NCBI GenBank assembly: GCA_947259295.1
Contig: CAMYMG010000067.1
Coordinates: 27,334 to 91,333, forward strand
DNA length: 64,000 nt
Source of the DNA: an uncultured Rhizobiaceae bacterium
GTDB lineage: Bacteria > Pseudomonadota > Alphaproteobacteria > Rhizobiales > Rhizobiaceae
Direction of reading: 5' to 3'
A program made the translations under genes and the position numbers. Each line of letters opens with the position of its first letter. Within the stretch, counting starts at the first letter, position 1. Positions 1 through 64,000 of the stretch are shown in pieces. The notes beneath the pieces are model-generated. The model saw only the letters and a program-made list of their open reading frames with translations. It did not search any database and was not told where the DNA came from.

Positions 1-479
1 CATGAACTTCCCTCTTCGCCGTTACGGCCTAACCGAAAAGCGTGAAACTTTTCATGACCGCGCCGGGCCTGCTGGCCTGGGCGTTTGTCCTGTCGAGAGA
101 AAAGGCGAAAACGTCCGGTCCAGCGCTCGGCGCTAGCCAATAATGCAAATGCCACAAATGGCGAAAGACGTTTTCATGGCGGCTTTATCGCGCCGCCCTG
201 CCCGTTCCGTCAAGTGCTACGCGCAGGACGTGTAACGGGAAACGGGATCGCGGAGACAAGCAGCCGATACAATCGCCGCCTAGCGTGACTGTTGCAGCAA
301 CGTCGCAGCGGGTCGGAAACGCCGCCGGCAAAGAGATATGAAAGACTTTATTAAACATGTCGGAACATCAAATGGGGCATGGCGTTGGCCTTTGAGTGCG
401 GGCCACGCTTTCGACCCAATCGACCACCATGTGCAGCGTCCCGCAACAAACTGATCCGATGATCAAGAGGAAGAAACCA

Positions 480-623
480 ATGCCACTCACTGCCAGCGAA
501 GCTGCACGCATCGCCGTTCCGGCCCTGCCGCTCGCCACGCTTTACCGCCCGATCGGCCCAGCCGCCGTCGTCGCCGCGCTCATCTGCACCAAGAAGAAGG
601 TCAAGGCCACCAAGCCTTCCTGA
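480..623 (+). CDS. Small hypothetical protein (47 aa), internal start in ORF 396..623
   Basis: ATG at 480 preceded by AGAGGA-type RBS; MPLTASEAARIAVPALPLATLYRPIGPAAVVAALICTKKKVKATKPS has a hydrophobic core and basic tail. Confidence 0.4.
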   Translation: MPLTASEAARIAVPALPLATLYRPIGPAAVVAALICTKKKVKATKPS

Positions 624-645
624 GACCGGCGCGCCGGAGACGGCG

Positions 646-1404
646 CTAGAGCAGCTTGAGCTGCTCGTCGGCTGCCGGTCTTTTCGGCAGCGATGTATCG
701 CCGGCCAGCGCCGGCTCGACACGCTGCTGAAGCTCCGGCCCGGTGTTTGCCACCTTGTTGACCCTGTCCGAAACCGGTATCGCCTCGAACAGTCCCTGTT
801 CGGGCGGCTGCAAAAGGTCGGCCACATCGCGCGGCTCCTGCGTGCGGCAGTCAAGCCAGCGGGCAAAGTCCTCCGGCTTGATCACCACCGGCATGCGGTC
901 GTGGATGTGGGCGATGTCGCCGTTTGCGGCCGTTGTGAGGATCGCGCCGGTATCGATCTCCGATCCGCCCGGCTCTGCGAAAGTTTCCATCAGCCCGGCA
1001 AAGGCAACGATGCCGCCGCCCTTCGGCCTGATCCAGTAGGGCTGCGACTTGTTCTTGCCGTCGCGCCGCCATTCGTAGAAGCCGGACGCCGGAATCAGCG
1101 CCCGGCGATGGCGCATGGCGGCCCTGAAGGAGGCTTTCTCCGCCGCGGTCTCGGCACGCGCATTGATGAGCAACGGCAGGTCGGCCGGGTTCTTCGCCCA
1201 GCCGGGGATCAGCCCCCAGCGCACGAGCAGCGAGCGGCGATCCGGCAGGTTGGACCCGGGCTCGCGCGGGCTGCCGGCGATGACCAGCAGGATCGGCTGC
1301 GTCGGGGCGATATTGTAGCGCGCCGGAAAGTCCTCGACATCGGCCAGCGCGAAATGCGCGGCGATCTCGTCGGGCGTGGCATCAATGGCGAAGCGGCCGC
1401 ACAT
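646..1404 (-). CDS. SOS response-associated peptidase (SRAP/YedK/HMCES family)
   Basis: Starts MCGRF (catalytic Cys2), RYNIAPTQ, INARAETA, PASGFYEWRR and HDRMPVVI motifs. Confidence 0.93.
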   Translation of the reverse strand: MCGRFAIDATPDEIAAHFALADVEDFPARYNIAPTQPILLVIAGSPREPGSNLPDRRSLLVRWGLIPGWAKNPADLPLLINARAETAAEKASFRAAMRHRRALIPASGFYEWRRDGKNKSQPYWIRPKGGGIVAFAGLMETFAEPGGSEIDTGAILTTAANGDIAHIHDRMPVVIKPEDFARWLDCRTQEPRDVADLLQPPEQGLFEAIPVSDRVNKVANTGPELQQRVEPALAGDTSLPKRPAADEQLKLL

Positions 1405-1492
1405 ATCCAGTTCCTGCTTGATCCGTATCGTTCAAAGTGGCGATAAGGGCGGCGGACTGCAAGGTCAGGACATCCTGGGGACCAGCGACCGC

Positions 1493-1903
1493 ATGCAACG
1501 AAAGCATATCAGACCGGCCGTTTCGGTGGCGCTGAAACGCGGCGACCGGCTGCTGCTGGTGCTGCGCGGGCGAGCCCCGTCGCGCGGCTACTACGCCTTT
1601 CCCGGCGGTCATGTCGAAGCCGGCGAGACACTGGAAATCGCCGCGCGTCGCGAGCTGATGGAAGAGACCGGGCTGGTCGCCGGGGCGATGTCGCCGCTGG
1701 TGATGCTGCATGTCGAGGGCGACGAGGTCGACTACGACCTGCAAGTCTTCGTCGGCGAATATGCCGGCGGCGAAGCGCAGGCCGCCAGCGATGCCGATGC
1801 CGCCGCATTCTTCACGCTGGAGGAGATGGAAGCGCTGCCGGTGCTGGAATCGGTGCTGAGCGTTGGTCGTGGCCTGCTCGGCGGGACGCACGCGCCGGCC
1901 TGA
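1493..1903 (+). CDS. NUDIX hydrolase
   Basis: Nudix box GGHVEAGETLEIAARRELMEETGLVAG; start chosen at internal ATG. Confidence 0.92.
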   Translation: MQRKHIRPAVSVALKRGDRLLLVLRGRAPSRGYYAFPGGHVEAGETLEIAARRELMEETGLVAGAMSPLVMLHVEGDEVDYDLQVFVGEYAGGEAQAASDADAAAFFTLEEMEALPVLESVLSVGRGLLGGTHAPA

Positions 1904-1982
1904 GCGCACGGCGCTCACGGCGAAGAAATCGCCTTGCGGGCGCCGGAATGTTTCGCCACAAGGTCCTATGCGTTGGGCTTCC

Positions 1983-2345
1983 ATGAAATTGCTGGCGATC
2001 GCTGCGATCGCGCCGCTGCTGCTGGCACGGCCGGCGGCGGCCGCCGACCAGCCGTTCGACGCCGGGCTGATGCGGCTGGCCGAAGTGCTGGGGTCGCTGC
2101 ACTTCCTGCGCAATCTGTGCGGCGAAAAGGGCGATGCCTGGCGCAGCCTGATGGAAAGGCTGCTGGAAGCCGAAAAGCCCGACGAGGAGCGCAAGGCGCG
2201 CTTCGTCGCCAATTTCAACCGCGGCTACCGCTCCTTCGAGGGCACCTATACGAGTTGCACCGCCTCCGCCACCGAGGCGATCGGCCGCTATACGGTCGAA
2301 GGCGAGAGCCTGGCGCGCGAGCTGGCGACGCGCTACGGAAATTAA
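1983..2345 (+). CDS. TIGR02301-type exported protein
   Basis: Signal peptide MKLLAIAAIAPLLLARPAAA and LGSLHFLRNLCG...FNRGYRSFEGTYTSC pattern typical of a rhizobial family. Confidence 0.7.
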   Translation: MKLLAIAAIAPLLLARPAAAADQPFDAGLMRLAEVLGSLHFLRNLCGEKGDAWRSLMERLLEAEKPDEERKARFVANFNRGYRSFEGTYTSCTASATEAIGRYTVEGESLARELATRYGN

Positions 2346-2400
2346 GCCGGGGTTAACTTTTTCCCCAAAGCCAGCGTACATGTGCGAGCAGGTGTGCTAG

Positions 2401-2420
2401 GAATCTTAATGGGACATTAA
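2401..2420. promoter_or_regulatory. GANTC site adjoining a TTAA-N7-TTAA CtrA-type box
   Basis: gaatc TTAA tgggaca TTAA, about 62 nt upstream of the ATG at 2482. Confidence 0.5.
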
Positions 2421-2481
2421 AGGGATTGATCAAGTTGGTCCGACAGTGTCGGGGCGCCGCTTGAAAGGGTGGATTTTGAGT

Positions 2482-2739
2482 ATGGAACATAGCGTTAGCG
2501 ATCTCGACGCACTGGTCAGGGAAGAAAAGCGGCTGACCGCCATCGAGAATCACAACGAAGCCTGGGCCGAGGGGCTGTCGGCCGGAATCGAGCCGGAGAT
2601 CATCGCCGAAGCGGCGCTGAGCACGGCGCTCGGAGAATTTCTGCGAACAAGCGGCGAGGCCGCGGCGCTGGCACTCATCGAACGCACGCGCGACAGAATG
2701 ATCGCCGGCGAATTCGCGCCCGAGCAGTCACGGCATTAA
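2482..2739 (+). CDS. Hypothetical small acidic protein (85 aa)
   Basis: Complete ORF; MEHSVSDLDALVREEKRLTAIENHNEAWAEGLSAGIEPEIIAEAAL; no family recognised. Confidence 0.7.
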   Translation: MEHSVSDLDALVREEKRLTAIENHNEAWAEGLSAGIEPEIIAEAALSTALGEFLRTSGEAAALALIERTRDRMIAGEFAPEQSRH

Positions 2740-2812
2740 TGTCGGTCGGAGACCTGTTGTTCATGGCGCGGTGCGATCGTTGCAACGAAGCTGGACCGAC
2801 AGAGACAGACTT

Positions 2813-3577
2813 ATGAACGGAATGCCCAAATCCCCGCAATGGCGAGCCCTGTCGCTGGCATGGCTGCTGTCGCTGGCGGTTGCTGCGCCAGCCGGCCTGC
2901 TAGCCGGCGCGGCTCCCGCCCTGGCGCTGAGCGAGATCGGGCGCGAGGAACTGCCGGCCCCTGCCACGCCCGGCAATGACGCACGGCCGGGCATCGGCGT
3001 GCCGACGCCGGACCCGATCGAGACCACGACACCGTCGACCGACGAGCCCGATGGCCAAGAAGGCGTTCCCGGCGACATTGCGCGTCCCGGCATCGACGAG
3101 GACGCGCCGCTGCCGGAGATCGTCTACAATCTCGACCGGCTGCCGGAGCCGGTGCGGCGCATGCGCGACCTCATCGTCGAGGCGGCGCGCAGCGGCGACA
3201 TCGAAAAGCTCCGGCCGCTGATCGGTCCCGGCGAAGGCGGCACGCAGCTTTCCTTCGGCGCCACCGGCGAGGACCCGATCGCCTTTTTGAAGACGCTGTC
3301 GGGCGATGCGGAAGGCCAGGAAATCCTTGCCATCATGGAAGAGGTTCTCAGTGCCGGCTACGTAAAGCTCGATCCGGGCACGCCCAACGAGCTCTATGTC
3401 TGGCCCTATTTCTTCGGCATTCCGCTCGACCGGCTCGATGCGCGGCAGCGGGTTGAGCTGTTCAAGATCGTCACCGCGGGCGACTACGAGGACATGAAGG
3501 CCTTCGGCACCTATATCTTCTACCGCATCGGCATCACGCCCGAGGGGCGCTGGGCCTTCTTCGTCGCCGGCGACTGA
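2813..3577 (+). CDS. Hypothetical exported protein
   Basis: N-terminal hydrophobic segment followed by Pro/Asp-rich linker and a globular C-terminal domain. Confidence 0.75.
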   Translation: MNGMPKSPQWRALSLAWLLSLAVAAPAGLLAGAAPALALSEIGREELPAPATPGNDARPGIGVPTPDPIETTTPSTDEPDGQEGVPGDIARPGIDEDAPLPEIVYNLDRLPEPVRRMRDLIVEAARSGDIEKLRPLIGPGEGGTQLSFGATGEDPIAFLKTLSGDAEGQEILAIMEEVLSAGYVKLDPGTPNELYVWPYFFGIPLDRLDARQRVELFKIVTAGDYEDMKAFGTYIFYRIGITPEGRWAFFVAGD

Positions 3578-3579
3578 GG

Positions 3580-4914
3580 CTAGGCTGCGCGGGGTGCCTC
3601 GCTGAATTCGACCGCCCTGCCCCGGCCGGCCGAAACGATCTCGCCTTCCCACATGACCCGCTCGCCGCGCACCACGGTGCCGACCGGCCAGCCGGTGACG
3701 CGCTTGCCGTCATAGGGCGTCCAGCCGGCCTTCGAGCCGGCCTGCGCATTGGTGATGGTCTCTGCGCGCTTCATGTCGACGATGGTGAAATCGGCATCGT
3801 AGCCGGCGGCGATGCGGCCCTTGCGGGCGATGCCGAAGATGCGGTTGGGACCGTGGCTCGACAGGTCGACGAAGCGCTCGAGCGTCAGGCGGCCGGCATT
3901 CACATGGTCGAGCATGATCGGCACCAGCGTCTGCACGCCGGTCATGCCGGAGGGCGAGGCCGGATATTCCTTGCGCTTCTCCTCCAGCGTGTGCGGAGCG
4001 TGGTCGGATCCCAGCACGTCGACGATGCCCTGCGAAATGCCGTGCCAGACGCCGTCGCGGTGGCGCGGCGCGCGAACCGGCGGGTTCATCTGGATCAGCG
4101 TGCCGAGGCGGGCATAGTCGTCGGACGTCAGCGTGAGGTGATGCGGAGTCGCCTCGCAGGTGACGAGGTCCTTGTGCTGTTCGAGGAACGGGATCTCCTC
4201 GGCGGTCGAGATGTGCAGGACATGGATGCGGGCGCGGGTCTGCCGGGCGATGCGGACCAGGCGTTCGGTGCAGCGCAGCGCCGCGATCTCGTCGCGCCAT
4301 ACGGGATGGGAGGACGGGTCGCCGGCGATACGCTCGCCGAGGCGCTCGCGCAGGCGGAACTCGTCCTCGGAATGAAAGGCGGCGCGGCGCTTGGTGTTGC
4401 GCAGGATCGCGGCGACGCCCTCGTCGTCCTCGACAAGCAGGTCGCCTGTCGACGAGCCCATGAAGACCTTGATGCCGGCAGCACCCGGCAGGCGCTCGAG
4501 TTCACCGACGTCGGCGGCGTTGTCGCGCGTGCCGCCGACCCAGAAGGCGAAGTCGCAATGCATGCGGCCGGTGGCGCGGGCGACCTTGTCGGCGAGCGTC
4601 GCCTCGCTGGTGGTCAGCGGGTTGGTGTTCGGCATCTCGAAGACGGCCGTGACGCCGCCGAGTACGGCGGCGCGCGAGCCGCTTTCGAGATCCTCCTTGT
4701 GCTCGAGCCCGGGCTCGCGGAAATGCACCTGGCTGTCGATGACGCCCGGCAGGACGTGCAGGCCGCGACAGTCGATCGTCGCGCCCGAGGAGGCGGCAGA
4801 AAGATCGCCAATGGCGGCGATGCGCCCGTCCCTCACGCCGACATCGCGCCGGCCCTGGCCGTCATGGTTGACCACCGTGCCGCCTGTCAGGATGAGATCG
4901 TAGGTCGCCGCCAT
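3580..4914 (-). CDS. pyrC: Dihydroorotase
   Basis: Metal motif DSQVHFREPG, FMGSSTGDLLVEDD, GSDHAPHT; start chosen at MAATYDLILTGG. Confidence 0.92.
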   Translation of the reverse strand: MAATYDLILTGGTVVNHDGQGRRDVGVRDGRIAAIGDLSAASSGATIDCRGLHVLPGVIDSQVHFREPGLEHKEDLESGSRAAVLGGVTAVFEMPNTNPLTTSEATLADKVARATGRMHCDFAFWVGGTRDNAADVGELERLPGAAGIKVFMGSSTGDLLVEDDEGVAAILRNTKRRAAFHSEDEFRLRERLGERIAGDPSSHPVWRDEIAALRCTERLVRIARQTRARIHVLHISTAEEIPFLEQHKDLVTCEATPHHLTLTSDDYARLGTLIQMNPPVRAPRHRDGVWHGISQGIVDVLGSDHAPHTLEEKRKEYPASPSGMTGVQTLVPIMLDHVNAGRLTLERFVDLSSHGPNRIFGIARKGRIAAGYDADFTIVDMKRAETITNAQAGSKAGWTPYDGKRVTGWPVGTVVRGERVMWEGEIVSAGRGRAVEFSEAPRAA

Positions 4915-4996
4915 GCTGTCCTGCCGCCCTTGTGTGGAGAGTGCCCGCGGCTTACGTAAAGCCCGACCATATTGCAAGATCAGGCCGCCCCGACCC

Positions 4997-5857
4997 ATGC
5001 CCACCGCCCTCCTCCCCGACCGCGCGATCATCACCGTTTCAGGCGCTGAGGCCGAGGCGTTCCTGCAGAACATCATCACCTCCGACCTCGACGCGCTTGG
5101 GCCGGCGCAGGCGCAGCCCTCCGCGCTCCTCACCCCGCAGGGCAAGATCCTGTTCGATTTCCTCATCTCCCGGGAGACCGAACAGAGCCTGACGATCGAG
5201 TGCCGGGCCGATATCGCCGACGATCTCGTGCGCCGGCTGATGCTTTACCGGCTGCGTGCCAAGGTCGAGATTTCCAAGCAGGATCAGGCGACTGTCTCGG
5301 TTTCGTGGCAAGACGATTCAGCTGCCTCACAATCCGATTCAGGCGGGCTGCGCGACCTGCGGTTTGCCCCGCCTGTCGAGGTCCGGCGCTTTCACGAGGC
5401 GCGGGCGGTGGATGCGGAGGTGGCCGAGTGGACGGCATTCCGGATCGCCAATGGCGTTGCCGAGAGCGGCAGCGACTACGCGCTGGCAGACGCCTTTCCG
5501 CATGACGTGCTGCTCGATGAGGTCGGCGGCGTCGGTTTCCGCAAGGGCTGTTATGTCGGCCAGGAAGTGGTGTCGCGTATGCAGCATCGCGGCACGGCGC
5601 GGCGGCGGGTACTGATCGTCAGCGGCGACGGTGACCTGCCGGCGCCGGGCGTCGACATCGCGGCGGGCGGGCGCAGCATCGGCACGCTGGGCTCGACTGC
5701 AGGCAGGTCGGGGCTGGCGATCGTTCGCATCGACCGAGCCAAGGACGCAATGGATGCCGGCACGGCGATCACCGCCGGGGAGACGGCCGTGACGCTCAGA
5801 ATACCGGCTTTCGCCAAGTTCACCTACCCCGTGTCGGCCGCCGAGGGCGAAGGCTGA
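4997..5857 (+). CDS. ygfZ: Folate-binding protein YgfZ/GcvT-like
   Basis: KGCYVGQEVVSRMQHRG signature. Confidence 0.92.
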   Translation: MPTALLPDRAIITVSGAEAEAFLQNIITSDLDALGPAQAQPSALLTPQGKILFDFLISRETEQSLTIECRADIADDLVRRLMLYRLRAKVEISKQDQATVSVSWQDDSAASQSDSGGLRDLRFAPPVEVRRFHEARAVDAEVAEWTAFRIANGVAESGSDYALADAFPHDVLLDEVGGVGFRKGCYVGQEVVSRMQHRGTARRRVLIVSGDGDLPAPGVDIAAGGRSIGTLGSTAGRSGLAIVRIDRAKDAMDAGTAITAGETAVTLRIPAFAKFTYPVSAAEGEG

Positions 5858-6495
5858 TGCCGGACAAGGCCGGCGCACCGCCCCGCGCCTGGCAGCGCAT
5901 GCTGTCGGGGCGGCGGCTCGACCTTCTCGACCCGTCGCCGCTCGACGTTGAGATTTCCGACATCGCGCACGGACTGGCGCGCGTCGCGCGCTGGAACGGG
6001 CAGACGCATGGCGACCATGCCTTCTCGGTGGCGCAGCACTCGCTGCTGGTCGAGGACATCTTCCTTGCACGTGTGGCCGATGCCTCGCCCGATGCGCGGC
6101 TGGCGGCTCTGCTGCACGACGCCCCGGAATATGTGATCGGCGACATGATCTCGCCATTCAAGTCGGCAGTCGGTGGCGGCTACAAGGCCGTGGAGCAGCG
6201 GTTGCAGCGGGCGATCCATCTGCGCTTCGCGCTGGCTGCCGAGACGAGTGCCGCGCTGAAGAAACAGATCAAGCAGGCCGACCAGATCGCCGCCTATTTC
6301 GAGGCGACGGTACTGGCCGGATTTTCCGTCGCCGAGGCGACACGCTTCTTCGGCCGGCCGAGCGGCATCTCGCCGGACCGCTTCGACCTCTCCTGCAAGC
6401 CGGCGAAGCTGGCGCAGAGCGAGTTCCTCGAGCGTTTCGCGGCCATCGAAAAACTCCGGCCGGAAGCCGGAGGGCAAAGGCCGGCCGTCGCCTGA
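5857..6495 (+). CDS. HD-domain phosphohydrolase (YfbR-like)
   Basis: FSVAQHSLLVEDI...LHDAPEYVIGDMISPFK; overlaps the ygfZ stop by 1 nt. Confidence 0.85.
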   Translation: MPDKAGAPPRAWQRMLSGRRLDLLDPSPLDVEISDIAHGLARVARWNGQTHGDHAFSVAQHSLLVEDIFLARVADASPDARLAALLHDAPEYVIGDMISPFKSAVGGGYKAVEQRLQRAIHLRFALAAETSAALKKQIKQADQIAAYFEATVLAGFSVAEATRFFGRPSGISPDRFDLSCKPAKLAQSEFLERFAAIEKLRPEAGGQRPAVA

Positions 6496-6496
6496 G

Positions 6497-8494
6497 CTAT
6501 TTGCGCTTCAGGCGCATCGCCGGCAGCCCGGGCAGAGCCATGGAGGCCGCGGGCGGGGATGCGACCACGTCGGGCTGGACTTGCTGCAGACCGAAGCCCA
6601 GCGGCCGCTTGGTCGCAACGCCATCGGCAATGTGCAGAACGCTGTCATAGAACTCGGCGCCGCTGAGCGACTTCGGCGGCGTGCCCTCGTGCATCACGCT
6701 GATGACCGTGACATTGGGACAATTGTCCTTGATGGCCTGGTGGAAGGCGACCTTGGCTTCCGGGTCGAGCGCGCCGGTAGCCTCATCTAGGAAGAGCAGC
6801 GCCGGCTGCTGCAGGAGGATACGGGCGACGACCAGCTTCTGCTTCTGGCCGCCCGACAGGACCTGGTCCCAGACCTTGCCCTCACGGTCCTCGTCGCCGA
6901 GATGCTCGATGAATTCGCCAAGGCCTGCCTTGTGCAGCATTGCCGCGACGCTGGCGTCGGTGTGGTCCTCAGCCGCGTCGGGCAGGCAAACGAGTTGCTT
7001 CAGCGTGATCTGGGGCAGCTTGACGTCCTGCGCGGCATAGAAGCAGCGGGCGCGCTCGGGGAAGATGATGTCGCCGCCGCCGTGCGGCCACAGGCCGTTA
7101 ATCGCCTTGATGAGCGAGGTCTTGCCGCAGCCCGACTCACCCTTGACGTAGGTCCACTCGCCGCGCCGGAAGCGCAGGTTCGGGACCGTCAGGAACGGCG
7201 TCGTGTCGTCGCCCTGATGCAAGAGTTCGAGATCGCGGACGACCAGGCCGAAGACGGCATTCTGGCTGCCATAGCGGAAGTCGCAGCGCCCGGTGGCGCT
7301 GTAGAAGTCGCGCGGCTGCTGAACCCTTTCGATGGCCTGCGCGAGGCCGGTGACGCGCCGCGCATTGGCCTTGAGGCTGGCGATCGCCGGCATCACATGG
7401 ATGAACCAGGAGCACTGGCTGATCAGCGAATTGACCAGTTCGGCGCCGGTTATGTAGCCCTTGAGGCTGATGCGATCATTGACATAGGGCAGCAGGCCGG
7501 GGCCATAGGCGACGATGCGGGCGGCGAGGAAATTGTAGATCAGCTCGAACGACATGTAGCCGGAGTGGACCCAGTTGAGCTTGGTCCAGGTGCCGTCGAT
7601 TTCACGGTAGAGCTTCGAATGGATGCCGGTCTGCACAGCCTCGCCGCGCGAGGCGGCGACGTGGAAGCTGCGGCGCAGGAAGGTCGTCAGTTCGGCGCGG
7701 TAGCTGCCTTCGGCCCGCTGCATGGCGATGGTCAGCCGCTCCAGGATGCCGCCGAGCTTCATGGCGACGAAGGTGTTGAGCGGCACGTAGAAGGCGACGG
7801 CCGTGAAGGCCAGGACGGCACCGCCATAGGTGCCGAGGAACTCGAGGCCGCCGACAACCGTCGAGGTCTCGATGAGCTTGCGGCCGACGAAATAGAGCGA
7901 GGTGACGACGCCCATGACGCCCATTGCGAGGCCGATGGCGCCACCGGTCATGCCCTTGATCGATTCCTGCACGCGCTGGTCGACATTGTCGGGCGGCGGC
8001 AGGGTCGAGCCGTCCGGGGCGCGGCTGGCGTGCTGGAGGTGGTAGTGGGTGTGATTGCCGTCGAGCAGGGCGCGATTGAAGCGGCCATTCAGCCAGCGGC
8101 GCCATTTGCGGTGCAGGGTGGTGGAGAACAGGTGCCTGACACCGGTGATGCCGGCATCCTTGAGCACGACCAGCAGGACAAGCATTCCGGCGCTGGTGAG
8201 AACCGAGGAAAGCGGCGTGGCGTTTCCCGGGTCGTGGAAGTAGGCGATGGAATTGACCAGTTCGCCGGAGGCTTCGGCCATCCAGACACTGGTCTTGCTG
8301 GCGGCCGCCGTGAACAGGGCGATGATTGCCGTCAGCGCCCAGGCTTCCTTCCAGCTCTCCGAGAACCAGTAGGCCCGCATCAGACCCCAGAAGCCCTGCA
8401 TGGAGGACACTGCCGTCAATTGCGGCGGCCCTCGCCTGCGGCCTAGCCTGTCGACAAGTGCCTGCCAGGGCCCCTCGACAAAGGCCCGAATCAC
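6497..8494 (-). CDS. ABC transporter, fused permease/ATPase, ABCD/BacA-related (ABC_membrane_2 type)
   Basis: N-terminal multi-TM domain, Walker A GESGCGKTS, signature LSGGQKQKL, Walker B ALLFLDEATGALD; GTG start. Confidence 0.88.
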   Translation of the reverse strand: MIRAFVEGPWQALVDRLGRRRGPPQLTAVSSMQGFWGLMRAYWFSESWKEAWALTAIIALFTAAASKTSVWMAEASGELVNSIAYFHDPGNATPLSSVLTSAGMLVLLVVLKDAGITGVRHLFSTTLHRKWRRWLNGRFNRALLDGNHTHYHLQHASRAPDGSTLPPPDNVDQRVQESIKGMTGGAIGLAMGVMGVVTSLYFVGRKLIETSTVVGGLEFLGTYGGAVLAFTAVAFYVPLNTFVAMKLGGILERLTIAMQRAEGSYRAELTTFLRRSFHVAASRGEAVQTGIHSKLYREIDGTWTKLNWVHSGYMSFELIYNFLAARIVAYGPGLLPYVNDRISLKGYITGAELVNSLISQCSWFIHVMPAIASLKANARRVTGLAQAIERVQQPRDFYSATGRCDFRYGSQNAVFGLVVRDLELLHQGDDTTPFLTVPNLRFRRGEWTYVKGESGCGKTSLIKAINGLWPHGGGDIIFPERARCFYAAQDVKLPQITLKQLVCLPDAAEDHTDASVAAMLHKAGLGEFIEHLGDEDREGKVWDQVLSGGQKQKLVVARILLQQPALLFLDEATGALDPEAKVAFHQAIKDNCPNVTVISVMHEGTPPKSLSGAEFYDSVLHIADGVATKRPLGFGLQQVQPDVVASPPAASMALPGLPAMRLKRK

Positions 8495-8594
8495 AATCTT
8501 TCCACCCTATGGCCCCTTTTTGGACACAAAGGTAGCACGATTCGGCGTCGCCCGAAGTTGCATCAAGGGCATCTTTTCATTTGGTGAATCGCTG

Positions 8595-8622
8595 TGGCCG
8601 ATCTGCACTGCAGCTTCGGCCA
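8595..8622 (-). terminator. Hairpin between the ATP-grasp gene and the ABC transporter gene
   Basis: TGGCCGA...TCGGCCA with inner CTGC-act-GCAG; no T-run afterwards, so a weak terminator or processing structure. Confidence 0.35.
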
Positions 8623-8637
8623 GCCATCCCAGACCGG

Positions 8638-10101
8638 CTAGCGGCCCTGCCGCTCCAGGCGGTCGAGGAACCATTGCGTCAGCCGGGTCCAGACCTCGTC
8701 CTTCTCGCCGGCATCCTCGCAGCCATGGTCGAGGTTGGGGTTGTCGTTGACCTCGATGACGAAGACGCCGTCGGCAGTCTCCTTGAGATCGACGCCGTAG
8801 AGCCCGTCCCCGATGCAGCGCGCGGCGCGCACCGCGGTCTCGACGACGAGCGGCGGCGCCTCCTTCAGGGTGAAGGGCTTGAAGCCGCCCTGCACGGGCT
8901 TGCCGCCCGGCCGGTGGTTGACGATCTGCCAGTGCTGCTTGGCCATCAGATAGTGGACGGCAAAGAGCGGCTGGCCGCCGAGCACGCCGACCCGCCAGTC
9001 ATATTCGGTCGGCATGTATTTCTGCGCGATCAGGAGGTCGGAGTCCTCCAGCCACTGGGTGGCAAGCGCGCGCAGTTCCTCGAAGCTCGAGGCCTTCTTG
9101 ACGCCGCGCGAGAAGGCGCTGTCGGGAATCTTCAGGACCAGCGGGAAACCGAGCGTCTGGGCGGCGACCTCGAAGTCGGCGGGACTGGCGATCATCACCG
9201 TCGGCGGCACCGGCACCTTGTTGTAGGCCATCAGTTCGTTGAGATAGACCTTGTTGGTGCAGCGGATCATCGACAGCGGGTCGTCGATGACCGGCATGCC
9301 TTCCTGCTGGGCGCGCCTGGCGAAGCGGTAGGTATGGTTGGAGATCGAGGTGGTCTCGCGGATGAACAGCGCGTCGTAATTGGCGAGCTTGGCGAGATCC
9401 TTCCTGGTGATCGGCTCGACCTCGACGCCCATCTTCTCGGCAATGCGGGCCCAGTGGCGCAGCGAGGAGATGGCCGAGGGCGGCAGTTCCTCCTGCGGGT
9501 CGACCAGCGTGGCGAAGGTGTAGCGTGCCGGCGTGCGGGTCTTGGTGTCGCGCCATTCGCGGCTGGTGTAGGTCTCGAGGCTGGAGATGAAGCGCGCCTC
9601 GTCTTCCCCGCTCAGCCGGATGACCGGCAGGAAGGCTATCTTGCGGATCGAGGCCCATTGGCCGTCATCGCGAACCGAGACTTCCAGCGAGGGGGCGCGG
9701 AACCAGTCGAACAGCAGCCGCGCAAAACGATCCCAGGCCTTGGAGGGGCCGATGCCGAAGAAAAAGGATGCCTTGGCCGGGAATTCGCCGCCGAGTTCCT
9801 TGCGGCACTTGTTGAGCGCCAGTTCCAGTTCAGGCAGCGCGTTCTGGTAGAGCTTGGGCTCCGACAGGTCGATGATGGTCTCGACGCTCGGGATGACCTT
9901 GTGGCCGCGCGAACTGGCAAGCAGCGAGGCGTAGTAGCCGCGGCTCTGGTAGCCGTAGCTGTTGGACAGGTTGATGACCTTGGGGCGCTGGCCGCGAAAG
10001 AGTGCCGGATGGGCGAGATAGTCGCGGTTGGTGATGATCTTGTGCGGCGTGGCGACCTGGTCGAGATCGCTCTGCCTGCCGGTGAGGATGACCCAGCTCA
10101 T
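8638..10101 (-). CDS. RimK-like ATP-grasp ligase with N-terminal extension (RLAN-type)
   Basis: ATP-grasp motifs NKVYLNELM, FPLVLKIPDSAFSRGVKK, YGVDLKETADGVFVIEVNDNPNLDHGCED; about 200-residue N-terminal domain. Confidence 0.88.
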   Translation of the reverse strand: MSWVILTGRQSDLDQVATPHKIITNRDYLAHPALFRGQRPKVINLSNSYGYQSRGYYASLLASSRGHKVIPSVETIIDLSEPKLYQNALPELELALNKCRKELGGEFPAKASFFFGIGPSKAWDRFARLLFDWFRAPSLEVSVRDDGQWASIRKIAFLPVIRLSGEDEARFISSLETYTSREWRDTKTRTPARYTFATLVDPQEELPPSAISSLRHWARIAEKMGVEVEPITRKDLAKLANYDALFIRETTSISNHTYRFARRAQQEGMPVIDDPLSMIRCTNKVYLNELMAYNKVPVPPTVMIASPADFEVAAQTLGFPLVLKIPDSAFSRGVKKASSFEELRALATQWLEDSDLLIAQKYMPTEYDWRVGVLGGQPLFAVHYLMAKQHWQIVNHRPGGKPVQGGFKPFTLKEAPPLVVETAVRAARCIGDGLYGVDLKETADGVFVIEVNDNPNLDHGCEDAGEKDEVWTRLTQWFLDRLERQGR

Positions 10102-11204
10102 GTCGCCCCTGGCTTTCCGAGGATGATGGCGGCGCGCAGACCGTCGCGGCCGAACTGCGCCATCTGCATGAAGATGTCGTAGGGAACCGGGACGTTGGCA
10201 GCGTCCGAGATGGTCTCGCGGCGTTCGTCCTCGATCCAGGGGTCGTGCATGAGGATGTGGCTGCCGTCGTCGCCAATGGCCAGCACCCAGTGTGGAACCT
10301 TCTTCCCGAACATCAGATATCCGCTGATCAGCACGACAACGAGTTTCCCCGCCGCCAGCGCGGCACGAATATCGTCGATTGAGAACGAGCGATAATGGAC
10401 GGGAATGTTGTATTGTTCCGCTCGGGTCCGGAAATCGACCTGCGCCAGTTCCATGACGCGACGCTTCTCCTCGCTACGCACCGACTGCAGGAAAAGCGCA
10501 CCGTAGAATGAGACGAAGAGCTCGGCCGAGAGACCGTTCTCATGCGCCGCCACGCCCAGCCCGAAAGGCTCGCAGCCGCCGGTGCCCGACATCATGAAGA
10601 CCGTCGTCGCCTCGCGCCACAGCCGGATCTCGCGGATGGCGTCCGGCACGAAACTCCGGTCGTAATTGGCCATCGCCATCATCAGGCAGCAGGGGCCGCA
10701 CGTGAAGTCACAGGTCTGTTCGTAAAACGGCACCTTCGTGCCGACCGGCACGTCGCCGCGCAGCGTCTTCTCGTAGCGCAGCGCCGCCATGCCGTCTTCG
10801 TAGTAGTCGGTCTCGCGACCGATCCTGCGGTAGCCGTTCTGTTCGTAAAGCCGGATGGCGCGGGTATTGTCCTCGCGTACCTCTAGACGCAGCATCATGC
10901 GGCCATGGTCGTAAGCAACACGCTCGGCTCGCTCCAACAGGAACCGGCCAAGGCCGAGCCCGGAAAAGTCACGGCCGATGGCGAAGGAATAGAGGCGCGC
11001 AACGCCGCTGCCGTTGCGAAACAGGATCATCGCGTAGCCGGCGAGCCGGCCGTCCTTTTCGGCAACCAGCGTCTCGGCGGTCTCGCGCTCGATCAGTTGC
11101 CGGAACGAGCGGCGCGAGATCCGATCGGTGTCGTATACATCGTTTTCGAGCGCCACGAGGGCGTCGACGTCAGACGCGCGGGCAGTTCGGATTTCGGCGG
11201 ACAT
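10098..11204 (-). CDS. GNAT acetyltransferase fused to C39-like papain-fold domain (DUF3335-type)
   Basis: RimI-like GNAT (GLGLGRFLLERAERVA...LEVREDNTRAIRLYEQNGY) then QTCDFTCGPCCLMMAM (Cys), VPHWVLAIGD (His) and HDPW (Asp); ATGA overlap with the ATP-grasp gene. Confidence 0.88.
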   Translation of the reverse strand: MSAEIRTARASDVDALVALENDVYDTDRISRRSFRQLIERETAETLVAEKDGRLAGYAMILFRNGSGVARLYSFAIGRDFSGLGLGRFLLERAERVAYDHGRMMLRLEVREDNTRAIRLYEQNGYRRIGRETDYYEDGMAALRYEKTLRGDVPVGTKVPFYEQTCDFTCGPCCLMMAMANYDRSFVPDAIREIRLWREATTVFMMSGTGGCEPFGLGVAAHENGLSAELFVSFYGALFLQSVRSEEKRRVMELAQVDFRTRAEQYNIPVHYRSFSIDDIRAALAAGKLVVVLISGYLMFGKKVPHWVLAIGDDGSHILMHDPWIEDERRETISDAANVPVPYDIFMQMAQFGRDGLRAAIILGKPGAT

Positions 11205-11512
11205 GCAAACCGGAAACCTCGAGGAGCAATGAGACGGTGTCGACCTGGAAGGATTCGCTGCCGAACCAGTCGCCCACGCGCAGCAATGGCGCTATCGCTC
11301 TCAGATTCAGGCGTAATTGTGGCACGGTTTCGCAAGGGAAGCGAGCAATCCGCGTTAGCCCCAATTCGAGGTCGAAGGAGAAGCAGGTCCATGCGCTTCC
11401 CGCGCGCGCAACGGGGCGATTGCATCAAGGAGATTGAACGGATCATGCAACCAATTCATTTCCGCGGCCGGCAACCTTCGTCTAGTAGATGATTCCAGGT
11501 GGAGATCAGCAC

Positions 11513-12745
11513 ATGACGTCCCAAGCATCCGCTCCGGCAAAATCGGTTCCGTGGCTGATCATCATCTGCGGCTGCCTGATCGCGGCGATCACCTTCGGAC
11601 CGCGCTCCGCAATGGGCTTCTTCCAGTTGCCGATGCTGGCGGAAAAGGGCTGGGACCGCACGACATTCGGCCTCGCCATGGCGATCCAGAACCTGTTCTG
11701 GGGCCTCGGCCTTCCCTTCTTCGGCGCCATCGCCGACCGCTACGGCACCTGGCGCGTGCTGGCCATGGGCGGCGCAATCTACGCGGCCGGGCTGTTCATG
11801 ATGGCGACCGCCAGCAGCGTCACCATGCTCAATGTCGGCGGCGGCGTGCTCGTCGGCCTCGGCGTCGCGGCCGGTTCATTCTCGATCGTTCTTGCGGCCT
11901 TCGCCAGGCATACGCCGCCCGAGAAACGCTCGATCGTCTTCGGCATCGGCACGGCAGCCGGATCGGCCGGCATGTTCATCTTCGCGCCGATCAGCCAGGG
12001 GCTGATCGACAGCTTCGGCTGGTCCGACAGCCTCGTCATCATGGCGGTGATGATGCTGGCGATCCCGGTGCTGGCGATCCCGCTCTACGGCAATTCGCGT
12101 GGCAATGCCGCGGCGCGGGCGCTGGCCCAGCAGACCGTAAAGCAGGCGCTGCGCGAAGCCTTCTCGCATGGCAGCTACATGCTGCTCGTCGCGGGCTTCT
12201 TCGTGTGCGGCTTCCAGGTGGCGTTCATCACGGCGCATTTCCCGGCCTATATCGGCGATCTCGGCATCGACGCGCGCTACGCCGTCATCGCGCTGGCGCT
12301 GATCGGCTTCTTCAACATCATCGGCTCGCTCGGCGCCGGCGTCATCGGGCAGAAATATTCCAAGCCGCATTTCCTGGCGTGGATCTATATCGGCCGCTCG
12401 ATCGCGGTCACGGCGTTCCTGCTGCTGCCGCAGACGCCGACCAGCGTCGTCATCTTCGCCATCGTCATGGGCCTGCTGTGGCTGTCGACGGTGCCGCCGA
12501 CCAATGCGCTGGTGGCCATCATGTTCGGCACCCGCCATCTCGGCCTGCTCGGAGGACTGGTGTTCCTGTCGCACCAGATCGGCTCGTTCCTCGGCGTGTG
12601 GCTCGGCGGCTATCTCTACGACCAGTTCGGCAGCTACGACCCGGTGTGGTGGCTGGGTGTCGTGCTCGGCATCTTTGCCGCCATCGTGCACTGGCCGATC
12701 AAGGAACAGCCGGTGGAACGCATGCAGCTGGCGCCGGCCGAGTAG
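11513..12745 (+). CDS. MFS transporter
   Basis: 12-TM hydrophobicity pattern; GAIADRYGTWRVLAMGG motif. Confidence 0.9.
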   Translation: MTSQASAPAKSVPWLIIICGCLIAAITFGPRSAMGFFQLPMLAEKGWDRTTFGLAMAIQNLFWGLGLPFFGAIADRYGTWRVLAMGGAIYAAGLFMMATASSVTMLNVGGGVLVGLGVAAGSFSIVLAAFARHTPPEKRSIVFGIGTAAGSAGMFIFAPISQGLIDSFGWSDSLVIMAVMMLAIPVLAIPLYGNSRGNAAARALAQQTVKQALREAFSHGSYMLLVAGFFVCGFQVAFITAHFPAYIGDLGIDARYAVIALALIGFFNIIGSLGAGVIGQKYSKPHFLAWIYIGRSIAVTAFLLLPQTPTSVVIFAIVMGLLWLSTVPPTNALVAIMFGTRHLGLLGGLVFLSHQIGSFLGVWLGGYLYDQFGSYDPVWWLGVVLGIFAAIVHWPIKEQPVERMQLAPAE

Positions 12746-12760
12746 CCGGCGCGGACGGCA

Positions 12761-15457
12761 TCAACCGGCGCGGGCGGCGCGCGTCAGCAGCTTCTGGTAG
12801 AACAGGCCGATGCCGATCAGCACGACGCCCAGCCCGATGAAGGACAGCGCGCGCAGCACGCCTTCGAGCGCCGACATGTCGAAGATGAAGACTTTCGCGA
12901 CGGCGACGGAGATCAGCACCGCCGAGGCGATGCGCATGATGTGGGATTTCAGCGCGACACCCGCCACCAAGAGAGCGACGCCCATCGCCAGCCACAGCGC
13001 GGAATAGGAGTAGGTCTCGAGCTGACCCATGCCCGCCCAGGCGCCGATATGCTCGCCCTGGAAGAGCCGCCTGACCGACAGCGTGGCGTAGGCGAAGAGC
13101 AGCACCGAGGCGAGCAAGGCGAGCATTGCCGAATACCAGCGCGGCCGTTTTCCGCGAGCGTAGAGCGCCAGCGCGCCGGCGGCGATGGCAGGCAGCAGAT
13201 AGGCGAGGAACAGAAGGTTGAAGAAGGGAATGCGGCCGGTCGATTCGTTGGTCGCCAGCGGATTGAGGAAGATGAAGTGCTGCAGCCCGATGAGGGCCAC
13301 GGAGACGATGCCCGCGGCCATCGAGCCGAAGCGCAGGAAGAGGCTTGGCGACCTCGTGTCGAGGGCCAGCAGGATGCCGCCGGCGCCGAGCGCGATCAGC
13401 GTGTAGAGCGACTGCTCGGCAAGGCTGGGCGTACCGGTGGTGATGACGCCGCCGTTCATGGCGTGCCTGACCAGCATGGCCAGCGCCAGCAGGGCAAAAA
13501 GCGTCGCTCCTGCTTCCATGACCAGCCTCGGGGCGCCGCCGGTGGTGCGGGCCAGCTGCCAGGCGGCAAAACCGAAGGCCAGCGCCGGCACGCCGTAGCC
13601 GGGCAGCAGGGCGTTGAAGACCGGCGTGCGCCCCAGCAGGTCAGCGCCGACGAGTGTCGGGTCGATTGCGACCCGGGCCATGACCACCACGACCAATGCG
13701 GCGCAGATCCAGCCAAGCACGGAATAGCTGCGCCGGCGCGTGGCGAGCGCCGGGAGGATCGCGGCGGCGCCGGTGAGCATCGTCGTCCAGAGCGGGCCGA
13801 GACCCATGTGCAGCATCAGAACGGCGGCGATGGCCGCAGCTGCCAGGGGGAGCGAGACGGCAAGGCTTCCCTGCAGCGGCGGCACTTCGCGGCGTGCGAT
13901 GCGTTCGGCCGCCGCAACCAGCACGACCGACAGGACGAGCGTGGCGAACGCTTCCGTCACGTCGCGGTCAAGATTGCCGAAGGCGATCCAGTGCGCGGCG
14001 AGCGCCGCCAGCGGGACCATGGCGCCCCAGCCGGACCAGGCGGCTGCGCGGTGCGGCCATACGGCGACGAAGCGTGCGGCCTGCCAGAAGCCGGCGATCA
14101 GGAAAACAAGCGCGATGACGGCGCCGACCGGCTGAAGCATCGCGCTGTAGGGCAGGACCGAAACGCCGTCGAGCATGAACTCGCCGCCGAAGACGCGCAG
14201 GGTGAAGGTTCCCTGCATGGCAATGCGTAGCGACACCAGCAGCGCGGCGATGCCGGCGGCGTGAAGCATCGGCAGGGCCGGCGTGCGGAGGACGGCGACC
14301 AGCAGCATGGCGGCGAGCAGCAGGCCGCCGCCATAGGCCCCGCCCGACAGTTGCAGTTCCGGGTCGATGAGCAATTGAACCGACACCAGCGCGACAAAGA
14401 AGGCTGCAACCGCGGGGGCAACGTCCATCCGCGCCGGCTCGCCGCCGCGGCGAGAGAGCCAGATCAGCGCGCAACAGGCCAAAATCACCGCATTGATGAA
14501 CAGCACGACCGGAAGGTCGATGCTGGCGGAATCGCCGATGTAGAGCAGGCACCAGAGTCCGGCGCCGGCAAAGCCGGCAGACGCGGTGAAGGTCCAGTCG
14601 CGCATCCTGGCAATGGCCGTGTTCGCGGCAAGCACGATCGCGAGGTAGCCGAACAGGGCCCATTCGCTCGGCGATTGCGAGGAAACAAGCGCAGGCGTCA
14701 GCATGGCGCCCAGGAGGCCGAGCCCGGCCAGCGCCTGTCCATGCACAAGCGCGGCGGCGATGGTGACGACGCCGACGAGGCCAAGCAGGGTGAAGGACAT
14801 CCCTGGACCGACGAAACCGTAGACACCGTGCGCGGCATAGATGGCGGCGAACAGGGTGAAGGCACCCGCCGCGGTGAGGATGCCCGGCACATAGGCGCCG
14901 GCGGCTCCCCTGATCGGCACCTTGAAGCCGGTGCGGCGGATGAATTCGCCGGCCGCCACCAGCGCCAGCCCCAGCAGGACTGCCATGGCGAGGCGCACAC
15001 CTGGACCAAACATGCCGGCCTCGATCGAATAGCGCACCAGGAAAAGGCCGCCGAGCGCCAGCGCGATGCCCCCGACCCACACCGCCCAGCGCGTGCCGAT
15101 CGCCGTTTCGATGTCGGCCGATTCCGCCGGGGGTTCCTTCGGCTTCGCCTCTGCCTCGGCCGCAAGTTTGGACGCCTCGACCTGGGCGGCATTGGTCCAC
15201 GGACCAGCCACGACAGGCTCCTGCTCTGTCGGCTCGGACGGTTTGTCGGCTGCGGTGGCAGCCTCTGCGGCTTCGACGCGGGCAGCCGTGACAACCGGCG
15301 GTTCGGTTGCGACCTCTTCCGCTGCGGCGTCGTTCAGGAGCAGCTTGAGGCGCAATTCGTCTACGGTCGCCTCGAGCTTTTCGATGCGGCGATACTGGCG
15401 CACCGCCGCGACGATCAGCGCGACGACGGCCAAAAAACCGAAAAAGCCTCCGAACAT
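12761..15457 (-). CDS. DUF2339 multi-TM membrane protein
   Basis: N-terminal coiled coil plus many TM helices; ATG at 15457 with GGGAG RBS preferred over upstream TTG. Confidence 0.82.
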   Translation of the reverse strand: MFGGFFGFLAVVALIVAAVRQYRRIEKLEATVDELRLKLLLNDAAAEEVATEPPVVTAARVEAAEAATAADKPSEPTEQEPVVAGPWTNAAQVEASKLAAEAEAKPKEPPAESADIETAIGTRWAVWVGGIALALGGLFLVRYSIEAGMFGPGVRLAMAVLLGLALVAAGEFIRRTGFKVPIRGAAGAYVPGILTAAGAFTLFAAIYAAHGVYGFVGPGMSFTLLGLVGVVTIAAALVHGQALAGLGLLGAMLTPALVSSQSPSEWALFGYLAIVLAANTAIARMRDWTFTASAGFAGAGLWCLLYIGDSASIDLPVVLFINAVILACCALIWLSRRGGEPARMDVAPAVAAFFVALVSVQLLIDPELQLSGGAYGGGLLLAAMLLVAVLRTPALPMLHAAGIAALLVSLRIAMQGTFTLRVFGGEFMLDGVSVLPYSAMLQPVGAVIALVFLIAGFWQAARFVAVWPHRAAAWSGWGAMVPLAALAAHWIAFGNLDRDVTEAFATLVLSVVLVAAAERIARREVPPLQGSLAVSLPLAAAAIAAVLMLHMGLGPLWTTMLTGAAAILPALATRRRSYSVLGWICAALVVVVMARVAIDPTLVGADLLGRTPVFNALLPGYGVPALAFGFAAWQLARTTGGAPRLVMEAGATLFALLALAMLVRHAMNGGVITTGTPSLAEQSLYTLIALGAGGILLALDTRSPSLFLRFGSMAAGIVSVALIGLQHFIFLNPLATNESTGRIPFFNLLFLAYLLPAIAAGALALYARGKRPRWYSAMLALLASVLLFAYATLSVRRLFQGEHIGAWAGMGQLETYSYSALWLAMGVALLVAGVALKSHIMRIASAVLISVAVAKVFIFDMSALEGVLRALSFIGLGVVLIGIGLFYQKLLTRAARAG

Positions 15458-15552
15458 GTGCTCCCTCAAGCCTTCATTCGTGAAGCCAGCCTAGCGGGAA
15501 CTTGCTAACATTATGGATATCAGGCCGGCGGCCCCACGGGGGTCGGCCCGGA

Positions 15553-16314
15553 TCAGGCGGCGTCCTCGCCACTGGGAGCAAGCACCATAGCCTGGCTGCG
15601 GCGCAGCGCGTTCAGGAAGGCCGTGCGGGCTTCCGGCACCTCCAGACCGCGCGGCTCGTAGACATGGCGGAAAAAGAAGAAGCCGGTCAGCCGGAAGGCA
15701 TCTTCCATGGCCGCCCGGTCGGCGCGCAAGCCGGAGCCGCGCAACAGGAATGCCGGCAACGCCAGCATCTTGTCGCGCCACGGATCGCCAGCAACGCGCG
15801 ACACCGCCCTGCCCGACTTCGGCGAGACATAGACGAGATCCTCGCGCGCGCCGGTGGCGGCGCATTGGGAGAGATCGAGGCCGAAGCCGAGTTCGTCGAG
15901 CAGCATGAGCTCGAACCGCACCAGAAGTTCTCCGGCACCCTGCGGGTCGTCGAGGTGGTCGATGACGAGGCCAAGCGTCCGGTAGAGCCGTTCGTGCGGA
16001 TCGCGTTCTGGCAGCAGGCGCAGATGCGCGGCGATGGTCTGCAGCCCCTGGATCGCGGCGGCGCTCTCGAACAGCCGGGCGGCGTTAAGCTCCAGCGCCT
16101 CGGCCTGGAAGGTGCCGAGATGCTCGTCGAGACGAGCGCGCCAGATGAGATCGACACGGTTGCCGACTTGCAGCACCGGCTGCTGCTTTCGCGAGCGGCC
16201 GCCGCGGACCAGGCCGAGGTGCCGGCCGTGCGCCAGCGTCATCACCTCAAGAATGGCGCTGGTCTCGCCATGCTTGCGGGTGCCGAGAATGATTCCCTCG
16301 TCGCGCCATTCCAT
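15553..16314 (-). CDS. recO: DNA repair protein RecO
   Basis: [39 protein letters not shown]. Confidence 0.93.
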
Positions 16315-16384
16315 CGGCAAAGCATTTCACTGCTTGTGCGCCGAAATCAAGACGGGCGGCAGTTCGTGGGCTTCCAGTGGCCGC

Positions 16385-17296
16385 TCAGTGCGGGAATTCG
16401 AGACCCATCTCGCGGTAGCGCTCGGGGTCGTTGCCCCAGTTTTCGCGCACCTTCACGAACAGGAAGAGATGCACCTTCTGCTCGAGAATGTCGCCGATGT
16501 CCTTGCGGGCGGACTGGCCGATGGAGCGGATCGTCTCACCCTTGTGGCCGAGCACGATCTTCTTCTGGCTGTCGCGCTCGACATAGATGACCTGCTCGAT
16601 GCGCACCGAGCCGTCCTTCTTCTCTTCCCATTTCTCGGTCTCGACATGCGAGGAATAGGGCAGTTCCTGATGCAGGCGCAGATAAAGCTTTTCGCGGGTG
16701 ATCTCGGCGGCGAGCTGGCGCATCGGCAGGTCGGAGATCTGGTCCTCCGGGTAGTACCAGGGGCCGACGGGCAGCGTTTCGGCAAGATAGTCGAGCAGGT
16801 CCTTGCAGCCGGAGCCGTTCAGCGCCGAGACCATGAAGGTGCGCTTGAACTCGACCCGGGCATTGGCCGCTTCCGACAGCGCCAGCAGCGTTTCGGGCTT
16901 AACGCGGTCGACCTTGTTGAGGATCAGGATTTTCGGCTGACCCGCGTCGGCGACGCGATCCAGCATGGCGTCGGCATCGTCCCTGATGCCGCGCTCGGCG
17001 TCGATGAGGACGAGGATGACGTCGGCGTCCTTGGCACCGCCCCAGGCCGTGGTGACCATGGCGGTATCCAGCCGGCGCTTCGGCTTGAAGATGCCCGGCG
17101 TGTCGACGAAGACGATCTGCGCGTTTTTGTGGGTGGCGATGCCACGCACGATGGCGCGCGTCGTCTGCACCTTGTGGGTGACGATCGACACCTTGGCGCC
17201 GACAAGCTGGTTGACCAGCGTCGACTTGCCGGCGTTCGGCGCACCGATGAGGGCGACGAAGCCCGAATGCGTCGGCCGTTCTTCTTCGGTGCTCAC
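16385..17296 (-). CDS. era: GTPase Era
   Basis: GAPNAGKSTLVNQLVG, DTPGIF, NKVD, KH-domain VLGHKGETIRSIGQSAR. Confidence 0.97.
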   Translation of the reverse strand: MSTEEERPTHSGFVALIGAPNAGKSTLVNQLVGAKVSIVTHKVQTTRAIVRGIATHKNAQIVFVDTPGIFKPKRRLDTAMVTTAWGGAKDADVILVLIDAERGIRDDADAMLDRVADAGQPKILILNKVDRVKPETLLALSEAANARVEFKRTFMVSALNGSGCKDLLDYLAETLPVGPWYYPEDQISDLPMRQLAAEITREKLYLRLHQELPYSSHVETEKWEEKKDGSVRIEQVIYVERDSQKKIVLGHKGETIRSIGQSARKDIGDILEQKVHLFLFVKVRENWGNDPERYREMGLEFPH

Positions 17297-17299
17297 CTG

Positions 17300-18007
17300 T
17301 CAGTTCCCTTCATCGGTCCAGACGCCTTCGCGCCGAAGCATTGCCGCGGCGGCCGACTGTTCGGCCTCGCGTTTCGACCGGCCGGTGCCGCTCGACGGTG
17401 GATAGCCGGCGACCGCGACGCTGACCGTGAAAAGCGGGTCATGGTCTGGCCCGTCGCGCAGATCTATCCGGTAGGCGGGCGATGCCTGCGCGGCCTGGTG
17501 CGCCCATTCCTGCAGTTCGGTCTTCGGGTCGCGGGGAACCTTTATCACGGCTTGCGAGCGCGGCTCCCAGTAACGCAGGACGAAAGTCCGGGCAGGCTCC
17601 AGACCGGCATCCAGGTAGATCGCGGCAATCACTGCCTCGATGGCATCGGCGCGCACGTTGCGCGCCTTGCCCTTGGCCTGCCTGACGCCCGAATCCGCGT
17701 GGATCAGCGGCGACAGCCCGATCTGCTCGGCGATCTCGGCACACATGGCGCCCGACACGAGGGCGCTCAGGCGGACCGCCAGCTCGCCCTGCGTCGCCTC
17801 CGGATAGGCCTTGAACAGCATTTCGGTGACGACGAGGCCAAGCACGCGGTCACCGAGGAATTCGAGGCGTTCGTTGTCGTAGGACTTGCCGCGCGCGCTG
17901 GAGTGCGTCAGCGCGCGCTGCATCAGGGAGAAGTCGCGGAAGACATGACCGGTCACGGCAGCCAGTTCAGATGCCAGCGCCTCGCCGGTTGGCCGCTTCA
18001 AAGGCAT
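17300..18007 (-). CDS. rnc: Ribonuclease III
   Basis: NERLEFLGDRVLGLVV signature and C-terminal dsRBD. Confidence 0.96.
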   Translation of the reverse strand: MPLKRPTGEALASELAAVTGHVFRDFSLMQRALTHSSARGKSYDNERLEFLGDRVLGLVVTEMLFKAYPEATQGELAVRLSALVSGAMCAEIAEQIGLSPLIHADSGVRQAKGKARNVRADAIEAVIAAIYLDAGLEPARTFVLRYWEPRSQAVIKVPRDPKTELQEWAHQAAQASPAYRIDLRDGPDHDPLFTVSVAVAGYPPSSGTGRSKREAEQSAAAAMLRREGVWTDEGN

Positions 18008-18025
18008 GGGCGGTATCCGCTCATG

Positions 18026-18775
18026 CTATCTGACGAAGTTGAACAGCCGCGAAGGGCGCATGTCGGTCGGCCATTTCCAGATCTCCAGCGGGCTGGCGCC
18101 GTCGGCAATCGAGAAGAAGATGATGTTGGCGCGGCCGACGAGATTTTCCTCCGGCACGTAGCCGACGGAAAAGCGGCTGTCGGCGGAATTGTCGCGGTTG
18201 TCGCCCATCATGAAATAGTGGCCGGCAGGCACGACGAACTCGCGCGTGTTGTCGCCGACGGAGTTCGGCGTCAGATCGAGCGTGTCATACGAAACGCCAT
18301 TCGGCAGCGTCTCGCGATAGACGTCCACCGGACGGTCCACTTCGGTGATGTCGGGATTGTTGATCTCGCCGACCTTTTCGCGCGGAACAGCAACGTCGTT
18401 GATGTAGAGGACGCCGTCCCTCATCTGGATGCGATCGCCCGGTAGGCCGATCACCCGCTTGATGTAGTCGAGCGACGGGTTTGGCGGAAACTTGAAGACG
18501 GCGACATCGCCGCGCTCGGGAGGCGTGTCCCAGATGCGGCCGGAGAAGATGTTGGGCGACAGCGGCAGCGAGTAGCGCGAATAGCCGTAGGCCCATTTGG
18601 TGACGAAGAGATAGTCGCCCTCGAGCAGCGTCGGACGCATCGAGCCCGATGGAATCGAGAAGGGCTGGAAGAGCAGCGTGCGGATAATGAGAGCAAGGAC
18701 CAGAGCCTGGACGATGACGCTGACGGTCTCGCCGAGACCGCCGGATTTCTTCTTGGTTCTGTCAGCCACGCTCAT
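18026..18775 (-). CDS. lepB: Signal peptidase I
   Basis: PSGSMRPTLLEGDYLFVTKW, GDVAVFK, KRVIGLPGD, GDNRDNSADSR. Confidence 0.97.
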   Translation of the reverse strand: MSVADRTKKKSGGLGETVSVIVQALVLALIIRTLLFQPFSIPSGSMRPTLLEGDYLFVTKWAYGYSRYSLPLSPNIFSGRIWDTPPERGDVAVFKFPPNPSLDYIKRVIGLPGDRIQMRDGVLYINDVAVPREKVGEINNPDITEVDRPVDVYRETLPNGVSYDTLDLTPNSVGDNTREFVVPAGHYFMMGDNRDNSADSRFSVGYVPEENLVGRANIIFFSIADGASPLEIWKWPTDMRPSRLFNFVR

Positions 18776-18862
18776 GTCGTCCTCGTTTATGGTCGTTGCA
18801 TATAAGGGGTGTCGCCGCGCGGAGCAATCACAATGCCCGGGCCGACAGCGGGTGCAACGGCG

Positions 18863-19264
18863 CTAGTCGAATGGGACCGCCTCGATGATAACGAAGGCCT
18901 GGGCCAGCGGGAAATCGTCGGTGATGGTCAGGTGAATGACGGGATGGTGTTTTTCCGGCACGAGCTTCTCCAGCCGCGCCGCGGCACCGCCGGTCAGATG
19001 CATGGTCGGCTTGCCGCCGGGCAGGTTCACGACGCCCATGTCACGCCAATAGACGCCGTGGGCGATGCCCGATCCGAGCGCCTTGGAACAGGCTTCCTTG
19101 GCAGCGAAGCGCTTGGCGTAGGACGCGCCGCGCTGCTTGCGCCTTTCCGACTTTGCCTGCTCGATCTCGGTGAAGATGCGCTCGACGAAGCGCTCGCCAT
19201 AGCGCTCAAGCGATTTCTCGATGCGTCTGATGTCGATCAGGTCGCTGCCGATGCCGAGGATCAT
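18863..19264 (-). CDS. acpS: Holo-[acyl-carrier-protein] synthase
   Basis: [29 protein letters not shown]; start trimmed from the longer ORF. Confidence 0.95.
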
Positions 19265-19851
19265 GGCGCAGCGGGGATTCCGGGTCCGCCGACCGAGCCG
19301 CCGCGCTCCGCCCGCGCCGCGAGCTTGGCTTGCCGGCGGGCGTGGAATGCCGCGACGGTCCAGCGCGTCGCCATGTAGGCGACGAGCGCAAAGGCGAAAC
19401 CGAGTGGGAGGGCACCGATCGTCATCGGCTTCAGCAAGGGGCCCCACAGCTGCGAAAAGTCGAGGTGCCGGAGCAGTGCGCCGAGATGCGGCGGCGCCAC
19501 CGGCGAAGACGAGCCGCCGTTCAGGATCAGGTGGCCAAGCTCGTAGGTGGCTCCCCAGATCACCGGAAAGGTCAGCGGGTTACCGAAAGCCGTGCCGATG
19601 GCCGATGCCACGACATTGCCGGCCAGGCACCAGGCAACGAGGCCCGCGAGCAGGAAATGAAAGCCCGGAATGGGCAGGAAGGATATGAAGACACCGGACG
19701 AAACGCCGAGCGCGATGGCATGCGGCGTGGCGCGCAGGCGCAGCACGCGCTTTGCGAAGTACTGGGCGGAACGCCAGAATGAGCGGCGCGGCCAGAACCA
19801 GATTCTGAACCGTTCCCGGAGGTGCATCGGCGTTCGGCGTTTGAAGAGCAT
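19261..19851 (-). CDS. DUF2062 domain-containing protein
   Basis: [31 protein letters not shown]; 4-nt overlap with acpS. Confidence 0.85.
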
Positions 19852-19913
19852 GTCGGCTTTACGGATTCTCGGGTCAGTTGAGGGTGATATATAGGCAGGA
19901 TCGGGCGGAAACC

Positions 19914-20492
19914 CTAGATGTTGCGGCTCCCGGGCTTGATCGCCGGGATTCTCGCAAGTTCAGGCGGCAGCTGATCGGCGGCATACGCCGGGACTTCGTA
20001 TTCGGCAAGCGCGATCAGCGGTACGCCGACGTCGGTCTTGCCGGCCGAGCGGTCGATGATGCAGGCGGCGGCCGCGACTTCGGCGCCAAGGTCGTGCAGG
20101 CACTCGATGGTCTCGCGGATCGACAGGCCCGTCGTCACGATATCCTCGACGATCACGACCCTGGCCCCCTTCTCGATCTCGAAGCGGCGGAGGCGGAACT
20201 TGCCGTTCTCGCGCTCCACCCAGATCGCTGGAACGCCGAGATGGCGCGAGGTTTCGTAGGCCGGGATCAGGCCGCCGATCGCCGGCCCGACGACATAGTC
20301 GATGCCGCCCGGCACTTCGGCGCGGATCTTGTCAGCAAGCGCGCGGCAGAGCTTTTCGGTCTTGTCGGCATGCATAAAGACACGCGCCTTCTGCAGGAAG
20401 ACGGGGCTGCGCAGGCCCGACGTCAGGATGAAGTGGCCCTCGAGCACGGCGCCCGCTTCGCGGAAAATGTCGATTACGTCACTGGTGTTCAT
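19914..20492 (-). CDS. pyrE: Orotate phosphoribosyltransferase
   Basis: [23 protein letters not shown] motif; [13 protein letters not shown]. Confidence 0.94.
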
Positions 20493-20504
20493 CGGCACTC
20501 CCGT

Positions 20505-22739
20505 TCAGCCGTTGACGCGTCGCGCATCGCTGACGCTGGTGTTGTCCTTCAGCTGCGTCAGCAACCGGCTCAGATGTTTCAGATCCCAGACTTCCAGATC
20601 GATCAGCATCTCGGTGAAGTCCGGCGCGGTGCGCGTCATCGACAGCATGTGGATGTTGGCGTCGTTGACGGCGATGACCTGGGTTATCTCGGCAAGCGAA
20701 CCCGGCGCATTGATGGCGGTCACCGAAATCCGTGCCGGAAAGCGCTCCTTGTTGTTCTCGTCGATGTCCCAGCGGACATCGATCCAGCGTTCGGGCTGGT
20801 CGTCGAAGGCCTGCAGCGACGGCGACTGGATCGGGTAGATGGTGATGCCCGATCCCGGCTGGACGATGCCGACGATGCGGTCGCCCGGCACGGCGCCCTC
20901 CTCGGCGAAGCGCACCGGCAGATCGCCGCGCACGCCGCGGATCGGCACGGCCGCTTCGCGCACGCCGGTTTCGGCCTTGCCCTTCCTGGCGGCGCGGCCG
21001 GGCATCTGGAACAGCATGCCGGCGGCGTTGCGCAGGTTGAACCAGCCCTCCTCGCGCTGCTTGGGTGCAGGCTGGGTGACGCGCTCGTCCTTGAAGTCCG
21101 GGAAGACGGCCTTGATGACATCCGTCGAGGCGAGTTCGCCACGGCCGACGGAGGCCAGCACATCGTCGATGTCCTTGCGTGCAAGGCGGTGCAGCACAGG
21201 CTTCAGGCTGTCCTTCGTGAAGGTCTTGCCGGAGCGTTCGAAGGCGCGTTCGAGGATGCGCATGCCGAGACCGGAAAACTGCTTGCGCATGGCATTCTTG
21301 GTCGCCCGGCGGATGGCGGCGCGCGCCTTGCCGGTGACGACCATCGATTCCCAAGCCGCCGGAGGCACCTGCGCCTTGGAGCGGATGATCTCGACCTCGT
21401 CGCCATTCTTCAGTTCCGTCATCAGCGGCATGATGCGGCCATTGACCTTGGCGCCGACGCAGGTGTCGCCGACATCGGTGTGGACGGCATAGGCGAAATC
21501 GATCGGGATGGCGCCGCGCGGCAGTGCAATCAGCGTGCCCTTGGGGGTAAAGCAGAAGACCTGGTCCTGGAAAAGTTCCAGCCGAGTGTTTTCGAGGAAA
21601 TCCTCCGGGTTGTCGCCCTCGGCCAGCTGCTCGATGGTGCGCCGCAGCCAGGCATAGGCGTTGGTCTCCTTCGAGATTGACGGGATCGAGCCGTTCACCT
21701 TGCCGGCATTGTCCTTGTAGAGCGCATGCACGGCGACGCCGTATTCGGCGACCTTGTTCATCTCGCGGGTGCGTATCTGCAACTCGATGCGCTGGCGCGA
21801 GGGGCCGACGATGGTGGTATGGATCGACCGGTAATCGTTCTGCTTGGGCGTCGAGATGTAGTCCTTGAAGCGGCCGGGAACCATCGACCACGTGGTGTGG
21901 ATGGCACCCAGCGCGCGGTAGCAGTCCTCGACCGTATCGACGATGGCGCGGAAGCCGAAGATGTCGGAGAGCTGCTCGAAGGACAGCGCTTTCGCCTCCA
22001 TCTTGCGGAAGACGGACCATGGCTTCTTCTGGCGGCTCTTGACCTCGGCCTTGATGCCGTACTTCTCGAACAGGCCGGAGAGCGACTGCTCGATCTCGCC
22101 GACAACGTTGCGGTTCTTCTCGAAGATCGCCGCAAGCCGCTCGGTGACGGTCCTGTAGGCTTCCGGGTTGATCTGCCGGAAGGCCAGTTCCTCCAGTTCC
22201 TCGCGCATGCCCTGCATGCCCATGCGCCCGGCAAGCGGCGCATAGATCTCCATCGTCTCCTCGGCGATGCGCAGGCGCTTGGCCTCGGGCACGTGGTCGA
22301 GCGTGCGCATGTTGTGCAGCCGGTCGGCGAGCTTGACCAGCAGGACGCGAACGTCTTCGGAGATCGCAAGCAGCAGCTTCCTGAGGTTTTCCGCCTGCTC
22401 GGCCTTCTTCGAGACGAGGTCGAGCTTCTTCAGCTTGGTCAGCCCCTCGACCAGCTTGCCCATCTCGGGGCCGAACAGCTCGTCGATCTCGGCCCGCGTG
22501 GCGGTGGTATCCTCGATCGTGTCATGCAGGAGCGCGACGGCGATGGTCGCCTCGTCCATATGCATGTCGGTCAGGATGGCGGCGACTTCGAGCGGGTGGG
22601 AGAAATAGGGATCGCCGGAAGCACGCCGCTGGTGCCCGTGCTTCTGCATGGCGTAGACATAGGCCCGGTTGAGCAATGCTTCGTTCACGTCGGGCTTGTA
22701 GCGCTGGACGCGCTCGACAAGCTCATACTGACGCATCAT
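20505..22739 (-). CDS. rsh: Bifunctional (p)ppGpp synthetase/hydrolase (Rel/Spo homolog)
   Basis: HD (VALLHDTIEDT), synthetase (YRSIHTTIVGPSRQRIELQIRT), TGS and C-terminal ACT regions. Confidence 0.96.
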   Translation of the reverse strand: MMRQYELVERVQRYKPDVNEALLNRAYVYAMQKHGHQRRASGDPYFSHPLEVAAILTDMHMDEATIAVALLHDTIEDTTATRAEIDELFGPEMGKLVEGLTKLKKLDLVSKKAEQAENLRKLLLAISEDVRVLLVKLADRLHNMRTLDHVPEAKRLRIAEETMEIYAPLAGRMGMQGMREELEELAFRQINPEAYRTVTERLAAIFEKNRNVVGEIEQSLSGLFEKYGIKAEVKSRQKKPWSVFRKMEAKALSFEQLSDIFGFRAIVDTVEDCYRALGAIHTTWSMVPGRFKDYISTPKQNDYRSIHTTIVGPSRQRIELQIRTREMNKVAEYGVAVHALYKDNAGKVNGSIPSISKETNAYAWLRRTIEQLAEGDNPEDFLENTRLELFQDQVFCFTPKGTLIALPRGAIPIDFAYAVHTDVGDTCVGAKVNGRIMPLMTELKNGDEVEIIRSKAQVPPAAWESMVVTGKARAAIRRATKNAMRKQFSGLGMRILERAFERSGKTFTKDSLKPVLHRLARKDIDDVLASVGRGELASTDVIKAVFPDFKDERVTQPAPKQREEGWFNLRNAAGMLFQMPGRAARKGKAETGVREAAVPIRGVRGDLPVRFAEEGAVPGDRIVGIVQPGSGITIYPIQSPSLQAFDDQPERWIDVRWDIDENNKERFPARISVTAINAPGSLAEITQVIAVNDANIHMLSMTRTAPDFTEMLIDLEVWDLKHLSRLLTQLKDNTSVSDARRVNG

Positions 22740-22767
22740 GCGCTAAATTCCCGGGGCCAAAAACAGA

Positions 22768-22797
22768 ATATGCGCCGTAAAGATTTACGGCGCATAT
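22768..22797 (-). terminator. Rho-independent terminator after rpoZ (minus strand)
   Basis: Perfect inverted repeat atatgcgccgtaaa-ga-tttacggcgcatat, followed on the minus strand by TCTGTTTTTGG. Confidence 0.7.
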
Positions 22798-22849
22798 CAT
22801 AGATAGCTACTAAAGCCGCCGCGCGGAAGTCCGCGGCCGCCGTGTCAGG

Positions 22850-23251
22850 TCAATAGTCGTCGCTCTTTTCCGGCGGAACGAGACCCTCGATGCCGGCGAG
22901 CAGGTCTTCCTCGGTCATGCGATCGAAGACGACTGCGTCGTCAGCATCGTCCGATTCCGCCGTAGCGGCGACGGCACCCGTCTGGTCGGTGAGTTCCTGG
23001 CCTTCCGCCTCGGGCTCGTCCACCTCGACATGCTTCTGCAGCGAGTGGATCAGATCCTCCTTCAGGTCGCCCGGAGACAGCGTCTCTTCGGCGATCTCGC
23101 GCAGCGCAACGACGGGGTTCTTGTCGTTGTCGCGCGGGAGCGTGATCTGGGCGCCCTGGCTGATCTGGCGGGCGCGGTGGCCGGCGAGCAGGACCAGTTC
23201 AAAGCGATTGTCGACCTTGTCGATGCAATCTTCAACAGTAACGCGGGCCAT
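22850..23251 (-). CDS. rpoZ: RNA polymerase omega subunit
   Basis: [35 protein letters not shown]. Confidence 0.96.
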
Positions 23252-23520
23252 TGGAGTGCCCCTTTCATTTCCTGGATGTATTGGAAAACAGGCGCGGTGA
23301 ATAACCTGAAAGGCGGCCAATTACAAGCGCCATGCACGGCATGCCGGCCGACGCCTCGCGCCCGCCTGCAATCACATTTTCTTGTAGCCCGGGCGAACCC
23401 TTGGAATGGTCCGGATCGCTCTATATCCTTTGATTGTGGGCTGCGCGCGCACTTTTTCAGCAACCCGATGCATATCGAGAACGTATTTGAACGACCCCTA
23501 TTGCTGAAGGAATTTTTGAG

Positions 23521-24102
23521 ATGTTTGACCCAAGAGAGAAGATTGCGCTCTTTATCGACGGTGCGAATCTCTATGCCACGTCGCGTTCGCTGGGCTTCGA
23601 CATCGACTACCGCAAGCTGCTGGCGAGCTTCCAGAAGCGCGGCTATCTCATCCGCGCCTATTACTATACGGCGTTGATCGAGGATCAGGAGTACTCCTCG
23701 ATCCGGCCGCTGATCGACTGGCTCGACTATAACGGCTTCAAGGTCGTGACCAAGCCGGCGAAGGAATTCACGGATGCGTCGGGACGCCGCAAGATCAAGG
23801 GAAACATGGACATCGAGCTGACGGTCGACGCTCTGGAACTCGCCGAGCATGTCGACCACTACGTCATCTTTTCGGGCGACGGCGACTTCAGGACGCTTGT
23901 CGAGGCGCTGCAGCGGCGCGGCCGCAAGGTCAGCATCATCTCGACGATGGCATCGCAGCCGCCGATGATCTCCGACGACCTGCGCCGCCAGGCCGACCAC
24001 TTCATCGACCTGATGTCGTTGAAGAACGAGATCGGCCGCGACCCGTCCGAGCGGCCGGTGCGGCGGCAGGATCCGCTCGACGACGACGAAGGCGACATTT
24101 GA
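23521..24102 (+). CDS. NYN domain (LabA/DUF88-like) protein
   Basis: ALFIDGANLYATSRSLG...VDALELAEHVDHYVIFSGDGDFRTLVEALQRRGRKV. Confidence 0.9.
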   Translation: MFDPREKIALFIDGANLYATSRSLGFDIDYRKLLASFQKRGYLIRAYYYTALIEDQEYSSIRPLIDWLDYNGFKVVTKPAKEFTDASGRRKIKGNMDIELTVDALELAEHVDHYVIFSGDGDFRTLVEALQRRGRKVSIISTMASQPPMISDDLRRQADHFIDLMSLKNEIGRDPSERPVRRQDPLDDDEGDI

Positions 24103-24812
24103 CCCCCCTCTCTCCCCCCGCCTTTCCAGCCGAGCCGTCTCATGACTGCCCGCTCTGCCCCCGGCTGCACGACTTCATCGGGCTGTGGCGGCAGCGCGAG
24201 CCGGAATGGTTCAACGGACCGGTGCCGACCTTCATGCCGCCGGAAGGGGCGGAATCCGTCCGCCTGCTGATCGTCGGCCTGGCGCCCGGACTGCGCGGGG
24301 CGAATCGCACGGGCCGGCCGTTCACCGGCGATTTCGCCGGCGACCTCCTGTACAGCACCTTGATCCGGTTCGGCTTGGCTAGAGGCAGGTTCGAGGCCCG
24401 GCCCGACGACAGCCTCGAACTGGTCGGCACGGCGATCACTAATGCGGTGCGCTGCGTGCCGCCGGAGAACAAGCCGGTGGGTGCCGAGATCGCCACCTGC
24501 CGGCAATTTCTTCAGGCGACGATCGCCCGCTTTCCGAACCTTAGCGCCATCATGACGCTCGGCGTGATCTCGCACCAGTCGACGGTACGGGCGCTCGGAC
24601 ATCGCGTTGCGGCCCTGCCGTTCAGCCACGGCGCGACGCAGGCAGCAGGCGCCCTGACGCTGTTTTCCAGCTATCACTGCTCGCGCTACAACACCAATAC
24701 GGGGCGGCTGACGGAAGAGATGTTCGTCGATGTATTCGGCGAGATCGCCGCGTTTCTGGAAAGCCGGGATCAGGCCAGCGGCCCGGCCGGAGCTAGCCCC
24801 GCTCCTTCATGA
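24099..24812 (+). CDS. Uracil-DNA glycosylase, family 5 (UDGb)-like
   Basis: CPLCPRL N-terminus (Fe-S Cys), [22 protein letters not shown] motif, [19 protein letters not shown] start overlapping the upstream stop. Confidence 0.87.
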
Positions 24813-25272
24813 GCCGGCTTTTCTCGCGCGCCCAGTCGCGGTTCTTCTCCGTCTCGCGCTTGTCGTGCAACTTCTTGCCCTTTGCGACGGCGAGCAGCAG
24901 CTTGGCCCGGCCCCGGTCGTTGAAGTAGATCTTCAACGGCACCATGGTCATGCCTTCGCGGTCGACGCTCTGGCCGAGTCTGGCCATTTCACGCTTGTTC
25001 AAGAGCAGCTTGCGGCGGCGGCGCGGCTCGTGGTTGAAGCGGTTGGCCTGCAGGTATTCGGGCAGATAGGAATTGATCAGCCAGATCTCGCCGCCTTCCA
25101 TCGAGGCGTAAGACTCCTGGATATTGGCGTGACCCTCGCGCAGCGCCTTGACCTCGGTGCCGGTCAACACAAGGCCGGCCTCGACGGTGTCCAGCACCTC
25201 GTAGGAATAGCGCGCCTTGCGATTTTCCGCGACGGTCTTGTTGTTGGGATCGGCTTTTCTGACCTGATTCAT
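24793..25272 (-). CDS. smpB: SsrA-binding protein SmpB
   Basis: [31 protein letters not shown]...[12 protein letters not shown]. Confidence 0.97.
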
Positions 25273-25295
25273 GGCACTGAAGTGGCGCGCAGCAC

Positions 25296-26177
25296 CTAGT
25301 TAATCAAGCCCGCGTGCTGCATCGCCGCGTCGATCCGGGCCGCCGTCTCCGGTTCCACGGTCATCAGCGGCGAGCGCAGGACGTTCTCGACCTTGCCGAG
25401 CCTGGAGAGCGCATACTTTGCTCCCGACACGCCGGGTTCGATGAAGATCGCCTTGTGCAGCGGCATCAGCCGGTCCTGCAGTTCGAGCGCCTTCTTGCCG
25501 TCGCCGCTGAGCGAGGCTTCCTGGAATTCCGCACAAAGCCGCGGCGCGACATTGGAGGTGACCGAGATGGCGCCGACGCCGCCATGCGCGTTGAAGCCGA
25601 GAGCGGAGGCATCCTCGCCGGAAAGCTGGATGAAATCGTTGCCGCAGGTGATGCGCTGCTCCGAGACGCGCTCGACCTTGCCGGTCGCGTCCTTGACGCC
25701 GGCGATGTTGGCGAAGTCGTGCGCCAGCCTCCCCATGGTCTCCGGCGACATGTCGATGATCGAGCGGGGCGGAATGTTGTAGATGATGACGGGCAGCTTC
25801 GTCGCCTTGGCGACGGCGGCGAAATGCGCATAGAGGCCGCGTTGCGTCGGCTTGTTGTAATAGGGCGTGACGACCAGCACCGCGTCGGCGCCGACCTGTT
25901 CGGCGAACTTGACGAGGCCGACGGCTTCCTCGGTGTTGTTCGAGCCGGCGCCGGCAACCACCGGCACGCGGCCCCTGGCGACCTCGACGCAGGCCCTGAC
26001 CACCTGGCGATGCTCGTCATGCGAGAGCGTCGGCGACTCACCGGTCGTGCCGACAGGAACCAGGCCCTTGGTGCCCTCGGCGACCTGCCAGTCGACGAAG
26101 GCGCGAAAGGCTTTCTCGTCGAACGCGCCATTCGTGGCAAACGGCGTCACGAGCGCAGTCATCGAGCCTCTCAGCAT
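25296..26177 (-). CDS. dapA: 4-hydroxy-tetrahydrodipicolinate synthase
   Basis: [56 protein letters not shown]. Confidence 0.96.
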
Positions 26178-26395
26178 GGTCGTCAACTCCCGGTATTTTC
26201 TGGTCTCTTTTCTGTACTGGGCGGCTTTTAGCCGAAACATGCGCGGCGCACCATAGTCCTGACCCATAGTTGGTGCAGGTACAGGCGTGACCCGAGCGCC
26301 GCACCGCGAAAGCCTGCGCGGTACGCCGCTCCGCCCTCCCCTCCGGCGGAAGGGTTCCCTCAAACCGTTCCGCTTGGTAATCTGAAGACGAGAGA

Positions 26396-28423
26396 ATGAT
26401 GGATTCGATGCGCTCACGGCGTTCCCACCGCTTGACGATTGGCGCCGGCCTGCTCGCGCTGCTGCCGCTTGTCGGCACCGCTGCTGGCCTCTTTGCGCTG
26501 AGCAGTCCTGCCCTCGCCCGGCAGGCCGATTTCACGCGTCCCGACAGCGAGGCCGACCGGCTGAAGGACAGTCTCGATGCGTTGTCGGCCGAGAAGGTGG
26601 CGGAAGCCCGCAGCGTCCGCGACCGGCTGCCCGAGAACAGCCTGGACCGCCACATATTGGCGTGGGCGATTGCCATGCATGGCGGTCCGGACGTGCCGAG
26701 CAGCGAGATCGCGGCGACGGCAGCGGCGCTTGCCGGCTGGCCCGGCATGGAAACGCTGCGCATCAACCGCGAGCGGGCGCTCTATCGGGAGCGCCCTGAT
26801 CCGCTGGAGGTGATCCAGGCCTTCGCTGACAGCGCGCCGGAGACCTTGCAGGGCGTGCTGCTGCTGACGCGGGCCCACGCGGCCGCCGGGCAGATGAGCG
26901 ACGCCCACGCCGTGCTTTCGCCGTTCTGGCGAACCGAAAAGCTCGACGCGCAGGACGAACGGCGCATCATCAAGGAATTCGGCGCCATACTGACCAAGCA
27001 GGACCACCGGGCACGCATGGAGCGCATGCTCTATGCCGACCGCATCAATTCGGCCAACCGGGTGGCGGAACTCGCGGAGGCGAAGCCCCTCGCCGATGCC
27101 TGGGCTGCCTGCACGCGCAACGAGAAGAAGGCCACCGCCCTGCTCGCGGCGGTGCCCGAGGAACAGCGCGCCGCCGGCTACGCGTTCGCGAAGGCGCGCT
27201 ATCTCAGGCGCCACAAGAAGTACAAGGAAGCCGCCGAGGTGATGCTGAAGGCGCCGACCGAGCGCTCGGCGGTGGTCGACCCCGATGCCTGGTGGTTGGA
27301 GCGACGGGTGCTGTCGCGGGAGATGGTCGATCTCGGCGACATGAAGACGGCATACGCAATAGCCGCCGCGCATTCGGCCGAAAGCCCGGTCGAGGCCGCG
27401 GACGCCGAATTCCACGCCGGCTGGTATGCGTTGCGCGGCCTGAAGGACGCCAGCACCGCCTCTGGACATTTCGCCAAGATCGCCGATGTCGCCTCCGGGC
27501 CGATTTCGCTGTCGCGCGCCTATTACTGGCTGGGACGCGCGGCCGACGCCGGCGGACCAGGCAACGCCGAGGACTATTTCCGCAAGGCGGCAGCCTATGG
27601 CGCGACATTTTATGGCCAACTGGCCGCCGAACGCATCGGCGAGACATCGCTGAATGCCGCCTATCCCGAGCCGACGGAGGCCGACCGCAAGACTTTCGAG
27701 GGGCGCGAGGCGGTCAAGGCGATCATCCGGCTCGAGCAGATCGATTATCCATCGCTCGCCAACCGCCTTTACCGCGACCTGGCCGGCGAACTGACCAGCC
27801 CGGGCGAACTGGCGCTGCTCGCGCGGATGGTCGACCGGCGCGGCGACCACTTCCTGTCGCTGAAGGTCGGCAAGATCGCAGCGTCTCGCGGCATCGATAT
27901 CGGCGCGCTGGCCCACCCGATCGGCGTGATCCCGCCCTCGGCGAACATATCGGGCGCCGGCAAGGCGCTGGCCTATGCGGTTGCGCGGCAGGAGAGCGAG
28001 TTCAATGTCGCAGCGGTTTCGGGTGCCGGCGCGCGCGGCCTGCTGCAGCTTTTGCCGGGAACCGCGAAGGAAGTGGCGAAAAAGGCCGGTCTTGCCTACT
28101 CGATCAACCGGCTGACAACCGACGCCGCCTATAATGCAACGCTCGGCGCGGCCTTTCTGGGCGAGCAGCTCGGCCGCTTCGACGGATCCTATATCCTGAC
28201 CTTCGTCGGCTATAATGCCGGGCCGCGGCGCGCGCGCGACTGGATCAAGCGCTATGGCGACCCGCGCGGCAAGGATATCGAGACCGTCGTCGACTGGATC
28301 GAGAGCATTCCCTTCACCGAAACGCGAAGCTATGTGCAGCGGGTGATGGAGAACTATCAGGTCTACAAGATGCGGCTGTCGGGCAGCTTCGACATCGAAG
28401 GCGACCTGATAAACGGACGTTGA
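26396..28423 (+). CDS. Soluble lytic murein transglycosylase (Slt family)
   Basis: SLT domain [36 protein letters not shown]...[20 protein letters not shown]. Confidence 0.92.
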
Positions 28424-28578
28424 GCGGCAGCCCCGCTTGCACCGAAGCCTCGGCCCGGATCGTTTGGTCCGGCGGTGGACGGCGATCATTTTCCCTGCAT
28501 CGGGCCGATTTTTGCATTATTCAACCGTGGGCGGCCGGATCCCGGCTGTCGAAACCAACAGCCGGGGCCAGAAGCAGC

Positions 28579-29457
28579 ATGACGTCCGACACAGGCTTTT
28601 CCGATCGGTTCTACACGTCGAGCGACGGGCTGAAGCTGCATGCACGGGTCTATGGCGAGGCCAATGGCGCGGCAGCGCCCGTGGTCTGCCTTCCCGGACT
28701 GACGCGCAACGCCCGCGACTTTCACGAACTGGCGATCCACCTGTCGCAAAAGATCGAGACGCCGCGCCAGGTCATCGCCTTCGATTATCGCGGCCGCGGC
28801 CGCTCGGCCTTCGACCGGGACTGGCACAACTATAATGTCGTGGTCGAGGCGGGCGACATCATCGCCGGGCTGATCGCGCTCGGTGTCGAGCACGGCCACT
28901 TCATCGGCACCTCACGCGGCGGGCTGATCATCCACGTGCTGGCGGGCACGCGCCCGACGCTCCTGAAATCCGTGGTGCTGAACGATGTTGGCCCGGTGCT
29001 TGAGGGCGAAGGACTGGCGCATATCCGCTCCTACCTGACGCGCGCCCCACGGCCGGCGACCATGGCCGACGCGGTTGCGGTGCAGCGCACTGCTCACGGC
29101 GCGGCGTTTCCGGCGCTGAGCGACGACGACTGGCTGCGTTACACCAAGGCGATCTACCGCGAGCAGAGCGGCAGGCCGGAGCGCGATTTCGACCCGGCGC
29201 TCTTGAAGACCATCAAGGGGCTGAACCTCAACCGACCGCTGCCCGACATCTGGCAGCAGTTCGAAGGCCTGTGCGGTGTGCCGATGCTCGCCATCCGCGG
29301 CGAGAACTCGAAACTTCTTGCAGCCGAGACGCTCGCGGAAATGGCCCGCCGCCATCCGAACTGCGAGACGGTAACGGTGCCCGGCCAGGGCCATCCGCCG
29401 ATGCTGGAGACGGGAACGCTGCCGGAGACGATCGCGGGGTTTTTGGCGCGGAATTGA
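28579..29457 (+). CDS. Alpha/beta hydrolase
   Basis: VVCLPGLTRNARDF, FIGTSRGG nucleophile elbow; ATG at 28579. Confidence 0.9.
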   Translation: MTSDTGFSDRFYTSSDGLKLHARVYGEANGAAAPVVCLPGLTRNARDFHELAIHLSQKIETPRQVIAFDYRGRGRSAFDRDWHNYNVVVEAGDIIAGLIALGVEHGHFIGTSRGGLIIHVLAGTRPTLLKSVVLNDVGPVLEGEGLAHIRSYLTRAPRPATMADAVAVQRTAHGAAFPALSDDDWLRYTKAIYREQSGRPERDFDPALLKTIKGLNLNRPLPDIWQQFEGLCGVPMLAIRGENSKLLAAETLAEMARRHPNCETVTVPGQGHPPMLETGTLPETIAGFLARN

Positions 29458-29587
29458 AACAGGCGTTGCGCCGTTGGATTGACTGATGGCACTCGATTGA
29501 TTGAAAAACGTGAAGGATGCGGCCTTTTGTTGGGCATCGGACAGCGCTAGTCGCGCCAACATCGGACGAAAGAGGACTTAGGCGACC

Positions 29588-31288
29588 ATGGTGAAGTTAA
29601 AATCGGCTGCGCGGCGAGCCAATACAGCTGATCTCGATCAACACGTTAATGCGGCGCTTGCGCTTCACCAGCAAGGTCGAATCGCAGAAGCTGAGGCACT
29701 TTATCGTCAAGTGCTGGCAGTCCGTCCGCAGCACGCCGGAGCGCAACACTTTCTAGGCATGCTACTTCATCAGACTAACCGTCGGAGCGATGGGTTTGCT
29801 TTATTGATCAAGTCTGTGAGTTCCGCAGAGCGCAAGAACCCCCACTTCTTAAACAATCTGGGAACTGTCCAAATTGATCACGGTCGATTTGCTGAAGCTG
29901 CAGACAGCTTTCGCGCCGCGTTGGCTTCAGCCCCAGGTCACGCCCAGGCTCGCTTCAATCTTGCACGCGCACTGACAGAACTGGGAGAGTTTCAAAAAGC
30001 GGCGGCAATCTATAGTGACTTCGTGCGGTCAAATCACTTCGACAACAACGCCCGGATTAGCCTCGTCGATGCTCTACAGAGTGCAGGAAAGCCGACTGAG
30101 GCACTGGATGCGCTGACAACCGGTATACAACTTCGACCAAAAGACACGCAACTTCTGCTCTATTATGCGTCGTTCGTACTCCAAACGGGTGATATCTCAG
30201 CCGCACGCGAGAAAATTAATGGAGCGCTCGAACTTGACCCAACCCTGGCCGAAGCTTGGTTCATGCTCTCTCAGGTTAAGAAGCAGGTGAACCCAGATAG
30301 CGACCTGGCTACGATGGAGTCACTGTGGGCTGAAAAGTCAGCATCACGGGCAGACCGGATACCCCTTTCGTTTGGTCTCGGGAAGCTCCACGAAGACCTC
30401 GGTAACTACGAACGCGCATTCCACTTTTTCAAGGAGGGCAATGCTGCAGTTCGCAGTTCGATCGCATATGATGAAGTTAAGGTGAAATCCGACTTCGATC
30501 AAATGACCGAAATATTCGATGAAGCTTTTCTAAGAGGGGAGAGGTCCAAAGGATCTGATGACATTTCTCCAGTCTTCATTCTGGGAATGCCGCGGTCGGG
30601 AACCACCTTGGTGGAACAGATCGTCTCGGCGCATCCGGACGTACACGGATCAGGTGAATCACCGCTGTTGCGCAATACACTGGCGCGCTTCTTTCCTTTT
30701 GATGCGAGGGGACAATTTCCCAGCGATCTGAAGACGTTACCTCGCTCGCGCTTCAATGAAGCTGGACAGTTCTATCTGACGCGCATGCGACAAATCAGTG
30801 GAGGAAAGCGAATTATCACAGACAAGATGCCGGGCAATTTCTTGCTACTCGGCTTCATCCACCTGATGTTCCCTGATGCAAAAATCATACATTGCATGCG
30901 CCGCCCCGAGGCTACATGCTTCTCGATCTTCAAGACCCATTTCCGGAACTCCGGGCATCAGTACGGATACGATCTTGGCGAGCTTGCGAGATTTCATACT
31001 CTCTATCAGAAGATGATGAACCATTGGCGGAGTACTGTGCCAGAAGACTTCATCGACGTTCAATATGAAGAACTCGTGGCGGACCAGGAGACTATGTCGC
31101 GCGCGATCATCGACTATCTGGGACTTCAATGGGACCCGGCGTGTCTGGATTTTCACAAGAACCATCGACCGGTACGTACCGCTAGTGTGGCCCAGGTGCG
31201 CCGCCCCATCTACACGGGCTCTTTGGAACAGTGGAAGAAATATGGAGCCCTGCTCCAGCCACTTACGGACAATCTAGCGGTTACATAA
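29588..31288 (+). CDS. TPR-repeat sulfotransferase family protein
   Basis: N-terminal TPRs; PAPS-loop FILGMPRSGTTLVEQIVSAHPDVHGSGES; AT-richer than neighbours. Confidence 0.88.
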   Translation: MVKLKSAARRANTADLDQHVNAALALHQQGRIAEAEALYRQVLAVRPQHAGAQHFLGMLLHQTNRRSDGFALLIKSVSSAERKNPHFLNNLGTVQIDHGRFAEAADSFRAALASAPGHAQARFNLARALTELGEFQKAAAIYSDFVRSNHFDNNARISLVDALQSAGKPTEALDALTTGIQLRPKDTQLLLYYASFVLQTGDISAAREKINGALELDPTLAEAWFMLSQVKKQVNPDSDLATMESLWAEKSASRADRIPLSFGLGKLHEDLGNYERAFHFFKEGNAAVRSSIAYDEVKVKSDFDQMTEIFDEAFLRGERSKGSDDISPVFILGMPRSGTTLVEQIVSAHPDVHGSGESPLLRNTLARFFPFDARGQFPSDLKTLPRSRFNEAGQFYLTRMRQISGGKRIITDKMPGNFLLLGFIHLMFPDAKIIHCMRRPEATCFSIFKTHFRNSGHQYGYDLGELARFHTLYQKMMNHWRSTVPEDFIDVQYEELVADQETMSRAIIDYLGLQWDPACLDFHKNHRPVRTASVAQVRRPIYTGSLEQWKKYGALLQPLTDNLAVT

Positions 31289-31412
31289 GCCAGTTACCAC
31301 CATTGGCAGAACTCTGCCGGAAAAGAGATAGGCGAACCGGGCATGTCTTTCACCTGGCGCAGCGATTCGCCCTTAGCTCGTTGGCAAATTCCAAGGCCCG
31401 GATTTGACGACG

Positions 31413-33047
31413 CTAAACGACAGCCAAGTCGCCGAGCGCCTCGATCAGGGGCTGGATTCTGTGTTCGTATTTCTTCCAGCGCTTGACCGATGACTTGTAT
31501 ATGGGCTGGCGGACCTGCCAACGGCTCGGTGTCGTCACGGCTCGATCGGTTTCATAGAAGCGCAGGCAAGCTTCGTCCCAAGGCAGGCCGAGAAAATCAA
31601 TGAGCCGCCTCGATTCAGCCTCCTGATCGGCGATCATGGTTTCATAGTTGCACTGATAAATGCGGCCAGGCAGCAGCTTGTACCAGTGCTGCATGAGCCG
31701 GTGGTACTCTCGGTAGTAGAGGCCGAGCGTACGTAGATCCGTGTTGTAACCGTGCTTATCGTTGAACGTGTTGAAGAAGCAGGAGATCGAATTGTCAATT
31801 GGGTCACGCGTACAATGGATCACCTTCGCATTGGGGAACAGCAGCGCGATCAAGCCGACATACTGGAAATTATGCGGCATCTTGTCGACGATCCTCGCTG
31901 CCGAAGGCGACCTACTCTTCAAAAAGCCGAGATATTCAGCGGCCATCGCGCGCGCTTCGTCGTGAGTCAACGCCTGGGGCGTCTTGAGAATCGACCCATT
32001 TGGCGCCTGCACGTAGCCCGCAGAGTGGGCCACCATTCCGAGTTTGGCCAGTTCCCCTGCCCCGTAAACCGCCGGGTGGCTTGCGCAGATCTGCTCTGTG
32101 AGCGTGGTTCCGGATCGCGGCATACCGACGATAAAGACGGGTAGTTCTGATTCGTTGCCGAGGTCGGACTTCGCCTTGATCAAATCAGGCGTGAAGGATG
32201 CAATTAAGTTGTCGACCCTGAGGCGGAAGGTATCTATATCGAAGCCGTGCCCTGCAGCAATCTTGCTTGCCTGAAAGTGGTCAATTGCCTGCTCGAAGCG
32301 GCCGATATCATTGAATATCTTGCCCGCAGCGTGGTTGAGCTCCACCGTTTCCCGGCGTGCTCGGCCGGTTACATTCAAGCAACTCAGAATTTCGTCCAAT
32401 TCTCCCTGCCCATCGACGAACTTCCGGGTATCGACGAGGGCCCGATAGCAGGCGGAAACGCGATATCCACGCTCAATACTTTCGCGAAGGAGTTTGGCCG
32501 CTTCATCCATCCTGCCGAGAGCGATAAGCGCCGTCGCATGATCGTAGCGAAGAGCAGGATGATCTGATTGCAGCTTCAACGCCCTGTCAAACAGTGGCAG
32601 TGCCTGCTCCGGCATTCCGGCAGCGGTATAGGCGCGCCCTAGAGCACCGAGCGTCGGCACAGTCTCCCCCTTGAGTTTCAATGCACGCTGGAAGTGGAGG
32701 ATCGCCTTGTCGTACTCTTTTGCTTCGGCGTAGGCCGATGCGATCACTATATTCATATGCGCCGAGTTTGGCTGCCGCTCAACCGCACGGCGATAGAACT
32801 CCAGAGCAAGCCCGACATCATCAATCCCATGTGCGAGCGACCCTGCCAGCAGAAGAGCCTGAGCGTTGCCCGGATCCTTGCTGAGTATAGCCATGCAAAG
32901 GGTTTCGGCCTGCTTGATCTCGCCTCGGTCGTGATGTTCCTTGGCTTTCCGCAAAGCAGCTTCCAGCCCGCCGCCGGGCTCCGGCTTACGTCTAGGCTGA
33001 GAGAGGGATCGCAAATGCTTGGCGAAAGAGGGAGGCAGGTTGCTCAT
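31413..33047 (-). CDS. TPR-repeat sulfotransferase family protein (paralog, convergent)
   Basis: TPRs plus FIVGMPRSGTTLTEQICASHPAVYGAGEL; C-terminal VRQPIYKSSVKRWKKYEHRIQPL parallels the first copy's VRRPIYTGSLEQWKKYGALLQPL. Confidence 0.88.
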   Translation of the reverse strand: MSNLPPSFAKHLRSLSQPRRKPEPGGGLEAALRKAKEHHDRGEIKQAETLCMAILSKDPGNAQALLLAGSLAHGIDDVGLALEFYRRAVERQPNSAHMNIVIASAYAEAKEYDKAILHFQRALKLKGETVPTLGALGRAYTAAGMPEQALPLFDRALKLQSDHPALRYDHATALIALGRMDEAAKLLRESIERGYRVSACYRALVDTRKFVDGQGELDEILSCLNVTGRARRETVELNHAAGKIFNDIGRFEQAIDHFQASKIAAGHGFDIDTFRLRVDNLIASFTPDLIKAKSDLGNESELPVFIVGMPRSGTTLTEQICASHPAVYGAGELAKLGMVAHSAGYVQAPNGSILKTPQALTHDEARAMAAEYLGFLKSRSPSAARIVDKMPHNFQYVGLIALLFPNAKVIHCTRDPIDNSISCFFNTFNDKHGYNTDLRTLGLYYREYHRLMQHWYKLLPGRIYQCNYETMIADQEAESRRLIDFLGLPWDEACLRFYETDRAVTTPSRWQVRQPIYKSSVKRWKKYEHRIQPLIEALGDLAVV

Positions 33048-33258
33048 GACGACTTCTTAGCAATTGCGCAACGGCGAATCCAGATGCGCGGAAGCCATTG
33101 TTGATCGTATCCGGCCAACATAGATCCATTCTTCTGGGCCCTGACCCCAGTCTCATCATCCGCCCATGAGGGCAGGCAGTTTGCGTGACACTGCTCTTGC
33201 AATCTTGGAGCGTCATACGACGAGTGGTTGCCGCGACTCGAGGTCCTGTAATGCGAAA

Positions 33259-33284
33259 CGGCCCGTGTCTCTCGACACGGGCCG
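33259..33284 (-). terminator. Terminator downstream of porin 1 (minus strand)
   Basis: cggcccgtgtc-tctc-gacacgggccg perfect 11-bp stem, followed on the minus strand by TTTCGCATT. Confidence 0.55.
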
Positions 33285-33312
33285 CATTCCAGATTCGGTC
33301 AGACCGATAGGA

Positions 33313-34518
33313 TCAGCCGCCGAAGTTGGCCTGGAGGCGGAGGAAGCCGCCGAAGTTCGAACCATCGACATCCGAGTCCCAAGCGTCGAAGTTGTCGACA
33401 TAGACGAGTTCCGGCGTGATGACGAAGTTCGGAACCAGCTCGTACTGGACGTTGCCGACGAGAGCGAAGTTCTCGGCATCGTCGTAACCGACCTGAACGT
33501 TGAAGGTCGCCTTTTCGAAGGCCTTGTAGGTCAAGCCGGCCCAAACAGCCCAGTCGCCGCCCCACACACCGTAGTAGTTGGTGGCTTCGTCGGTCTTGTA
33601 ACCGCCCATCAAGAACATCGACAGGGCATCGTTTGCGTTGAAGTCGATGCGAGCCTTGACGGCGCCTTCTTCGTTGACCGAGTCGTAACCGCCGACGACG
33701 GAGAGACCGCCCCAGCCGCCCGTGTAGCCGACGCCTGCGACGACATGCGGGACATAGCTGTCGAGCACGAAGTTGCCGAAGTCGTTGACGCTACCCTCTT
33801 CAAGAGCGGCTGCGGCGGTGAAGCCGTTGCCACCGTTCCAGGTGTAGGCGATCTGGTGGGTGCCGAAGGGACCGTAGCTGACGCCCGTGGTGTCGTTGAT
33901 CACGCCGCCGGCATAGCCGGTGAAGGTCGAGAACAGCGAGTCGGTCTTGCCGACGCGGAAGCCGCCAAGTTCGATATAGGCATGTTCGATGCCGAGCCCG
34001 TCAGCCGCGCTGGTGTAGCCGTTGAGGCTATAGGGCCAGCTCGCATCGTAGGACTCGCTATCAGGGTTGTAGGCGAAGCCGTCGCTGCGGGCCGAGTTGC
34101 GCGACGTGGTGTACTGGAAGTTCAGCGCTGCGTAGGTGCGCAGGGTGCCGAGTTCCGTTTCGGTGCGGGAGTCGACGCGCAGCTGGAAGCGGGCGCGCTT
34201 GTAGTAGGTGTCGTTGCGATCGGCATCATCCAGCGAATCTTCGTCGACATAGCCGTCGTCGTAGAAGACCACATCTTCCTTGTCGAAGACGTTCTCGTGA
34301 CCGAGGCGACCAGCACCGATATCATAGCGCATGTAGCCGGAAACCTTGAGGCAGGTCTCGGTGCCTGGGATGTAGTAGAAGCCGACGCCATAGGTGTCGC
34401 AGATGCGAACGTATTCCATTGGTTCCGGTTCAGCGATGACGACCGCATCGGCGGCGCGTGCACCGGATACTGCGACGAGCGCCGCAGCGGAGCCGAGAAG
34501 CAGGCTCTTGATGTTCAT
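33313..34518 (-). CDS. Alphaproteobacterial porin (Omp2-like), copy 1
   Basis: MNIKSLLLGSAAALVAVSGARAADAVVIAEPEPMEYVRICDTYG signal peptide/porin start; C-terminal GGFLRLQANFGG. Confidence 0.94.
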   Translation of the reverse strand: MNIKSLLLGSAAALVAVSGARAADAVVIAEPEPMEYVRICDTYGVGFYYIPGTETCLKVSGYMRYDIGAGRLGHENVFDKEDVVFYDDGYVDEDSLDDADRNDTYYKRARFQLRVDSRTETELGTLRTYAALNFQYTTSRNSARSDGFAYNPDSESYDASWPYSLNGYTSAADGLGIEHAYIELGGFRVGKTDSLFSTFTGYAGGVINDTTGVSYGPFGTHQIAYTWNGGNGFTAAAALEEGSVNDFGNFVLDSYVPHVVAGVGYTGGWGGLSVVGGYDSVNEEGAVKARIDFNANDALSMFLMGGYKTDEATNYYGVWGGDWAVWAGLTYKAFEKATFNVQVGYDDAENFALVGNVQYELVPNFVITPELVYVDNFDAWDSDVDGSNFGGFLRLQANFGG

Positions 34519-34534
34519 TTTCTGACCTCCAGTC
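34326..34534. repeat. Left arm of 209-nt inverted repeat (5' end of porin 1)
   Basis: Reverse complement matches 35318..35526 with 5 mismatches by hand alignment. Confidence 0.85.
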
Positions 34535-34957
34535 AAAAGTTAAAAAGCGGGTCTGGGTATTTTTTTGCTGAAGGACAGCGTTCCCTGCCCCATCCCCAAT
34601 TACCGAAGAAGTCGCACACCGCGCTCTTTCTTCCTGTCCGACATTACTCATGGATCGCCGGCGTTCAATCATGATCTGGCCAGCTTTGCCCCCGTCCCGC
34701 CGCTATCCCCGATCCATGTTGCACAAATGACACGATTTGCAGGGGGTCGGAAAGTTTCGGTTAACCAAAGAGCGGGCCAACAGCCCTCAAGAACGACAAA
34801 TCCGGCCGGCGGAGAACGCGCAGCTGCCTGCCGCCCCCGGCGATGATTCTGTGACATGCCAGAGAATGCAAGGGATTGCGGGCGAATCGCCGAATTATCG
34901 GTTTTATGGTCGCGGGCTTATTGATTGTGCCGGTTGTTTTCTTTACGACCTCGCGAC

Positions 34958-35048
34958 GGAGAGGTGGCCGAGTGGTCGAAGGCGCTCCCCTGCTAAGGGA
35001 GTAGAGGTCAAAAGCTTCTCGAGGGTTCGAATCCCTTCCTCTCCGCCA
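34958..35048 (+). tRNA. tRNA-Ser(GCU)
   Basis: GGAGAGG...CCTCTCC acceptor, anticodon loop CTGCTAA, long variable arm, T-loop GGTTCGAATCCC, encoded CCA. Confidence 0.96.
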
Positions 35049-35294
35049 CCAGCCCGCACATCCCATTCGAGTCGCAACTACCCTTGAGGGGCAGTCGCCT
35101 GGCCGTGACGACAGCTGCCGGACGATTCGAACCCGCCCAGGCCGCGAATTTGCCGCCCAGCACTGACTGCCTGTCCCTCGCGCCCGACGATTGCGATGCG
35201 ACCTCTTGGCGCCGCGACGCTTTGGCCTGCGCGGTCATACTGCACGCAAGTCACTGGTTTGCCGACATCTTTGAACTCCGGGCAGCGGCCGACC

Positions 35295-35328
35295 GACCTC
35301 CATGGCTAGATGATTCAGACTGGAGGTC
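35295..35328 (+). promoter_or_regulatory. Inverted repeat that could sequester the porin 2 Shine-Dalgarno
   Basis: GACCTCCA (35295-35302) and TGGAGGTC (35321-35328), ATG at 35334. Confidence 0.4.
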
Positions 35329-35526
35329 AGAAAATGAACATCAAGAGCCTGCTTCTCGGCTCCGCTGCGGCGCTCGTCGCAGTATCCGGTGCACGCGCTG
35401 CCGATGCGGTCGTTATCGCCGAACCGGAACCAATGGAATACGTTCGCATCTGCGACACGTACGGCGTCGGCTTCTACTACATCCCAGGCACCGAGACCTG
35501 CCTCAAGGTTTCCGGCTACATGCGCT
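35318..35526. repeat. Right arm of 209-nt inverted repeat (5' end of porin 2)
   Basis: Pairs with 34326..34534. Confidence 0.85.
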
Positions 35527-36527
35527 ACGGCATCGGCGTCGGCGACACAAATGGTCTGACCGACGTGATCGACAAGAAGGATTTCGCCGAGGGCGATTTC
35601 GACGGTTTCGACGACATCGACACGAACGATACGTATTTCAAGCGCGCCCGCTTCCAGCTTCGCGTCGATTCGCGTGCGGAGACCGAGCTCGGCACACTGC
35701 GCACCTATGCAGCGATCAACTTCAATTACGACACGAATGTTAATGGTCTGAGCCCATTCGGCCTTGAACTCGGCAGCATCTTTCCACTCACGACCTCTGA
35801 CGACGCCGTTGCTATCGAGCATGCCTATCTCGAGCTCGGTGGCTTCCGCGTCGGCAAAACCGACTCGCTGTTCTCGACCTTCACCGGCTATTCGTCGGGC
35901 GTCGCGAACGACGGCATCGTTCCTTACGGTCCGTTCGGCACCCACCAGATGGCCTATACCTGGAACGGCGGCAACGGCTTCACGGCAGCGGTTGCTCTTG
36001 AAACCGGTGCAGGTGGCAGCGTAGTTGTCTTCGAAGATGGACCCGGTGATCCTGTCATCGTTGGTGACGCGTATGCGATCGACAGCTATGTGCCGCATGT
36101 GGTCGGTGGCGTCGGCTACACGGCCGGCTGGGGCGGTGTCTCGGTTGTCGCAGCTTACGATTGGGTGTGGGAAGAAGGCGCGATCAAGGGCCGCGTCGAC
36201 TTCAACGTCAACGACGCTATCTCGCTCTTCGCGATGGCCGGTTGGGGCGGCAAGGACGACGACCTCGGCCTGAACTACTACGCCCAGTGGGGCGGCGACT
36301 GGGCTGCCTGGGTTGGCGGCGCATGGCAGTTCAACGAGAAGACCACGCTCAACTTCGAAGTCGGCTATGATGACGCCGAGAACTTCTCGACGGTCGTTGG
36401 CCTTGACTACTACCTCGTCAACAACCTGCTCATAAAGCCGGAGATCATCTACACGGATAACTTCGACGACGATGACGCCGACAACTGGGGCGGCTTCCTC
36501 CGCCTCCAGGCCAACTTCGGCGGCTGA
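35334..36527 (+). CDS. Alphaproteobacterial porin (Omp2-like), copy 2
   Basis: N-terminus identical to copy 1; C-terminal WGGFLRLQANFGG. Confidence 0.94.
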   Translation: MNIKSLLLGSAAALVAVSGARAADAVVIAEPEPMEYVRICDTYGVGFYYIPGTETCLKVSGYMRYGIGVGDTNGLTDVIDKKDFAEGDFDGFDDIDTNDTYFKRARFQLRVDSRAETELGTLRTYAAINFNYDTNVNGLSPFGLELGSIFPLTTSDDAVAIEHAYLELGGFRVGKTDSLFSTFTGYSSGVANDGIVPYGPFGTHQMAYTWNGGNGFTAAVALETGAGGSVVVFEDGPGDPVIVGDAYAIDSYVPHVVGGVGYTAGWGGVSVVAAYDWVWEEGAIKGRVDFNVNDAISLFAMAGWGGKDDDLGLNYYAQWGGDWAAWVGGAWQFNEKTTLNFEVGYDDAENFSTVVGLDYYLVNNLLIKPEIIYTDNFDDDDADNWGGFLRLQANFGG

Positions 36528-36542
36528 TCGGTTAACATTTTT

Positions 36543-36560
36543 GCCCGCATTTATGCGGGC
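36543..36560 (+). terminator. Short hairpin downstream of porin 2
   Basis: gcccgcat-tt-atgcgggc; no strong T-run. Confidence 0.35.
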
Positions 36561-36670
36561 CTGATCACTTTCCGAGGCACCACTCTCCAAAAACGTTCCC
36601 CGTTAACGGTTTCCATTCGACTCACATATTGCTACGTCTTCCCTGGCTTAGGGTTTAGAGGCGACTACAG

Positions 36671-37588
36671 ATGAGCAGCGAGTACCTGCGGGAACGATCA
36701 ACAACGGAAGTTTGGGACGGATCCACCGATGGTCTTTCGTACACCTTTGGAACCTCCCCAAAAGTCGTCAGGGCCTACAGTATTTCAGAGCTACTTTCGC
36801 TATACGAATCTACGCTCTGGGAAGATGGACACCATCGCACAAATGTGAGATCGTTCCTTGGCGAGATAAATGAGATATTTCTTGGACGTCGCTTCAGTAC
36901 GATCAGTCAAGAGCTTATCGACGACTTGGTTGCCTGCCTGCGCGAGCGCGGAAACAGCAACGCAACCATCAATCGCAAGCTTTCCGCCCTAAGCAAGCTG
37001 CTTCGAAAAGCATGCAAAATGGGTGATCTGCACAGCCTGCCGGAATTTCGTCGCCAGAAAGAGCGGCGTGGTCGTATCCGGTTCCTCGAATACGAAGAGG
37101 AAGACCGGCTGTTCGAGGCAATTGGCGCCCAATCGCTGCAGTATAAGATGCTCTCAATCTTTCTGTTCGACACGGGTGCGCGTCTCGGCGAAGCCATCTC
37201 CCTGCGCTGGAACGACGTCCACGATGGCGTGGCAACATTCTGGCTGACGAAATCCGGCAGAAGCCGGTCTATCCCCTTAACCGGTCGCGCATGCCGCGCG
37301 GTCGAATGGGCAAGCCGCAAGCAAGCCGGGCCCTTTGCCGGGATCAAGCAATACAAATACCGGGCAGCATGGCACAATGCCAAGGCCGACGTCGGCTTGG
37401 CCGATGACCTGGAACTGGTTCCGCATTCGCTTCGCCACACCTGCGCATCACGACTCGTCCGCGGCGGCGTAGACATCAGGCGCGTGCAGATGTGGCTCGG
37501 TCACCAGACGCTGCAGATGACGATGCGATACGCTCACCTGGCGACGCAGGACCTCGACGTCTGCGTGCCGATCCTGGAACACAGATAA
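36671..37588 (+). CDS. Tyrosine recombinase/site-specific integrase
   Basis: Catalytic pattern TGARLGEAISLRW (R), HSLRHTCASRLV (HxxR), LGHQTLQMTMRYAHL (H...Y). Confidence 0.9.
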   Translation: MSSEYLRERSTTEVWDGSTDGLSYTFGTSPKVVRAYSISELLSLYESTLWEDGHHRTNVRSFLGEINEIFLGRRFSTISQELIDDLVACLRERGNSNATINRKLSALSKLLRKACKMGDLHSLPEFRRQKERRGRIRFLEYEEEDRLFEAIGAQSLQYKMLSIFLFDTGARLGEAISLRWNDVHDGVATFWLTKSGRSRSIPLTGRACRAVEWASRKQAGPFAGIKQYKYRAAWHNAKADVGLADDLELVPHSLRHTCASRLVRGGVDIRRVQMWLGHQTLQMTMRYAHLATQDLDVCVPILEHR

Positions 37589-37650
37589 GCCTGGTCCACG
37601 TCCCTTCGGCCCGCTTTGTTGGACCGAGGCGACGGGCAATGCAGCCTTCC

Positions 37651-38133
37651 CTACCCCACCTTCCGATAGATAAAATACCGCCCCTCGGCCACGCTTTCGG
37701 GCAGTGGCAATGGCTGCAGGTCGGGGTGGTCCATGCGGACGCCGCTGGCGGCGATGCCGGCGGGGGCGAGCAGTTGCAAGGTGACTTCGGGGAGCCATGC
37801 GAGGGTGACGGCGTCGCGGTCGTCGTAGCCGCTGCCGATGTCGGCATGCACCAGGCCGGCGCCGATGCCGAAGAAATTGCGCGCGGTGACGTCGATCTCG
37901 CCGAGGATCAGGTTCTCCCGGTCCGGCGTCGAGGCCTTGTGTGCGCCGAGCACGCGGTCAAAGGCAATGATGCGCCGGTCGGGCAGGCGCTCGCGCAGAT
38001 GATCGTAGGTGCGGCCGTTGCCGAGGCCTAGTTCGATGACCACGCCATCCGGCAGTTGCATGTCGCGGCATATCATGTCGAGGATCTCGCGCTGGGCGAC
38101 CAGGCGGCGGATGAAACTGTCTAGTCGGCTCAT
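37651..38133 (-). CDS. Class I SAM-dependent methyltransferase
   Basis: VIELGLGNGRTYDHLRERLPDRRIIAFDRV; start at MSRLDSFIRR. Confidence 0.75.
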   Translation of the reverse strand: MSRLDSFIRRLVAQREILDMICRDMQLPDGVVIELGLGNGRTYDHLRERLPDRRIIAFDRVLGAHKASTPDRENLILGEIDVTARNFFGIGAGLVHADIGSGYDDRDAVTLAWLPEVTLQLLAPAGIAASGVRMDHPDLQPLPLPESVAEGRYFIYRKVG

Positions 38134-38421
38134 CGGACTTCTCACTTCGCAGGCACGGTCCCTGCCATAGCGTCTCAGCGCAGCGCTGGCGATGGACAAT
38201 TTCCACTGATCGCGGGGCGCCCGCTGCGACCGTCTCTTGTGCGCTCATCCGACGTAGGAATCCTGTTGCTGTCCTGGCGGCTTCCATAGGCGGGGCGCCG
38301 GCAACTAGCGAGCGCTGGCGTCGGCAAGAGCTGGAACTTTGCGGTGCGTGGGTCGTGCCGGGCCTTGTCTTGGCGGGACGGTTCGGTCTTCATATTGCCG
38401 GGCGGTTTCGAACGGCAGCGC

Positions 38422-39933
38422 ATGGACAGAGTACGGCACTGGCTTGGCAGGTTGAGAGGACGGCGCTGGGCCAGGCTGGCAATGCTGGCCGCGGCGCCCG
38501 TGGTGCTCTGCGTCCTGACGGTGCTTGGCGTGCGCATCTACGATTCGCTGACCGGTCCGGCACTCGAGCCCTGGCACACTTTCGTGCCCGACGAGCTCAG
38601 CGTCGCCGATATCGACAAGACCGACTGGGAAGGCTATCTGCGGGCCGAGGCCGACATTTTCCAGGCCGTCAGGCAGGAGGTCACGGACCAGCTTCCGGCC
38701 GACGAAAAGGTGCCTGAAAACCGCTATTTCGAAGGCAGCGCGATCTATCCCGAAAAATTCGCCACCGACTGGAACCGCTCCTACGAGATGGCGCCGGACG
38801 GTCCGCCGAAAGGCGCGGTGGTGCTGCTGCATGGCCTGACCGACAGCCCCTACAGCATGCGGCATTTTGCCGAGCACTACCGCGACATGGGGTTTCTGGC
38901 CGTTGTCCCGCGCATGCCGGCGCATGGCACGGTGCCGGGCGCGCTGACCGAGGTGGCGTGGGAGGAGTGGCTGGCGGCGACGCGGCTTGCCGTGCGCGAG
39001 GCGAGCCAGAGGGCCGGCCCCTTCGTGCCCCTGCATCTCGTCGGCTATTCCAACGGCGGCGCGCTGGCGTTGAAATACACGCTCGATACGTTCGACGATT
39101 CGACCCTGCCAAAGCCCGATCAGCTTGTGCTGATCTCGCCGATGGTCGGGGTAAGCGCTTTTGCGCGCTTTGCCGGCCTGGCCGGCCTGCCTGCGGTCTT
39201 TCCGGCCTTCATCAAGGCGTCCTGGCTATCGATCCTGCCGGAATACAACCCGTTCAAGTACAATTCCTTCCCGGTCAACGGCGCGCGCCAGTCCTACGAG
39301 CTGACCATGGCCCTGCAGCGCCAGATCGGCAGTGCGGCGCGCAGCGGCAAGATCGCCGACCTGCCGCAGATCCTGACCTTCCAGTCAGTTGTCGATGCCA
39401 CCGTGAACATCCACTCTCTGATCAATGTGCTCTACGGACAACTGACCGCCAATGGCAGCGAACTTGTGCTGTTCGACATCAACCGCGCTGCCGAATTCGG
39501 GCCGTTGCTGCGCGCAAGCGCCGAGGGCTTGCTGGCGCAGCTGATGCCTGCGGCGCTGCGCAACTACCGCTCGACGATCGTGACCAATATCAGCCCGCTG
39601 ACGGCGGAAGTCGCAGCCCGGGTGACGGAAGCCGGCAGCCTGGACAGCGAGACGCGGGCGCTCAGGCTTTACTACCCCGAGAACACCTACTCGATGTCGC
39701 ATCTGTCGCTGCCCTTCCCGGTCAAGGATTCGCTCTATGGCGAGAATCCGAACCCGGACGAGAATTTCGGCATCCATCTTGGCCGGCTGGCCTGGCACGG
39801 CGAGGAAAACGTGCTTGTCGTGCCACCCGGATCGCTGCTGCGCATCACCTCGAACCCGTTCTTCCCCTACCTGCTCGAGCGTATCGACCAGACGATCGAG
39901 AACTGGCCGGCGTCGCTCGGCGCATCGAACTGA
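38422..39933 (+). CDS. Membrane-anchored alpha/beta hydrolase
   Basis: N-terminal TM; VVLLHGLTDSPYSMRHFAEHY, LVGYSNGGALAL nucleophile elbow. Confidence 0.85.
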   Translation: MDRVRHWLGRLRGRRWARLAMLAAAPVVLCVLTVLGVRIYDSLTGPALEPWHTFVPDELSVADIDKTDWEGYLRAEADIFQAVRQEVTDQLPADEKVPENRYFEGSAIYPEKFATDWNRSYEMAPDGPPKGAVVLLHGLTDSPYSMRHFAEHYRDMGFLAVVPRMPAHGTVPGALTEVAWEEWLAATRLAVREASQRAGPFVPLHLVGYSNGGALALKYTLDTFDDSTLPKPDQLVLISPMVGVSAFARFAGLAGLPAVFPAFIKASWLSILPEYNPFKYNSFPVNGARQSYELTMALQRQIGSAARSGKIADLPQILTFQSVVDATVNIHSLINVLYGQLTANGSELVLFDINRAAEFGPLLRASAEGLLAQLMPAALRNYRSTIVTNISPLTAEVAARVTEAGSLDSETRALRLYYPENTYSMSHLSLPFPVKDSLYGENPNPDENFGIHLGRLAWHGEENVLVVPPGSLLRITSNPFFPYLLERIDQTIENWPASLGASN

Positions 39934-40211
39934 CCGATTCGCAAGGGCGGGCAGAAGACCTCGATTTTCACGCAGGCCGAGGTCGAAGAACTCCTGCCGG
40001 AAGGCCGCCCGCTGATTGCCCGACTAGAACGCCTGGGCAGGGCGCCGAGTCCACCTTACAGCACGGGCCGGAACAATCGTCGCGACCGCGCGTGTCCGTC
40101 AAACCCTTGTCCAGCAACACGCGCGGCTGTGCCAAGCTTCCCCAAGGTCCGGCACTAGAATTTCGCCCCTGAATCGCGCTATGGTGGTGCAGTAATTCGG
40201 CTAACCAGCTT

Positions 40212-41054
40212 ATGTCGAACTACGGGAGGAACCGGGGCATGGCGATTGCGCTTGTACTCGTTCTGGTGGTGGCGGGTTCCATCCTGTTTCACCTGCTCAG
40301 TCCTTGGTGGTGGACGCCCATCGCCTCCAACTGGGCCTATATCGACCACACGATCATCATCACCTTCTGGATCACCGGCGCGGTGTTCGCCGCGGTCGTG
40401 CTGTTCATGGCCTATTGCGTTTTCCGGTTCCGGCACAGGGACGGCCAGCGCGCCGACTACGATCCGGAAAACCGCAGGCTCGAGACCTGGCTGACGGTGG
40501 TCACCGGGATCGGCGTGGCGGCAATGCTGGTGCCCGGCCTTTTCGTGTGGAGCCAGTTCGTCAACGTGCCCGACGATGCGACCGAGGTCGAGGTGATCGG
40601 CCAGCAATGGCAGTGGAGCTACCGGCTTCCCGGCGCGGATGGCAAGCTCGGCCTTTCGGACACACGAAACGTTTCGGCCGAGAACCCGCTGGGCGTCGAC
40701 GCCAACGATCCGAACGGACAGGACGACGTGGTGGTCGAGGCGGCCGACCTGCATCTGCCGGTCGGCAAGCCGGTGAAGATGCTGCTGCGCTCGATCGACG
40801 TGCTGCATGATTTCTACGTGCCGGAGTTCCGCGCCAAGATGGACATGATCCCGGGCTCGGTGACCTATTTCTGGTTCACGCCGACGCGAACGGGCACCTT
40901 CCAGGTGCTGTGCGCCGAACTCTGCGGCCAGGGCCACGCCTATATGCGCGGCGGCGTGACGGTCGATACGGAGGAAGACTATGTCGCCTGGCTGGGCGAG
41001 CAGCAGACATTTGCGCAACTGACAACGCCGGAGCAGACAAGCTCGGCGGACTAG
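40212..41054 (+). CDS. coxM: Cytochrome c oxidase subunit II
   Basis: Two TM helices; CuA motif LCAELCGQGHAYM; DVLHDFYVPEFRAKMD; symbol by analogy to the Bradyrhizobium coxMNOP operon. Confidence 0.92.
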   Translation: MSNYGRNRGMAIALVLVLVVAGSILFHLLSPWWWTPIASNWAYIDHTIIITFWITGAVFAAVVLFMAYCVFRFRHRDGQRADYDPENRRLETWLTVVTGIGVAAMLVPGLFVWSQFVNVPDDATEVEVIGQQWQWSYRLPGADGKLGLSDTRNVSAENPLGVDANDPNGQDDVVVEAADLHLPVGKPVKMLLRSIDVLHDFYVPEFRAKMDMIPGSVTYFWFTPTRTGTFQVLCAELCGQGHAYMRGGVTVDTEEDYVAWLGEQQTFAQLTTPEQTSSAD

Positions 41055-41163
41055 GCCGACCGCTGGCCGTAGCCTGGCAGCGTCGGGGGGAGAAGGAACG
41101 GAGGTACGCTGCGGCGACCGAGAGGATCAGCCGCCGTCGGCGAGGCACAGGGAGGTGTTTTGC

Positions 41164-42939
41164 ATGGTCGACGTGACGCATGGCGCTATCGGCTCGGTCC
41201 CGCCGGCCGAAGTTCCCGAGATGGACCTCTACCACCCGCACAGCTGGTGGACGAAATACGTCTTCTCCCAGGACGCCAAGGTGATCGCCATCCAGTATTC
41301 GGGCACCGCGATTGCCATCGGCATGGTGGCGCTGGTGCTGTCGTGGCTGATGCGGCTGCAGCTCGGTTTTCCCGGCACATTCGACTTCATCACGCCCGAG
41401 GCCTATTACCAGTTCATCACCATGCACGGCATGATCATGGTGGTGTACCTGCTGACGGCGCTGTTTCTCGGCGGCTTCGGCAACTACCTGATTCCATTGA
41501 TGGTCGGCGCGCGGGACATGGTGTTTCCCTATGCCAACATGCTGTCCTACTGGATCTATCTGCTGGCCGTTCTGGTGCTGGTGGCAAGCTTCTTCGCGCC
41601 GGGCGGCCCGACAGGCGCCGGCTGGACGCTATACCCGCCGCAGGCGATCATGACCGGCACGCCCGGCGGCCAGCAATCCGGCATCATCCTGATGCTGGTG
41701 TCGCTGATCCTGTTCGTCATCGGCTTCACGATGGGCGGGCTGAACTACGTCGTGACGGTGCTGCAGGCGCGCACGCGCGGCATGACGCTGATGCGGCTGC
41801 CGCTGACCGTCTGGGGCATCTTCACCGCCACCGTGATGGCGCTGCTCGCCTTCCCGGCGCTGCTTGTTGCCTGCGTGATGATGCTGTTCGACCGGCTGCT
41901 CGGCACCAGCTTCTTCATGCCGGCGGTCGTCGAGATGGGCGAGCAGCTGCGCACCAATGGCGGCAGCCCGATCCTGTTCCAGCACCTGTTCTGGTTCTTC
42001 GGGCACCCGGAGGTCTACATCGTCGCCCTGCCCGCCTTCGGCATCGTGTCGGACCTGATCGCCACCCATGCGCGCAAGAACATCTTCGGCTACCGCATGA
42101 TGGTGTGGGCGATCGTCGGCATCGGCGCGCTGTCGTTCATCGTGTGGGCGCACCACATGTATGTCAGCGGCATGGATCCCTATTTCGGCTTCTTCTTCGC
42201 AACCACGACGCTGATCATCGCGGTGCCGACGGCGATCAAGGTCTACAACTGGATCCTGACGCTGTGGCGGGGCGACATCCACCTCACCATCCCGATGCTG
42301 TTTGCGCTGGCCTTCATCGTCACCTTCGTCAATGGCGGCCTGACGGGACTGTTCCTCGGCAACGTGGTCGTCGACGTGCCGCTTTCCGACACGATGTTCG
42401 TGGTGGCGCATTTCCACATGGTCATGGGCGTGGCGCCGATCACCGTCATCTTCGGCGCGATCTATCACTGGTATCCGAAGATCACCGGGCGCATGCTGAA
42501 CGAGGCGCTCGGGCAGTTCCATTTCTGGGTGACCTTCCTCGGCGCCTACCTGATCTTCTTCCCGATGCATTATGTCGGGCTGATGGGCGTGCCGCGGCGC
42601 TATTCGGAGCTCGGCGACATGGCGCTGATGACGGATTCCGCGCACGACCTGAACGCCTTCATCTCGATCATGGCCTTCATTGTCGGCTTCGCGCAGCTGG
42701 TGTTCCTGTTCAACCTGGTCTGGAGCATCCGGCACGGCAAGGAGGCCGGACCGAACCCGTGGCGGGCTACCACGCTCGAATGGCAGACCGAGCACACGCC
42801 GCCGCGGCACGGCAATTTCGGCAAGGAACTGCCGATCGTCTACCGCTGGGCCTACGATTACAGCGTGCCCGGCGCCAAGGAAGACTACATCGCCCAGAAC
42901 GATCCGGGCGAGTACGGGGCCCCGGGAGCGCACGCATGA
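41164..42939 (+). CDS. coxN: Cytochrome c oxidase subunit I
   Basis: FWFFGHPEVYIVALPAFG, WAHHMYVSGM, VPTAIKVYNW, VVAHFHMVMG; ATG at 41164 with AGGGAGG RBS. Confidence 0.94.
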   Translation: MVDVTHGAIGSVPPAEVPEMDLYHPHSWWTKYVFSQDAKVIAIQYSGTAIAIGMVALVLSWLMRLQLGFPGTFDFITPEAYYQFITMHGMIMVVYLLTALFLGGFGNYLIPLMVGARDMVFPYANMLSYWIYLLAVLVLVASFFAPGGPTGAGWTLYPPQAIMTGTPGGQQSGIILMLVSLILFVIGFTMGGLNYVVTVLQARTRGMTLMRLPLTVWGIFTATVMALLAFPALLVACVMMLFDRLLGTSFFMPAVVEMGEQLRTNGGSPILFQHLFWFFGHPEVYIVALPAFGIVSDLIATHARKNIFGYRMMVWAIVGIGALSFIVWAHHMYVSGMDPYFGFFFATTTLIIAVPTAIKVYNWILTLWRGDIHLTIPMLFALAFIVTFVNGGLTGLFLGNVVVDVPLSDTMFVVAHFHMVMGVAPITVIFGAIYHWYPKITGRMLNEALGQFHFWVTFLGAYLIFFPMHYVGLMGVPRRYSELGDMALMTDSAHDLNAFISIMAFIVGFAQLVFLFNLVWSIRHGKEAGPNPWRATTLEWQTEHTPPRHGNFGKELPIVYRWAYDYSVPGAKEDYIAQNDPGEYGAPGAHA

Positions 42940-43643
42940 CCGTCATCGTGGTCGCGCTCATGGTGGTGTTCGGCATCGCCGGCTGGTGGCTGTCGCAGCA
43001 GCGGCTGATGTCGAAGCCCTGGCTGGAGAGCGGATCGGTGGCGGCCTATCCGGGCACGGAATCGGGCCCGATGCCGATGGCCAAGGTCGGGCTCGGCATC
43101 CTTCTGGCCGTCGTCGGCTGCCTGTTCGCGCTGTTCACCAGCGCCTATTCGATGCGCATGGAGTATGCCGACTGGAGCTCGATGCCGGTGCCCCCGCTGC
43201 TGTGGGTCAACACCGGCATCCTGATGCTGTCGAGCGTGGCGCTGCAATGCGCGCTGGTCGCCGCGCGCAACGGCCACAGAGATCTGGTGCGCCTCGCGCT
43301 GGCGACAGGCGGGCTGACGGCGATTGCCTTTCTGGCCGGCCAGTTGGTGGTGTGGCGCGAACTCGAGGCGACCGGCTACTTCCTGACCGCCAATCCGGCC
43401 AACAGCTTCTTCTACCTGATCACCGGCATGCACGGGCTGCACATTGTCGGCGGTCTGGTCGGGCTCGGCAGGACCACGGCGCGCGCCTGGGATCGGGCTA
43501 CGCCGCGCGACCGGCTGACGCTCAGCGTCGAGTTGTCCGCCATGTACTGGCATTTCCTGCTGATCGTCTGGCTGGCGCTGGTCGTCGTGCTTGCCGGATG
43601 GGCCGAGAGTTTCATCGGCATTTGCCGCCAGTTGCTGACCTAG
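42936..43643 (+). CDS. coxO: Cytochrome c oxidase subunit III-like protein (first copy)
   Basis: Multi-TM, YLITGMHGLHIVGGLVGL, MYWHFLLIVWLALVVVL; starts in an ATGA overlap with subunit I stop. Confidence 0.88.
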   Translation: MTVIVVALMVVFGIAGWWLSQQRLMSKPWLESGSVAAYPGTESGPMPMAKVGLGILLAVVGCLFALFTSAYSMRMEYADWSSMPVPPLLWVNTGILMLSSVALQCALVAARNGHRDLVRLALATGGLTAIAFLAGQLVVWRELEATGYFLTANPANSFFYLITGMHGLHIVGGLVGLGRTTARAWDRATPRDRLTLSVELSAMYWHFLLIVWLALVVVLAGWAESFIGICRQLLT

Positions 43644-43657
43644 AAAGGACCAAGCGG

Positions 43658-44371
43658 ATGGCCGATACGACAATCCCGCACGCAGCGCCCCGGCCGCCCG
43701 GCCTGCGCGGGCTCGCAGCCGACTGGGCGTCCGACCAGCGCACCTTCAAGAACGTGTCCTGGGGAAAGGCCATGATGTGGATCTTTCTCCTGTCGGACAC
43801 CTTCATCTTCGGCTGCTTCCTGCTGTCCTACATGACGGCGCGCATGTCGACGCGCGTGCCCTGGCCGAATACGAGCGAGGTGTTTTCGCTGCATGTCGGC
43901 TCGGTCAGCGTGCCGCTGCTCTTGATCGCCATCATGACCTTCGTGCTCATCTCAAGCAGCGGCACCATGGTGCTGGCAGTCAATTACGGCTACCGGCGCG
44001 AGCGGCGGAAGGCGGTCGGCTTCCTGCTGCTGACGGCGCTGCTCGGCGCGACCTTTGTCGGCATGCAGGCCTTCGAATGGTCGAAGCTCATCGAAGAGGG
44101 CGTGCGTCCGTGGGGCAACCCGTTCGGCGCGGACCAGTTCGGCGCCAGCTTCTTCATGATCACCGGCTTCCACGGAACGCATGTGTCGATCGGCGTGATC
44201 TTCCTGCTGATCGTAGCGCGCAAGGTCTGGCGGGGCGACTACGATGTCGGGCGACGAGGCTTCTTCACCAGCCGCAAGGGCAGCTATGACAGCGTCGAGG
44301 TGATGGGGCTCTACTGGCACTTCGTCGATCTGGTCTGGGTTTTCATCTTCGCGTTCTTCTATCTCTGGTGA
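43658..44371 (+). CDS. coxP: Cytochrome c oxidase subunit III-like protein (second copy)
   Basis: FFMITGFHGTHVSIGVIFLL, GLYWHFVDLVWVFIFAFFYLW. Confidence 0.92.
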   Translation: MADTTIPHAAPRPPGLRGLAADWASDQRTFKNVSWGKAMMWIFLLSDTFIFGCFLLSYMTARMSTRVPWPNTSEVFSLHVGSVSVPLLLIAIMTFVLISSSGTMVLAVNYGYRRERRKAVGFLLLTALLGATFVGMQAFEWSKLIEEGVRPWGNPFGADQFGASFFMITGFHGTHVSIGVIFLLIVARKVWRGDYDVGRRGFFTSRKGSYDSVEVMGLYWHFVDLVWVFIFAFFYLW

Positions 44372-44379
44372 GGCAAGAC

Positions 44380-44757
44380 ATGACCGAAGCAACCGCAGAC
44401 GGGCACGGCGCAACGCAGGCGGCACAGCCGGCCACGCATTCCGCAGAGCACCAGCAGCACCCGCTGAAGGTCTACCTGGTGGTCTGGTTCTGGCTGTTCG
44501 TGCTCAGCGCCTGCTCCTACGTCGTCGACTATGTCGGGCTGCAGGGCTATCTGCGCTGGAGCCTGATCCTGATCTTCATGGTGCTGAAGGCCGGGCTGAT
44601 CGTCGCCGTGTTCATGCACATGGCCTGGGAGCGGCTGGCGCTGACCTATGCGATCATCCTGCCGCCGATCGCGGTGCTGGTGTTCACGCTGATCATGGCG
44701 TTCGAATCCGACTACACGCTGATGACCCGCACGACATTCTTCGGCGCCGGACCGTAA
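44380..44757 (+). CDS. Cytochrome c oxidase subunit IV family protein (caa3-type small subunit)
   Basis: Three-TM pattern, LKAGLIVAVFMHMAWER. Confidence 0.85.
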   Translation: MTEATADGHGATQAAQPATHSAEHQQHPLKVYLVVWFWLFVLSACSYVVDYVGLQGYLRWSLILIFMVLKAGLIVAVFMHMAWERLALTYAIILPPIAVLVFTLIMAFESDYTLMTRTTFFGAGP

Positions 44758-44823
44758 CCAGGTCGCGGCGTCCATACGGGCGGCGTGGAGCCGCGACGGG
44801 AGACGAAGTAGCAGCGTGACGGC

Positions 44824-45210
44824 GTGACCATCCTGTCTTCCGCGCGCCGCTGGGCGCAACGCATCAAGCGCGACGTCGTAGCCTTGTGGATTGCGGCGCG
44901 CGATCCGCGCGTACCGCTGACGGCAAAGCTGGTGGCCGGCGCCGTCGCCGCCTATGCGCTGAGCCCGATCGACCTGATCCCCGATTTCATCCCGGTGCTC
45001 GGCTACCTCGACGACCTCGTCATCGTGCCGCTCGGCATACTGCTTGCGGTGAAGCTGGTTCCCGCTACCCTGATGGACGAGTTCCGGCAGGAGGCGACGC
45101 GGCGAGAAGGCCGCCCGATCAGCCGCACGGGCGCGGCTGCCGTTATAGGGCTCTGGCTCGCGGCGGCGGCGTGGCTCGCCTGGCTCTTCTGGCCGGACCG
45201 GGCCGGTTGA
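44824..45210 (+). CDS. DUF1232 (YkvA-like) membrane protein
   Basis: YALSPIDLIPDFIPVLGYLDDLVIVPLGI signature; GTG start. Confidence 0.9.
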   Translation: MTILSSARRWAQRIKRDVVALWIAARDPRVPLTAKLVAGAVAAYALSPIDLIPDFIPVLGYLDDLVIVPLGILLAVKLVPATLMDEFRQEATRREGRPISRTGAAAVIGLWLAAAAWLAWLFWPDRAG

Positions 45211-45245
45211 GGCCCGGCTGTTGCAACCATGGCTGACGCAAAAAG

Positions 45246-45270
45246 GGCCGGCTGGTTGCCCGGCCGGCCT
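45246..45270 (-). terminator. Terminator of the DUF2189 gene (minus strand)
   Basis: GC-rich hairpin ggccgg...ccggcc followed on the minus strand by TTTTT. Confidence 0.55.
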
Positions 45271-45290
45271 CCTTCCAAGCTGTCAGTCTG

Positions 45291-46172
45291 CTACGATGCG
45301 GCGCTCAAACCGCCCTTCTTGCCGCGCGGCTTTGCCCGCGACGCCGTTGACCTAGGGCGGGCCGGCTTGCCGGCGTGAGCCGGTTCGACGACCTTTCGGT
45401 AGAGGTGCCAGGTCGAATGGCCGAGGATCGGAAGCACGACCGCCAGGCCGGCGAACAGCGGCAGCGACCCGACGATGAGCATGGCGGCGACGATCAGGCC
45501 CCAAGCCGCCATCGGGATGGGGTTCGCCATGACGGCGCGGAACGAGGTATGGATCGCCTCATAGGCGCCGACATCGCGGTCGAGCAGGAGCGGGAAGGCA
45601 ACCACCGTGGTGCAGAGCACGACGGCGGCGAAGACGAAGCCGATGGCATGGCCGAGCACGATCAGCATCCAGCCGCGTTCGGTCGCCAGAATGTCGCCGA
45701 TGAAAGCCGAAACCGATGTCGGGACCCTGGGCCCGAACATCTGCTCGTAGAAGGCCTGGGCGGTCAGCAGCCAGGCGATGAAGATCGCCACCAGCATGAT
45801 GCCGACGGCTGCGATCGAGGGAAGTGCCGGCGAATCCTTGACCTCGAAGGCGTGCGACCAGGACGTGTCGAGGCCGGCCTCGCGGCGGCGGCTGATCTCG
45901 TAGAGGCCGATGGCCGCAAAGGGGCCGATCAGCGCGAAGCCCGACACGAGCGGGAAAAGCAGCGGCAGCGCATTGTTGCCCGACGTCCATGCGGCGAGAA
46001 TGACGCCGATGACTGGGTAGATCAGGGCCAGAAAGACGATATGCGACGGCTTGACCATGAAATCGTCGAGCCCGCGCCGCAGCGCGTCGGTGAGATCGGA
46101 TAGACCTATTTTGCGAACGCCGATGTGCTCCAGCGTTTCACTGGCGCCTGCGATGACGTGAAAGCCTGCCAT
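45291..46172 (-). CDS. DUF2189 domain-containing membrane protein
   Basis: RKIGLSDLTDALRRGLDDFMVKPSHIVFLALIYPVIGVIL. Confidence 0.88.
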   Translation of the reverse strand: MAGFHVIAGASETLEHIGVRKIGLSDLTDALRRGLDDFMVKPSHIVFLALIYPVIGVILAAWTSGNNALPLLFPLVSGFALIGPFAAIGLYEISRRREAGLDTSWSHAFEVKDSPALPSIAAVGIMLVAIFIAWLLTAQAFYEQMFGPRVPTSVSAFIGDILATERGWMLIVLGHAIGFVFAAVVLCTTVVAFPLLLDRDVGAYEAIHTSFRAVMANPIPMAAWGLIVAAMLIVGSLPLFAGLAVVLPILGHSTWHLYRKVVEPAHAGKPARPRSTASRAKPRGKKGGLSAAS

Positions 46173-46399
46173 TGACCATTCCTCCTAGACCAGGTCCGGA
46201 TTCGGTCGCGGTTCGCGGTGCGGGCGTCGAGCGTGACGGGCCACGCAAAACCGCGACCTGCACCAAGAACACCATACCCTAATGCGGCGGATTGTCACAG
46301 GAGATTCGTCACCGCCGCATTTCATGAACAAGGCATTCGGCTGGCTATGGGTCGCAAGTTTCGCTACGCTGAGCCTGTATTCATGGGAGGAAACGACGC

Positions 46400-46798
46400 A
46401 TGAAAACGACCACACTTTTCAGTTCGGCCGTGCTGGCGGCCAGCCTCTTGGGCGCAATGCCGGCGCAGGCCGACGGCGATGCCGTCGCCGGCAAGAAGGT
46501 GTTCAACAAGTGCATCGCCTGTCACGACGCCAAGACCGAGAAGGACAAGGTCGGCCCGTCGCTGATGACCGTGGTCGGCCGGACCGCCGGAACCCTTGAG
46601 AGTTATCTTTCCAAGTATTCCGACAACATGAAGGAACTCGGCGCCGAGGGGCTTGTCTGGGATGATGCCAACCTCACCGCCTATCTGCGCAATCCCAAGG
46701 AAGTGGTGCCGAAGGGAAAGATGGCGTTTCCGGGCCTGAAGTCCGACGAGGATCTGGCCAACGTCATCGCCTATCTGAAGGCCGACCCCAAGCCCTGA
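46400..46798 (+). CDS. Secreted c-type cytochrome
   Basis: Signal peptide ending PAQA, FNKCIACHDAKTEKDKVGPSL, KGKMAFPGLKSDEDLANVIAYL. Confidence 0.93.
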   Translation: MKTTTLFSSAVLAASLLGAMPAQADGDAVAGKKVFNKCIACHDAKTEKDKVGPSLMTVVGRTAGTLESYLSKYSDNMKELGAEGLVWDDANLTAYLRNPKEVVPKGKMAFPGLKSDEDLANVIAYLKADPKP

Positions 46799-46959
46799 CG
46801 ACCGACGCACGCGAAAGCCGCCGGACAGACAGGATAGCCCGGCGACAGCGCAGTTGGCTCCAGCCGCGTTGCAGGCTGACGATTGCACAATTTTGCGCAT
46901 CCGCTATTCGAGGCGGGCCGGCCGTGCCTGTGCCGGTAGCCTCGCAGTGGAGCATCCGC

Positions 46960-48072
46960 ATGGCACAACGTCCGCCGCTTACGCCGCTCGTCCAGTCGTT
47001 GCCCGAAACCGTGCCTTTCGTCGGCCCGGAAGCGCAGGAGCGCACGCGCGGCAAGCAGTTCCGGGCGCGCATCGGCGCCAATGAGAGCAGCTTCGGCCCG
47101 GCGCCGTCGGTGATCGCGGCGATGCAGGCGGCGGCTGACGACATGTGGATGTACTGCGACCCCGACAATTTCGACCTGAAAACGGCACTCGCGTCGCACT
47201 TTGGCGTCGGATACGAAAACGTGGTCGTCGGCGAGGGCATCGACGGGCTGCTCGGCCTCGTCGTGCGCATGTTCGTCGAAGAGGGCACGCCGGTGGTGAC
47301 GTCGCTCGGCGCCTACCCGACCTTCAACTTCCATGTCGCGGGATCTGGCGGGCGGCTGGTAGCGGTTCCCTATCGGGACGACCGGGAGAGCCTCGACGAC
47401 CTGCTCGATGCGGTGCGCCGGGAAAATGCGCCTGTCGTCTACCTCTCCAACCCCGACAATCCGATGGGCACCTGGTGGGAGGCCGACGAGATCACTCGCT
47501 TCATCGAGGCGCTGCCTGAGACGACCATGCTTCTGCTCGACGAAGCCTATTGCGAGCTGGGCCCCGCCTCGGCACTGCCGCCGATCGACACGGCGCGGCC
47601 GAACGTGCTGCGGCTGCGCACCTTTTCCAAGGCCTACGGGCTTGCCGGCATTCGCTGCGGTTACGCCATCGGCGAGGCCGGCGTCATCCGCGACTTCGAA
47701 AAGATCCGCAACCACTACGGCGTCAACCGCATGGCGCTTGTGGCGGGCGGCGCGGCGCTGGCCGACCAGGCCTATCTCGCCGAGGTGGCAGGGCGCGTCG
47801 TCGCCGGCCGGACGCGCATTTCGGACATAGCGCGCGCCAACGGCCTGTCGCCGATAACTTCCGCAACCAACTTTGTCACCATCGACTGCGGCAGCGACGG
47901 CGCCTTCGCGCTGAGGATCATGGAAAACCTGCTGGCGCGCGACGTGTTCATCCGCAAGCCGATGGTGCCGGTGCTCAACCGCTGCATCCGCGTCAGCGTC
48001 GGACGCGACGAGGAACTCGACATTCTTGCCGAGGAACTGCCGGGCGCAATCGAGGCGGCGCGCCGGGGATAG
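46960..48072 (+). CDS. PLP-dependent aminotransferase (histidinol-phosphate aminotransferase-like)
   Basis: IGANESSFGPAPSV, YLSNPDNPMGTWW, LRTFSKAYGLAGIRCGYAIG. Confidence 0.9.
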   Translation: MAQRPPLTPLVQSLPETVPFVGPEAQERTRGKQFRARIGANESSFGPAPSVIAAMQAAADDMWMYCDPDNFDLKTALASHFGVGYENVVVGEGIDGLLGLVVRMFVEEGTPVVTSLGAYPTFNFHVAGSGGRLVAVPYRDDRESLDDLLDAVRRENAPVVYLSNPDNPMGTWWEADEITRFIEALPETTMLLLDEAYCELGPASALPPIDTARPNVLRLRTFSKAYGLAGIRCGYAIGEAGVIRDFEKIRNHYGVNRMALVAGGAALADQAYLAEVAGRVVAGRTRISDIARANGLSPITSATNFVTIDCGSDGAFALRIMENLLARDVFIRKPMVPVLNRCIRVSVGRDEELDILAEELPGAIEAARRG

Positions 48073-48078
48073 CCGGCT

Positions 48079-49074
48079 TCAAAGCTCCAGTTGCCAGGTC
48101 TGTCCGACGAGATCGTGGCCGAAACTGTGGTGCCGCTCCTCGCCGACGAGCCTGAAACCGTTGCGCTCGTAGATGTGGCGCGCGGCATGCAGGATGTCAT
48201 TGGTCCATAGCATCAACCGCTTGTAGCCCGAGGCGCGCGCCTGTTCGATGCAGGTGGCTACAAGCAGGCTGCCGACGCCGCTTCCGCGAGCGGTGGCCTC
48301 GACATGCAGCATGCGCAGCCTGGCGCATGCAGGATCCCGGTCGTCGTGAACCAGAAAGACGGCGCCTACCGGCTCGTCGTCCAGCTCGGCTATCCAGCAA
48401 AAATCGCGTCCCTCGACATACTCGCGGATGAAGCGGGCGCCTATCTCGGCGACCATTGCCTCGAACTCGATGTTCCAGCCAAATTCGCTTGTGTAGAGCG
48501 ACGCCTGACGCTGAACCACCCAGCCGATGTCGCCCGGCCGGTGCTGACGAAGGCAGACCTGCGGCGCAGCCGGCGAGGCCTGCCCAAGCAGCCGCGTCAC
48601 CGTGCGCAGCGCCCCGGCCAGTTCCGGCACGGCGTTTTCGGGAAGGTCCTCGACCAGGCGGCCGATATCCCGGTCGGCCGCGGCCTGCAGACCGGCGAGC
48701 GCCGCCCTGCCCTGCCGGGTCAAGGAAAGCATGCGCCGACGTCCATCGGCCGGATCTGCGTCAAACTCGACCAGGCTGGCGGCGGCGAACTTCTTGAGGA
48801 TGCGGGTGAGATAGGCCGGATCGAGGCGCAGGTCGCGGGCGATGTCGGAGGCGACCGCGCCGACATTTATCTGGAAGGTGCGCGCCAGGAAGCCGCGCTC
48901 TCCGGCAATATCCGGCGCCAGGCTGCCATGAGCGCGATGGCCGATCTCGAAGATGACGCGTGCCTCGGTCAGCGTGAAGGCGCTCTGCGACAGCCTCTCC
49001 TCAAGCAAACCCACGGTGCGCGTGTAGAAGCGGTTGAAGTTGCGTATCTGTGCGACCAGCTCGGTCCGGTCCAT
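48079..49074 (-). CDS. MarR-family regulator fused to GNAT acetyltransferase
   Basis: N-terminal MarR wHTH (LRLDPAYLTRILKKFAAASLVEFDADPADGRRRMLSLT), C-terminal GNAT (RGSGVGSLLVATCIEQARASGYKRLMLWT). Confidence 0.92.
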   Translation of the reverse strand: MDRTELVAQIRNFNRFYTRTVGLLEERLSQSAFTLTEARVIFEIGHRAHGSLAPDIAGERGFLARTFQINVGAVASDIARDLRLDPAYLTRILKKFAAASLVEFDADPADGRRRMLSLTRQGRAALAGLQAAADRDIGRLVEDLPENAVPELAGALRTVTRLLGQASPAAPQVCLRQHRPGDIGWVVQRQASLYTSEFGWNIEFEAMVAEIGARFIREYVEGRDFCWIAELDDEPVGAVFLVHDDRDPACARLRMLHVEATARGSGVGSLLVATCIEQARASGYKRLMLWTNDILHAARHIYERNGFRLVGEERHHSFGHDLVGQTWQLEL

Positions 49075-49100
49075 CGCACTCTCCGTCGCGGCGACTTTGC

Positions 49101-49125
49101 ATTTAATGGACTGAGTCCACTAAAT
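49101..49125. promoter_or_regulatory. Putative MarR operator palindrome
   Basis: ATTTAaTGGACT-g-AGTCCAcTAAAT, 11 of 12 half-site positions symmetric, 26 nt upstream of the MarR-GNAT start. Confidence 0.6.
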
Positions 49126-49208
49126 CTGCAAGCAAAAGGCCGAGTTTCGTCTAACCTTCCCTTTCAGCCGAAGGAGGAACGAAAGGTGGCATCGCCCGTT
49201 CGCAGAGC

Positions 49209-50240
49209 ATGAGGGGAAACCAGCGGACCGTATCGTTGATCGTTATCGGGGTGGCGCTTGCGGCAGCTATCGTGTTCGTGCCGCACGTGCTTCTGCTCGT
49301 CTTTGCCGGCGTGCTGGTTGCGGTCTTCCTGCGCTCGGGCGGCGGCTTTATCTCCAGCAAATGCGGCCTGCCCTACCAAGCCGGCGTGGGTATTTTCCTG
49401 CTCCTTCTTATCCTCCTGCTCGCCGGGGCGTTTGCCGCCTTCGCGCCAGCGGTGATGAAGCAGACCAACGAACTGTTCGACCAGATCCCGTCTGCTGCCA
49501 ACAGCCTGCGCGAATGGATCAGCAGCTATGCCTGGGGCAACGCCGTGCTCGAGCGTGCCACACCGCGCGGCCTGTGGTCGGCGGGCGGCAGCGATGCCGC
49601 GACGATGGCGGTGACCTCGACCTTCGGCGCGCTCGGCAACATGGTGATCATGCTGTTCATCGGGCTCTACGGGGCGCTTGACCCGGGAATCTACCGCAAG
49701 GGTATGCTGGCGCTGCTTGCGCCGTCGCTCAGGCCGCGCGGCGAGGAAGTGCTCGACAGAGCGGCCGCAACGCTCGCCGACTGGCTTGCGGCGAAGCTGA
49801 TCTCGATGGCCATCGTCGGCTTGCTCACCGCCGCCGGGCTCTGGATGATCGGCATTCCGCTGGCCTTCCTGCTCGGGCTGATCGCCGCGCTGCTGGCCTT
49901 CATTCCCAATATCGGTCCGGTGATCGCGGCGGTGCCGGCGCTGCTCCTGGCGTTCGGACAGGGGACCACGGCCATGCTGCTGGTCGGGGCGGTCTATCTC
50001 GTCGTCCAGACACTGGAGAGCTATGTCATCACGCCGGTGATCCAGCAGCAGAAGGTGGCGCTGCCCCCGGCCCTGATCATCGCCATGCAGGTGTTGTTCG
50101 GCGTGCTGTTCGGGATTGCCGGACTGGCGCTTGCGACGCCTTTCGCCGCGCTCGGCCTGACTCTGGTGCGCGAAATCTATGTCGGCGACTATCTCGGAAC
50201 CGAAGGCGGAAAGGCAGGTCGGGCGAAGAAGGCCGAATAG
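49209..50240 (+). CDS. AI-2E family transporter (PerM/YdiK-like)
   Basis: GIPLAFLLGLIAALLAFIPNIGPVIAAVPALLLAF...YVITPVIQQQKVALPPAL. Confidence 0.92.
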   Translation: MRGNQRTVSLIVIGVALAAAIVFVPHVLLLVFAGVLVAVFLRSGGGFISSKCGLPYQAGVGIFLLLLILLLAGAFAAFAPAVMKQTNELFDQIPSAANSLREWISSYAWGNAVLERATPRGLWSAGGSDAATMAVTSTFGALGNMVIMLFIGLYGALDPGIYRKGMLALLAPSLRPRGEEVLDRAAATLADWLAAKLISMAIVGLLTAAGLWMIGIPLAFLLGLIAALLAFIPNIGPVIAAVPALLLAFGQGTTAMLLVGAVYLVVQTLESYVITPVIQQQKVALPPALIIAMQVLFGVLFGIAGLALATPFAALGLTLVREIYVGDYLGTEGGKAGRAKKAE

Positions 50241-50258
50241 GCTACAGCTTGCTCCCTT

Positions 50259-50284
50259 GAATGAATTGAACGTTTGTTTTATTC
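50259..50284. promoter_or_regulatory. Putative TetR operator palindrome
   Basis: GAATgAAttgAACGTTtgtTTtATTC, 18 of 26 positions symmetric, 22 nt upstream of the tetR ATG. Confidence 0.5.
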
Positions 50285-50305
50285 TTTGCCGAAAGCGAGG
50301 GCCGG

Positions 50306-50932
50306 ATGGCACGCACGGCAGGATCGGACGGTGAGAAGACGGAAGCGGCGATCCGCGAGGCGGCCGTCAGCCTGATGGCGCGGCATGGCTACGAGGCCAT
50401 GTCGATGCGCCAGCTGGCCGGTAAGGTTGGGGTGCAGGCGGCAGCGCTTTACCGGTATTTTCCGACCAAGCAGGACCTGTTGTTCACCTTGCTCAACGAG
50501 CACATGGTTACGCTGATCGCCGCGTGGGACGCAGCCCGCCCCCGCGACGCAGACCCGGCGGTACGACTTGCGGCCTTCGTCGACAACCACATCCGCTTTC
50601 ACGTGGCGCGGCGGCATTCAACGCATGTCTCCAACATGGAACTGCGCAGCCTGTCGCATGAGCGCCTCAGCCACATGCTGCGTCTGCGCGCGCGCTACGA
50701 GAAGGAGCTGCGGCAGATCCTGCGCGACGGCGCCGAAGACGGCAGCTTCGTGATGGAAGATGTCGGCCTGACCGCCATGGCGATCATCCAGATGATCACC
50801 GGCGTGATCGTCTGGTTCCGTCCCGACGAGCGGCTGTCGGTCGACGGGGTGACGAAGAGCTATCTGGCCATGACGCTGCGCCTCGTCGGCGCAGCAGCCC
50901 GGGAGACGGTGAATGTACCTGAACACGCTTGA
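50306..50932 (+). CDS. TetR-family transcriptional regulator
   Basis: N-terminal [48 protein letters not shown]; overlaps ivd by 20 nt. Confidence 0.92.
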
Positions 50933-52076
50933 TTTCGGCCAGGGCGAGGAGATCGACGCACTGCGCGAGATGGTGCGCCGCTTCGCGCAGGAGCGGATCG
51001 CGCCGCAGGCGGCGGACATCGACCGCTCGAACGAGTTCCCTGCCCCGCTGTGGAAGGAAATGGGCGCGCTCGGCCTGCTCGGCATAACGGCCGATCCGGA
51101 GTTCGGCGGCTCTGGCATGGGCTATCTCGGCCATGTCGTGGCGATGGAGGAGATTTCGCGCGCCTCGGCCTCGGTCGGGCTCTCCTACGGCGCGCATTCC
51201 AATCTCTGCGTCAATCAGATCAACCGCTGGGCAACGCCCGAGCAGAAGCAGAAATACCTGCCGCCGCTGTGTTCGGGCGAACATGTCGGTGCGCTTGCCA
51301 TGTCTGAATCGGGTTCAGGCTCCGACATCGTGTCGCTGCGGCTGCGGGCCGAGAAGCGCAACGACCGCTACGTGCTGAACGGCTCCAAGATGTGGATCAC
51401 CAACGGGCCGGACGCCGACACGATGGTGGTCTATGCCAAGACGGACCCCAACGCGCGCTCGCGCGGCATCACCGCCTTCATCGTGGAGAAGACGATGAAG
51501 GGATTCTCGGTGGCACAGAAGCTCGACAAGCTCGGCATGCGCGGCTCCAACACCGGCGAACTCGTCTTCGAGAATGTCGAGGTGCCGTTCGAGAACGTGC
51601 TGCACGAGGAAGGCCGCGGCGTCGAGGTGCTCATGTCGGGGCTCGACTACGAGCGCACGGTGCTGGCCGGCGGGCCGCTCGGCATCATGGCCGCCTGCCT
51701 CGATGTCGCCGTGCCCTATGTGCATGAGCGCAAGCAGTTCGGCCAGGCGATCGGCGAGTTCCAGCTCGTGCAGGGCAAGCTCGCAGACATGTATTCGACG
51801 ATGAGCGCGGCACGCGCCTATGTCTATGCGGTGGCGGCGGCCTGCGACCGCGGCCCGGGCACGCGCAAGGACGCGGCCGGCTGCATCCTATTCGCGGCGG
51901 AAAAGGCGACGCTTATGGCGCTCGACGCGATCCAGCTGCTCGGCGGCAACGGCTACGTGAACGAATACGCGACGGGCCGCCTGCTGCGCGACGCAAAACT
52001 CTACGAGATCGGCGCGGGGACGAGTGAGATCAGGCGCTGGCTCATCGGGCGAGAGATCATGGCGGAGGGAGCGTGA
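50913..52076 (+). CDS. ivd: Isovaleryl-CoA dehydrogenase
   Basis: [53 protein letters not shown]. Confidence 0.92.
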
Positions 52077-52172
52077 AGGTAGCGCCTCCGGCCGCTGTTG
52101 AGACAAGGCCGCCGCGAATATTGCTGCTGAAGCCATGACATCGGAGAGTTGCCATTCGATGACAAAAATGGC

Positions 52173-52190
52173 ACATTGGCCTCACAATGT
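52173..52190. promoter_or_regulatory. Putative toxin-antitoxin operator
   Basis: ACATTG-N6-CAATGT perfect 6-bp arms, 12 nt before the antitoxin ATG at 52202. Confidence 0.4.
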
Positions 52191-52201
52191 CAGGTGCCGC
52201 C

Positions 52202-52585
52202 ATGTCTTCCAAGAATGCGTTTTCTGAGGAAAGCCAGCCATTCGACCGACAAGAGAGCGGGCTTGGTTCGGTCGACTACACTAACCTCAAGGTCGACAGC
52301 GCCGGCCGTGTCGTCATTCCCGCCGACATGCGCGCTGCGATGATGGTGAAGCCCGGCGAAACAATCTCGGCGCGCGTCGTCGACGGTGAGTTCCGCATCG
52401 TCTCCCCGCAAGTGGCACTGAAACAGGTCCAGGCCTTCGCGCGGAAGTGGAAGGCAGAACACCCGGATGAAAAGAGCGTCGTCGATGAACTCATCGCCGA
52501 CCGCCGCGAGGAGGCCCGGCGGGAAGATGAGCGATTCCGCCGCCTTGACCGTGAGGCGGACGAAGCCGCCGACAAGGCTTCGTGA
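52202..52585 (+). CDS. AbrB/MazE-type antitoxin
   Basis: VDSAGRVVIPADMRAAMMVKPGETISARVVDGEFRI swapped-hairpin AbrB motif. Confidence 0.85.
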   Translation: MSSKNAFSEESQPFDRQESGLGSVDYTNLKVDSAGRVVIPADMRAAMMVKPGETISARVVDGEFRIVSPQVALKQVQAFARKWKAEHPDEKSVVDELIADRREEARREDERFRRLDREADEAADKAS

Positions 52586-52971
52586 TAGTGGTCGGCTACG
52601 TCATTGACGCATCCGCTTTCCTTGCGATCGTTCGCGGTGAACCGGGTGCCGACTTGGCGACGTCGAGGTTGCCGGGCGCGTCCATGTCCGTCGTCAACGC
52701 GAGCGAAGCGCTTATGCGCGGCATGGAAAAGGGGCTGCCGCTCGATCTGATGCGCGCGCTCCTGAGTTCGCAGCAAGTCCGACTTCTGGTTTTCGATGAG
52801 GCGCTGGCCGTGGCCACTGCACTGCTGCGCCCTGCGTCGAAGCATGCAGGCCTTTCTTTTGCCGACCGCGCTTGCATCGCCACTGCCGTGGCGCTGAAAG
52901 CGACCGTGGTTACCGCCGACCGAGTCTGGGCAGATCTCGACCTGCCTTGCACGGTCGAATTGATCCGGTGA
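52582..52971 (+). CDS. VapC-type PIN-domain toxin
   Basis: VIDASAFLAIVRGEPG, SVVNASEAL, LSFADRACIATA, VVTADRVWADL; GTGA overlap with the antitoxin stop. Confidence 0.87.
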   Translation: MIVVGYVIDASAFLAIVRGEPGADLATSRLPGASMSVVNASEALMRGMEKGLPLDLMRALLSSQQVRLLVFDEALAVATALLRPASKHAGLSFADRACIATAVALKATVVTADRVWADLDLPCTVELIR

Positions 52972-53055
52972 AATTCGGAGCGCGCCGTTTGCTGAAGCGG
53001 TTTCTGTTATTCCGGTAGGATGCTCACCCCTGCCACCTGCTCAAGGGAACTACCC

Positions 53056-54663
53056 ATGCCCGCCCTCGCCTCCTCCATATCCCCCGCCTCCGACGCCTTC
53101 CGCACGAATGCCGAGAAGATGCGCGGCCTGGTCGCCGACATTGCGGACAAGGCCGCCACCGTCGAGCAGGGCGGCTCGGAGGAGGCGCGCGCGCGGCACC
53201 AGTCGCGTGGCAAGCTCTTGCCGCGGCAGCGGCTGGCGCAGCTGATCGATGCCGGGTCGCCATTTCTCGAGGTCGGCCAATTCGCCGCCTGGGACCTTTA
53301 TGGTGGCGACATCGCGTCGGCCGGCATGATCGCAGGCGTCGGCCGCGTCGAGGGCCGCGAGGTGATGATCGTCGTCAACGACGCCACGGTGAAGGGCGGC
53401 ACCTACTACCCGATGACGGTGAAGAAGCATCTGCGCGCTCAGGAGATCGCGCTGCAGAACAATCTGCCCTGCATCTACCTCGTCGATTCCGGCGGTGCCA
53501 ATCTGCCCAACCAGGACGAGGTGTTTCCCGACCGCGACCACTTTGGGCGCATCTTCTTCAACCAGGCGACGATGTCGGCGGCCGGCATTCCGCAGATCGC
53601 CTGCGTGATGGGATCGTGCACGGCGGGCGGCGCCTACGTGCCGGCGATGGCCGACGAATCCATCATGGTGAGGAACCAGGCGACGATCTTTCTCGGCGGC
53701 CCGCCGCTGGTGAAGGCGGCGACCGGCGAGGACGTGAGCGCCGAGGAACTCGGCGGCGCCGACGTCCACACGCGGCTGTCGGGCGTTGCCGACCACCTTG
53801 CCGAAGACGACGAGCACGCGCTGGCGATCGTGCGGCGCATCGTCAGGAACCTCAATCGGAACAAGCCGGTAGGCACGGTCCTGCAGAATGTGATTCCGCC
53901 GCTTCACGCAGCGGAAGAGATCTACGGGATCGTGCCCGGCGACACGCGCCAGCCCTATGACGTTCGCGAGATCATCGCCCGCATCGTCGACGGCTCCGAG
54001 TTCGACGAGTTCAAGCAGAACTACGGCACGACGCTGGTCACCGGCTTCGCTCATCTTCACGGCATGCCGGTCGGCATCATCGCCAACAACGGCGTGCTGT
54101 TTTCCGAGAGCGCGCTGAAGGGCGCGCATTTCATCGAGCTCTGCTGCCAGCGCAAGATCCCGCTGGTGTTCTTGCAGAACATCACCGGCTTCATGGTCGG
54201 CAAAAAATACGAGGCGGGCGGCATCGCGCGCGACGGCGCCAAACTGGTCACGGCGGTAGCCACCGCCGCCGTGCCGAAGCTGACGATGATCATCGGCGGT
54301 TCGTTCGGCGCCGGCAATTACGGCATGTGCGGGCGCGCCTACGCGCCGCGCTTCCTGTGGATGTGGCCGAATGCGCGCATCTCGGTGATGGGCGGAGAGC
54401 AGGCGGCCACCGTGCTGGCGATGGTCAAGCGCGAGGGCATCGAGCGCAAGGGCAGCACGTGGAGCGTCGAGGAGGAAGCCGCCTTCCGCGCGCCGATCCT
54501 CGAGAAATACGAACGCGAGGGCCACCCGCTCTATTCGTCTGCAAGGCTCTGGGACGACGGCATCATCGACCCGGCGAAGTCGCGCGAGGTGCTGGCGCTT
54601 TCGCTGTCGGCCGCGCTCAACGCGCCGGTCGCAGAAACGAAGGTAGGTGTCTGGAGGATGTGA
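53056..54663 (+). CDS. mccB: Methylcrotonyl-CoA carboxylase beta subunit (carboxyltransferase)
   Basis: [57 protein letters not shown]. Confidence 0.92.
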
Positions 54664-55045
54664 TGAAGCAGAAAACCGGGGCGGCGGCGGTGCCTCCGAA
54701 GAAGCACCGCATCTACACGATGAGCTTCGCCAGCGTCTATCCGCATTACGTTGCGAAGGCCGAGAAGAAGGGCCGCACCAAAGCGAAGTCGACGAGATCA
54801 TCGAGTGGCTCTTCGGCTATGACGCGGCCGGCCTGCAAGGCGTTCTGGACGACCGTATCGACGTCGAGACCTTCGTTGCCAATGCACCTAGTCTCAATCC
54901 AAACCGGTCCCTCATCACCGGCCTGATCTGCGGCATCCGCGTCGAGGAGATCGAGGAACCGGTCATGCGGGAGATCCGCTATCTCGACAAGCTTATCGAC
55001 GAACTGGCGCGGGGCAAGAAGATGGAAAAGATCCTGCGCGCCTGA
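54663..55045 (+). pseudogene. DUF2200 family gene with apparent 1-nt frameshift
   Basis: [40 protein letters not shown] in one frame continues as [84 protein letters not shown] in another; break near 54783-54787. Confidence 0.8.
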
Positions 55046-55330
55046 ACGGCGGATCGACTCCCGCTTTCGAGCATCTGCCATATCCATTGGCCCAGCAGCG
55101 GTCCTGGAGCCTCGCCCGGCGGCGCCGCTGGCTTAGCCTTGATCTGCCATGCCGCGCTGGCGCTCCATCGGACCAGACCGCCGGTGACGTTGCGAAATCA
55201 AGGGCTTGCCATTCCTTTCAAAAAAGGGTGCACTCCCGACATCCAGGCTTAGAACTGGGGGGAGAGATCATCCGAGCGCCGACACCGTCCGCGCAAGGCG
55301 GATTGTTTGCGTTCAACAGGGAGGAATACG

Positions 55331-56269
55331 ATGAAGAAACTGGGTCTTTTGATTGCGGGACTGGCGCTGTCGCTTGCCGCGCCCTTTTCCGGCGCACAGG
55401 CGGCCGGCAAGACGTTTTTCTGGGTTTCGCACGGCGGACCGGCCGACCCGGTCTGGACCTACTTCCTGGCCGGCGCCAAGCAGTGGGAGGCCGACACGGG
55501 CAACACCGTGAACACCTCGTTCCATAATGGCGACGTGGCCTCGCAGCAGGAAGCGGTTCGTGCCGCCATCGCCGCCGGCGCAGACGGCATCACCACGACC
55601 AGCCCCGACCCGGGCAGCCTGGTCGAGATCGCCAAGGAGGCCAACGAGGCCGGCATCCCGATCATCAACTTCAACACGCCCGACCCGACCGCCAGCTTCG
55701 ACGCTTATGTCGGCGGCAACAACGTCGCCTTCGGCCGCGGCTGGGCGCAGTACCTCGTCGACAAGGGCCTCGTGAAGTCGGGCGATTTCGTCTGGATGCC
55801 GGTCGAGATCCCGGGCGCCACCTATGGCGTGCAGGAAGAAGAAGGCATCAAGAGCGTGTTCGAGCCGCTCGGCATCACCTACGAGATCACCGAGGCGACG
55901 CTCGACCAGGCTGAAGTCATCAACCGCATGGTCGACTACATGACCGCCAATCGCGACAAGATCGACGCGATGATCGGCCTCGGCGACCTGGTCACCGGTT
56001 CGGTCAAGCGGGTCTGGGACCAGGTCGGCGTCAAGCCGGGCGAAATCCCGGTCGTTGGCTGGGGCAACTCGCTCGACACCACGCAGGAAGTGCTCACCGG
56101 CTACGTCAACGCCGCACAGTGGCAGGACCCGCAGGCAACCAGCTACATCGCCCTTTCGCTCGCTGCGATGGAAGCAGGCGGCACCCCCGCGGGCTTCGAC
56201 GTGATCACCGGCGCGCTCTACGAAAAAGACACCGCGCAGGTCTACGACGACATCCTGTCCGGCAAATAA
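55331..56269 (+). CDS. Sugar ABC transporter substrate-binding protein (CUT2/RbsB-like)
   Basis: Signal peptide; FFWVSHGGPADPVWTYFLAGAKQWEADTG, AAGADGITTTSPDP. Confidence 0.92.
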   Translation: MKKLGLLIAGLALSLAAPFSGAQAAGKTFFWVSHGGPADPVWTYFLAGAKQWEADTGNTVNTSFHNGDVASQQEAVRAAIAAGADGITTTSPDPGSLVEIAKEANEAGIPIINFNTPDPTASFDAYVGGNNVAFGRGWAQYLVDKGLVKSGDFVWMPVEIPGATYGVQEEEGIKSVFEPLGITYEITEATLDQAEVINRMVDYMTANRDKIDAMIGLGDLVTGSVKRVWDQVGVKPGEIPVVGWGNSLDTTQEVLTGYVNAAQWQDPQATSYIALSLAAMEAGGTPAGFDVITGALYEKDTAQVYDDILSGK

Positions 56270-56281
56270 CACCGACAATCG

Positions 56282-56309
56282 CATCCGCGGCGGCGTCTCG
56301 CCGCGGATG
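56282..56309 (+). promoter_or_regulatory. Intercistronic stem-loop after the substrate-binding protein gene
   Basis: catccgcggcg-gcgtct-cgccgcggatg, perfect 11-bp stem. Confidence 0.55.
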
Positions 56310-56368
56310 TCTTCCGACGATCCGCGATACCGCCCGGGGGGCGCAGGGGGTCTTTTCGCAATGCCAAC

Positions 56369-57370
56369 ATGCAGCGGGTTCGCGTGGAAAATCGCACACT
56401 TCTTCAACGCCTGATCGCGAGGCCCGAATTCGGTCCCTTCGTGCTTCTCATCGCCGAAATTGCCGTCTTCTGGAGCTTCAACCACAACTTCCTGTCGCCG
56501 CAGAACATCAGCAACACGCTGGCTTTCACGGTCGAGCTGGGGCTGATCGCGCTCGCCATGACGCTGCTGATGACATCAGGCGAATTCGACCTCTCGGTCG
56601 GCTCCCTGTTTGGCTTCACGCCGGTGCTGATGTGGACGTTGTTCAACAGCGGCGTCACCTCGCTTGAGGTCGGCTTCCTCGCGGCGCTGATCGTCGCGGC
56701 CTTCATCGGGCTGGTCAGCGGGCTCTTCGTGACGCAATTGAAGATCCCCTCCTTCCTGGTCACGCTCGGCATGCTGCTCGTGGTGCGCGGCACAGCGCTG
56801 TTCATCACCGACGGCTTCCCGCAGCGCACATGGAGCGCCGAAGGCAGCTGGCTCTCGGAAATCCTCGTCGGCGAGTTCTTCATAGGCTCGTTCCGCGTCT
56901 ACATGTCGATCTTCTGGTTCATCGCCATTGCACTGGCGCTCGGCTACATCCTGACCCAGAGCCGCATCGGCAACTGGCTGCAGGCGGCGGGCGGCAACCC
57001 GGGCGCCGCCGCTGCACGCGGCGTCCAGGTCAACAAGGTGAAGATCGGACTGTTCATGCTGTCGGCCGTAATGGCTGCCTTTGCCGGCGTCATCTCCTCG
57101 CTGCGCACCGCCGCCGCCAACCCCAACAGCGGCACCGGCTACGAACTCGAGGTGATCGCCATGGTGGTGATCGGCGGCACGGCGCTGACCGGCGGCCGGG
57201 GCACCATCATCGGCACCGTGATCGGCATCCTGATCCTGCGCGTCATGCGCAACGGCATCGTGCTGATCGGCGTGCCGGGCCTTGCCTACAACATCTTCAT
57301 CGGCGCGATCATCCTTGGCATGATGGCGCTGCATTCCTGGCTCGAACGCCGTCACCAGGCGGGGACATGA
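56369..57370 (+). CDS. Sugar ABC transporter permease (CUT2/RbsC-like)
   Basis: GEFDLSVGSLFG, GGNPGAAAARGVQV, GGTALTGGRGTIIGTVIG. Confidence 0.93.
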   Translation: MQRVRVENRTLLQRLIARPEFGPFVLLIAEIAVFWSFNHNFLSPQNISNTLAFTVELGLIALAMTLLMTSGEFDLSVGSLFGFTPVLMWTLFNSGVTSLEVGFLAALIVAAFIGLVSGLFVTQLKIPSFLVTLGMLLVVRGTALFITDGFPQRTWSAEGSWLSEILVGEFFIGSFRVYMSIFWFIAIALALGYILTQSRIGNWLQAAGGNPGAAAARGVQVNKVKIGLFMLSAVMAAFAGVISSLRTAAANPNSGTGYELEVIAMVVIGGTALTGGRGTIIGTVIGILILRVMRNGIVLIGVPGLAYNIFIGAIILGMMALHSWLERRHQAGT

Positions 57371-58143
57371 CCATGGCTGAACCGCTGATCCGGATGAAGG
57401 ACATCCATAAATCCTACGGCCGCGTGCAGGCGCTGGTCGGGACCAACTTCCATGTCAACGAACGCGAGATCGTCGGCCTGCTCGGCGACAACGGCGCCGG
57501 CAAATCGACGCTGATCAAGGTGCTGTCGGGTGCCGTGCCGCTGACCAGCGGCGACATCTTCATCCGCGGCAAGAAGGTCGAACTGCGCGACACGAGCGAC
57601 GCCATCAGGCACGGCATCGAAACGATCTACCAGGACTCCGCGCTGGTCACGCAATTGTCGATTGCCCGCAACCTGTTCCTCGGGCGCGAGCCGCTCAAGG
57701 GTCCGCGCTTCCTGAACCGCATGGACCAGGAGAAGATGAATTCGGTGGCGCAGGAATTGCTGAAGCAGGTCGGCATCACCAAGAACATCCCGCCGACGAC
57801 GCCGATCGGCTCGCTTTCGGGCGGCGAACGCCAGGCGGTGGCGATCGCGCGCGCCATGCATTTCGACAGCGACCTGATCATCCTCGACGAGCCGACCAAC
57901 AATCTCGGTGTCGCCGAGACGCAAGGCGTGCTGTCTTTCGTGCGCAACGCACGCGATTCCGGCCATTCCTGCATCTTCATCGCGCACAACATCCATCATG
58001 TGTTCCAGGTCGTCGATCGCATCGCCGTCATGCGGCGCGGCAAGGTGGTCGCCGACAACATCGATCCGAAGACGACGACGGTCGAGGCGGTCGAGCGCAT
58101 CATCACCGGCATGACGGAAGGTGTGGAAGACACTACCGCCTGA
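57367..58143 (+). CDS. Sugar ABC transporter ATP-binding protein (single-NBD, FrcA-like)
   Basis: Walker A GDNGAGKST, signature LSGGERQAVAIARAM, Walker B LIILDEPTNNLG. Confidence 0.94.
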   Translation: MTMAEPLIRMKDIHKSYGRVQALVGTNFHVNEREIVGLLGDNGAGKSTLIKVLSGAVPLTSGDIFIRGKKVELRDTSDAIRHGIETIYQDSALVTQLSIARNLFLGREPLKGPRFLNRMDQEKMNSVAQELLKQVGITKNIPPTTPIGSLSGGERQAVAIARAMHFDSDLIILDEPTNNLGVAETQGVLSFVRNARDSGHSCIFIAHNIHHVFQVVDRIAVMRRGKVVADNIDPKTTTVEAVERIITGMTEGVEDTTA

Positions 58144-58181
58144 CCGGCAGTAGCGCCGGCGCCGCCTTGTCAGGAGGCACG

Positions 58182-58213
58182 GCGGCCCGCTGCAAAGACG
58201 GCTTGCGGGCCGC
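58182..58213 (+). terminator. Hairpin downstream of the sugar ABC operon
   Basis: gcggcccgc...gcgggccgc, perfect 9-bp stem; no T-run. Confidence 0.4.
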
Positions 58214-58254
58214 ATATGGTCGTGGCATCCATCTCTCCCGAGCGGAGCGACCGA

Positions 58255-58878
58255 ATGATCCTCATTGGCCAGTACGATTCCTCCTTCGTCCGCCGCGTCG
58301 GCATCGCGATGACGCTCTACGGGCTGGCCTTCGAGCACCTTCCCTGGTCGGTGTTTTCGGACAAGGAAAAGATCCGTCCCTACAATCCTCTGATGCGGGT
58401 TCCGGTTCTGGTGCTCGATGACGGCGCCGTCCTCGTCGACAGCCATCTGATCCTCGATCATCTGGAGCAGCAGGCGCCGCCGGAGAAATCGCTGTTTCCC
58501 GCTCCGCCGGACCGCCACCATGCGCTGAAGATTGCGGGGCTCGCGACAGGCCTCGCCGACAAGGGTGTCAGCCTTTTCTACGAGCGCCAGTTGCACAAGG
58601 AGGTCTCGTCCCTCTGGGTCGAGCGCTGCCGTGCCCAGATCGCCGGTGCGCTGACCATGCTCGAGGAGGATCGTGCCGAACGGCAGAGCGACTACTGGTT
58701 CGGCGAAAGCATCACCCACGCCGACATCGCGGTTGCCTGTACCATTCGCCACGTGACGGAATCACTGCCCGAGGTGGTAGCGATGCAGGATTACCCATCG
58801 CTGTTTGCGCATTGCGAGCGGCTGGAGGCAATGCCACTGTTCCGGGACATCAGCCAGCCCTTCACGCCGCCGGCGTAG
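58255..58878 (+). CDS. Glutathione S-transferase family protein
   Basis: Thioredoxin-fold N-terminus, NPLMRVPVLVLDDGAVLVDSHLILDHLE. Confidence 0.88.
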   Translation: MILIGQYDSSFVRRVGIAMTLYGLAFEHLPWSVFSDKEKIRPYNPLMRVPVLVLDDGAVLVDSHLILDHLEQQAPPEKSLFPAPPDRHHALKIAGLATGLADKGVSLFYERQLHKEVSSLWVERCRAQIAGALTMLEEDRAERQSDYWFGESITHADIAVACTIRHVTESLPEVVAMQDYPSLFAHCERLEAMPLFRDISQPFTPPA

Positions 58879-58969
58879 CATCGGCGCTGACTGGTCCTGT
58901 CGCAGAGATTGCCGATCGCCGGCATGGCCCTAGATTCGGGTCAGCCGGGACGGCCGGGGAAAGGGCGCC

Positions 58970-59509
58970 ATGCAAATCTTCGACCTGATCGCGCGCATCG
59001 CCTTCGGCGTTGCCAGCACTGCCCTAATGCTGCTCGCCGCCGCGCTGATCGTCTACGCGGCGTTCCAGGTGGGACACGCATTCTGGATTCCGGAATCGGC
59101 GGTCGGCGGCGCGCTACTGGAAGCCGTCGGCTACACGGTCATCGCAATCGCAGTCTTCGATGTCGGCAAGTACCTGCTGGAAGAAGAGGCCATCCGGGGC
59201 CGCGAGATGCGCAAGGCCGGCGAGGCGCGCCGCAGCATGACGAAGTTCATGTCGACCATCGCGATCGCCGTGTTCCTGGAATCGCTGGTTGCGGTATTCG
59301 CCGCCAGCAAGGACAATATCAGCGACATGATCTACCCGACGCTGCTGCTGCTGTCGGGCGTGGCGCTGGTCGTGGGGCTCGGCGTCTATCAGCGGCTGAG
59401 CGTCGAGGTGGAGCAGGACGAAGGGCCCGATCCGCAGACCGAGAACGTCCCGGGTTCCCGGAAGCCGAAGAGCGCTTCGGCGGCCCGGAAAAGCCGATCC
59501 GGCGCCTAG
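58970..59509 (+). CDS. Hypothetical membrane protein
   Basis: Four predicted hydrophobic helices; no family recognised. Confidence 0.75.
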   Translation: MQIFDLIARIAFGVASTALMLLAAALIVYAAFQVGHAFWIPESAVGGALLEAVGYTVIAIAVFDVGKYLLEEEAIRGREMRKAGEARRSMTKFMSTIAIAVFLESLVAVFAASKDNISDMIYPTLLLLSGVALVVGLGVYQRLSVEVEQDEGPDPQTENVPGSRKPKSASAARKSRSGA

Positions 59510-59699
59510 CACTGGGAATGGTGCGGCGCTTCACGCATTTTAATGGAACGTAACGAACGGGGAGGCGTTGCACCCCCGTAATGTCATCCAAGGCTACCCG
59601 GCCATGGAGCGGCGCCTGCCGGACAGCAGCTGCTTTTTGCACGGTCCGGACTTACTGACGCGGTTCACGGCCCGGCCGACAGTTCGTCAGGAATAATCC

Positions 59700-62246
59700 A
59701 TGTATCGCACAATCCTCTCCTTCGTTCTCGCACTGCTTGGCGCGGCGCTGCTTGCCGGCGGAATCTGGCTGGCGGCGCTTGGCGGATCTTTCTTCTACAT
59801 CCTGCTTGGAGCGGCCGTCTGCGTCTCAGCCTACCTGCTGTTCAGGCGGCATTCGTCGGGACTTGCCCTCTACGGCGCCACGCTGGTCGCTTGCCTGGCA
59901 TGGTCTGTGTGGGAGGTCGGCTTCGACTGGTGGGCACTATCGGCCCGCGGCAGCCTGCTGATCGTCGTCGGCGTCCTTCTTCTGCTGCCGCCGATGGTGC
60001 GCTCTTTGCACCGCGAGGATATCGGATGGGCGCGCTACGGTGCCGGCAGCGCCGTGCTCGCCGGCTCCATCGTGCTCAGCGCAATCGTCGGGGTCTATTC
60101 GATGTTCCAATCGCCGCATGACGTCGTCGGCAGCTTTGCCGAAGACCGCATGGCGGCGACGCAGGAGGTCGATAGCGGCGACGTGCCGGACGGGGAATGG
60201 CATGCCTATGGCCGTACCGCCGCCGGCCGCCGCTACTCGCCGCTCGATCAGATCAAGCCCGACAATGTAGACAGGCTGCAGGTGGCGTGGACATATCAGA
60301 CCGGCGACGTGCGGGGTCCGAACGATCCGGGCGAAGCGACCTATGAAGTCACGCCGCTGATGATCGACAATACCGTCTATATCTGTACGCCGCACAATCT
60401 GGTCATTGCGCTCGATGCCGTGACCGGCGCTGAAAAGTGGCGCTTCGATCCGCTGCTCAAGCAGAGTTCGAAGGAGACGACACAGCACCTTACCTGCCGA
60501 GGGGTTGGCTATCACGACGGATCGGCGACGCAGGGGACGCAGCCGCTGCAGGCCGAAGCCGGCGCAAATGCGCAGGCTATCTCGCGCGCCGACTTGGTCG
60601 AGCGCAGTGCGGCCGACGTTACGACGCAGTCGGCCGGGGTGCCGCAGAATGTCGTTACGGGCAAGGCCCAGCCCGGCGACCCGAACCCGGTGGTCGACCG
60701 CGAAACTCCCACGACTGCGACCGCCTCTGAAGCCGATTGCGTGAAGCGCATCTTCGCGCCGACCTCGGACGGACGCATGATCGCGCTGAGCGCCGAGACC
60801 GGCGAAATCTGCCCGGGCTTCGGCGGCGAGGACGGCACGCTGAACCTGTGGGCCAACATGCCCAACATCACGCCCGGATCCTACTATTCGACCTCGCCTC
60901 CGGTCGTCACCGACCGCCTGCTCATCGTCGGCGGCACGGTCAACGACAATGTGTCGACCACCTCGCCGTCGGGCGTGATCCGCGCGTTCGACGTGAATAC
61001 CGGCGAACTGGTCTGGAACTTCGACTCCAAGAAGCCCGACGCGACCGAGCCGATCGCCAACGGACAGACTTATTCGGAGAACGCGCCGAATTCGTGGAGC
61101 GTCTCCAGCTATGATCCGGACCTCGGGCTGATCTACCTGCCGATGGGCAACCAGTCCCCCGACCAGTATGGCGGCGGGCGCAGCGAGGAGGTCGAAAGGT
61201 TCTCGTCGTCGATCCTGGCGCTCCGTGCCGACACGGGAGAGGTGGCGTGGGTGTTCCAGACCGTGCACCACGATCTCTGGGACATGGACGTTCCGGCGCA
61301 GCCGAGCCTGGTCGACCTGACGATCGGCGGCCAGTCGGTTCCAGCACTCGTCGCACCGACCAAGCAGGGCGACGTGTTCGTGCTCAACCGCCGCACAGGC
61401 GAACCCGTACTGCCGGTGGAGGAAGTCCCTGCTCCGTCCGGTGCGGTGGAGGGCGACTTCACGGCACCGACACAGCCGGTATCCGCCATTTCCTTCAGCC
61501 CCCCGCCCCTGACGGAAAAGGACATGTGGGGCGCAACGCCGCTCGACCAGCTGGCATGCCGCATCGCTTTCCACCAGTACGACTATAAGGGACGCTACAC
61601 GCCGCCTTCGGAGAAGGGCGCCATCGTCTATCCCGGCAATTTCGGCACCTTCAACTGGGGTGCCGTGGCGGTCGACCCCAATCGCCAGATCATGTTCGGC
61701 ATGCCGGTCTATCTCGCCTTCACGTCGCAACTGGTGCCCCGGAAGGACGAGACCGAGAGGGTCGTGACCAAGGATGGCGAGGCCGTTTTCAACGAGAATT
61801 TCGGCGCTCCCTACGCGGCAAAGATGGGCCCGTTCAACTCGCCCATCGGGCTGCCCTGCCAGCAACCGCCTTGGGGCTATGTCGCGGGTGTGGACCTGAC
61901 CAATGGCGAGACCGTCTACAAGCACGTCAACGGAACGGTGCGTGACCTGTCGCCGATTCCGCTGCCGTTCGAGATGGGCGTTCCCGGCATCGGCGGACCG
62001 ATCGTCACCAAAGGCGGCGTCGCCTTCCTGTCGGGCACACTGGACTATTATGTCCGCGGCTATGACCTGGCGACCGGCGAGGAGATCTGGCGCGACCGCC
62101 TGCCGGCGGGCGGCCAGGCCACGCCGTCGACCTATCTCGGTGCCGACGGCCGGCAGTATCTCGTCGTGGTCGCCGGCGGGCACGGCTCGACCGGCACCAA
62201 GGCCGGCGATTCCATCATCGCCTATGCGCTGCCCGAGGGCGGCTGA
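59700..62246 (+). CDS. gcd: Membrane-bound PQQ-dependent glucose dehydrogenase
   Basis: N-terminal TM helices, WHAYGRTAAGRRYSPLDQI, HHDLWDMDVPAQPSL, AGGHGSTGTKAGDSIIAYALPEG. Confidence 0.93.
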   Translation: MYRTILSFVLALLGAALLAGGIWLAALGGSFFYILLGAAVCVSAYLLFRRHSSGLALYGATLVACLAWSVWEVGFDWWALSARGSLLIVVGVLLLLPPMVRSLHREDIGWARYGAGSAVLAGSIVLSAIVGVYSMFQSPHDVVGSFAEDRMAATQEVDSGDVPDGEWHAYGRTAAGRRYSPLDQIKPDNVDRLQVAWTYQTGDVRGPNDPGEATYEVTPLMIDNTVYICTPHNLVIALDAVTGAEKWRFDPLLKQSSKETTQHLTCRGVGYHDGSATQGTQPLQAEAGANAQAISRADLVERSAADVTTQSAGVPQNVVTGKAQPGDPNPVVDRETPTTATASEADCVKRIFAPTSDGRMIALSAETGEICPGFGGEDGTLNLWANMPNITPGSYYSTSPPVVTDRLLIVGGTVNDNVSTTSPSGVIRAFDVNTGELVWNFDSKKPDATEPIANGQTYSENAPNSWSVSSYDPDLGLIYLPMGNQSPDQYGGGRSEEVERFSSSILALRADTGEVAWVFQTVHHDLWDMDVPAQPSLVDLTIGGQSVPALVAPTKQGDVFVLNRRTGEPVLPVEEVPAPSGAVEGDFTAPTQPVSAISFSPPPLTEKDMWGATPLDQLACRIAFHQYDYKGRYTPPSEKGAIVYPGNFGTFNWGAVAVDPNRQIMFGMPVYLAFTSQLVPRKDETERVVTKDGEAVFNENFGAPYAAKMGPFNSPIGLPCQQPPWGYVAGVDLTNGETVYKHVNGTVRDLSPIPLPFEMGVPGIGGPIVTKGGVAFLSGTLDYYVRGYDLATGEEIWRDRLPAGGQATPSTYLGADGRQYLVVVAGGHGSTGTKAGDSIIAYALPEGG

Positions 62247-62286
62247 CGCCGCAGGGCGGGTGACGGCGCTTTCATAACCGGTCTAT

Positions 62287-62317
62287 AAGGCGGCGGAGAT
62301 GGCATCTTCGCCGCCTT
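62287..62317 (+). terminator. Hairpin between gcd and mccA
   Basis: aaggcggcggagat-ggc-atcttcgccgcctt, 14-bp stem with one G-T pair, 3-nt loop. Confidence 0.55.
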
Positions 62318-62332
62318 CTTCGTGGAGGATGA

Positions 62333-64000
62333 ATGTTTTCCAAGATACTGATCGCCAACCGCGGCGAGATCGCCTGCCGGGTCATCCGCACCGCGCGCCG
62401 GATGGGCATAGCAACGGTGGCGGTCTATTCGGATGCCGACGACCGCGCCCTGCATGTCGAGATGGCCGACGAGGCGGTGCATATCGGCGCGCCACCGGTC
62501 GGCGACAGCTATCTGGGCGGCGACAGGATCATCGCTTCTGCCCTTGCGACCGGCGCCCAGGCGATCCACCCCGGCTACGGGTTCCTGTCGGAAAATCCCG
62601 GCTTCGTCGACCAGGTGACCGGGGCCGGGCTGGTGTTCATCGGCCCGTCGGCGGCGTCGATCCGCGCCATGGGCCTGAAGGACGCCGCCAAGCGGCTGAT
62701 GGAGAAGGCCGGGGTGCCGGTGGTGCCCGGCTATCACGGCGAGGACCAGGGGCTGGTTCTGCTCGCCGGTAAGGCGCGCGAGATCGGCTATCCGGTGCTC
62801 ATCAAGGCGCGCGCCGGCGGCGGCGGCAAGGGCATGCGGCGCGTCGACAGTCCCGACGATTTCGCCGAAGCCCTCTCGGGCGCGCGGCGCGAAGCCAAGG
62901 CCGCGTTCGGCGACGACGCGGTGCTGGTCGAGAAATATGTCGAGAAGCCGCGCCATATCGAGGTGCAGGTGTTCGGCGACAATTCCGGCGACGCCGTGCA
63001 TCTTTACGAGCGCGACTGCTCGATGCAGCGCCGCCACCAGAAGGTGATCGAGGAGGCCCCTGCCCCGGGCATGACCGCCGAGATGCGGCAGGCCATGACC
63101 GACGCTGCCGTGAAGGCGGCCAGGGCCATCGGCTATTCCGGTGCCGGCACGATCGAGTTCATCGCCGATGCAAGCCAAGGGCTCCGCCCCGACCGCTTCT
63201 GGTTCATGGAGATGAACACGCGGCTGCAGGTCGAGCACCCGGTGACCGAGATGGTGACCGGCGTCGATCTGGTCGAATGGCAGCTGCGGGTCGCGGCCGG
63301 CGAAAGACTGCCGAAGACGCAGGACGAGATCGAACTCTGCGGCCATGCCTTCGAGGCGCGGCTTTATGCAGAGGATCCCGGCCGCAACTTCCTGCCGGCG
63401 ATCGGAACGCTGCACCATCTGGCCTTTCCCGACGGCGCGCCCGGCGGCTGCGTCAGCCGCATCGAGACCGGCGTGCGGGCCGGCGACGCGATCTCGCCCT
63501 TCTACGACCCGATGATCGCCAAGCTGGTGGTGCAGGGGCCGGACCGCGCGACGGCACTCGACGGGCTGGGAAGCATGCTCGAGGCGACCGAGATTGCCGG
63601 GTCCGTGACCAACCAGGCCTTTCTGGTGGCACTGGCGCGCGACGAAGACTTTCGCGCCGGCGAGGTCGATACCGGGCTTATCGGCCGCAAGCAGGATGCG
63701 CTGACGGCACGCGCCGCGCCGAGCGCCGAAACGGTTGCCAGGGCGGCGCTGGCGGCATCGGGCGTCGGTGACAGACCGCCCTCCTCCGATCCGTGGTCCA
63801 GTCTCACCGGCTACGCGCATTTCCATCCGATCGAACGGCAGACCGTGCTCAGGCATGGCGACGACGAGATCGTGGCGCGGGTGTCTGCGGAGCCAGGCGG
63901 CCGCTTCCGGGTTGCGATCGATGGCGCGACCATTTCCGTCCGGCCGGACGAGGCGCCCGCCGCGGCGGGACAGGCGGCCGGCCAAGCGCCGCGCGCGACG
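62333..64000 (+). CDS. mccA: Methylcrotonyl-CoA carboxylase alpha subunit (biotin carboxylase), truncated by window end
   Basis: MFSKILIANRGEIACRVIRTARRMGIATVAVYSDAD, KARAGGGGKGMRRV, FMEMNTRLQVEHPVTE. Confidence 0.93.
   Translation, partial: MFSKILIANRGEIACRVIRTARRMGIATVAVYSDADDRALHVEMADEAVHIGAPPVGDSYLGGDRIIASALATGAQAIHPGYGFLSENPGFVDQVTGAGLVFIGPSAASIRAMGLKDAAKRLMEKAGVPVVPGYHGEDQGLVLLAGKAREIGYPVLIKARAGGGGKGMRRVDSPDDFAEALSGARREAKAAFGDDAVLVEKYVEKPRHIEVQVFGDNSGDAVHLYERDCSMQRRHQKVIEEAPAPGMTAEMRQAMTDAAVKAARAIGYSGAGTIEFIADASQGLRPDRFWFMEMNTRLQVEHPVTEMVTGVDLVEWQLRVAAGERLPKTQDEIELCGHAFEARLYAEDPGRNFLPAIGTLHHLAFPDGAPGGCVSRIETGVRAGDAISPFYDPMIAKLVVQGPDRATALDGLGSMLEATEIAGSVTNQAFLVALARDEDFRAGEVDTGLIGRKQDALTARAAPSAETVARAALAASGVGDRPPSSDPWSSLTGYAHFHPIERQTVLRHGDDEIVARVSAEPGGRFRVAIDGATISVRPDEAPAAAGQAAGQAPRAT

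Follow-up and report, generated by a model that had tools for sequence, protein, structure and literature searches.

NAGGN synthase (TIGR03103) joins a GNAT acetyltransferase to an ATP-grasp domain. Amidoligase neighbourhoods that combine RLAN ATP-grasp proteins with GNAT-papain proteins were reportedly predicted by Iyer et al. in 2009, and the preliminary description of the present locus rightly described them as a comparative-genomics prediction without a characterised substrate. The locus shares the domain families of that prediction, PF14401 and a GNAT fused to PF11814, and is an ordinary member of the predicted family with a transporter neighbour that is peculiar to its clade. Two observations appear to go beyond the 2009 prediction, namely the apparent exchange of the GNAT partner and the non-membership of the ABC transporter. 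A paper that cites Iyer et al. 2009 mentions GNAT-fused DUF3335 with a possible peptide-ligase role (PMC10318531), and the papain-fold families near C39 include the BtrH acyltransferase and phytochelatin synthase (PMC10318531). ATP-grasp proteins are also paired with proteases in RimK-RimB (PMC11957791) and in the rlo operon (PMC12239564). Our literature search on PF14401, PF11814, DUF3335, RLAN, and PA1345 found no function, characterised member, or experimental study. The ligase was present in 72/399 sampled Pseudomonadota genomes (about 18%), and no study of its product was found in this search.

The open reading frames of the window (the whole 64,000-nucleotide stretch analysed) include the three co-directional minus-strand genes that had been described. 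The first gene (10098-11204, minus strand, 368 aa) encodes a GNAT-C39-like fusion, with a RimI/Ard1-like acetyltransferase domain at residues 1-150 and a DUF3335 papain-fold domain at residues 158-362 that carries Q163, C169, H305, and D321. It is followed by the gene of the RLAN-domain RimK-like ATP-grasp ligase (8638-10101, minus strand, 487 aa), in which the RLAN domain (PF14401) occupies residues 26-172 and the ATP-grasp part, with the LysX/RimK/Ddl fold, residues from about 210 to 487. The ATGA stop/start overlap of these two genes was read in the sequence at 10098-10101 on the minus strand, as reported earlier, and the 143-nt gap between the ligase and ABC genes was likewise seen at 8495-8637 on the same strand. 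The third gene (6497-8494, minus strand, 665 aa, GTG start) encodes a fused permease-ATPase ABC transporter. The genome is a 4.1-Mb draft of 112 contigs, with one ligase and one DUF3335 gene. Among named relatives, a marine planktonic alphaproteobacterial MAG is closest, followed by Mesorhizobium and allied Hyphomicrobiales. Elsewhere in the window, a predicted DUF2339 membrane protein of 902 aa is encoded at 12761-15469.

In Pfam searches, the ligase matched the RLAN domain (E 3e-38, 131.4 bits vs. the cut-off of 25) and the RimK domain (E 5e-8, 33.2 bits vs. 21). Residues K284, K324, Q360, R370, D438, E450, N452, and N454 were invariant in all 47 sequences of an alignment that spans Pseudomonadota, the members of which are 36-87% identical to the ligase studied here. 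The ATP- and metal-binding residues were thus retained in 47/47 sequences, and the check for loss of the ATP-grasp motifs, proposed earlier to be intact, showed none. The best sequence relatives of the ligase were RimK and LysX. The C-terminal part of its structure model matched LysX/ArgX bound to LysW (5k2m, TM-score 0.81 by target), and the model also matched RimK and Ddl, over ~300 alignment columns in the PDB fold search. None of the best 50 matches corresponded to the RLAN domain. The C-terminal half of the ligase resembles RimK, the S6 glutamate ligase, and LysX/ArgX in fold and catalytic residues, but the ligase differs from them in its additional N-terminal RLAN domain and in missing all NCBIfam equivalog or subfamily cut-offs (LysX, 85.3 vs. 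275.6 bits; rimK_fam, 83.2 vs. 143.4 bits; PRK10446, 32.2 vs. 331 bits). The Pfam R2K_3 match of the ligase was also above its cut-off (33.8 vs. 26.3). In R2K.3 ATP-grasp proteins, an ExGD motif in the last strand replaces ExN (PMC4431377). In the ligase, this strand carries EVND instead of ExGD, both E450 and N452 are invariant, and the R2K.3 identity was rejected. Residues 387-403 (window about 8893-8943) form a low-confidence stretch in the structure model, which starts with AKxHWQIxxH, a start that is well conserved in sequence; this stretch is possibly a substrate loop.

The acetyltransferase domain of the first gene matched the Pfam GNAT family with E 9e-18, and the PDB fold search with its model returned RimI/Ard1 matches. 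Apart from the ligase stretch at 387-403, the predicted structures were confident, with a mean pLDDT of 92.6 for the GNAT-C39 protein and 90.2 for the ligase. Glu108 was kept in 137/138 ligase-linked GNAT partners and Tyr120 in 136/138. In the alignment with RimI, both residues fall in its LEVRxxN..LY segment, at the positions of its general base and general acid. The fold and this segment are common to the N-alpha-acetyltransferase RimI and the present domain. Unlike RimI, the latter carries a papain-fold domain, is linked to a ligase, and misses the equivalog cut-off of RimI as the S18-alanine acetyltransferase (TIGR01575, 77.6 vs. 86.4 bits).

The linkage of the GNAT to the ligase was the most constant feature of the neighbourhoods. 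A survey for co-occurrence upheld the pairing of the GNAT and ATP-grasp genes, with a GNAT linked to the ligase in 80/80 close loci and in 58/59 diverse loci (order, class, and phylum), counts that refer to a non-random sample with two loci from one genome. The genome of the single diverse locus that lacks a linked GNAT has a GNAT-C39 gene elsewhere. A 4-nt overlap of the GNAT and ligase genes was the usual arrangement in the 80 close loci (median gap -4 nt). In distant lineages, the two genes were often divergently oriented, which argues that the link is not merely an inherited operon order. GNAT and ligase are the constant core of the system. At locus L141, GNAT and ligase are encoded in one open frame, with a separate GNAT-C39 gene adjoining. 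In three species of one genus (G327, G674, and G677) the ligase frame spans 660-667 aa, and the one that was read, L141, has the GNAT domain at its start. The ligase occurs in a minority of genomes with a scattered distribution, and the analysis found no condition or phenotype associated with the system. On the P. aeruginosa plasmid pZYPA1927, where the plasmid alone was searched, an RLAN ligase gene (6902-8491) lies without an adjacent GNAT (L198). It adjoins an SDR gene and pagP, and the order looks chromosomal although it is on a plasmid. Judging by gene order, this RLAN gene is presumably the counterpart of P. aeruginosa PA1345. In one published listing, PA1345 appears as a hypothetical ATP-binding protein that has a Cpx-type site (PMC12802237).

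The association of the ABC transporter was far less constant. The gene product contains both ABC_membrane_2 (E 3e-15) and ABC_tran (E 4e-18) in a single frame, which agrees with the fused ABC architecture first described. Its closest solved structure, over residues 34-603, was 6tqe (Rv1819c). With Rv1819c/BacA-like transporters the protein shares a single-chain PF06472 permease and ATPase, but this likeness concerns the third gene only, which is not conserved with the other two. The preliminary description had suggested a single three-gene operon for peptide synthesis and transport, and this reading is consistent with their shared strand, with the lack of a terminator-like site in the 143-nt gap, and with the repetition of the gene order in four close loci. 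Yet the neighbourhood survey found the ABC gene 3′ of the ligase only here and at L042-L045 (4/80 close loci), with no wider adjacency. ABC orthologs of 66-70% identity are unlinked to the ligase in three ligase-bearing genomes, and two genomes without the ligase carry others of 58-67% identity. Because its orthologs lie elsewhere in the former and are present in the latter, the ABC gene is most likely a non-member. We consider the three-gene operon extremely improbable, and the transporter, rejected as a component, is probably outside the GNAT-ligase system. The proposed transport step was accordingly not supported, whereas the set of GNAT, papain-fold domain, and RLAN ligase was supported by linkage and intact residues. 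Nor was the hairpin that had been placed in the gap notable: positions 8495-8637 folded no better than shuffled sequences (z -0.65). On the 3′ side of the ABC gene, window positions 3580-6495 encode an amidohydrolase, a CAF17-like folate-binding protein, and a YfbR-like HD protein.

Apart from family synteny, the GNAT alone recurred beside the ligase in the 59 diverse loci, and no target or precursor gene did so. The pair is thus linked to no conserved gene for a protein target or precursor. Together with the analogy to NAGGN synthase, this makes a small, N-acetylated, peptide-like product the simplest reading. In NAGGN synthase (Ngg), GNAT and ATP-grasp domains cooperate, and in one lineage the present GNAT and ligase are likewise fused. 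By this analogy, the product of the pair is most likely N-acetylated and peptide-like. The NAGGN identity itself was rejected: the GNAT part scored far below the TIGR03103 cut-off (18.9 vs. 569 bits), and a true Ngg is encoded elsewhere in the same genome (G000:C36). As the genome has this separate NAGGN synthase, the pair does not belong to the NAGGN pathway and its product differs. Ngg was weakly co-distributed with the ligase (14/20 genomes with the ligase vs. 6/20 without; p 0.026, not corrected for kinship). The system is thereby narrowed to two proteins, with the transporter removed and NAGGN ruled out.

We tentatively favor a two-protein amide-bond-forming system that would make an N-acetylated, peptide-like small molecule, with the C39-like domain as an accessory and the ABC transporter outside the mechanism. 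The GNAT domain would acetylate an amino acid or short peptide at its alpha-amine, and the RLAN ATP-grasp protein would use ATP to activate a carboxylate as an acyl phosphate and join it to an amine. The C39-like domain, present in one type of GNAT partner only, may act on the product as an accessory hydrolase or acyltransferase in turnover or editing. The reactions, their order, and a small-molecule rather than protein product are what we infer. Points against this reading are the scattered occurrence of the ligase and the copy on pZYPA1927 that has no GNAT beside it.

The target could instead be a protein: RimK modifies one, and RimI/Ard1 relatives acetylate the N-termini of proteins. The ligase would then attach amino acids to a terminus or side chain of this protein, in the manner of RimK, the GNAT would cap the resulting tail, and the C39-like domain would remove it. 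This writer-eraser arrangement gains from the ligase, whose fold and best relatives point to the protein-acting RimK and LysX, from the N-alpha protein acetyltransferases among the GNAT relatives, and from the published ATP-grasp and protease pairs RimK-RimB (PMC11957791) and rlo (PMC12239564). However, the pair has no conserved gene for a target protein next to it, and about a quarter of loci would lack the eraser. By kinship and precedent, a protein target is a serious rival, though we hold this arrangement to be doubtful.

The DUF3335 (PF11814) match of the papain-fold domain reached E 8e-78 (261 bits vs. the Pfam cut-off of 25), whereas its score for C39 itself (PF03412, 17.4 bits) was below the cut-off of 22. 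Across the GNAT-C39 alignment of Pseudomonadota, Cys169, His305, and Gln163 were each conserved in 38/38 sequences and Asp321 in 37/38. The Cys/His/Asp triad proposed earlier therefore stands, and the check for catalytic loss revealed none of Cys or His. The best 50 matches in the PDB fold search with the two-domain GNAT-C39 model were all GNATs, with none to the papain-fold part. DUF3335 occurred in 13/20 ligase-bearing vs. 0/20 ligase-lacking genomes (Fisher p 1e-5, not corrected for kinship). The ABC protein gave no C39 peptidase match; the papain-fold domain sits on the GNAT instead, and the C39 peptidase-exporter class was rejected because the peptidase domain is fused to the GNAT and not to an ABC transporter.

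Graspetide ATP-grasp loci are accompanied by C39 peptidases and ABC exporters (PMC8939145), and this resemblance is what speaks for a RiPP-like tailoring system, in which ligase and GNAT would modify a ribosomal precursor, the C39-like domain would cut its leader, and the transporter would export the product. Against it, no graspetide/RiPP precursor gene or other ORF of at least 35 aa recurred beside the pair in the 59 diverse loci beyond family synteny, although a shorter or unlinked precursor may exist; the ABC gene is not conserved with the pair, and the peptidase is optional. Such tailoring is very unlikely. Alternatively, the papain-fold domain may be an acyl- or peptidyl-transferase like BtrH in butirosin synthesis, with the set making a conjugate rather than degrading one. 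The BtrH and phytochelatin synthase families near C39 (PMC10318531) and the invariant Cys and His, with a nearly invariant Asp, would suit this role, but no carrier-protein or acceptor-pathway gene recurs nearby and a lone GNAT can replace the whole fusion, so that we regard a transferase as unlikely. Within the favored two-protein system, the most fitting role of the papain-fold domain is an accessory one, in editing or turnover. The 138 linked partners comprised 105 GNAT-C39 proteins and 33 lone GNATs, and in 7/7 lone-GNAT genomes tested DUF3335 was absent altogether. It follows that peptidase trimming, a step suggested earlier, is not obligatory. In a more distant genome (G354), a lone GNAT lies beside the ligase and a GNAT-C39 gene elsewhere.

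The two GNAT types were distributed differently on the two protein trees. On the ligase tree, the partner state changed at least 21 times, with 15 changes forced by well-supported branches. On the GNAT tree, it changed 3 times, vs. 27 in shuffles, and twice in a smaller, more careful tree. At sister loci with ligases 92-94% identical, the GNATs were 55-57% identical if their types differed and 85% if they were the same. That near-identical ligases lie beside GNATs so dissimilar suggests repeated exchange of the partner instead of trimming. An origin of lone GNATs by simple deletion of the C39 domain is similarly disfavoured by GNAT identities of 48-62% between loci with ligases 75-94% identical. 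In AU tests of groups picked after the trees were seen, a placement of the lone GNAT among its ligase sisters was rejected marginally (p 0.038 and 0.047), and a single clade of lone GNATs was not rejected (p 0.59). Beside a persisting ligase, one GNAT type was apparently swapped for the other, or an ancestral pair of the two underwent differential loss. Lone GNATs may also evolve faster, with long-branch attraction yielding the apparent exchange. It is conceivable, if speculative, that the RLAN ligase marks an uncharacterised N-acetylated-peptide pathway, separate from that of NAGGN, in which one conserved ligase works with two exchangeable GNAT types, of which a single one has the papain-fold domain, and the exchanges alter the editing or degradation of the product. 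Natural pairs of loci that are nearly identical but differ in the papain-fold domain lend themselves to testing the role of this domain. In one 6.2-Mb genome (G397), two sister ligases that are 75% identical (L150 and L151) occur together, one with a GNAT-C39 partner and the other with a lone GNAT.
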